Part shown: positions 1 through 36,423 of the stretch, piece by piece | How the letters are laid out: every line of letters begins with the position of its first letter | Numbering within the stretch: the stretch's first letter is position 1 | NCBI GenBank assembly: GCA_028678905.1 | Contig: JAJRCO010000222.1 | Span: forward strand, 1-36,423 | DNA: 36,423 bases | Direction of reading: 5' to 3' | Source of the DNA: Methanomicrobiales archaeon | GTDB taxonomy: Archaea > Halobacteriota > Methanomicrobia > Methanomicrobiales > JACTUA01 | Notes under the pieces: generated by a model | Databases searched by the model: none | Told to the model about the DNA's origin: nothing | What the model saw: the letters and a program-made list of their open reading frames with translations, nothing else | Position numbers and translations under genes: made by a program

Positions 1-278
1 GACCAGGGTTTGCCCCCGAGGTCGGCCTGGGAGAAATTGCCGGTCACATGGACAGAGAGCAGGGGGGTGGGATGCATGCTGGTGTGGCGGGACAAAAAGA
101 TGATCAGGTCAGAACCAGACACCCTGTCGACTCCATCCTGGCTGATCAGTCTCCCCTCTACTTCCATAAGGTGGAAAGAAATATCTCCTGTCTTTCTTTC
201 CGGCAGCAGCTCCAGGATATGGCGGCGGATATTTCTTCCCGCCGGATCATTTACGGAGCTCACCAGCATGACCTGCAT
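1..278 (-). CDS. dtdA: D-aminoacyl-tRNA deacylase, archaeal DtdA type (partial, C-terminus outside window)
   Basis: Reverse-strand translation from ATG at 278: MQVMLVSSVNDPAGRNIRRHILELLPERKTGDISFHLMEVEGRLISQDGVDRVSGSDLIIFLSRHTSMHPTPLLSVHVTGNFSQADLGGKPW; the SRHTS..PtLsVH.TGN motif is typical of DtdA. Open to the window edge. Confidence 0.85.
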   Translation of the reverse strand, partial: MQVMLVSSVNDPAGRNIRRHILELLPERKTGDISFHLMEVEGRLISQDGVDRVSGSDLIIFLSRHTSMHPTPLLSVHVTGNFSQADLGGKPW

Positions 279-348
279 ACGATGTACCAGATAATTGACC
301 GGGCAGCATAGTAAACCCTTTTTCCCTCCTCAGTTCCATGATGTACCC

Positions 349-522
349 ATGGTTAACCAAGTTGAGGAGGCCTTCCACAAGGAGGGCATCGAGAGGGAGA
401 TCACCTGCGAGCAGGCCTTCGCCCTCGCAGAAAAATACCATATCCCGAAGATAGAGATCTCCCGCTACTGTAACCAGCATAAAATCAAGATCCGGAGCTG
501 TCAGCTGGGCTGCTTCCGATGA
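349..522 (+). CDS. Small conserved-looking protein (57 aa) with C-terminal CQLGCF motif, coupled to moeA
   Basis: ATG at 349: MVNQVEEAFHKEGIEREITCEQAFALAEKYHIPKIEISRYCNQHKIKIRSCQLGCFR; stop overlaps the ATG of the moeA gene at 519 (ATGA). Confidence 0.65.
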   Translation: MVNQVEEAFHKEGIEREITCEQAFALAEKYHIPKIEISRYCNQHKIKIRSCQLGCFR

Positions 523-1721
523 ACCGTTTCCTAACCGTCGTCTCCGTGGAAGAGGCGGTCCGAACCCTGCAGAGTCTTGCCTCTCCCCCAAAACCGGAGA
601 CAGTACCCCTCGCCGGCTCACTGCAGCGGGTGCTTGCAGAGGATGTTCGGTCTGATAGCGACATTCCAGGGTTTGACCGATCCACGGTGGACGGTTTCGC
701 GGTGCTGGCCCGCGACACGGTGGGTGCGTCCGACTCCCTGCCGGCCCTCCTATATTTTAGGGGACGGATCTCCATGGGGTCCCCTCCCTCAGTCGGTATC
801 CGGACTGGCGAATGCGCCTACATCCCCACCGGTGGCGTGCTCCCGCAGGGTGCGGATGCTGTAGCCATGATCGAGTACAGCGAACAGGTGGAGGACCAGG
901 TACTTATCCAGCGGCCGGTCGCACCAGGAGAGAATGTAGTGCAGCGGGGCGAGGATTTTGCCCGCGGCTCAATGATACTTTCCCGCGGCCATCTCCTCCG
1001 GCCCCAGGATCTGGGGGTCCTAGCAGCGGCGGGTTTTACCGAATCCGCCGTGTACCGCAATCCCCGCATCGGAGTGATTTCTACTGGAAACGAGCTGGTT
1101 CCGGTGGACCAGGATCCGCGGCCAGGGCAGGTGCGGGACGCAAACTCGTTCATGATCCAAGGATTTTTTGCAGAACACGGGTGCGAGCCGCGGAGGTACG
1201 GGATCGTCCCCGACGATCCACATCTCTTCCGCGAAGCCCTGGAGCATGCTCTCCCTAAAAGCGACGCGGTGATCATCTCAGGGGGGAGTTCCAAGGATGT
1301 CCGGGATGTCTGTGCACAGGTGATTGGGGAGCTCGGGGAGGTACGAATCCATGGAATCTCTATCCAGCCCGGAAAACCGACCATCATCGGAAAAATAGGT
1401 GCGATTCCGGTCATCGGGCTTCCCGGACACCCTGCATCCGCGTATATCGTGGTGCGGGTGCTGGTGACCCCGCTGCTTGAGAGGATGACCGGCCGGTCCT
1501 TTCCTCCGGTAATCGCCTCCGCGGTGCTCGCGGAAAACATCCCCTCCCCCAAGGGGAGAGAGGATTATGTACGGGTGCGCCTGGAGGAGGGAAAAGCCAT
1601 CCCCCTTTTTGGAAAATCCGGTCTACTCAATACGCTAGTGCAGAGCGAGGGTATGGTGCGAATCCCCGCGGGGAGCGAAGGGCTGGAAGCGGGAGAGATG
1701 GTGGAGGTAATACGATGGTGA
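519..1721 (+). CDS. moeA: Molybdopterin molybdenumtransferase MoeA
   Basis: 400 aa; DRSTVDGFAV, IPTGGVLPQGADAVAMIEYSE, STGNELV, SGGSS, QPGKPTIIG and GLPGHPASA motifs of MoeA. Confidence 0.93.
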   Translation: MNRFLTVVSVEEAVRTLQSLASPPKPETVPLAGSLQRVLAEDVRSDSDIPGFDRSTVDGFAVLARDTVGASDSLPALLYFRGRISMGSPPSVGIRTGECAYIPTGGVLPQGADAVAMIEYSEQVEDQVLIQRPVAPGENVVQRGEDFARGSMILSRGHLLRPQDLGVLAAAGFTESAVYRNPRIGVISTGNELVPVDQDPRPGQVRDANSFMIQGFFAEHGCEPRRYGIVPDDPHLFREALEHALPKSDAVIISGGSSKDVRDVCAQVIGELGEVRIHGISIQPGKPTIIGKIGAIPVIGLPGHPASAYIVVRVLVTPLLERMTGRSFPPVIASAVLAENIPSPKGREDYVRVRLEEGKAIPLFGKSGLLNTLVQSEGMVRIPAGSEGLEAGEMVEVIRW

Positions 1722-3571
1722 CCCGGTACCTCTCCTTGATATCGCTGGAAGCAGCGCGGGATCTGCTGCGATCCACCTTCCCTCTCCCTCCCCGGACAGT
1801 GCGGGTGGACCTGGAGAATGCCGTGCATCACCGAACCGCTACTGCTCTCTTCTCCCGGTTTTCTGTCCCAGAACACCCCCTTGCAGCCATGGATGGGATC
1901 GCCGTACAGAGCGAGGAGACGGTGGGTGCATCGGAACAGAAGCCCGTCACCCTCCGCCGGGCGATACGGTTAAACACCGGAAATCCACTCCCGGCCGGAT
2001 TCGATGCGGTGATCATGATCGAAGATGTGTGGGAGAAGGATGGATGCTACACCATCCGGAAACCGGTCAGCCCCTGGCAGCACATCCGCCCGAGCGGAGA
2101 GGATATCGCCGAATCAGAGATGGTACTCCCCTCCGCGCACCGCCTGAGACCCCACGAGATCGCGGCGCTTGCCTCGTACGGGATCACGGAGATACCGATC
2201 CACACCCTGGAGATCGCACTCATCCCCACCGGTAGCGAACTGGTCACACCCGGGGGGAAGCCAGGACCAGGTCAGGCGGTGGAAAGCAATACCCTGCTTG
2301 CCCGGGCAATGCTCGAACAGACCGGAGTGCTGTGCAACCGATACTCCATTGTTCCGGACGAGCCGGACCGGATCCGGGCGGTACTTGCGGAGGCAGTGCT
2401 AACGCACGATATGGTAATCCTATCTGCAGGTTCTTCAGCAGGAACAAGAGATTATTCGGCTACGATCATGGGAGAGCTGGGCCAGGTACTTGCACACGGG
2501 GTGGCCATCAAACCGGGCAAGCCGGTCATCATCGCCTCGATCCAGAAAAAACCAGTGATCGGCCTTCCCGGCTACCCTCTCTCTGCACTTACCGTGCTTC
2601 GTGAACTGGTGATTCCGTTCCTTGCGGAGAGGGGATTTACCGCCCCGCGTTACCCGGACCTTTCGGTCATCCTCACCACTACCCTGCATTCGGAGATCGG
2701 AACAGACGAATTTGTACTTCTTTCGGCGGGGAAGGTGGGAGACCACTGGGTGGGTGTACCCCAGTCGCGAGGGGCAGGAGTACAGATGAGTGCGGTGCGA
2801 GCAAATGCATACCTGCAGATTCCGGCTGCGAAGGAAGGATTCGAGGCGGGATCCCAGGTAACTGCCAGACTGCTCGTTTCCACTAAGCAGGCGGAATCGG
2901 CACTCCTCCTCACGGGTAGCCACGACCCGGCTCTCGATCATCTCGCCGATCTTCTGCAGCATGCCGGCGTGGAGCTGCATTCCACCCATGTGGGAAGCAT
3001 GGGAGGGATGCTAACCCTGCGCAGGGACGAATGCCACGCCGCACCGATGCATCTACTTGCGCCGGATGGATCCTATAACGTCCCCTATTTGCAGAAATAC
3101 CTCCCCGAGGAGGACCTCGTGCTGCTCTGCGTTGCGGAGCGGGAACAGGGAGTGATCTCCCGGAAGAAAATCACCCTCCATGACCTGCCTGGCCACCGCT
3201 TCGTGAACCGGCAGAAAGGATCCGGTACCCGGATGCTACTTGATCATCTGCTCGCCCGGGAAGGGATCGATCCCACGTCTATCCCTGGCTACAACCGGGA
3301 GGTCACTACCCACCTCGCGGTTGCCCTTGCGGTCAAAAACGGTGAAGCAGATGCAGGCATCGGGGTGTTTAGCGCCGCAAAAGCCTATGGGCTCTCCTTT
3401 TCTCCACTGGGTACCGAACGGTACGAGATCGTCGCCCGAAAGAACCACAGCGAGGATGAGCGGATGCGGCTCCTGTTCCGGACGGTGGCGTCCGGGGAGT
3501 TCCGGGGGATCCTTCGCAGTCTCGGGGGTTATGATGTGACCGAGACGGGCGTGAAGAGACAAATTCCCTGA
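1715..3571 (+). CDS. MoeA-like protein fused to a C-terminal periplasmic-binding-protein-like (PBP/LysR-substrate type) domain
   Basis: 618 aa; N-terminal MoeA motifs (MDGIAV, GFDAVIMIED, PTGSELV, SAGSSAGTRDY, KPGKPVIIA, GLPGYPLSAL) followed by a ~220 aa domain with LLLTGSHDPALDHL, FVNRQKGSGTRMLLD and G.ADAGIGVFSAAKAYGL typical of MoeA-PBP fusions. Confidence 0.9.
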   Translation: MVTRYLSLISLEAARDLLRSTFPLPPRTVRVDLENAVHHRTATALFSRFSVPEHPLAAMDGIAVQSEETVGASEQKPVTLRRAIRLNTGNPLPAGFDAVIMIEDVWEKDGCYTIRKPVSPWQHIRPSGEDIAESEMVLPSAHRLRPHEIAALASYGITEIPIHTLEIALIPTGSELVTPGGKPGPGQAVESNTLLARAMLEQTGVLCNRYSIVPDEPDRIRAVLAEAVLTHDMVILSAGSSAGTRDYSATIMGELGQVLAHGVAIKPGKPVIIASIQKKPVIGLPGYPLSALTVLRELVIPFLAERGFTAPRYPDLSVILTTTLHSEIGTDEFVLLSAGKVGDHWVGVPQSRGAGVQMSAVRANAYLQIPAAKEGFEAGSQVTARLLVSTKQAESALLLTGSHDPALDHLADLLQHAGVELHSTHVGSMGGMLTLRRDECHAAPMHLLAPDGSYNVPYLQKYLPEEDLVLLCVAEREQGVISRKKITLHDLPGHRFVNRQKGSGTRMLLDHLLAREGIDPTSIPGYNREVTTHLAVALAVKNGEADAGIGVFSAAKAYGLSFSPLGTERYEIVARKNHSEDERMRLLFRTVASGEFRGILRSLGGYDVTETGVKRQIP

Positions 3572-3673
3572 GTGAGAATCGGCGCCTCAATAGCCGGCAT
3601 TTCTCTTTTTCGACCAGATTTCGAAAAATGCTATCATCAGGAGCATCCAACATACTGGGAAGAGTGATCACGC

Positions 3674-6600
3674 GTGGAAAAGGTGGAGAGCAGCTACAAC
3701 GCGAATGAGGTCGAAGAATCCGTGCAGGAATTCTGGAAGCGGGAGGACATCTATGCCCGGGTGCGATCCCTGCGCCGGAACGGACCTCCCTTCTTTTTTG
3801 TCGATGGCCCTCCTTACACCACCGGCTATATCCACCTGGGAACCGCCTGGAACAAGATCCTCAAAGACACCATCCTCCGCTTCCATCGCATGCAGGGTCG
3901 CCATGTGCTCGACCGGGCCGGGTACGACATGCACGGACTTCCCATCGAGGTGAAGGTGGAGCACGCGTTGGGCTTCACCACCAAGAAGGATATCGAGGCC
4001 TACGGGATTGGACCCTTCATCGAGCAGTGCCGGGAGTTTGCGCTCCGCAACAAAGACATCATGAGCGGACAGTTCCGGCGTCTGGGAGTCTGGCTTGATT
4101 TCGACAACCCCTACCAGACCCTTTCCCGGGAATACATCGCCGCGGCCTGGTGGACGCTGAAACGGGCGGAGGAAGAACAGAAGCTGGAGAAGGGCTATCG
4201 GGTGGTGAACTGGTGCCCCCGCTGCGAGACTGCGATCGCCGATGCGGAGGTGGAGTACTGGGAGGCTACCGATCCCTCCATCTTCGTGAAATTCCCAGTC
4301 GAAGGAAAGAAAAACGAGTACCTGATCATCTGGACCACCACCCCCTGGACGCTTCCTGCAAACATCGCCGTGGCGGTTCATCCCTCGTTCCTCTATGTCC
4401 GGGTGTCCGCAAAAAAAGATGGGAGAGAGGAATTTCTCTGGGTCGCCGATGATCTCGCCGAATCGGTCCTCCGGAAAGGAAGGTACCAGAATTACGAGAT
4501 TACCGAACGGAAGGTAGGCTCCGACCTGGTCGGTCTGGAATACCGGTCTCCTCTGGAACAGTTCGTTCCGATCCAGAAGAATATTATTCACCGGGTGGTG
4601 CCGGCGGATTTCGTCACCTTGGAGAACACCGGGATGGTGCATATTGCCCCCGGCCACGGATGGGACGATTATCTCCTGGGCCTCCGCGAGCACCTGGAGA
4701 TCTTCTGTCCAGTAGATGGTTCTGGTCATTTCACCAGGGAGGGGGGGAAATACGCTGGCTTGAGCGTGAAGGATGCGAATCCGGTGATCCTGGACGATCT
4801 CGGCGCATCCCTGATCTCACGGGGGGAGGTGGTTCACCGCTACGGGCACTGCTGGCGGTGCAAGAAGCCCATCATTTTCCGGGCCACCGAACAATGGTTC
4901 CTGACCGTCTCCGATATCCGGGAACAGATGCTCGCCCAGATCGCAGAGGTGAAATGGTTCCCCGAATGGGCTGGCAGTGCCCGGTTCCACGACTGGGTGA
5001 AAGAGGTCCGCGACTGGTGTATCTCCCGCCAGCGTTTCTGGGGTATCCCCATCCCTATCTGGCAGTGTCCAGAATGCCATTCCTACCGGGTGATGGGATC
5101 CTTCGAGGAACTGGAGGCGCTTAGCGGGGCACCGCTCCTGGATCCCCACCGGCCCTATGTGGACATGGTCACCATTCCCTGCCCGTGCGGAGGAAGCATG
5201 CGCCGAGTTGAGGATATCTTCGACGTATGGTTCGATTCAGCGGTCGCGTCCTGGGCCACCCTTAAGTTCCCCGGAGTCAGGGAAGAGTTCGACCAGTACT
5301 GGCCTGCCGATTTCATCACGGAAGGCCAGGATCAGACCCGGGGCTGGTTCTATTCCCAGCTGGGGGCAAGCACCATCGCGTTCGGCCGGGCACCCTATCG
5401 CAGGGTACTGATGCACGGTTTCGCCCTGGATGCGGAAGGAAGGAAGATGAGCAAGAGCCTGGGGAATATGGTCTCACCTGAGGAGATCATCGCCCAATTC
5501 GGGGCGGATGTGCTCCGGCTCTACGTTCTCTCTGCCAGCGCGCCCTGGGACGACCTGAAGTTCAACCAGGAAGGAGTAAAGACCGTGAACCGGACCGTAA
5601 ACATCCTGTGGAACGTGTACCGGTTCCCTCTCCCGTACATGATCCTGGACCGGTTCACCCCGGTTTCGCAGGAGGGTCTATGGGATCCGGAAGGCCTCTC
5701 TGCGATTCACTCACGTCTTTCTGACGAAGATCGCTGGATCCTCTCCCGCATCAATTCGGTGGCACAGGAGGTGGAGGTCTCCCTGCAGGATTGCCAGCTG
5801 CACCATGCCAGCCGAGCCATCCTGTCCTTCATCCTGGACGACCTCTCCCGGTGGTATATCCAGCTGATCCGCCCCCGCATGTGGCTGGAGGAGGCCGCGG
5901 CCGAAAAGGAACAGGCTTACCAGTGTCTCTATCACGTGCTCCGACGGCTTCTAGTACTGCTCGCCCCCTTCGCCCCACACATCACGGAGAAGATGTACGG
6001 GAATCTCCGCCTGCCCGCAGAACCGGAGTCCCTCCACCTCCAGGACTGGATCCATCCTAATGAACGGATAATCGACCAGGAACTGGAGGGCATGATGCGC
6101 ACGGTGATGGCGTTCGACGATGCGGTCGCGGCAGCCCGCCAGGTCGGGAGAAGGAAGCTGCGCTGGCCGGTGGCAGAGTGCGTGGTGGCAACGGAGAATC
6201 CCGAAGTGCGCAAGGCGTTGATGCATTTGCACCGCCTCTGCCGGTTGCGAGCAAACAGCCGCAAGGTGAATGTCAGCTCTGTTCCCTGGGATCGCATCAT
6301 CTGGAAGCCGGTGCCGGTGATGAAGGAGATCGGACCGGTATTCGGGAAGGATGCTCCACGGGTCAAGATTCTTGTCGAACAGGCGGAAGGCGCCTGGCTT
6401 AAAAAGACCCTGGAAGCGGAGGGACACGCGATCCTGGGAGAGCAGCGTTACGAGATCACCTCTTCCCAGGTGACCTTCCAGGAGACTATGCCAGATAATT
6501 TCTTTGCGGCACCGATGAAAGACGCGACCGTGTATGTGGACTGCCGACTCACTCCAGAGCTGGAGACAGAGGGCTATGCCCGGGAGATCATCCGGCGCCT

Positions 6601-6847
6601 ACAGGAGATGAGGCGCCAGCTGGATCTACGGGTTGAGGACTTTATCACTGCGGAGGTGACCCTTTCCGATGCCCGCGTATATGCACTGCTCAAAGAGGAG
6701 TGGGCGGACCTGATCGGACGAGAGGTCCGGGCGTCTATCTTCCACCTATCCCTCCCCCCGAACGCGAGGGAGCGATCCTGGAACCTGCAGAACGAGTGGG
6801 ATATCGAGGAGATCACGGTACGTACGAGTGTATCACGCCTCGATTAG
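3674..6847 (+). CDS. ileS: Isoleucyl-tRNA synthetase
   Basis: 1057 aa; HIGH-type PPYTTGYIHLGTAWNKILKD, KMSKSLGN, GYDMHGLPIEVKVE and DVWFDSAVASWATL motifs. Confidence 0.96.
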   Translation: MEKVESSYNANEVEESVQEFWKREDIYARVRSLRRNGPPFFFVDGPPYTTGYIHLGTAWNKILKDTILRFHRMQGRHVLDRAGYDMHGLPIEVKVEHALGFTTKKDIEAYGIGPFIEQCREFALRNKDIMSGQFRRLGVWLDFDNPYQTLSREYIAAAWWTLKRAEEEQKLEKGYRVVNWCPRCETAIADAEVEYWEATDPSIFVKFPVEGKKNEYLIIWTTTPWTLPANIAVAVHPSFLYVRVSAKKDGREEFLWVADDLAESVLRKGRYQNYEITERKVGSDLVGLEYRSPLEQFVPIQKNIIHRVVPADFVTLENTGMVHIAPGHGWDDYLLGLREHLEIFCPVDGSGHFTREGGKYAGLSVKDANPVILDDLGASLISRGEVVHRYGHCWRCKKPIIFRATEQWFLTVSDIREQMLAQIAEVKWFPEWAGSARFHDWVKEVRDWCISRQRFWGIPIPIWQCPECHSYRVMGSFEELEALSGAPLLDPHRPYVDMVTIPCPCGGSMRRVEDIFDVWFDSAVASWATLKFPGVREEFDQYWPADFITEGQDQTRGWFYSQLGASTIAFGRAPYRRVLMHGFALDAEGRKMSKSLGNMVSPEEIIAQFGADVLRLYVLSASAPWDDLKFNQEGVKTVNRTVNILWNVYRFPLPYMILDRFTPVSQEGLWDPEGLSAIHSRLSDEDRWILSRINSVAQEVEVSLQDCQLHHASRAILSFILDDLSRWYIQLIRPRMWLEEAAAEKEQAYQCLYHVLRRLLVLLAPFAPHITEKMYGNLRLPAEPESLHLQDWIHPNERIIDQELEGMMRTVMAFDDAVAAARQVGRRKLRWPVAECVVATENPEVRKALMHLHRLCRLRANSRKVNVSSVPWDRIIWKPVPVMKEIGPVFGKDAPRVKILVEQAEGAWLKKTLEAEGHAILGEQRYEITSSQVTFQETMPDNFFAAPMKDATVYVDCRLTPELETEGYAREIIRRLQEMRRQLDLRVEDFITAEVTLSDARVYALLKEEWADLIGREVRASIFHLSLPPNARERSWNLQNEWDIEEITVRTSVSRLD

Positions 6848-7564
6848 TGAGTGGAGGTACGTCACTCCTTCCGGAGAGGTGAACATCGGCAGATCCCGGT
6901 CCTCTTCCAGCCGGGTGCGGCCCGCCACCACCACCACCTCACCGGACAGGGGGTTGTATCCGGTCCGTTCTTCCCCTGTTTTACGCACGAGCACACCCCT
7001 GCGCTGCCAGGCCGGGGTCTTCGCCAGGTTGATTCCCCGGGCAAACATCATCTCGTGGAGCCCACCGGAAGAGAGGCCTTTCAGTGCGGCAGCTGCGTCG
7101 GCAGGATGCATCCCTTCGTCGATCAAGGCCTGCTGGCCATAAGCGTTCATATGGTTCCTCCATGCCTCCTGCTGGCGCTGCACCAGGTACTCGAAAGTGG
7201 CCTCTCCTCCAACCTGAACAATGCGGGCGTCGAATGCAACCGGCTCCGCAAGAGAGAGGATGACGGTGAGCGCACTCGCCGCGAACGCGGCAGACACGGA
7301 ATCCATCTTCTCGACACGCCCTCCGAAAGGTAGGCGGGGGATATACAGGCTGATCTCGTCAGAGAAGGTGTAGGCAAAAGTTGCCTGGAGTCCGGCCTCC
7401 ACGATCAAGCTCTCGCTCACACGGGCCATGACATGGCTGAAACGTTCGTCGAAAGGTCGGGTAAACTCCAGCCTCTGGGAGAGGCGGTGAAAGCTTCTTC
7501 CATCGAGCCGCAGAAAGACAGGAGGAATCGCCCGTAGATCGCTGTACAGTTCTCTTTGTACCAT
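6833..7564 (-). CDS. thg1: tRNA(His) guanylyltransferase, Thg1 family
   Basis: 243 aa; FLRLDGRSFHRLSQRLEFTRPFDERF and YTFSDEISLYI motifs; 3' end overlaps ileS antisense. Confidence 0.9.
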   Translation of the reverse strand: MVQRELYSDLRAIPPVFLRLDGRSFHRLSQRLEFTRPFDERFSHVMARVSESLIVEAGLQATFAYTFSDEISLYIPRLPFGGRVEKMDSVSAAFAASALTVILSLAEPVAFDARIVQVGGEATFEYLVQRQQEAWRNHMNAYGQQALIDEGMHPADAAAALKGLSSGGLHEMMFARGINLAKTPAWQRRGVLVRKTGEERTGYNPLSGEVVVVAGRTRLEEDRDLPMFTSPEGVTYLHSLIEA

Positions 7565-7606
7565 GGAAAAGAAAGATAATGGGAGTGATTCAGATGGGAA
7601 GGGGAT

Positions 7607-7864
7607 TTATTCCTCTTGGGGCTTGAAGGCGCGGGCGAGATGGCGGACTACGACCACATCCCCGATGCTTTTAATCATCCGGTAAGGGATCTTGATGCCG
7701 CGGAATCCTTTTACATCGACGAACTCGGGGTTAAGATTTCCTACGGCGATAGAATCAAGCTTCTTTCCGTCCACATCGATGACCACATCCTCAATATCCC
7801 CCACATACACCGCTTTATCGGTGTAGACGCTCAGTCCGAACAGTTCTGTGATCTGCGTTTTCAT
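7607..7864 (-). CDS. PRC-barrel domain protein
   Basis: 85 aa; ITELFGLSVYTDKAVYVGDIEDVVIDVDGKKLDSIAV typical of archaeal PRC-barrel proteins. Confidence 0.85.
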   Translation of the reverse strand: MKTQITELFGLSVYTDKAVYVGDIEDVVIDVDGKKLDSIAVGNLNPEFVDVKGFRGIKIPYRMIKSIGDVVVVRHLARAFKPQEE

Positions 7865-7893
7865 CCCTTCTCCTCAGAGCTCTGCTCTTCCCA

Positions 7894-7903
7894 ACTTATA
7901 TAC
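7894..7903 (-). promoter_or_regulatory. Candidate TATA box for PRC-barrel gene
   Basis: Reverse strand AGTATATAAG about 30-39 nt upstream of the start codon at 7864. Confidence 0.45.
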
Positions 7904-8005
7904 TATTTGCCTTAAAAAGATTGTTGAAATGAACGTCTACCTGGCAACCGACCCCTGGATTTTCCTTTTCCACCACTATTAATATATAAACGATGATGCT
8001 CTTCT

Positions 8006-9139
8006 ATGAAAGGTTCTTTCCAGATCGGGCGCCTTTACGGCATCCCGGTCCTCCTTCACTGGTCCTTTGCTCTGGTGATACCTCTGTTTGCCTGGATCAT
8101 CGGGGTAGAGATCACTTATACTACCTCTCTCGTTGCCGGCCTTTTCGGGGTGAATATCGATCAAAGCCTGATCACCTCCGGGTACGTCCCGTATATCCTG
8201 GGGGCAATCGTCTCTATCGGGCTCTTTGTGGGTGTTTTTATTCACGAGCTGGCCCACTCCATTGTCGCAAAGAGGAACAAAATCAGGATCAACAGTATCA
8301 CCCTGCTCATTCTGGGCGGGGTCTCCTCCATGGAGGAGACCACTCCTGACCCCCGGGTAGAGCTTCCCATGGCCCTCGCTGGCCCTCTCACCAGCCTCGG
8401 GCTTGGCATCATCTCCTCGGCGATCGTCTATCTGATCGCAGGGGTAGAAGGAAGCACTCCCTTTTCGGGTGCCTTGATTTTTATCTTCGGGTATCTTGGC
8501 CTCCTGAACATCATCCTCTTCGGCTTCAACCTGCTTCCGGCCTTTCCCATGGACGGGGGCCGGGTGCTGCGGGCCTGGCTGGCAAAAAGGATGCCCCTCG
8601 CCCGTGCTACCCGTATTGCCGCGGACATTGGGAAAGCCTTTGCCATCGTCTTCGGCATCTTCGGGTTCATCATCTTCAATCCCATCCTGATCATCATCGC
8701 GTTCTTCATCTATATCGGGGCCAATCAGGAGTCCCTGCTGGTGCGGTACAATATTCTGTTAAAGGACCTCACCATGCAGCAGGTGATGAGCAGCCCGGTG
8801 ATGACCGTGCCTCCCGCCATGCCCCTATCCGAACTGGTTGAGAAGATGCACACTACCAAGCATCTGGGATTTCCGGTGGTTGACCGGGGTCAGCTGGTGG
8901 GGCTGGTTACCCTGGCCGACGTGCAGAAGAGTCCACCCACCGATCGTGAGGCGTTGATTGTAAAAGACGTGATGTCCCGACAGGTGGTCACTCTAACACC
9001 GGACGCTCCTCTGACCGAAGCGTTCAAGATCATGTCAGAGCGACAGATCGGACGCATTCCGGTGGTCCAGGGGGACGAGATCGTGGGGATTGTCACCCGC
9101 ACCGACATCCTCAAAGTGATGGAACTGCGGGAAGGATAA
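8006..9139 (+). CDS. Site-2 protease family (M50) membrane metallopeptidase with C-terminal CBS-domain pair
   Basis: 377 aa; HELAHS zinc motif, NLLPAFPMDGGRVLRAWLA motif, then two CBS repeats (MSSPVMTVPP..., MSRQVVTLTPDAPL...). Confidence 0.92.
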   Translation: MKGSFQIGRLYGIPVLLHWSFALVIPLFAWIIGVEITYTTSLVAGLFGVNIDQSLITSGYVPYILGAIVSIGLFVGVFIHELAHSIVAKRNKIRINSITLLILGGVSSMEETTPDPRVELPMALAGPLTSLGLGIISSAIVYLIAGVEGSTPFSGALIFIFGYLGLLNIILFGFNLLPAFPMDGGRVLRAWLAKRMPLARATRIAADIGKAFAIVFGIFGFIIFNPILIIIAFFIYIGANQESLLVRYNILLKDLTMQQVMSSPVMTVPPAMPLSELVEKMHTTKHLGFPVVDRGQLVGLVTLADVQKSPPTDREALIVKDVMSRQVVTLTPDAPLTEAFKIMSERQIGRIPVVQGDEIVGIVTRTDILKVMELREG

Positions 9140-10778
9140 ACGACAGGAAATGGTCGATGGGGGTAGCCCCCACTATTTTTCGGAATTCTTCCAGAGACCC
9201 GATCGGTCTATTCTTGAGGATCTGTGCCGCCCGTTTCTTCCCTACACTGGGTATCCAGGAGAGCGTCTGTTGGGGAAGCCGGTTCACCTCTATCGGAAGG
9301 GGAAGTGCGGTAACCGACCGGCTTCCGTGATTAACTACCACGACATCGTGGACTGTTTTCTCCCTTAGGGAGAGCGGAATTCCTACCAGGATAGGATACG
9401 AGCCCATCTGCCTTCCGAAGGAGAGATCTCCAGAGACCTCGATGACGACCCGTTCGAGCACGGTTCCGGTAGGAAATACTTTTCGCAGCATCGGCAAATC
9501 GAAGGATTCTCTCACCCAGGTCTTGAAGATCTCAAACTCTTTACGGTACCGGCCGAGAGTGTTCTCGGAATAAGCCGGGGTTCCCTCAAAAGGCATCACC
9601 TGGCGGATATTCACCCGGCGCACCAGCATTCCGGATCGGAAGACTTCTTCCAGAAATACCTGGTTCAGCCGGTAGGTATCCGGTGTTTCTCCAGCGAGGC
9701 CCAATACGAAGTTCAGGCCGGGGAGAAGCTCCGGGACTCCTTGTCTCCTTTCCCCTCCTACCTCGTTGATCACCCGGATCGCGGTCGCCATCTCTTCGGG
9801 CTCTGCCTTCAGGTTGTTTGCCCGCGCTACGGCCGGATCTGCGGTCTCCATCCCCATAGCGGCGACGTCGCCCGGGGTATGCCCCTCCACGATGCTCTCC
9901 AACGCCTCCCTTGCCGCCTCCTCATGCCGGGAGATGGTGGCCGGGTTCACGTTATCGATGTGCAACGTTGCGAGTTTCGGGGCGGCGACCCGAATGGAGC
10001 GGAAAAGGGTCTCCAACAGTTCCGGACGGGGGCAGGGGTACGCACCACCGCTGCTCCCGTACACCAGCAGGTCAGGTTGCTTACCCAGCCGGAAATGCCG
10101 TGCTCCCTGCGCATAGAGAGAGACAACCTCCCCGGCAATACCCTCTACCGAGCGGTAGGTGGGTACTCCCGCAAAACGCTCGGTGCAGAAGGAGCATCCT
10201 CCCTCCAGGGTGCGGGGACAGCCGCTGGCCGTCTCCAGCTCGATCATCAGGTGCGGAAACGAGGGGTGCTCACCAATGATTGTACTTCCTTCTTTGGCCC
10301 ACCGGTCGATATCCCGGTAGGAGAGATGTGCCCTCGGCTCTTTTCCTGACAGATACGCATCCAGCGATGCAGCAGGTGATCCTTCCAGAAGGACATCATA
10401 TCCTCCGATCGCCTGATGTACCGCTCTCTTTCCGCCCTGCCCTGCGTATCCGTACAGAATAGGCCCTCCCAGCACTTTCACTGGTTTCCGCAGCGCAGTC
10501 CCTATCTGCTGGATCTCCCGCAGGCCGGCCGGCGTTCCCCCCAGGTACTTGCCAGGAACGGTCGTTCCCGCGATCACGACCACGATCTTTGCCTCTTGCA
10601 GCAACTGGAAACGGGTCGGGTCCTGCCGCAGCCCATCGATGGTCAGATAGGCGGGATCAATCTCATGCTCTTTCAGCACCCCGGAAAGATAACGGACGTA
10701 AGGTGAAATATACGGAGGAACACCTAAGCAGGTGGGCTCATCCACATATCCGTCCAGGATTACGCCGTCAGAGGTCAT
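9111..10778 (-). CDS. Radical SAM protein with C-terminal helix-hairpin-helix (COG1031-like)
   Basis: 555 aa; ETASGCPRTLEGGCSFCTE radical SAM-like Cys cluster, GLNFVLGLAGETPDTY, C-terminal HhH LSWIPSVGKKRAAQILKNRPIGSLEEFRKIVG. Confidence 0.85.
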   Translation of the reverse strand: MTSDGVILDGYVDEPTCLGVPPYISPYVRYLSGVLKEHEIDPAYLTIDGLRQDPTRFQLLQEAKIVVVIAGTTVPGKYLGGTPAGLREIQQIGTALRKPVKVLGGPILYGYAGQGGKRAVHQAIGGYDVLLEGSPAASLDAYLSGKEPRAHLSYRDIDRWAKEGSTIIGEHPSFPHLMIELETASGCPRTLEGGCSFCTERFAGVPTYRSVEGIAGEVVSLYAQGARHFRLGKQPDLLVYGSSGGAYPCPRPELLETLFRSIRVAAPKLATLHIDNVNPATISRHEEAAREALESIVEGHTPGDVAAMGMETADPAVARANNLKAEPEEMATAIRVINEVGGERRQGVPELLPGLNFVLGLAGETPDTYRLNQVFLEEVFRSGMLVRRVNIRQVMPFEGTPAYSENTLGRYRKEFEIFKTWVRESFDLPMLRKVFPTGTVLERVVIEVSGDLSFGRQMGSYPILVGIPLSLREKTVHDVVVVNHGSRSVTALPLPIEVNRLPQQTLSWIPSVGKKRAAQILKNRPIGSLEEFRKIVGATPIDHFLSFILPAVPSL

Positions 10779-11397
10779 GGCCGAGCAGATGGAGGAGTTT
10801 GCGTGCCCAGCGTAGCTTGCCTCGCTTTACCGGATCCACGTGCGTGTCGTCCAGATCAAAACCGATGATTTGCACATCCCGTGCCTCCAGTGCGTGGGCG
10901 GCGAATACAGCTCGGTCTCCGTCGGTAAACCCTCCAAAATTATAGACATGATCGAGCGGCCGGCTCTGCGTGGTACCCACTAGCGGACCGGAAAACTGTG
11001 GCACCCAGTGGCGCAGCAGGGGTATATTGTCCCCGTGGGCGTGGACCACTATGACAGTGCCTTGCTGATTCATCTCCAGGAATGCGTCCGTGACCCCGTC
11101 TAGGTCGGTGAACACCGCGTCCGGGCGGATTCCCTGCACATAGAGTCTCTCCGCCGCTGCATCGGCCGCCCAGAGAGTTCCTTTCCGCCGATCCTTTTCC
11201 CCATCGAGGTTCGGGGCATTTCCAGCGACGGTCACCACCCGGTTCCTCGCCTGGCGATCCAGCAGTGCAACGTCGTCACGAGGTAGCAGGTCGGCGAGCA
11301 GCCGGGCCGCCTCTTCGTCCTTCGCCCGGTCAAAAGAAAAATATTCCAGGATCCGCTGATAGCAGGGCTCCCAGTCTTCAAAGTTCGAAAATTTCAC
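10768..11397 (-). CDS. mptE: 6-hydroxymethyl-7,8-dihydropterin pyrophosphokinase, MptE type (DUF115)
   Basis: VTVAGNAPNLDGEKDRRKGTLWAADAAAERLYVQGIRPDAVFTDLDG...VHAHGDNIP...GFTDGDRAVFAA motifs. GTG start at 11397 (MKFSNFEDWEP) preferred over the ORF-track start at 11418. Confidence 0.85.
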   Translation of the reverse strand: MKFSNFEDWEPCYQRILEYFSFDRAKDEEAARLLADLLPRDDVALLDRQARNRVVTVAGNAPNLDGEKDRRKGTLWAADAAAERLYVQGIRPDAVFTDLDGVTDAFLEMNQQGTVIVVHAHGDNIPLLRHWVPQFSGPLVGTTQSRPLDHVYNFGGFTDGDRAVFAAHALEARDVQIIGFDLDDTHVDPVKRGKLRWARKLLHLLGHDL

Positions 11398-12856
11398 GCT
11401 CTTCTTCTTTCTTTTCAAGTCCGACGACCTTCATGAACCGGCGAAGAAGCGAATCCTGGACTAGGGTGAGGAGATCCTCCTTGGTCTTGACCCCCACGAA
11501 GTACTTCAGGGGCAGAGCCGCGGCAGCCATGGTCGCATGACCGCCGGCATCTCCGATATCCCCATACGCCTCGGCCAGGACATCCCCGATATGGAGCCGG
11601 ATATCCCGGTTCCGAGCGGACATGATGATGCTGGTCTCGCTGATCCCGTACACCAGCGCCGTATTCACGCCTTCCAGGTTGATCAGTAGCTCGGCAGCCT
11701 GGGGCAGGGCATCCCGGTTCCGTATATAGCCTACATTAGAGAAAAGGTACCCGCTGCGGATCTTCCGGTTGCGGATGGCCGTGCCCAAAATATCCATGGT
11801 TTCCTGGGACAACGCCGGGGAGGTGATCTTGTCCAGCAGCTCCGCATCGGTCTGGGGGATCAGGTAGGCCGCATTGGTCAGATCTACCGGGGTAATGCCT
11901 CTGCGGAAGTCCCGGGTGTCCGCCCGGATACCGTAGAAAAGTGCCGTGGCCACCTTTTTGCTGATGGGGATATCCAGTTCCCGGATGTATTCGGTGAGGA
12001 TGGTGGCGGTGGCCCCTACCTCTGGCCGGACGTCGACGAACTCCGCCCTCCCGATAGTCTCTTCCCCATTCATGTGATGATCGATGATCAGGAGTACCCC
12101 ACTTCCCTTCTCCAGTTCGTTGTTCACGCCTGGGGCCGATGAATCAACGAGAGCGATGTATTTGCATTCTGCGAGAATCTGCGTGCTGCACCGTTCCATC
12201 TTGATATCCAGGAGATTCACGAATGCCCGGTTTTCCTGATGGCCGATGTCACCGCTGTAGAGAATACGGCTCTGGAGTTTCTTGTTGCTTGCTTCCTGGG
12301 CAATCGCGGCAAGCGCCATGGCGCTCGAGATCGCATCGGGATCCGGATTGGAGTGGGTGAGAATCCCGAGCGTCCCCTCTTTTCCGCTGAGGAGATCGTG
12401 CAGTTGCCGGGCCTGTTTAGCCGAACTTATCCTCTTGATATGTTCGATAGTCGCCCGGGCAATGACCGCTTGAGGATAGATAACCAAATCCGCTCCGGCG
12501 TCCTCGAGCAGCTGGATGCTCACCGGATCGACTGCCCGGGCCACCACATGGCAGGTGGCACAGGCCTGTTTGATCGATTTTACCGCAGCGAGATTGGCGT
12601 CCTTATCGTTGGCCAGCACAAACGCGGTGGAGGGCAGCGGCAGGTCTTCCATCAGACTCTGGCTACGCATATCCCGGACGATCGCGTTGTACTTCTGGGT
12701 GCGGAGGTCTTCCACCCTTTTTTTGTCTTTATCGATGATGAGAATGTCTTCCGTCTCTTTGAGCAGCTCCTCCACCAGGTTATACCCGATACTTCCACAG
12801 CCAAATATGGCATATTTAACCCGTGAGGAGTGCTCTTCGGGAGCAGGTTCCGGCAT
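11378..12856 (-). CDS. DHH-family phosphoesterase with N-terminal TrkA-N/RCK-type NAD-binding domain
   Basis: 492 aa; N-terminal YAIFGCGSIGYNLVEEL Rossmann motif and DKDKKRVEDLRTQ; DHH domain THSNPDPDAISSAMAL, DSSAPG, LLIIDHHMNGE, GDAGGHATMAAAAL. Confidence 0.9.
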   Translation of the reverse strand: MPEPAPEEHSSRVKYAIFGCGSIGYNLVEELLKETEDILIIDKDKKRVEDLRTQKYNAIVRDMRSQSLMEDLPLPSTAFVLANDKDANLAAVKSIKQACATCHVVARAVDPVSIQLLEDAGADLVIYPQAVIARATIEHIKRISSAKQARQLHDLLSGKEGTLGILTHSNPDPDAISSAMALAAIAQEASNKKLQSRILYSGDIGHQENRAFVNLLDIKMERCSTQILAECKYIALVDSSAPGVNNELEKGSGVLLIIDHHMNGEETIGRAEFVDVRPEVGATATILTEYIRELDIPISKKVATALFYGIRADTRDFRRGITPVDLTNAAYLIPQTDAELLDKITSPALSQETMDILGTAIRNRKIRSGYLFSNVGYIRNRDALPQAAELLINLEGVNTALVYGISETSIIMSARNRDIRLHIGDVLAEAYGDIGDAGGHATMAAAALPLKYFVGVKTKEDLLTLVQDSLLRRFMKVVGLEKKEEEREIFEL

Positions 12857-12936
12857 CGTATAATGTGTTAACCGGTACGATATTAAAAGAATCCGAAAAT
12901 TATATCAGACGAAATCGACCAACGTATTAAGGTCAC

Positions 12937-13010
12937 GGGCCTGTAGCTTAGTCAGGAAGAGCGACGGACTCTTAATCCGTAGGCCAAGGGTTCAAATCCC
13001 TTCAGGCCCG
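12937..13010 (+). tRNA. tRNA-Lys (anticodon CTT)
   Basis: Cloverleaf: acceptor GGGCCTG/CAGGCCC, discriminator G, anticodon arm ACGGA-CTCTTAA-TCCGT, T-arm AAGGG-TTCAAAT-CCCTT. No intron, CCA not encoded. Confidence 0.93.
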
Positions 13011-13088
13011 CTTCGTACCATTGTTCCGAGCCGTTTTCTCGGCCACAGTGACGATATCTTTATTTTCCGTTGCAGGAGAACTATCCTC

Positions 13089-13538
13089 ATGCAATACTCC
13101 GAGGGGCATCTTGGTCGTATTTTTATGGTCCGCCTCGACGACGGGGAGGATATCCTCGTGGTGATGGACCGATTCGTTGTTGCCCAGAAGATCAGAGCGG
13201 GAATGATCCTCTTTCTCGGAGCTCTCCGGGAGGGGAGGCTGGTTACCGGCCCGGAAGAACCGCTTATTCCGCCCGTTCCCCATTTCGAAATTTTTGGAGG
13301 CGGTTGGGAGATCTTCGGGATGGGCACCATTTATCGGGGAAACGATGGAAAACCGATGATCCACTACCATGCCTCCGTTGGACGTGGTACAAGTGTTCTT
13401 ACCGGATGCCTGCGGGATAAGGCATCCACCTATCTCCTGGTAGAGGTGGTGCTTATGGAGTTTACGGGAATCTATGGGAAGCGGCTGGAAGATCCCGTTA
13501 GCGGGGTACACATGCCGATGCTGAAGAAAGAAGAATAA
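13089..13538 (+). CDS. PPC/PCC (DUF296) domain DNA-binding-like protein
   Basis: 149 aa; FMVRLDDGEDILVVMDRFVVAQKIRAGMILFLGALREGRLV and HYHASVGRGTSVLTGCL match the DUF296 pattern. Confidence 0.8.
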   Translation: MQYSEGHLGRIFMVRLDDGEDILVVMDRFVVAQKIRAGMILFLGALREGRLVTGPEEPLIPPVPHFEIFGGGWEIFGMGTIYRGNDGKPMIHYHASVGRGTSVLTGCLRDKASTYLLVEVVLMEFTGIYGKRLEDPVSGVHMPMLKKEE

Positions 13539-13544
13539 CAGATT

Positions 13545-13809
13545 TTAGATATCAACCTCCTTTTTGAATTCAATTGCGTTTCCATCTGCACCATGAAAAG
13601 CGACGACCAGTCGGGCTTAAATTACAGTTGCATTTGAATTTCTTTTATTCTTTAAGGGAATAGTCCCATTATTGCCCCCAAATTTTCCATCCGTATCCGA
13701 GAGAAAATACTCCATTTTCATTGAACTAAATCAAGGTGGAAAAAAGGACAACCCGTTTATCGATATTGCGATTGTATGTATTTGGATAACCGTCTCTTGG
13801 AACGAAAAA
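13545..13809 (-). pseudogene. Possible decayed protein-coding remnant with internal stop codons
   Basis: Single reverse frame reads FQETVIQIHTIAISINGLSFFPP*FSSMKMEYFLSDTDGKFGGNNGTIPLKNKRNSNATVI*ARLVVAFHGADGNAIEFKKEVDI*; in-frame stops at 13731-13733 and 13617-13619, otherwise protein-like beta-strand/turn pattern. Confidence 0.35.
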
Positions 13810-13854
13810 AGTTAGGTGCTGAATTAAGAGGATTCACTAGGAAGGTAAATATTA

Positions 13855-13927
13855 GGCCAGGGCCGGGATTCGAACCCGGGTCGAGGGATCCACAGTCCCC
13901 TAGGATGTCCAACTACCCCACCCTGGC
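13855..13927 (-). tRNA. tRNA-His (anticodon GTG)
   Basis: Reverse strand: GCCAGGG acceptor paired with CCCTGGC, discriminator C73, anticodon loop CTGTGGA, T-arm CCGGG-TTCGAAT-CCCGG. Base before G1 is T, so G-1 is not encoded. Confidence 0.92.
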
Positions 13928-15028
13928 AGAATGCTTTCTTATATGGGTACGATAATTTGATTAAAGTATCTTTTTCTATCCTTTCCTTGAACGATTCATC
14001 TTTACTAAGGATTATTTCGATAGCGTTCATAAAAAAAAGATTGGAATTTGCAAAATTACACTGTTAGTCTTAAATTTGAGGTTGCGTTAAAAGTCCCGGG
14101 TCCCGATCGGATTGACATTTCAATCCTGTGACAACTTCTTAATAATCGGAAGAGGACTTGTACCATCATTGTTTTGTATATGACAAATCTAAATTCCAAC
14201 CCGATGCCGTTACGGGTGAAGCCGGATTATCGTGGTAGATTTATCTAATTTCGGATTACATCTATCCAAAATTTTCAAGATACTCTATTAAATCGCTTAT
14301 CTTGAAACAAGGTTCAACAACGGATGAAATGGGAAGACGGGATCAAACATTTTCCAAGATTGAAGTCGAAATTTAAAAAAATGAGATCGTCGGATTAGAA
14401 GACCGGCTCCAGAAGGTTTCCGATCTTAATGAATTTCTTCGACGATCCCGATGAAGTGACACTCTGTTCGTTTGCAATAGCACTGCTTCGTCGGTTTGGG
14501 GCAAAGGTACAATCCGTGCAACCTGCTCCGCTAAATGTTGGACTCTCGCAATACGTAAGATCAAATCGTTCGGATATCCGAACTTGTAGTTGTTGATACA
14601 ATCCCGCAATGCTTCCTGCCCATAAGTATCCTCCTGAGAGCGGATAAACATCGACCAGGTCACTCGAGATTTCACTGACGGAGTAGCTGACCATTCCTCA
14701 TCTCATCTGGAAAATGGTGTCATTGCAGATGCGACATTTGTCACATTTTAATCTTCTATAAATGTCCAATGGACTAGTTTTCTGTTTTAAATTCAAACAT
14801 GCCTAACGTAATGGAAAGATCACTTGATGTTTAGATGAGGCACACAAAGCTAAGATGACCGGCCAGATGGGGAAGCGAACTGCAGTACTTTTCGTATTCC
14901 CATAACCGTAGCTCTTTGATCCACCGATCCTTCCTTTTTTTGTAAAAATTCTTGGGTATAGTCCCATTCTAACTACTAAAAGTATCTAATTTCTGAACTA
15001 ATTTTTTCCATGCTAATCATCTTGTTTC

Positions 15029-15062
15029 GGGTGGAACGGGAAGGGAGACCCTCCCGTCACCC
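15029..15062 (+). other. Strong imperfect hairpin in intergenic region
   Basis: GGGTG-gaa-CGGG-a-AGGG-aga-CCCT-CCCG-t-CACCC: 13 paired bases in three helical blocks, followed by a C-tract. Confidence 0.55.
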
Positions 15063-15424
15063 TCCCCCCCAAACTATGATAGAATACTCATTTCTCATTT
15101 AGTTCGAGAGCAAATGAAATCCCCAATATCACCTTCGTAGGAACCCACTGACTTTGGTGGATGACAATGCCACTATACCCAATTCTTTTCCCCTGTTGTA
15201 GGTGTAAACCTCCGGATATGCTACAAGTCTATTCCTGGACAAACTTTCGGCAGACTTCAAGTACCTCAAATTTTCTTTATGCCAAAGGAGCACCCAAACT
15301 TCCCGGCTAAGGTCTTATCATAAGATCTCATGGGTCACCATTAAATGTCCGGAAATACATTCTGTACAAGTTTTTCCTCCCGAATAGATTAGTTCCCGGA
15401 GAGGATTCCTTGGGGTGATGATGG

Positions 15425-17206
15425 ATGGCAGCAAAATCGGCAAACCTTCGAACTCCCATCGTGGCGGTTCTCGGGCACGTGGACCACGGGAAGACGCTGT
15501 TATTGGATAAGATCCGCGGATCGCAGGTGATCAAGACCGAGGTGGGTGGAATCACCCAACACATTGGAGCCACCATGGTCCCGATCGAGCTGATCCAAAA
15601 GATGAGCACCTCACTGGGGCAGTTGGAGGTCACCGTCCCTGGTCTTCTCTTCATTGACACCCCCGGGCACCATGCGTTCACTACCTTACGCGCCCGGGGG
15701 GGTGCGCTCGCCGACATGGCCATTCTCGTGGTGGACATCAACGAAGGGTTCCAACCACAGACCATCGAAGCGCTCCAGATCCTGCGCAACTACAAAACTC
15801 CGTTTGTTCTGGCGGCAAACAAGATCGACCGCATCCCTGGCTGGAGGGTGAACCCGGGTGCAACCTTCCAGAAATCTTTTGCGGCCCAGGGTTCGCGGAC
15901 CCAGGATCTTCTGGAGACCCGGACCTATGAACTGGTGGGGAAACTCTCCGACCTTGAATTCAACTCGGAGCGCTATGATCGGATCCGCGATTTCCAGCGC
16001 ACCATCGCCATCGTACCAGTGAGTGCCCTTACCGGAGAAGGAATCCCGGATCTGCTTATGGTGATGATCGGACTTGCACAGCGGTTCATGACGGGCAACC
16101 TCCATTTCTCCGCGGACAATCCTGCCCGGGGAACGGTACTGGAAGTCAAGGAGGAACGCGGCTTGGGACCCACCATCGATGTGATCCTCTATGACGGGAC
16201 CCTTTCAGTGGGCGACGAGATCGCGGTGGGGGCCCAGAACGGGGTGATCACCACCAAGGTGCGATCGCTCCTGAAGCCACGGGCACTCCACGAGATCCGG
16301 GTGGAGGAGAAATTTGAGCGGGTAAAGAAGGTCATCGCTGCATCTGGTGTAAAAATTTCCGCCACCTCCCTGGAGACAGTGGTGGCAGGGTCTCCTCTGG
16401 TGGCCGTCACCACAGACCGGGACGCAGCCATCCGGGAGGTGGAGAAAGAGATGGAGGAAATCCAGGTGAAGATCTCCGAAGAAGGTATCATGATCAAAGC
16501 CGACACCATCGGGGCATTGGAAGCGCTCTCCAAGGAGCTGGAAAACCACGCTATCGGAGTAATAAAGGCGGAAGTGGGACCGGTGAGTCGTCACGATCTG
16601 ATCGAGGTGCAGACCATCGGTGATCCTCTCAAGAGCGTGCTGCTCTGCTTTAACACCGCGCTCCTTCCTGATGCTGCGGAATTGCTAAAGGATCCGGCCT
16701 TTTCTCAGGTGAAGGTATTTTCCTCCGGGATAATCTACGAACTGATCGATATGTACCTGAAATGGCGGGAAGATTGCAAGCGGGAGATGGAGGAGCGTAA
16801 ATTTGAGCAGATCATCACCCCCGCGAAGATCTCCCTCCTCCCCAACTGCGTCTTCCGCCAGAGTAACCCCGCCGTAGTAGGGGTGCGAGTCCTGGGAGGC
16901 AGACTCCGCCCGGATGTGTACCTGATCGACCGTTCCAGCAAACGGGTCGGACATCTGAAGACCATGCAGCAGCGGGGGGAATACATTCACGAGGCTGTGG
17001 CCGGTGCGGAGATCGCGATCTCTATCGAGGGAGCGACGGTGGGAAGACAGATCGAGGTGGGAGACGAACTCCTGGTGGATGTCCCCGAACGCCATGTAAA
17101 GATTCTGGAGCACGAAATGCTGCCCCATCTGTCTTCTGATACGCAGATGGTTCTGGAGGAATTCACCACCCTGAAACGAAGGACGGATCCCTTCTGGGGA
17201 AAGTAA
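15425..17206 (+). CDS. infB: Translation initiation factor IF-2 / aIF5B
   Basis: 593 aa; VAVLGHVDHGKTLLLDKIRGSQV, DTPGHHAFTTLRARGGALADMAILVVD, NKID motifs; no intein. Confidence 0.96.
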   Translation: MAAKSANLRTPIVAVLGHVDHGKTLLLDKIRGSQVIKTEVGGITQHIGATMVPIELIQKMSTSLGQLEVTVPGLLFIDTPGHHAFTTLRARGGALADMAILVVDINEGFQPQTIEALQILRNYKTPFVLAANKIDRIPGWRVNPGATFQKSFAAQGSRTQDLLETRTYELVGKLSDLEFNSERYDRIRDFQRTIAIVPVSALTGEGIPDLLMVMIGLAQRFMTGNLHFSADNPARGTVLEVKEERGLGPTIDVILYDGTLSVGDEIAVGAQNGVITTKVRSLLKPRALHEIRVEEKFERVKKVIAASGVKISATSLETVVAGSPLVAVTTDRDAAIREVEKEMEEIQVKISEEGIMIKADTIGALEALSKELENHAIGVIKAEVGPVSRHDLIEVQTIGDPLKSVLLCFNTALLPDAAELLKDPAFSQVKVFSSGIIYELIDMYLKWREDCKREMEERKFEQIITPAKISLLPNCVFRQSNPAVVGVRVLGGRLRPDVYLIDRSSKRVGHLKTMQQRGEYIHEAVAGAEIAISIEGATVGRQIEVGDELLVDVPERHVKILEHEMLPHLSSDTQMVLEEFTTLKRRTDPFWGK

Positions 17207-17416
17207 GCAACCGGTTTTTTATCACGTACCTACGGCCTGGTGAGGGTAAGGGGATCAAGATCATTCCATATTCTTTATGCATCACTATTTTAGAGATCCT
17301 GCAGGTAGAGAATGAACCCTCCGGATGTTTTTGTTTCCCCGGGCAGTTTTTGGTTCAGAATCACATCGCGCTCGATAATTCACGGCGGATATACACTGCG
17401 CATAGAAGAAGGAGCC

Positions 17417-17424
17417 TTTATAAG
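17417..17424 (+). promoter_or_regulatory. Candidate TATA box for rps6e
   Basis: TTTATAAG about 50 nt upstream of the S6e ATG at 17471. Confidence 0.5.
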
Positions 17425-17470
17425 ATAATCCGATCAAGTTGTATAGCACTTTCAAGTGGAGTTACGAGAA

Positions 17471-17875
17471 ATGGTGGAATTCAAGGTAGTCGTATCTGAT
17501 CCCAAAACCGGTCAGGCCTATAATCTAACGGTGAGTGGAGGAGCCGCGGGGGCGTTTGTGGGAAAGAAGATTGGAAAAGAGGTGGAGGGAGCAGCCATCG
17601 GGCTTCCCGGCTATAAACTCCAGATCACCGGCGGATCGGATCGCGATGGCACTGCAGCCCGCCCGGATCTTCCCGGCGTGGGAAGAAAGCGGTTACTCCT
17701 CTCCGGGGGGGCCGGTTTTCATCCGCCCCATGACGGAGAACGACGCCGGAAATTCATACGAGGAAACGAGATCACCATAGAGTTCGTGCAGATCAATACC
17801 ATAGTGATCGGCCAGGGGGAGAAACCTCTGGCAGAGTACTTCCCGAAAGAGAAGGCAGAGAAAGCTGCTGCATAA
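17471..17875 (+). CDS. rps6e: 30S ribosomal protein S6e
   Basis: MVEFKVVVSDPKTGQAYNLTVSGGAAGAFVGKKIG...LPGYKLQITGGSDRDG...RPDLPGVGRKRLLLSGGAGFHP...GERRRKFIRGNEIT. ATG at 17471 preferred. Confidence 0.95.
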   Translation: MVEFKVVVSDPKTGQAYNLTVSGGAAGAFVGKKIGKEVEGAAIGLPGYKLQITGGSDRDGTAARPDLPGVGRKRLLLSGGAGFHPPHDGERRRKFIRGNEITIEFVQINTIVIGQGEKPLAEYFPKEKAEKAAA

Positions 17876-18017
17876 CCGTAACTCTCCCTTTTTTCATCAG
17901 TTTTTACGCACGAATCGGATTCTATCAAGAATCGCGTTTTTTCGCAGGACCGCGCAGATATTCAGGACTGTCGGTTCCTTCACGAACGCTGTAGTGGGGA
18001 TTTGTCCTGTCCGCAGA

Positions 18018-18482
18018 TTACTTCTTCTTTGCGACCTGCTCTTTCAGAGAGTCCAGAAGATCTTCAAAAGAGATGCCGTACTTTTTGGCGAGAATGACGC
18101 TTGCCGCCTCTATGGAGATTACACCTCCGAAATTCCTGGTGATGAGCTGGTTCATCTCCGCGGTGATCTCGTTAAGAGGACGGTTCGTTTTCGAGGCGAT
18201 GCGCGCGAGGAGCGTCTGCGCAGGCTCCTCCTCTAGCAAAAGATCAGCAGGAGGGCGGTATCCCAGAGGGATGGTGACCGCCTGAACATCGAATTGTGGA
18301 GTGATCCAGCCATCGGCCACGCTGAACAGCCCTTTGGTAATCGCACGCTCGAGCAGGACGGTGGCCTGTTCTCGATTCATCCATTTGCGGTCAAGGGCAA
18401 GATAAAAGACAAAGTCGTTCTTCTGGAGTCTCTCCTTTCTCATGTGACGAAAGGGTGCAGCGAGGACGATCTCCAGACTCAC
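18018..18482 (-). CDS. DUF2240 family protein
   Basis: 154 aa; LAAPFRHMRKERLQKNDFVFYLALDRKWMNREQATVLLERAITKGLF ... NFGGVISIEAASVILAKKYGISFEDLL. Confidence 0.75.
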   Translation of the reverse strand: MSLEIVLAAPFRHMRKERLQKNDFVFYLALDRKWMNREQATVLLERAITKGLFSVADGWITPQFDVQAVTIPLGYRPPADLLLEEEPAQTLLARIASKTNRPLNEITAEMNQLITRNFGGVISIEAASVILAKKYGISFEDLLDSLKEQVAKKK

Positions 18483-18904
18483 ACACAGGCACCTTTCAGT
18501 ATTTCCCGCAGATCTATGGCATCCATACCTCCGCGCGATTCCTCTTTTGCGACGGTCACTTCTGTGAATTTTCCCTTATCTACTATTCGCACCAGAAAGA
18601 TATTTTCCGAGACCGGTACGCGATTTTTTGGGGTCAGACGGGTTTCACGGACAACGACACGAAAATCGGCCATCTCCGTAACCGTTTTTTCTATATCCGG
18701 GAGATGGTTTACCGGCTCAAACGACGTTTTATTGTGCGCCACCGACACCAGAGTCTGGCACTTCACCAGATCGACCCCCTTTCTGCTGGTGGTATGGCTC
18801 TCATGGAGAGAGCGGAAACAGCGGAGTACCTCACCAAATGGTTTCTGTAGTTCGAAATCGAGATCGAAAGTGGTGGGAAAACGATGGTAAACAGTGCGCA
18901 TCAA
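18479..18904 (-). CDS. Hypothetical protein, coupled to the DUF2240 gene
   Basis: 141 aa ORF in the S8e - hypothetical - DUF2240 reverse-strand cluster; ATGA overlap with the downstream gene. Confidence 0.65.
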   Translation of the reverse strand: MMRTVYHRFPTTFDLDFELQKPFGEVLRCFRSLHESHTTSRKGVDLVKCQTLVSVAHNKTSFEPVNHLPDIEKTVTEMADFRVVVRETRLTPKNRVPVSENIFLVRIVDKGKFTEVTVAKEESRGGMDAIDLREILKGACV

Positions 18905-18946
18905 TAAGTAGTGAGGAAACGGTACGTGAAAAAGGGATATGCTCTA

Positions 18947-19333
18947 TTATTCTATCAGAATCGCGTTCACCACACCACTCTGACCGGGGCGGTTTACAAT
19001 CTTGGCCTTTCCGAGGTCGGTTTTTATAATTGCACCTTTGGTGAGGATGTTTCGGCGAACATAGTTGGGGTCTGCCCGATTTTCCATCACCGTCTCGATA
19101 GTGGCCCTTCTGGTCACACCAGTCTTCGGATCGGCGACATTCGCAAAATTGGCGCGCAACGCCCGGACTTTCAGGTTTCCCCCAAACGTGCGGATAATCG
19201 AACGATGGGAAGAACCGATGGTGGTATCTGCTGATGCTCTTCCGATTTCAAATGCCTTCTTTCCCCGGGATGGATGATACCGTCCACCGGTCATCCGCCG
19301 TACCGATCTTCCCTGCCAGAGTATAACAATCAC
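18947..19333 (-). CDS. rps8e: 30S ribosomal protein S8e
   Basis: LWQGRSVRRMTGGRYHPSRGKKAFEIGRASADT ... RALRANFANVADPKTGVTRRATIETVMENRADPNYVRRNILTKGAIIKTDLGKAKIVNRPGQSGVVNAILIE. Confidence 0.95.
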   Translation of the reverse strand: MIVILWQGRSVRRMTGGRYHPSRGKKAFEIGRASADTTIGSSHRSIIRTFGGNLKVRALRANFANVADPKTGVTRRATIETVMENRADPNYVRRNILTKGAIIKTDLGKAKIVNRPGQSGVVNAILIE

Positions 19334-19400
19334 CCCAAATATCTTCTTTCAATCCAGAAAGTGCATTATATATTGCCCGTAAGTCTATTTAGGTGTTGCC

Positions 19401-19968
19401 ATGACAGATATCGGGCGGGATCCCTCGATTTCAATCCGCAAGGAACAGGGTGAGGATGTTTCGGGGATCCGCAACCTTCCCCTGGAGACCTTCGAGACTC
19501 CCCTGGAGGCGGAGATCGTGGATGGTATCCGGAATTCCCGCACTGAATACCTGTCCCTGGTTGCTGTCGCAGATAACCAGTTGGTGGGACATGAATTGTT
19601 CAGCTCGGTAACGCTGGAAGGTACCGGAATTGTGGGCATGGGCCTGTGCCCCCGGCAATTGCAGAAGCTACCGGTGGCATGGAATCGGATCCCAGCTCAT
19701 CCAGTGTGGGATCAGGATACTAACCACACGATGCTGTGCTTTCATTGTAGTGCTTGGAGACCCCAGTTATTACTCTCGCTTCGGTTTTGTTTCGGCAAAG
19801 ACTGCGGGCATCCGCTGCTACTGGAATGTACCGGATGATGTGTTTATAATTCGGATTCTCGATGAAGACCGGATGACGGGAAGGGCACGGTACCGGCCGG
19901 AGTTTCAGGATGCAGGCGGTGGAGTAGGCCAGGGAATCACCATCCTATCCGCGCTATCCACCATATAA
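19401..19968 (+). pseudogene. GNAT-family N-acetyltransferase, frameshifted
   Basis: Frame 1 (from 19401) carries the N-terminal half ending EGTGIVGMGL; a second frame (19630..19968) continues with GIGSQLIQCGIRI...FIVVLGDPSYYSRFGFVSAKTAGI, the GNAT C-terminal half. Switch near 19640-19680. Confidence 0.8.
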
Positions 19969-20002
19969 CGCCGGGCTCAACACTAAAAAACAGAGAATTC
20001 TG

Positions 20003-20680
20003 TTATTTCAGGATCGCGTCTACCAGGGGTGCGACACCTTCCCCGGTCTTTAAGTTGGTACGGAACACCTGAATGACCGGGTTGTACCGGTACATGTCAT
20101 CCTCCATCCGCTCCACATCGGCGCCAACCAAGGGGGCGAGGTCGATCTTGTTGATCACTCCGATGCTACATCCGCGGACGATCATGGGGTGTTTGTTCAC
20201 CACGTCGTCCCCTTCTGTCGCGCTCACTACCACGATCCGTTTCTCCGCACCCAAGAGGAAATCGGTGGGGCAGACCATGTTGCCTACGTTTTCAATAAAC
20301 AGCACATCGATCGCATCGAGTGGCAGGTGCTCCAGCCCATGCTCCACCAGGTGTGCATCCAGGTGACATTCCTTGCCGGTATTCACATTGACGGCAGGGA
20401 TTCCAAGCGCGATAATCCGGCGGTAGTCATCGTCACCGTAGACATCTCCTGCGATAGCCCCGGCACGAAGACCTTTCTGGACCAGGAAGGGAATTGCACG
20501 CTCGATAAGCGCGGTCTTGCCCGATCCTATCGCACCCAGGAGATCGAAGGCCCGAACCCCATGCGAGCGGAGCAGATCCGCGTTCGCTTTGGCGATCCGG
20601 TTATTGGTGGCGTAGATGTCTTTCTCCAGCTGGATATCCACGTGGTGCATAGCGAGTACTATGTTGACGTGAATCTCCAT
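20003..20680 (-). CDS. hypB: Hydrogenase/urease nickel incorporation GTPase HypB
   Basis: FDLLGAIGSGKTALIERAI, GDVYGDDDYRRI, NTGKECHLDAHLVEHGL, FIENVGNMVCPTDFLLG, NKIDLAPLVGAD. ATG at 20680 (MEIHVNIVLAMHHVD) preferred over the ORF-track start. Confidence 0.93.
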   Translation of the reverse strand: MEIHVNIVLAMHHVDIQLEKDIYATNNRIAKANADLLRSHGVRAFDLLGAIGSGKTALIERAIPFLVQKGLRAGAIAGDVYGDDDYRRIIALGIPAVNVNTGKECHLDAHLVEHGLEHLPLDAIDVLFIENVGNMVCPTDFLLGAEKRIVVVSATEGDDVVNKHPMIVRGCSIGVINKIDLAPLVGADVERMEDDMYRYNPVIQVFRTNLKTGEGVAPLVDAILK

Positions 20681-20706
20681 ATACGTATAACCCCAATTAG
20701 TATCAG

Positions 20707-20979
20707 ATGAAAGGCGAGAGAGTCCTTTATCCCGGTTATTTCGATCTAGCCCTGGGGAGGAGCGAGGGAAGGCGCGTACCCAAGTCCGCTGCGGTCCCGG
20801 ATCCCAAGCTGGCCGATTTGGAACGGGCGGCAAAGAAGCTGGGATTGAGCTATCGGACCGAAGCCAAACCCCATCCGGCCCAATGGATAAAGCGGGAGGG
20901 GCGGCTGGTGGTCACCTGGGAAGAAAGCAAGGAAGATCTCCTGAAGAAGATGGCAAAGAAAATGGGGAGAAAGCGATGA
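20707..20979 (+). CDS. srp19: Signal recognition particle subunit SRP19
   Basis: VLYPGYFDLALGRSEGRRVPKSAAVPDPKLADLERAAKKLGLSYRTEAKPHPAQWIKREGRLVV. Confidence 0.93.
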   Translation: MKGERVLYPGYFDLALGRSEGRRVPKSAAVPDPKLADLERAAKKLGLSYRTEAKPHPAQWIKREGRLVVTWEESKEDLLKKMAKKMGRKR

Positions 20980-21635
20980 AAGGACAGTACGATCTCCATA
21001 CCCACACTCTGCTCTCCGATGGAGAAATGCTTCCCATAGAACTGATCCGACGAGCGGCCGTTACGGGATATACCATAGTGGCGATCTCAGACCATGCCGA
21101 TTCGACCAATCTCTCCGAGATCATCATCGCGGTGCGCAGGCTGGAAGAATCTGCCACCGAGTACGGGGTGAGGCTCCTTTGTGGCGTGGAGCTGACCCAT
21201 GTTCCTCCCTCTCGCATCGCTCTCATGGCCCGAAGGGCAAAACAAGAGGGGGCCGACCTGGTGGTGGTGCATGGAGAGACGGTGGTGGAACCGGTTGCCG
21301 AAGGCACCAACAGAGCTGCCTGCACGTGTCCTGACGTGGATATTCTTGCTCATCCTGGCCTGATCACCCCGGAAGATTTACAGGCTGCGGCTACGCATCA
21401 GGTGGCACTGGAGATCACCTCCCGGGCAGGTCACAATCGAACGAATGGTCATGTTGCGAAACTGGGGATAGAGGCCGGATGCATTCTGGTCATCAACTCA
21501 GATGCCCATGCTCCAGGAGACCTGCTGGATGAAAGAGGCCGGATGGTTGTTGCGCGTGGTGCAGGACTGAGCAAGGAAGAGGCGGAGAAGTCGTTATCTT
21601 TAAATATTCATCGCTGGTTGTCGAAAAGAGGCTGA
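20976..21635 (+). CDS. PHP-domain phosphoesterase (histidinol-phosphatase-like)
   Basis: ATG at 20976: MKGQYDLHTHTLLSDGEMLPIELIRRAAVTGYTIVAISDHADSTN ... VVVHGETVVEPVAEGTN ... DILAHPGLI ... NSDAHAPGDL. Confidence 0.88.
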   Translation: MKGQYDLHTHTLLSDGEMLPIELIRRAAVTGYTIVAISDHADSTNLSEIIIAVRRLEESATEYGVRLLCGVELTHVPPSRIALMARRAKQEGADLVVVHGETVVEPVAEGTNRAACTCPDVDILAHPGLITPEDLQAAATHQVALEITSRAGHNRTNGHVAKLGIEAGCILVINSDAHAPGDLLDERGRMVVARGAGLSKEEAEKSLSLNIHRWLSKRG

Positions 21636-21663
21636 TAATACTCATATTTATAGATTAACACAA

Positions 21664-21695
21664 TCTTTATATAGTAAGATATTATATATATATAG
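21664..21695 (+). promoter_or_regulatory. Tandem TATA-like elements upstream of gar1-tfb
   Basis: TCTTTATATAGTAAGATATTATATATATATAG, two overlapping candidate TATA boxes about 35-65 nt upstream of the gar1 start. Confidence 0.5.
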
Positions 21696-21728
21696 ATTAC
21701 CTTACATAAGGCAATTCTCACCGGGGAC

Positions 21729-22067
21729 GTGCAGTTGAGGCTCGCGGGTAGTGTGTTTCGTACTATTGGTCAGCGACTGATAGTGGCACGATGCGATCCC
21801 GGGCAGCTGCCCCGTCTCTACAGTGATGTGGTTACCGAAGAATCGCGCCCGCTGGGAAAACTGGTAGACATCTTCGGTAATATCGAAGCCCCCTATGCCG
21901 TCATCGTCTGCTACGGACAGTGTGCGGTAGTTCCAGGGGAGAGACTATTCACCCGATATGAGGTACGAAGGGATGCAAGAGATAGAAAAGGTAAAATTGC
22001 TGCAGTCAGAGCGAGAGGCACTCAAAAAGCGCGCTCTCCAGGTCAAGGAAGCAGAAAGAAAGAGTGA
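21729..22067 (+). CDS. gar1: H/ACA RNP protein Gar1
   Basis: GTG start; [63 protein letters not shown] with basic C-terminal tail; located immediately upstream of tfb. Confidence 0.85.
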
Positions 22068-22980
22068 AGAATACCGAGAGACCGTCTGTCCGGAATGTGG
22101 GAGCCGGCAGCTGGTGCATGACTATGAGCGTGCGGAGCTGGTCTGCCAGAATTGCGGGCTGGTGATTGACGAGGATTTCATCGACCGTGGCCCGGAGTGG
22201 CGGGCATTCGATCACGATCAGCGGATCAAGAGGTCTCGGGTGGGGGCGCCGATGACGTTTACCATCCACGACAAGGGTCTCTCTACGATGATTGACTGGA
22301 GAAACCGGGATTCCTACGGGAGAGCGATCTCCAGCAAGAACAGGGCCCAGTTGTACAGGCTGCGGAAGTGGCAGCGGCGCATTCGAGTAAGCAACGCCAC
22401 AGAGAGGAACCTGGCATTTGCCCTTTCCGAGCTCGACCGTATGGCCTCAGCCCTCGGGCTGCCCCGTAACGTCCGTGAGACCGCCGCAGTCGTCTATCGG
22501 GATGCCGTGGACAAGAACCTGATCCGGGGGAGAAGTATTGAGGGCGTTGCCGCCGCGGCCCTCTATGCGGCTTGCCGGCAGTGTAACGTTCCCCGCACCC
22601 TGGACGAGATCGCAGAGGTGTCCCGGGTCTCCCGCAAAGAGATCGGTCGTACCTACCGCTTCATTTCCCGTGAACTGGGCCTACGGCTCCTGCCCACCTC
22701 GCCCATCGACTATGTCCCGCGCTTCTGCTCCGGGCTGAACCTGAAGGGAGAGGTGCAAAGCCGTGCGGTGGAGATCCTCCGCCAGGCCGGGGAACGTGAG
22801 CTTACGAGCGGCCGGGGCCCGACCGGGGTCGCCGCCGCCGCGATCTACATCTCCTCCATCCTCTCCGGAGAACGGCGCACTCAGCGCGAGGTGGCCGAGG
22901 TGGCCGGGGTCACAGAAGTCACCATCAGGAACCGGTACAAGGAATTGGCGGAAAAGCTGGATATAGAGATCATTCTCTAG
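21973..22980 (+). CDS. tfb: Transcription initiation factor IIB (TFB)
   Basis: Zn ribbon [42 protein letters not shown] plus two cyclin-fold repeats. ATG at 21973 ([20 protein letters not shown]) preferred. Confidence 0.95.
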
Positions 22981-23059
22981 ATCTATTTTCTGCTGTCGGT
23001 AGTCGGAACGCAATTTTTCGCAGGTTTCATAAGCTATTCCGTTACTGTATAATGGGTAC

Positions 23060-23131
23060 GGGCGGGTAGATCAGGGGTAGATCGCATCGTTCGCAACGAT
23101 GAGGCCGCGGGTTCGAATCCCGCCTCGTCCA
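23060..23131 (+). tRNA. tRNA-Ala (anticodon CGC)
   Basis: Acceptor GGGCGGG/CTCGTCC (two G-U pairs), D-arm GATC-AGGGGTA-GATC, anticodon arm CATCG-TTCGCAA-CGATG, T-arm GCGGG-TTCGAAT-CCCGC, discriminator A. Confidence 0.92.
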
Positions 23132-23274
23132 TGCAAAGTATCTTTCTTTTCTGTTCTCTATTCGGTATGTCCCGTCATGGTCCCTATCGGGGGACAGTCA
23201 TCATTCCTGCGGATAGGGGATACCAGCGATCCACACCACATCTTTATCTTGATTGTGCGCAGTATGCCGCACAT

Positions 23275-23445
23275 ATGCCTGTTAAGATGCATCACACGGC
23301 AGAGGGATGGTATTACCAATGGGGTGAACATGGGAAGAAGTATTTCTTTAATCCCGACGATCCTGAATCGAAAACCCGTGCGAAGGAGAATGCGGCTCGT
23401 CAGGGTCGGGCGGCGTTTGCACATGGATATCGCGGAAAAAAATAA
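23275..23445 (+). CDS. Small hypothetical protein (56 aa)
   Basis: MPVKMHHTAEGWYYQWGEHGKKYFFNPDDPESKTRAKENAARQGRAAFAHGYRGKK; coherent domain-like composition (WG.HGKKYFF...A..QGRAAFAHGY). The longer ORF start at 23131 lies in tRNA-Ala and is unlikely. Confidence 0.6.
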   Translation: MPVKMHHTAEGWYYQWGEHGKKYFFNPDDPESKTRAKENAARQGRAAFAHGYRGKK

Positions 23446-23601
23446 GGATCGACTGCGTTAATCATTCATCATCCCTTTTTCAGATCGACAGGAGTTGGTT
23501 TAGGTATAGGCTGGATGCCGCAGAATTACTTCCTGACCGCACGGTCTCTCGACCCTGTCCCGTTATTCTTGATGACTGAAGGTTTTTGTGCTGATGTCCT
23601 C

Positions 23602-24468
23602 TTACTTCCACCGGTGCTGATAGCCGCGGACGGGTAGCGGCGCTCCATCCAGAAGCACCTTCCGATCTGCGATCACGTCACCGATATGATAGGCATCCAG
23701 TCCGGCAAGGGGAAGAGACGAATGGGGGATGGTGAACAGCAGTTCGTAATCCCCTCCACCGAACAATGCGAGTTCGCAGGCCTCATCTGCGGGCAGTTCG
23801 GGGATGAGGGAAAGCTGATCGGCGTGGATCTCGTACCCAACGTCATTCACCCGTGCGAGATCATGCAGGGAAAGAGCGAGCCCATCGCTGATATCCATCA
23901 TAGATGTTACGCCGGATTCGCCGAGTACCCTGCCCTCTTTGATGCGAGGGTGGGGTTCGAACAGGGAGCGTTCGTACTGCCAGTGTCCCTGGAGGGCAGC
24001 CTGCGCCCGGCCCAGGATGCCTGTTACGCAGATCGCGTCTCCCACCCGTGCACCAGTCCGCCGGACGATGCGATCCTTCTCTACCATGCCGATCCCAGTA
24101 GAGACCAGGGTCAATTCCTGGTGAGAGTCGATATCCCCTCCACCCAGGATGGTTTCGTGTTCTCTGCAGCAGGCAACCGCGCCCTCCATGAGGGGGTACA
24201 GGCGCTCCGGACGGTCCAGGCCCACCGCGACCAGGATGAGCAGGGGACGGGCACCCATGGCCGCGACATCGGAAAGGCTGGCCGCCACTGCCATCCATCC
24301 CCGCTGCCAGTCCGTCATCCGGGATGGAAAATCGGTCTGTTCATGGAGCATGTCCGTGGTGGCGACCAGATATTTGTCCTCTAAGGGGATGATCGCACAA
24401 TCGTTTGCGATGGTCTCTGCTCCCACTAGCGAGATCAGGGAGGCAATCAGAGTCCGCTCATCGACCAC
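23602..24468 (-). CDS. thiL: Thiamine-monophosphate kinase
   Basis: DCAIIPLEDKYLVATTDMLHEQTDFP, SLSDVAAMGARPLLILVAVGL, ILGGGDIDSHQELTLVSTGIG, MMDISDGLALSLHDLAR, FGGGDYELLFTIP. GTG start at 24468. Confidence 0.92.
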   Translation of the reverse strand: MVDERTLIASLISLVGAETIANDCAIIPLEDKYLVATTDMLHEQTDFPSRMTDWQRGWMAVAASLSDVAAMGARPLLILVAVGLDRPERLYPLMEGAVACCREHETILGGGDIDSHQELTLVSTGIGMVEKDRIVRRTGARVGDAICVTGILGRAQAALQGHWQYERSLFEPHPRIKEGRVLGESGVTSMMDISDGLALSLHDLARVNDVGYEIHADQLSLIPELPADEACELALFGGGDYELLFTIPHSSLPLAGLDAYHIGDVIADRKVLLDGAPLPVRGYQHRWK

Positions 24469-26407
24469 GGTGCACCTCCTTCTCCCGCTCGAACCGGTAC
24501 TCCCTGAATATGGATTCCAGCATTTCCGTCCTCTTTCTGCGTTCCCGTGCTTCCTGTTCTCTCTCCCACTCTTTGAATGCTTCCTCAAACCGGTTCCGGT
24601 CTATGGTACCGCTCTTCCCCCGCACCTGAACTTTTACCTGATCTACAAACAGGAGGGGTAGATGGAATTCGGTGGAGGCTTTCATCAGCTGGGGATCGAC
24701 CTGCGCACGGAATGCACCCACCACCAGGGCTCGAACGCCTGTATCGGCGAGCTCTTTGATCACTGATCGCCCCCACCCGTCTGTCCGGGCTACAAAGAGC
24801 ACATCCTCAGGGTTGATTCCCATCTCGGCACTGAGCTGATGGACCGCATCGCGGGTGAGGCCACCCAGGACCTTGAACGGCAGGACATCCTCCTTCTCTT
24901 CCAGAGCCGCGTACTGCCGCATTTTCTCCAGCCGTTTCCGCAGGTTACGGCCGTATCGCTGTTCCTTCCGCAGCTGGTGTTTGAGGCCCTGGATGAGATG
25001 GTCCCGGCGAACGATTTCGGTATCCCGCCTCATGTGCTGGTCCTGGGTGGAACGCTCCCGATGGAGTCGTTTTTGGAGCCGGGTGATCTCTCGCTCTTTC
25101 TCCTTCTGGTCAGCCTGCAGCTCGGTGACGAATTCTTTCAGCCGCTTCACCTGCCCCTCCAGGCCAGTCACCCGCTCATCCCGCTTCCCATCTGCTGCGG
25201 GAACCAGAACCTCCCGGGATTCTTCCGGTTTCGCTGGTTCCTTCACACCCAGGATCTGTTCCAGAGACTGTCCCCTGATGATTCCTGCCCGGACCTCGTC
25301 TAGGTCGTAACCTGATGGGACACGTTTCATGATATTCTGGAGCTTATTGCGGTACTGGCGCAGCGCATCCAGTGCGGCGGCAAGTGCATCCCTCTCGTGC
25401 ACATTGGCGTAGCGGGAGCCGGCGGTGAGTTCCTGCTTTTCCTCCACAGTGCGGTCCTGGTGAGGGGTGTATCCGATCGCCTGGAAAGCCCGCCGTATCT
25501 TTTCTACTGTGTAGGGCATCTGCTGCACATCTGAGGCGATCACCAGCGGCTTTCCCAGGTGGTAAAGCGTCTCGATCGTCTCTGCCATGGAGGTCTGGCG
25601 GGAACTCTCCGTCCGCACCAGATTCCCCTCCAGGTCGATCGCCGCGATCGCGGTGGTGGTGCCCGGATCAATACCCACAATGAGGTACCGGGGCCGTTCC
25701 TGGAGTGGGCGGAACCGGATCCGGTCCAGGCGGCGGCAGGCCACCCGGACCTGCACGTCTGCCCCGCGATAATTGGGAATGGGAATCATTCCCCGGGGGG
25801 CATTCACCTGGAAGGAGACCCGGCTCGCCCCGCCGAACGCACGCGATTCTTTCTTATCGAAGGCGAGCCCGGCACCGATCAGCTGATCCTCGATCTCCCG
25901 TGCTTTCTGCAGGACGGCTCCGTGGATCTTCCGCACGTAGCGGTTCTGGCTCCATCCGCCTTTGCCGATCGAGCGATGGCGGCTTACTGCCACCTCACAG
26001 CTGTTCTCGAATGCGACCACTTCTGCCCCCCCACCCAGACAGGCCACCCGGGCGATGGTCCGGGCTTCGGCGTAGGGATCGAAACGGTTGAAGCTGATGT
26101 TGTACCGGGCGGCCACTTTCCCGAGCGTTTCTTTCTTTTCTCCTCCGGTCACCTGGATCAGGCGGGTGTGAGGAGGAAACTGCTGTAGGATCAGGCACAG
26201 TTCGTGCTGGTCCGGAGCCAGCTCCTGGATGCTGTCCACCGCGAGGATCTCCGGCTCCTCCTGTGCGAGCATGCGGAGCAGGCGGTAGTGGCTCACCTCT
26301 GTTTCCCGGGTGATCTCCCCGTTTTCGCAGACCACCAGCGCATACATGGGCCTGCGGGTTCGGGAGCGGACCGAACCGGTGATGATATCGATGCCAAAGA
26401 CCTTCAT
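24458..26407 (-). CDS. DUF460 domain protein (predicted RNase H-fold, coiled-coil)
   Basis: 649 aa; VFGIDIITGSVRSRTRRPMYALVV, YLIVGIDPGTTTAIAAIDLEGNLV, RDALAAALDALRQYRNK, long charged coiled-coil. Confidence 0.82.
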   Translation of the reverse strand: MKVFGIDIITGSVRSRTRRPMYALVVCENGEITRETEVSHYRLLRMLAQEEPEILAVDSIQELAPDQHELCLILQQFPPHTRLIQVTGGEKKETLGKVAARYNISFNRFDPYAEARTIARVACLGGGAEVVAFENSCEVAVSRHRSIGKGGWSQNRYVRKIHGAVLQKAREIEDQLIGAGLAFDKKESRAFGGASRVSFQVNAPRGMIPIPNYRGADVQVRVACRRLDRIRFRPLQERPRYLIVGIDPGTTTAIAAIDLEGNLVRTESSRQTSMAETIETLYHLGKPLVIASDVQQMPYTVEKIRRAFQAIGYTPHQDRTVEEKQELTAGSRYANVHERDALAAALDALRQYRNKLQNIMKRVPSGYDLDEVRAGIIRGQSLEQILGVKEPAKPEESREVLVPAADGKRDERVTGLEGQVKRLKEFVTELQADQKEKEREITRLQKRLHRERSTQDQHMRRDTEIVRRDHLIQGLKHQLRKEQRYGRNLRKRLEKMRQYAALEEKEDVLPFKVLGGLTRDAVHQLSAEMGINPEDVLFVARTDGWGRSVIKELADTGVRALVVGAFRAQVDPQLMKASTEFHLPLLFVDQVKVQVRGKSGTIDRNRFEEAFKEWEREQEARERRKRTEMLESIFREYRFEREKEVHRGR

Positions 26408-27267
26408 CCGGCCATACTCTCCAGGACGTTCTCAAGGGAGCGGACGATATTATACTTTCTCTGGAAATAGGAGAGGATATTCTGCACGTCCCTGCGCAGG
26501 AGAGCTCCCGCATTGGGATGGGTGGTCTCCACCCACTGAGGCCAGTCGATCAGGTAGCAGGTCCCTTCATCCATCATCACATTAAACTCACTGAGATCGG
26601 CATGAATGATTCCCAGGTCATATGATGCACGCACATTCTCCAGAATCTCCTCCAGGGTATGCTCCGGATCGGAGAGGCGGGCATGGTTCAACAGAACACC
26701 TTCGATCAGAGACATCGCCACCACATGACGGTTTCGGTCGATGGGGAGTGGAACGCTGACTCGGGGATGGAGGGTTTTCAGAGCCAGGAATTCCCGTTCG
26801 GCGGACAGGACCGAGGCAAAGAGGCGCGGAATGTGCCCCCCGTCAGGGAGATAACCCCGGCTGATGCGGGCAGACTGGAAGGAGCGCTGCCCAATCCGGT
26901 GGAACTTCAGCACCAGCCGGGTGAGACCCAGGGCCTCGTACACCACCGATTCCTTTCCTACCCCAATGAGACTTCCCAGGGCGCTGATGGTGTCTCGTTC
27001 GGAGAGTGTGCGGAGGGCTAGCGTATCCATGCCGGCAAACACGAGGGCATAGCCCTCATAGGGCACCTTACGGAACCGCACCATATCCCCCGCCATCAGC
27101 CGACCCAGCCGGTACGCGAGCTCGCTGTCAGAGAACCGCGTCGACGATTTCAGGAGATCGAGGGGAACCCAGGCATAGCGTTTCATCAGGTGCTCAAGGG
27201 TGAGCAGGATGCGGAGCTCGTAGGGATGAAGAGACTTAATCTGGTCTGCGGAAATGGGCATGGCCAT
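26404..27267 (-). CDS. rio2: RIO2-type serine/threonine protein kinase
   Basis: N-terminal winged helix, ALGSLIGVGKESVVYEAL, LKFHRIGQRSFQ, LGIIHADLSEFNVMMDEGTCYLIDWPQWVETTHPNA. Confidence 0.93.
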   Translation of the reverse strand: MAMPISADQIKSLHPYELRILLTLEHLMKRYAWVPLDLLKSSTRFSDSELAYRLGRLMAGDMVRFRKVPYEGYALVFAGMDTLALRTLSERDTISALGSLIGVGKESVVYEALGLTRLVLKFHRIGQRSFQSARISRGYLPDGGHIPRLFASVLSAEREFLALKTLHPRVSVPLPIDRNRHVVAMSLIEGVLLNHARLSDPEHTLEEILENVRASYDLGIIHADLSEFNVMMDEGTCYLIDWPQWVETTHPNAGALLRRDVQNILSYFQRKYNIVRSLENVLESMAG

Positions 27268-27308
27268 TCTTATTTTATGCCAGGCAGGATAAAAGTGTGA
27301 TCTGACGA

Positions 27309-28187
27309 ATGGAGTGCGATCACTGCCGGCAGGAGGCTATCGTCTTCCAGCCCTATTCCGGACAGCATCTGTGCGACCACCATTTCTCTCTCGATGTGGA
27401 GCGGAGAGCAAAGCGGATCATCAGGGCGAACGGATGGATACGTCCGAATGCACGCACCGCAATAATGGTATCCGGGGACGATGCGGGGGTGTCGCTCGTG
27501 CATTTTTTCGCCACGGTTTTCGGAGAACGACGGGATCTTTCATTTTTCGTGGTGTTGGTGGATGACCCAAAGGCAGATCGCGCCAGTGCGGAATATATCG
27601 GGGAGATCGCCCGTACGAGGGGCTGGGAATGGATCCGGGTAGTCATGCAGGATAGACATGAAACCGCACTGGGCAAGGCTGCCAGACCAGAGTACCACGG
27701 GCGGGAACAGGCTCCTGTGCTCGATGATCGCATTATTCGGAGAATCGCGCAAGAGAAAGGTGCCACCCAGCTCGCACTGGCCTCTACACTGGAGGACGAG
27801 GCCTGCGAGATGATGAGGGATGTCCTGTGGGGAGATGTTTCCCGGTTATACCGGACGGAAGGGGAGAATACTCTTCCCCTGATCCGGCCATTTGCGGGTG
27901 TCCCCGAACAGGAAGTCATTTTCTACGCCCGTATCCAGGGACTGCAGGAATCCGGTTTACCTGCTCGTTCAGGTAGTCAATCGCGGGAAGAGATTCGGGC
28001 AATGCTGGAAGATTTCACTTTCCGCCACCCCTCCACTCCTTTTGCGCTGGCCAATTTGAGAGCCGAGCTTATGATAGGCAAAAGCACTGGACCGATCCAT
28101 AGGCACAGCGGTCAACCCGGTGAGGATATATTCCGGAGGAGTGAGAATATGAAGAAAACACCAGGTGAGGATCAGAATGCAGTGTGA
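27309..28187 (+). CDS. Degenerate NcsA/Ctu1 (TIGR00269)-like PP-loop family protein, catalytic motifs lost
   Basis: Family-wide alignment by eye: CxxC...YSGQHLCDHHF, AIMVSGDDAG (PP-loop position), APVLDDRIIRRIAQEKGATQLALASTLEDEACEMMRDVLWGDVSRL, PLIRPFAGVPEQEVIFYARIQGL, SQSREEIRAMLEDF. Confidence 0.75.
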   Translation: MECDHCRQEAIVFQPYSGQHLCDHHFSLDVERRAKRIIRANGWIRPNARTAIMVSGDDAGVSLVHFFATVFGERRDLSFFVVLVDDPKADRASAEYIGEIARTRGWEWIRVVMQDRHETALGKAARPEYHGREQAPVLDDRIIRRIAQEKGATQLALASTLEDEACEMMRDVLWGDVSRLYRTEGENTLPLIRPFAGVPEQEVIFYARIQGLQESGLPARSGSQSREEIRAMLEDFTFRHPSTPFALANLRAELMIGKSTGPIHRHSGQPGEDIFRRSENMKKTPGEDQNAV

Positions 28188-28923
28188 CCCGGGCTGTGAG
28201 GCAGAACGCATCGAGCAGATGATCCGACACGTCCTGTGGAGCAGCAGCTGCGCTGGAATCGTGGTAGGAGTAAGCGGTGGTGTTGATTCGTCTCTGGCAG
28301 CTGTCCTCTGCACGGCGGCGTTGGGAAAGGAGAGGGTGAAGGGGGTACTCCTTCCTTCGGAAGTGACCCGAAAAGAGGATATCCGGGATGCCCGGAACCT
28401 CTGCACCGCCCTAGGCATTCCTGCGGTGACCGTCAGCATCCAGCCTATTCTGGATCGATACCGGGAGACACCCGGCTACCTCCAGAACACGTACCTGGAG
28501 GGGAATCTGACGGCCCGCATCCGCATGACCCTCCTGTACTACCTGGCGAACCGCGAGTACCGGCTGGTATGCGGAACCTCCAACCGGAGTGAATACCTGC
28601 TCGGATACTGCACCAAATACGGGGACAATGCGGCCGATTTCCAGCCCATCCTACATTTGTATAAAACAGAGGTATATGCCCTCGCCCGACACCTGGAATT
28701 GCCCGCCGCAATACTCGACAAACCTCCATCAGCGGGGTTATGGGCGGGACAGACCGACGAAGGGGAACTCGGCCTCACCTATCCCGTGATCGACCAGGCT
28801 CTCCGTGCGTTGGAGAGCAACCGGTGGTTGGCCAGCACCGATGAGGAGGAGAAAGTGCTCCGGCTGGTAGAGAGCAGCCGTCACAAGAGGTCCCCCCCAT
28901 TCAGCCTGCTAGCAGGGTCTTGA
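28177..28923 (+). CDS. nadE: NAD synthetase (ammonia-dependent type)
   Basis: GIVVGVSGGVDSSLAAVLC, LEGNLTARIRMTLLYYLAN, LVCGTSNRSEYLLGYCTKYGDNAADFQPI, LYKTEVYALARHLELP, KPPSAGLWAGQTDEGELG. Confidence 0.94.
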   Translation: MQCDPGCEAERIEQMIRHVLWSSSCAGIVVGVSGGVDSSLAAVLCTAALGKERVKGVLLPSEVTRKEDIRDARNLCTALGIPAVTVSIQPILDRYRETPGYLQNTYLEGNLTARIRMTLLYYLANREYRLVCGTSNRSEYLLGYCTKYGDNAADFQPILHLYKTEVYALARHLELPAAILDKPPSAGLWAGQTDEGELGLTYPVIDQALRALESNRWLASTDEEEKVLRLVESSRHKRSPPFSLLAGS

Positions 28924-29611
28924 AGATCCGGGTGTATCGCTCGGGGTGATTAAGGAACGAGAGATCCACGCGTTTCTCGACCAGATGATACAGAGTTACT
29001 CCCTCCTCGATTCCCAAGATGGTGCTGTGCGAGGGCTGACCGGTCCGCAGCGGAGGGACGGACGGGTAATGGGGATTCTTCACTATCTGTTCTCCCACCA
29101 TCATGTAATAGGCAGCCCCATGTCGACCCTCGTACATCTGGTAGTCGCTGGAGAATTTGCAGGAGACCAGGTTTGCCATCAGCAATTTTCTCGTAGAGGC
29201 ATTGATGGTGACATGCCCGTATCCGGGAGGAATGATCACCTTCTCCCCCTCTCTGGCAAAGATGAGCACCACATCACTGATATCGCCATTCTGCAGCAGA
29301 TAATGAGCCTCTCCTGTCAGCACCTCATACACCTCCGGATAGTGTACTCCGGAGGGGGCAGGCGGATGATAATGCCCTTTGGTCTTCACGTACTCTCCGC
29401 AGAGGGTCAGCGGGGGAATTTCGGTAACATCATAGCGCACCGTCTGCGCGGAGAGCCAGGCGCGATCCTGGTCAGTCCGGGCGAGATCGCGATACATAAA
29501 ATAGAGGGATCCGGAACAGGGACACTCCGGGATGGCCAGGACCTGGCGCACTTCGTCGACGTTTCGTGCCTGAGGGGGAGGGGTTTCCCCCGGCCATCCG
29601 GGTATCATCAC
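28901..29611 (-). CDS. pgiA: Cupin-type archaeal glucose-6-phosphate isomerase
   Basis: YVKTKGHYHPPAPSGVHYPEVYEVLTGEAHYLLQNG ... VIIPPGYGHVTINAS; cupin metal-binding motifs of archaeal PGI. Confidence 0.9.
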   Translation of the reverse strand: MMIPGWPGETPPPQARNVDEVRQVLAIPECPCSGSLYFMYRDLARTDQDRAWLSAQTVRYDVTEIPPLTLCGEYVKTKGHYHPPAPSGVHYPEVYEVLTGEAHYLLQNGDISDVVLIFAREGEKVIIPPGYGHVTINASTRKLLMANLVSCKFSSDYQMYEGRHGAAYYMMVGEQIVKNPHYPSVPPLRTGQPSHSTILGIEEGVTLYHLVEKRVDLSFLNHPERYTRIFKTLLAG

Positions 29612-30897
29612 TTCTTTCTACGTACCTTGGCTATATAATAAAGTCCACCCAAGATGGCTGCTCCCAGGAGGGCGATAACCAGAGGATTGGAGGCCTGACT
29701 GAAGATACCCTGCGACGCCACTACTTCCATCTCAACCTTCATTGTCTTGGATATCTGAGGATTGTCCAGAGAATCCCGGTATCGGATCTCCGAATCCAGC
29801 CCGTAACTCTTGATCGTCGCGGTTCCATCTGCGCTCACTTCATAACGAGCAATCACACTCTGCCCGGGTTTCAGATCTCCCAGGAACGCGGTGTCGTCGC
29901 TACTCGTAAAGGGATCGACCGCAGAAAGGCGGGCCTGGGCACGGAATACCTCTGCAGATCCGGTATTTTTGTACTCCACTTCGATGGTCCGCTTCTCTCC
30001 CGGGCGTACCTGGATGGGAGCAGATATCACTGAAAATTCGATCTTTCCCCCAACCGGAACGCCAAAGGTGACCGGATCCGAGGTGATGGTATCTCCTTCA
30101 AAATCCAGATAATCGAGATACACATCGAGGGGATACACTTGATTTTCCGTGGCGGAGCTGGATACCGCTACTTTGTATCGAGCGGTGATCGTGCTTCCCG
30201 CGGGAAAATTACCGATATATACACTACTGTCCGTAGGCATGACCGGGCTGTGGCCATTCTGGGCGATGCGTGCAATGGCTTTCTGTGCGTCAACGCTGCC
30301 GATATTCTTGAGGGTCAGAGTAAGATACCCCTCCGCCCCCACATCCAGGTGTTCGGCCACCGCTTCCTGTACTTCCAGTTCCACGCTGGGACGGATGTTG
30401 ATGGTCAGGGGCAGGTCCTCGGTTACCGTCTTGTAGTAGTAGTGGATGTTATCCTGCCCCTCTGATTCGGCCGAATAAAGATAGGTATACTCGGTGCGCA
30501 GCAGGGCGGTATAAATGCCCCCGGTAGCCTGATTATCGATCTTTACATCGAAGGAGACCGTCCTGGTGTTCCCACCTTCCACATCACCGATCATCTGGGG
30601 ATCAGATTTCACGGTCATGGGTGTTCCGTTGGCGAGGAGAGCCACTCTCACCAGCTTCGCAGTTGTCGGAAGGTCATCCCGACTCACGATGTCTGACCTC
30701 ACGATCTTCAGGTCGATAAGCCCTCTGTTTTCCACCAGGACCGATACTTTCTCGCCAGCCCCTGGAGAGAATTCATTGGTGCCGGAGATGGCGGCCGAGA
30801 TATCCGGCCCGCCGGAGATGTACAGGGTTCCCGCCAGTGCGGGTACAGCAAATAGGGCCATTATCAGAGTGATAATGAAAAAATATCTGATTTTCAT
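29608..30897 (-). CDS. Secreted, C-terminally membrane-anchored S-layer-like/CARDB-type repeat protein (COG1361-like)
   Basis: ATG at 30897: signal peptide MKIRYFFIITLIMALFAVPALAG, repeated beta-sandwich domains with NTG/NIGS motifs, C-terminal TM NPLVIALLGAAILGGLYYIAKVRRKK. Confidence 0.8.
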   Translation of the reverse strand: MKIRYFFIITLIMALFAVPALAGTLYISGGPDISAAISGTNEFSPGAGEKVSVLVENRGLIDLKIVRSDIVSRDDLPTTAKLVRVALLANGTPMTVKSDPQMIGDVEGGNTRTVSFDVKIDNQATGGIYTALLRTEYTYLYSAESEGQDNIHYYYKTVTEDLPLTINIRPSVELEVQEAVAEHLDVGAEGYLTLTLKNIGSVDAQKAIARIAQNGHSPVMPTDSSVYIGNFPAGSTITARYKVAVSSSATENQVYPLDVYLDYLDFEGDTITSDPVTFGVPVGGKIEFSVISAPIQVRPGEKRTIEVEYKNTGSAEVFRAQARLSAVDPFTSSDDTAFLGDLKPGQSVIARYEVSADGTATIKSYGLDSEIRYRDSLDNPQISKTMKVEMEVVASQGIFSQASNPLVIALLGAAILGGLYYIAKVRRKK

Positions 30898-30909
30898 TCG
30901 TTCCACATC

Positions 30910-30931
30910 TGTTGTAATGATTGTAACAACA
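30910..30931. promoter_or_regulatory. Inverted repeat in divergent promoter, candidate operator
   Basis: TGTTGTaatgattgtaACAACA: perfect 6-bp arms between divergent S-layer-like and TrmB genes. Confidence 0.45.
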
Positions 30932-30963
30932 TTTATCAATCCTCGCTATTAAGTGTTAGCACG

Positions 30964-31731
30964 ATGACGTCGGTCGACCAGAACCGGCTGGTGGAGATCC
31001 TGAAAAATCTGGGGTTGACCAAGTACGAGGCGCTGGTATATATCGGACTTCTGGGAATCAGGGAAGGTTCTGCGACCGAGATCCACGAGATCTCGGGGGT
31101 ACCCCGGGCTTCGGTATATCCGGCGCTGAACCGCCTTATGCAGAAGAATCTAGTCAGCATCTCCCATACCTCACCCCGCCGTTACCGGGCTACCCCGCCG
31201 GAGGAGGGGATCGGCCACCTCCTGAGCCGGATAGAGGTGAATGCGGATGAGGCGAAGGAAACCCTCCGGGAAATCCATCAAAAACCCATCCAGAAAGTTC
31301 GGGGAGAGGAGGAACTAATCTGGAGTATCTACGGGAAAGAACATATCATCGACCGCTTGGTTGATCTGATCGAGGGGGCGAAGGTGGATATTCGCCTAAT
31401 GGCGCACTGGGATCTCCTCCAGGGGGAGGTGGCAGATGCGCTGATCGGTATTCCACCCGCAGTGAAGGTGGAGATGATCTGCGACCGGTGGGAGAGTGAG
31501 AGACAACCCCATTTCACCGTCCTTGCAGAACCGGTTCAGCCTTTCCGTGATTCTATTCCCCCGCCCAACATGGCGGGTATGTTTCTGGTGGACGGAAAAC
31601 AGGTCATGGTCAGTATGGGAAGCGGGGATGAGATGCCCAGCGCCCTTTTTTCCGAGTCTGCAGGTTTCGTCCAGTTTTTCCTCCGGTACTATCGGTTCAT
31701 CCTGGACTGGAAAAAGCAGTCGGATCAATAG
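30964..31731 (+). CDS. TrmB-family transcriptional regulator
   Basis: LVEILKNLGLTKYEALVYIGLLGIREGSATEIHEISGVPRASVYPALNRLMQKNLVSISHTSPRRYRATPPEEGI, plus C-terminal PLD-like region. Confidence 0.88.
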   Translation: MTSVDQNRLVEILKNLGLTKYEALVYIGLLGIREGSATEIHEISGVPRASVYPALNRLMQKNLVSISHTSPRRYRATPPEEGIGHLLSRIEVNADEAKETLREIHQKPIQKVRGEEELIWSIYGKEHIIDRLVDLIEGAKVDIRLMAHWDLLQGEVADALIGIPPAVKVEMICDRWESERQPHFTVLAEPVQPFRDSIPPPNMAGMFLVDGKQVMVSMGSGDEMPSALFSESAGFVQFFLRYYRFILDWKKQSDQ

Positions 31732-32459
31732 TCGTTGATCGAATTCATAGTCCGCACGTCAACCAGACCTTTCAGCGCTTTGGTGACGACGGGGCGCCCG
31801 CTCTCTTTGATCGCAGCCATGGCATTGGTTCCTCCGACCATCACCACCCCAAAGTACTGAGGGCTCACCGGGACTCCGAGAAGGTGGATATTGGGAATGC
31901 CCATGTCGAGGATCCCGGTAAAGCCGGTCGAGGCAAGATCATCCAGGAGAAGAGAGACCCGTGATTCCGATTCCATATGGCATTCGCGGATATTTGCCAG
32001 AATCGTCCCCTTGCCCTGATGCATCACCGAGGAAATAGAGGTGATATCCTGCGATGCCAGCACTTCCAGGGGATCGATGGTGGTATCCTCGTACAGGATG
32101 AAGTTAGTGAACCTCCGGGGCATCCGTTCCTCTACTTCCACCACCCCTCCCCCGATCGGACGGATCGGCACACCCTTCCGCAGCAGGAGTCCATCGAGGG
32201 TGAGGGAACACATGGTGCAGATTCCTGTGTTCTCCTCGGGTATGGTGAAATCCTCCATTATTTCCCCTGCTTCCAGGAACCTCACCCTGTCGCTTACCGA
32301 AATACCGGCCCGGTATGCGTTTTTCATGGTCATAATAGCATACTCGAGGTCTTCGTCCCGAATAAGAGAGAGATTGTAGATGATATCTCCCGTATTTTCC
32401 GCGGGATCATAGGTCACCTTGATGGCGTATTCATCAATGCGGTTATTGATAAATTTCAT
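31725..32459 (-). CDS. NrpR-domain (DUF128) protein lacking an N-terminal HTH (NrpRII-like)
   Basis: AGISVSDRVRFLEAGE, NTGICTMCSLTLDGLLLRKGVPIRPIGGGVVEVE, RFTNFILYEDTTIDPLEVLASQDITS, ANIRECHMES; starts directly in the NrpR domain. Confidence 0.85.
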   Translation of the reverse strand: MKFINNRIDEYAIKVTYDPAENTGDIIYNLSLIRDEDLEYAIMTMKNAYRAGISVSDRVRFLEAGEIMEDFTIPEENTGICTMCSLTLDGLLLRKGVPIRPIGGGVVEVEERMPRRFTNFILYEDTTIDPLEVLASQDITSISSVMHQGKGTILANIRECHMESESRVSLLLDDLASTGFTGILDMGIPNIHLLGVPVSPQYFGVVMVGGTNAMAAIKESGRPVVTKALKGLVDVRTMNSINDY

Positions 32460-32494
32460 GGGGGGATTCATCAGATTATCTCGATTCTGGTACG

Positions 32495-32510
32495 AGAAAA
32501 ATTGTTCTAT
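32495..32510. repeat. 16-bp direct repeat copy 1 (AGAAAAATTGTTCTAT), candidate NrpR-like operator
   Basis: Exact 16-bp match to 32750-32765; contains AGAA-N6-TTCT dyad. Confidence 0.6.
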
Positions 32511-32531
32511 TGTTGGGCAGGGTATAGGTAA

Positions 32532-32552
32532 GGTATTCGGAATCCGATAACC
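32532..32552. promoter_or_regulatory. 21-bp near-palindrome, candidate operator
   Basis: GGTATTCGGAATCCGATAACC, 8 of 10 base pairs symmetric around a central A. Confidence 0.45.
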
Positions 32553-32560
32553 TTCAAAAA

Positions 32561-32572
32561 TTTTCCGGAAAA
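32561..32572. promoter_or_regulatory. 12-bp perfect palindrome TTTTCCGGAAAA
   Basis: Direct reading; in the same intergenic region. Confidence 0.4.
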
Positions 32573-32749
32573 CTCACCGGAAGTCGATGCAACAGCCGTC
32601 ACGTAGTCTCACCATTCGGCGCGAGAATAGACAGGAAGCCTTATCGAGAGGATTACTCACCTTCTGCACTTTATCACCAAAAACCAGCCAAAAATCGCCC
32701 TTTCCATGTAAATACCCTGTTACACCGATATCTGCAGAAACGGAAGAAC

Positions 32750-32765
32750 AGAAAAATTGTTCTAT
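32750..32765. repeat. 16-bp direct repeat copy 2 (AGAAAAATTGTTCTAT), candidate NrpR-like operator
   Basis: Exact match to copy 1; lies 23-38 nt upstream of the 32788 start codon; flanks also form GAACA-N7-TGTTC. Confidence 0.6.
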
Positions 32766-32787
32766 CCCCGGCAGGAATATAAGGTAG

Positions 32788-33723
32788 ATGGATCCAGATA
32801 CGCGTTCACGGGCAAAAGATGCACTCCGCACCATCTTTGAGACCGCGGCCTACCAGGTAGACGACCTTGAAGCACCTCTTGATCTCTCCGCAACTCAGGG
32901 GGACACCTGCGTGGTTCTCCTTGCGTCGGACGATACTCCTGAGGTGGAAGAGTTCGATAACCGCAACTTCCGGTTGAAGATCAATGACAAAGATATTACC
33001 TGTACCAAGCTCCTGTTCACTACAAGGGACGACCTGAAGACACACCGGTGCGTCCGATGGGGTCTGGGCGATCTGGCCGCCTGGTCAGGTGAGGCCGCTG
33101 TGGCCCGGGTGATGAGGAAATTCTTTTCCATACCTCTTGCTGTCGAGGTTCCGCAACCGACAACGGCACCCGGCCAGGAACTGGTGGGGCCCGAGATCCT
33201 GCATTTCCCGGTGAAAATCACCGCAAAGAGAGCCGTCCAGATCGCCGGGATTGAAGGGGTTCCTCGCTGCCGTTACCTTCCCCACTGGCAGTATCAGGTG
33301 TCTGTCAGCGGAGAACGATCCTACAAGGGAAAGAGCATCCAGTTCAGCGGTGAAAAGAAAGGGATGCTGAATGCGATTAACGGTATTGAAGTGGAAGCGC
33401 CGGAGGTCGTTCCCGAGACCAGCGGAATTATTCCCGATTCCGAAATGGTACAGATGAAAATCGACAAAGAACAGGCGAAGCAGCGAATCATAAACGAGAT
33501 CGTAGAGTCCCAGACCAAGACCATCCGCCTGCGGCAGGAAAAGGGAGATGCGATCTATTATGAGGAGAAGGTGTTCCGGCCGGAAGGGAACGAAGTAAAG
33601 ATGGATCTGAACCTGATCTATGTCCCGGTGTGGAGCGTGAAGGGAAAGAAGATCATCGAGGTAAATGGATATACCGGCGAGGTGCTGACCATGCCGATGG
33701 ATGAGGGCTGCGAGATCCTGTGA
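32788..33723 (+). CDS. Conserved-looking hypothetical protein (311 aa)
   Basis: Long ORF with coherent composition: MDPDTRSRAKDALRTIFETAAYQVDDLEAP ... LNLIYVPVWSVKGKKIIEVNGYTGEVLTMPMDEGCEIL; immediately followed by the oxidoreductase gene. Confidence 0.8.
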   Translation: MDPDTRSRAKDALRTIFETAAYQVDDLEAPLDLSATQGDTCVVLLASDDTPEVEEFDNRNFRLKINDKDITCTKLLFTTRDDLKTHRCVRWGLGDLAAWSGEAAVARVMRKFFSIPLAVEVPQPTTAPGQELVGPEILHFPVKITAKRAVQIAGIEGVPRCRYLPHWQYQVSVSGERSYKGKSIQFSGEKKGMLNAINGIEVEAPEVVPETSGIIPDSEMVQMKIDKEQAKQRIINEIVESQTKTIRLRQEKGDAIYYEEKVFRPEGNEVKMDLNLIYVPVWSVKGKKIIEVNGYTGEVLTMPMDEGCEIL

Positions 33724-33730
33724 AGCACGC

Positions 33731-35059
33731 ATGATCGTCGTCATCGGGGGCGGACCGGCCGGGAGACTAGGAGCGATCCGCCTCGCCCATGCGGGAAAAG
33801 AAGTGCTCCTCCTGGAAAAGAAAAAGATTGGAGGACAGTGCCTTCACCACGGATGTATGGTCGTCTGCGCACTCAGCGATGCAGCCCGTTGGATACGAAG
33901 CGGGGAACAGCTGCAACAGCTGGGTATCGCTTCTTCCACACCGGCGATCTCGTTTTCTACACTCATAAAAGAGATGCAGAAGATCCAGGGCCAGATAGAG
34001 GCGGTCCTGGATGAGGAGACCCGGCAGGCCGGTGTGGAGATACAATACGGGGTTGAAGGACGGTGCGAAGGAGAAGCCCTATATGTGGACGGAGAACAGG
34101 TGCCGGCAGAAGCAGGAATCATCGCTACTGGATCCCGTCCCATCGTCCTGGATATTCCGGGCAGGGAACGCCCGGGAGTGATCACCCCCCACACTCTGGG
34201 AAGCCTCGAAACGCTTCCCCTCCGCCTGACTATCATCGGGGGAGGCATCATGTCGGCAGAGTTCGCCTATGCGTTTAGCGCGTTTGGTTCGGAAGTAACC
34301 ATCATTGCACGGAGTGGCTTCCTCCGTACTCTGGATCCCCTTCTGAGGAGAGGAGCGAGAACAGATCTGGAAGGGGTGATCATCCGCGAGAACACCCCAG
34401 TCACCGCAATCGAGCGATCTGGGGGGCTCCTTTCAGTGCGGGGACGGGACGACGAAGAATTGAGCGAGGCAGAGGTAGTACTGATGGCATCCGGACTCCG
34501 CCCTAACGCGGAATGTGCACGCGGACTGCGCAAAGGCGACCTGGGGGAGATCGTGGTGGACGATCACTTAAGGACCAGTGTGCCCGGCATCTATGCCGCC
34601 GGAGACGTTGCCGGACCACCGTACCTCACACCCGTTGCCCGTATGGAGGGGATGATCGCGGCAGACAATATCCTGGGCAAAGAGAGGCAGATGGATTACC
34701 GGGCCATCCCTCAGTCAATCTCGCTGTCACGGGACTTCATGTTCTGCGGTGAGCCCTCTGAGGATACCGCGGCCATCGGTTCACCTGCCCCGGCCGGGCC
34801 GGGTTCATTCTGGGCTGTTCCCTCCCGTAACACTGGTACGGCACGACTGATGATCCAGGGAGAGAGCGGAGAGCTGGAGGGTGTGCGCCTCATTGCGCCG
34901 GGTGGTTCGCTCATCGGTGCCTACCTCTCAGCCCTTATCCGCAGGGGATGTACGGTTACCGAACTGGAGGATCTCATCGAAGTCCATCCAAACACCGATG
35001 GCATCCTTCCGCTGATACGATATATGGGGGAATGGAACAAAAAGAGGAAACGGAGCTAG
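33731..35059 (+). CDS. Dihydrolipoamide dehydrogenase-like FAD/NAD pyridine nucleotide-disulfide oxidoreductase
   Basis: VVIGGGPAGRLGAIRLAHAGKEVLLLEKKKIGGQCLHHGC redox motif, LTIIGGGIMSAEFAYAFSAFGSEVTII, GIYAAGDVAGPPYLTPVARMEG. ATG at 33731 preferred. Confidence 0.88.
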   Translation: MIVVIGGGPAGRLGAIRLAHAGKEVLLLEKKKIGGQCLHHGCMVVCALSDAARWIRSGEQLQQLGIASSTPAISFSTLIKEMQKIQGQIEAVLDEETRQAGVEIQYGVEGRCEGEALYVDGEQVPAEAGIIATGSRPIVLDIPGRERPGVITPHTLGSLETLPLRLTIIGGGIMSAEFAYAFSAFGSEVTIIARSGFLRTLDPLLRRGARTDLEGVIIRENTPVTAIERSGGLLSVRGRDDEELSEAEVVLMASGLRPNAECARGLRKGDLGEIVVDDHLRTSVPGIYAAGDVAGPPYLTPVARMEGMIAADNILGKERQMDYRAIPQSISLSRDFMFCGEPSEDTAAIGSPAPAGPGSFWAVPSRNTGTARLMIQGESGELEGVRLIAPGGSLIGAYLSALIRRGCTVTELEDLIEVHPNTDGILPLIRYMGEWNKKRKRS

Positions 35060-35164
35060 GGCCCGCGAAGAGGACACGATTGACCGCCGACTCCTCCACC
35101 GGTGTACTGAAGTGTACCGCAAAACGATCTTCTAAGTAGAAGAGACCGCCCATACTATTTCATC

Positions 35165-35710
35165 ATGAGATCCAGACATCCTCGAAAAGTGATGGAAGCC
35201 GGGGTCGGCTACCTCACCCATAATCTGGATCTGTACGACCACCTGCGCTCATCCCTGCAGAACTTTACCTCGCTTGCAAACGGGATGCTCGTGATCAGCA
35301 CCCTCTCACTGATCTGTTCTCTCTGGTATTTTTCTCAGTTTTTTGTTTCTGACGGGATGATCAATTATCGCCTTATTCCTCTCTCGGTCATTTTCTTCGG
35401 TGTATCTGCGGTCGCCTTTTCCGCAGTTCGTGGCATTTTATTTCTGATCCAGTTGATCCTTGACCGGTCCCGTGCGGTCGCACAAAGCGCCCGTGGAAAA
35501 AAGATCAGCTCCCTTAAGGGCCATGCGGTGCGGGACTATATGCGGGGGATGGAGGGGGTGCTCTCCACTTCAGTCTCTCTCTGGTGGGATGCCCATACGA
35601 TGTCCCTACGGACCGTTTTTGTGCTCATTCCGGGATTTCTCTTTTACTTTCTGGGCCTCGCCACCCTACTTGCATACGCCCTGGGGTTGTTCATGGAATT
35701 CGGTGGATGA
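35165..35710 (+). CDS. Hypothetical integral membrane protein
   Basis: 181 aa with about three hydrophobic segments (MLVISTLSLICSLWYFSQFFV, LIPLSVIFFGVSAVAFSAVRGILFLIQLIL, VFVLIPGFLFYFLGLATLLAYALGLFM). Confidence 0.7.
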   Translation: MRSRHPRKVMEAGVGYLTHNLDLYDHLRSSLQNFTSLANGMLVISTLSLICSLWYFSQFFVSDGMINYRLIPLSVIFFGVSAVAFSAVRGILFLIQLILDRSRAVAQSARGKKISSLKGHAVRDYMRGMEGVLSTSVSLWWDAHTMSLRTVFVLIPGFLFYFLGLATLLAYALGLFMEFGG

Positions 35711-36103
35711 ATTAAAAGGATAAGGAATTCTCCTCCGCCGCTGAGATGATGTGGTAAAAATGTCAGGAAAGACCGTATCCGGGAAGAATACCGATTTGAG
35801 ACCAGAAGATAGTTGACCAGTCTCGGGCACGTCATGAAGTCGATGCGGACGGAGCAGAAGTCCTACCTTCTGCCTCCTCCTGATCGATTCCTGCATACCG
35901 AAACAAGGTACACCATTCATCGGTTTTATAGAGGAGCAGGCACCACTTTAACCGGCCTATCTCCTGCTTGATACAGGATCTGCGATCTTTATCGGAGCCG
36001 GGAAGGGGGATACCCCGATCCGGATAGATACCAGTGTTGCTCATTTTTTATCCACCATCCCTGAGCAGTATCTTCGCTTAATGCCGCCTCACCAATATAA
36101 AAG

Positions 36104-36250
36104 TTACGCCAGGAGGATTTCATCGCGCGGGTCGCCCACTCTGAATGCAGCGAACAAATCCCTACCTAAGAATTGGAACTCAAAAAACCGTGAAATTTCC
36201 GCCAGACTAATCTTCGTTTCAGCCCCGACCGTCCATAAATGAATTCCCAT
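36104..36250 (-). CDS. Candidate small ORF (48 aa), low confidence
   Basis: MGIHLWTVGAETKISLAEISRFFEFQFLGRDLFAAFRVGDPRDEILLA; below the ORF-track length cutoff; protein-like composition. Confidence 0.3.
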   Translation of the reverse strand: MGIHLWTVGAETKISLAEISRFFEFQFLGRDLFAAFRVGDPRDEILLA

Positions 36251-36381
36251 CGTATACTAAGGAAGTCCTCGCAGGAATATTCAGGACGACACGATTTTCC
36301 AAAAACCGAATGGAGCTTTGGTGAGCAAGAGGAATTCTGTGCAGGCTTATGATTGGATTGAGAGAAAAAGGGTGGATCGGA

Positions 36382-36423
36382 TCAGATATCCAGCGCTTCG
36401 AAAGCTTCCTTGCCGACCTTACC
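36382..36423 (-). CDS. C-terminal end of an unidentified CDS (partial)
   Basis: Reverse strand ...GKVGKEAFEALDI* open to window edge; too short to identify. Confidence 0.45.
   Translation of the reverse strand, partial: GKVGKEAFEALDI

Follow-up and report, generated by a model that had tools for sequence, protein, structure and literature searches.

The window, which here means the whole 36,423-nucleotide stretch of Methanomicrobiales DNA that was analysed, contains a gene whose frame runs without stops through 292 codons, as the original prediction had read it (Table 1). The NCBIfam model for NcsA (NF047749) matches residues 1-246 of the product with E 1.4e-18 and 67 bits, below the curated equivalog cut-off of 500 bits, which the intact copies of this order do not reach either. 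Among PDB sequences the product matches Methanococcus maripaludis NcsA (6scy) best, and an AlphaFold2 model that drew on 51 orthologues (pLDDT 82.9, pTM 0.79) also retrieved 6scy as its top match when searched with Foldseek against the PDB (E 5e-18). The family-model search and the structural model that had been proposed as checks thus both returned NcsA. Fold, an orthologous locus and placement in a single clade with its orthologues (clade B, described below) show that the product is a true NcsA-family protein by descent, without the defining catalytic features of active NcsA.

The catalytic losses read originally from the letters alone were borne out by alignment. The PP-loop SGGKDS of active NcsA and Ctu1 is replaced by SGDDAG, the changes to STLEDE and LPARSGSQSRE lie where they had been placed, and the columns of the three Fe-S cluster cysteines hold R132, A135 and A219, so that both cysteines of the predicted lost CxxC are gone and the third is absent as well. 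The C-terminal zinc ribbon (two CxxC), a loss additional to those given earlier, is also missing, its columns holding S, F, S or gaps. The N-terminal zinc finger is retained and recognized by Pfam PF22082 with E 2e-10.

Table 1 Features of the ncsA pseudoenzyme gene (locus B) and its neighbours in the window
Feature	Position	Strand	Basis
RIO-family kinase, divergent conserved neighbour marking the ancestral ncsA locus	26404..27267	-	Synteny across the order and outgroup families
Degenerate NcsA, locus B (ncsA pseudoenzyme), 292 aa	27309..28187	+	Family models, PDB match, AlphaFold2/Foldseek, alignment
Retained N-terminal zinc knuckle, C3-x2-C6 ... L21-C22-x2-H25, with Q14, Y16, S17 and G18	27315..27386	+	PF22082 above gathering score
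Former PP-loop, SGGKDS to SGDDAG (lost)	27471..27488	+	Alignment
Former CxxCG..RR Fe-S cluster segment, now R-E-Q-A-P-V-L-D-D (two Cys lost)	27702..27743	+	Alignment
Former G(H/F)N.DDE, now STLEDE (L-[DE]-D kept; catalytic His/Asn lost)	27783..27800	+	Alignment
Former CPY...LR segment with third cluster Cys, now LPARSGSQSRE (lost)	27957..27989	+	Alignment
Retained HP[SAG]t.[yf][as]L helix, RHPSTPFALANL	28023..28058	+	H240-P241 in every full-length degenerate copy
nadE, NAD+ synthase, start GTG 28165 or ATG 28177 (neighbour, outside the inferred system)	28165..28923	+	NCBIfam NF010587 above cut-off

Membership of the TtuA or Ctu2 families was not supported by family-model scores or by the tree. 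TtuA, the m5U54 thiolase, shares the fold and an N-terminal LIM-type zinc knuckle with the window protein but matches it more weakly than NcsA does (E 2.8e-5 versus 1.4e-18), and TtuA-like copies form a separate branch of the tree with their motifs intact. Second matches in families f8, f16, f21 and f25 were rejected as further paralogues because they are TtuA-like with intact motifs. Pfam and NCBIfam models of the Ctu2 family gave no match to the window protein at E up to 10.

An ancestral ncsA locus

Relatives of the window gene were sought in 232 genomes of the order and are present nearly everywhere. At the fetched loci, B stands divergently beside the RIO-family kinase, with DUF460 and thiL following behind the kinase and, in most cases, nadE and a PGI-like gene downstream of B. 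Outgroup families carry a single canonical ncsA that adjoins RIO and/or DUF460 (G367, G341, G256 and G242), and locus B is therefore the ncsA that this lineage inherited vertically from its ancestors.

The original prediction had instead coupled the gene to nadE, which it overlaps in the window by 23 bp (from GTG 28165) or 11 bp (from ATG 28177). Many relatives have a gene of ~577 aa between B and nadE (L044:6771-8504), which from its sequence we take to be a TrkA-like K+ channel and which is missing from the window. The overlap is thus a local arrangement, and what is conserved beside B is the divergent RIO kinase/DUF460 pair; functional coupling to nadE as the main link was rejected, and the link to nadE is incidental.

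Recurrent degeneration of B beside a second NcsA

Roughly half the genomes sampled have an intact locus B, intactness being defined by SGGKDS, CxxCG, CPY and both zinc sites. Elsewhere it is degenerate with a mostly open frame (60 sampled sequences), as in Methanomicrobium mobile (L287) and Methanospirillum stamsii (L292). Genomes with an intact B usually have one NcsA only, and those with a degenerate B carry a second, intact NcsA (here called A) at another place. Among scored genomes, A is present in 50 of the 52 in which B is degenerate, the window's own genome included, and in 6 of the 37 in which B is intact (31 lack it), so that a degenerate paralogue beside an intact Ctu1/NcsA, a trait of Ctu2, is found in nearly every case. 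The canonical ncsA that had been suggested for a search elsewhere in the window's genome was found as an A split by contig ends between C343 (G000:C343:24-818, L001; model residues 2-286) and C244 (G000:C244:9-191, L002; residues 257-321); automatic annotation would consequently show catalytic fragments and one full-length dead copy.

This distribution bears on a reading, developed below, in which B is a non-catalytic partner of A. The association between A and a degenerate B is strong when uncorrected for descent (Fisher p 1e-15), and phylogenetically independent pairs agree in direction (on average 5.4 in the same direction versus 0 opposite). Correction for phylogeny leaves it only borderline (median p 0.06) because such pairs are few, which counts against the partner reading, as do two genomes with a degenerate B in which no A was found (G007 and G094), both of them fragmented drafts with A-bearing relatives. 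Every A-bearing genome examined with an assembled RIO locus has B. Two genomes appear to lack it: G195, where this RIO, DUF460 and nadE are all missing too and where we infer an assembly gap, and G006, where RIO lies on a truncated frame of 231 aa, presumably at a contig end with B beyond the contig. One genome assembled as a single contig (G194) has B split into two overlapping frames (L149:4314-4748 and 4568-5218), which is either the first true decay or an indel error and also counts against partnership.

Some copies are extremely shortened. Five loci of f2 g8 (L143 and L145-L148, from G026, G039, G023, G042 and G019) encode B proteins of only 185-198 aa. L146, the sole one tested, is recognized by Pfam only through its N-terminal zinc knuckle; at most of these loci nadE remains adjacent and no RIO kinase was seen in the fetched flanks. 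A separate draft, G092, contains two degenerate B copies, 75% identical, at two RIO-linked loci (L136:109-813 and L135:1912-2616), which may be a strain mixture or a duplication.

Degeneration of B arose many times independently. Mapped on a tree of neighbouring genes, the state of B changes 12 times, at least 8 of them on well-supported (starred) branches, and G140, with SGRTDS in the presence of A, adds an early-stage case to these 12 changes. Within the order, A and B each form one clade, and the degenerate copies fall inside the NcsA tree. The process also recurred separately in native copies of Methanothrix: in a family that is Methanothrix-like as judged by its RIO locus (f18), the degenerate copies of G392, G428 and G455 group with the native single-copy NcsA (support 100/99), and the intact extra copies sampled (G392 and G440) form the sister group of the order's A clade (support 100/96). 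The A clade is patchy, which together with its sister relationship to copies from Methanothrix suggests that A has spread horizontally. Another f18 genome state, two intact copies as in G440, is a plausible starting point.

Constraint on the degenerate copies

Selection was estimated from 44 pairs of degenerate B genes with >50% identity. Omega ranges from 0.13 to 0.49 (median 0.285), compared with mostly 0.05-0.25 for A, RIO and nadE in the same pairs. The degenerate B therefore evolves faster than these three genes under constraint that is relaxed relative to them, a point against the partner reading. The window gene and its congener in G004 give an omega of 0.23 at near-saturated dS, and at 0.5 neutral substitutions per site some 15 nonsense hits would be expected in the window gene, with a probability of ~2e-7 that the frame stays open. 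The low omega and the improbability of an open frame under neutrality mean that the protein is constrained, though less so than its neighbours, and degenerate B is kept under purifying selection.

These estimates bear directly on slow decay, in which A displaced B and left it as a fading remnant under relaxed selection. Its faster evolution relative to A and the neighbouring genes, the loss of motifs in differing ways and to differing degrees, and the split frame of G194 are what such decay would produce, but the median omega, the open-frame probability of the window gene, the absence of any confirmed loss of B from an A-bearing genome, and the persistence of open degenerate copies through whole genera and one whole family, with members at high dS, have largely refuted it already, and we consider it very unlikely. 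Strain-specific decay and sequencing error were rejected because the sister genome G004 and many genera are degenerate too; the degenerate state of B in G004 means that error is not the cause in the window. The original prediction of a retained pseudoenzyme accordingly stands, with dN/dS well below 1 and a degenerate state common to whole genera. Of the circumstances that it had held to speak against it, that of intact orthologues beside a strain-specific decay holds in part, since intact orthologues are common, but strain-specific or neutral decay and sequencing error did not materialize.

What is retained was scored over 58 degenerate copies in reference numbering. The four N-terminal zinc ligands are present in 100% of them, Q14, Y16, S17 and G18 in 95-100%, R39 in 100% and R74 in 97%, and H240-P241 in 100% of full-length copies. 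The former active site shows the opposite: just 7% of copies retain the PP-loop K and 0% the PP-loop D, and the three cluster cysteines survive in 17-26%. The core fold is still present, and so are portions of the L-D-D region, as would be needed by an altered enzyme that catalyses a different reaction with a remodelled PP-loop, but the former active-site columns have acquired no new consensus, and such an enzyme is extremely improbable.

Several residues conserved in both canonical NcsA and degenerate B (Q14, Y16, S17, K35, R39, R74 and P203) are mostly lost in A, where equivalents of Q14, Y16, S17, K35, R39 and R74 are kept in just 3-29% of sequences. Taken over every conserved column, the losses in A and those in B are only weakly reciprocal (Spearman -0.25), and a 2x2 split of 21/44/11/18 does not reach significance, which counts against the partner reading. 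Sharp complementarity was therefore rejected; only individual residues are cited here, and the case for partnership is not rested on reciprocity.

A putative active/inactive NcsA pair

The evolutionary distances of A and those of B across 39 genomes were compared by mirror tree, A and B lying far from each other in the genome. A-B distances correlate with r 0.76, compared with 0.64-0.66 for B and its own neighbours RIO and nadE, and once RIO and nadE are controlled for, a partial correlation of 0.51 is left (permutation p 0.0005), in favour of the partner reading. Control pairs mostly give partial correlations of 0.13-0.24; A-RIO, at 0.44, nearly equals A-B and counts against the partner reading.

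Correlated evolution also bears on a role for B that is independent of A, in which the zinc knuckle and helices bind some other partner (tRNA, ribosome, SAMP or the RIO kinase) and B represents a second function of the original NcsA, left alone once A thiolates. Purifying selection and universal retention of the zinc knuckle are as expected for such a role, synteny of B with the RIO kinase is maintained, and the reduction of B to 185-260 aa in several clades implies that much of the NcsA body is dispensable. Against this, A-B correlated evolution exceeds that of B with its neighbours RIO and nadE, and the B-RIO synteny is older than the degeneration and so is uninformative about a new role. 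We regard an A-independent function as rather unlikely.

Known thiolases provide the comparison for the partner reading. Each chain of the NcsA homodimer carries a [4Fe-4S] cluster and two zinc sites, and the current literature assigns archaeal U34 thiolation to a single NcsA and that of eukaryotes to an active/inactive pair (PMC10067955). Eukaryotic Ctu2 is without the cluster cysteines, keeps the zinc sites and has been modelled as the second NcsA monomer of the dimer (PMC10067955); Ncs2, though no longer functional as an enzyme, is indispensable for 2-thiolation (PMC10450187). B has the fold, length, N-terminal zinc knuckle and ancestral locus of archaeal NcsA, the U34-tRNA thiolase known from Haloferax volcanii and M. 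maripaludis (6scy), but not its PP-loop, Fe-S cysteines or C-terminal zinc ribbon, and consequently cannot be a stand-alone thiolase. Like Ctu2/Ncs2, it is a degenerate NcsA-family paralogue beside an intact one that has lost the cluster cysteines and kept zinc-binding parts (PMC10067955, PMC10450187). It differs from them in its independent origin, each lineage having drawn it from its own native archaeal ncsA, in being shorter and in that its putative interaction with a partner is read indirectly, from distance correlation. Most degenerate B proteins, unlike eukaryotic Ctu2, also lack the C-terminal zinc site, which counts against partnership. Common descent with eukaryotic Ctu2 found no support in our trees, which were built from archaeal sequences and in which each degenerate copy traces back to the native ncsA of the lineage that carries it; B probably works like Ctu2 without being Ctu2.

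On this evidence we consider it fairly likely that A and B make up a putative heterodimeric thiolase, evolved independently of eukaryotes, with B as its non-catalytic partner in the manner of Ctu2/Ncs2. The nucleotide-related or regulatory role offered originally found no support, and a partner role to a second NcsA fits better. B gave up ATP binding along with its [4Fe-4S] site and C-terminal zinc ribbon while a second, intact ncsA was present in the genome, and under the proposed mechanism A would provide the active site for U34 2-thiolation. B would stay as the non-catalytic subunit of the putative A-B heterodimer; it would keep the dimer together, and its N-terminal zinc knuckle and its C-terminal HP..aL helix would help to position tRNA. 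The observations themselves cover homology, motif loss, selection on B, its recurrent degeneration, and its co-occurrence and correlated evolution with A; from them we infer A-B binding, a need of B for thiolation and these roles of the retained segments. The division of labour would resemble that of Ctu1/Ncs6 with Ctu2/Ncs2, having arisen independently and repeatedly.

Among the papers searched, none mentions NcsA with Methanomicrobiales, or wobble-uridine thiolation with Methanothrix. The recurrence of a degenerate B alongside a working NcsA suggests an archaeal re-invention of the active/dead two-subunit enzyme of animals and yeast. More tentatively, and with slightly more doubt than conviction, we propose that a horizontally spread A lacks residues that the resident NcsA supplies and pairs with it wherever it settles, that catalysis by the resident then erodes irreversibly, and that a Ctu1/Ctu2-type heterodimer has in this way been re-invented about ten times. 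If the pair is real, close relatives within the order range from intact-only through both-intact and early-degenerate to fully degenerate states. Soluble recombinant Ctu2 has been unobtainable (PMC10067955); with a real pair, the way in which a dead subunit becomes necessary, and the role of Ctu2, would be directly testable with archaeal proteins. If some ten re-inventions are true, these archaea would hold a repeated natural experiment in the passage from a homodimer to an obligate enzyme-pseudoenzyme pair.
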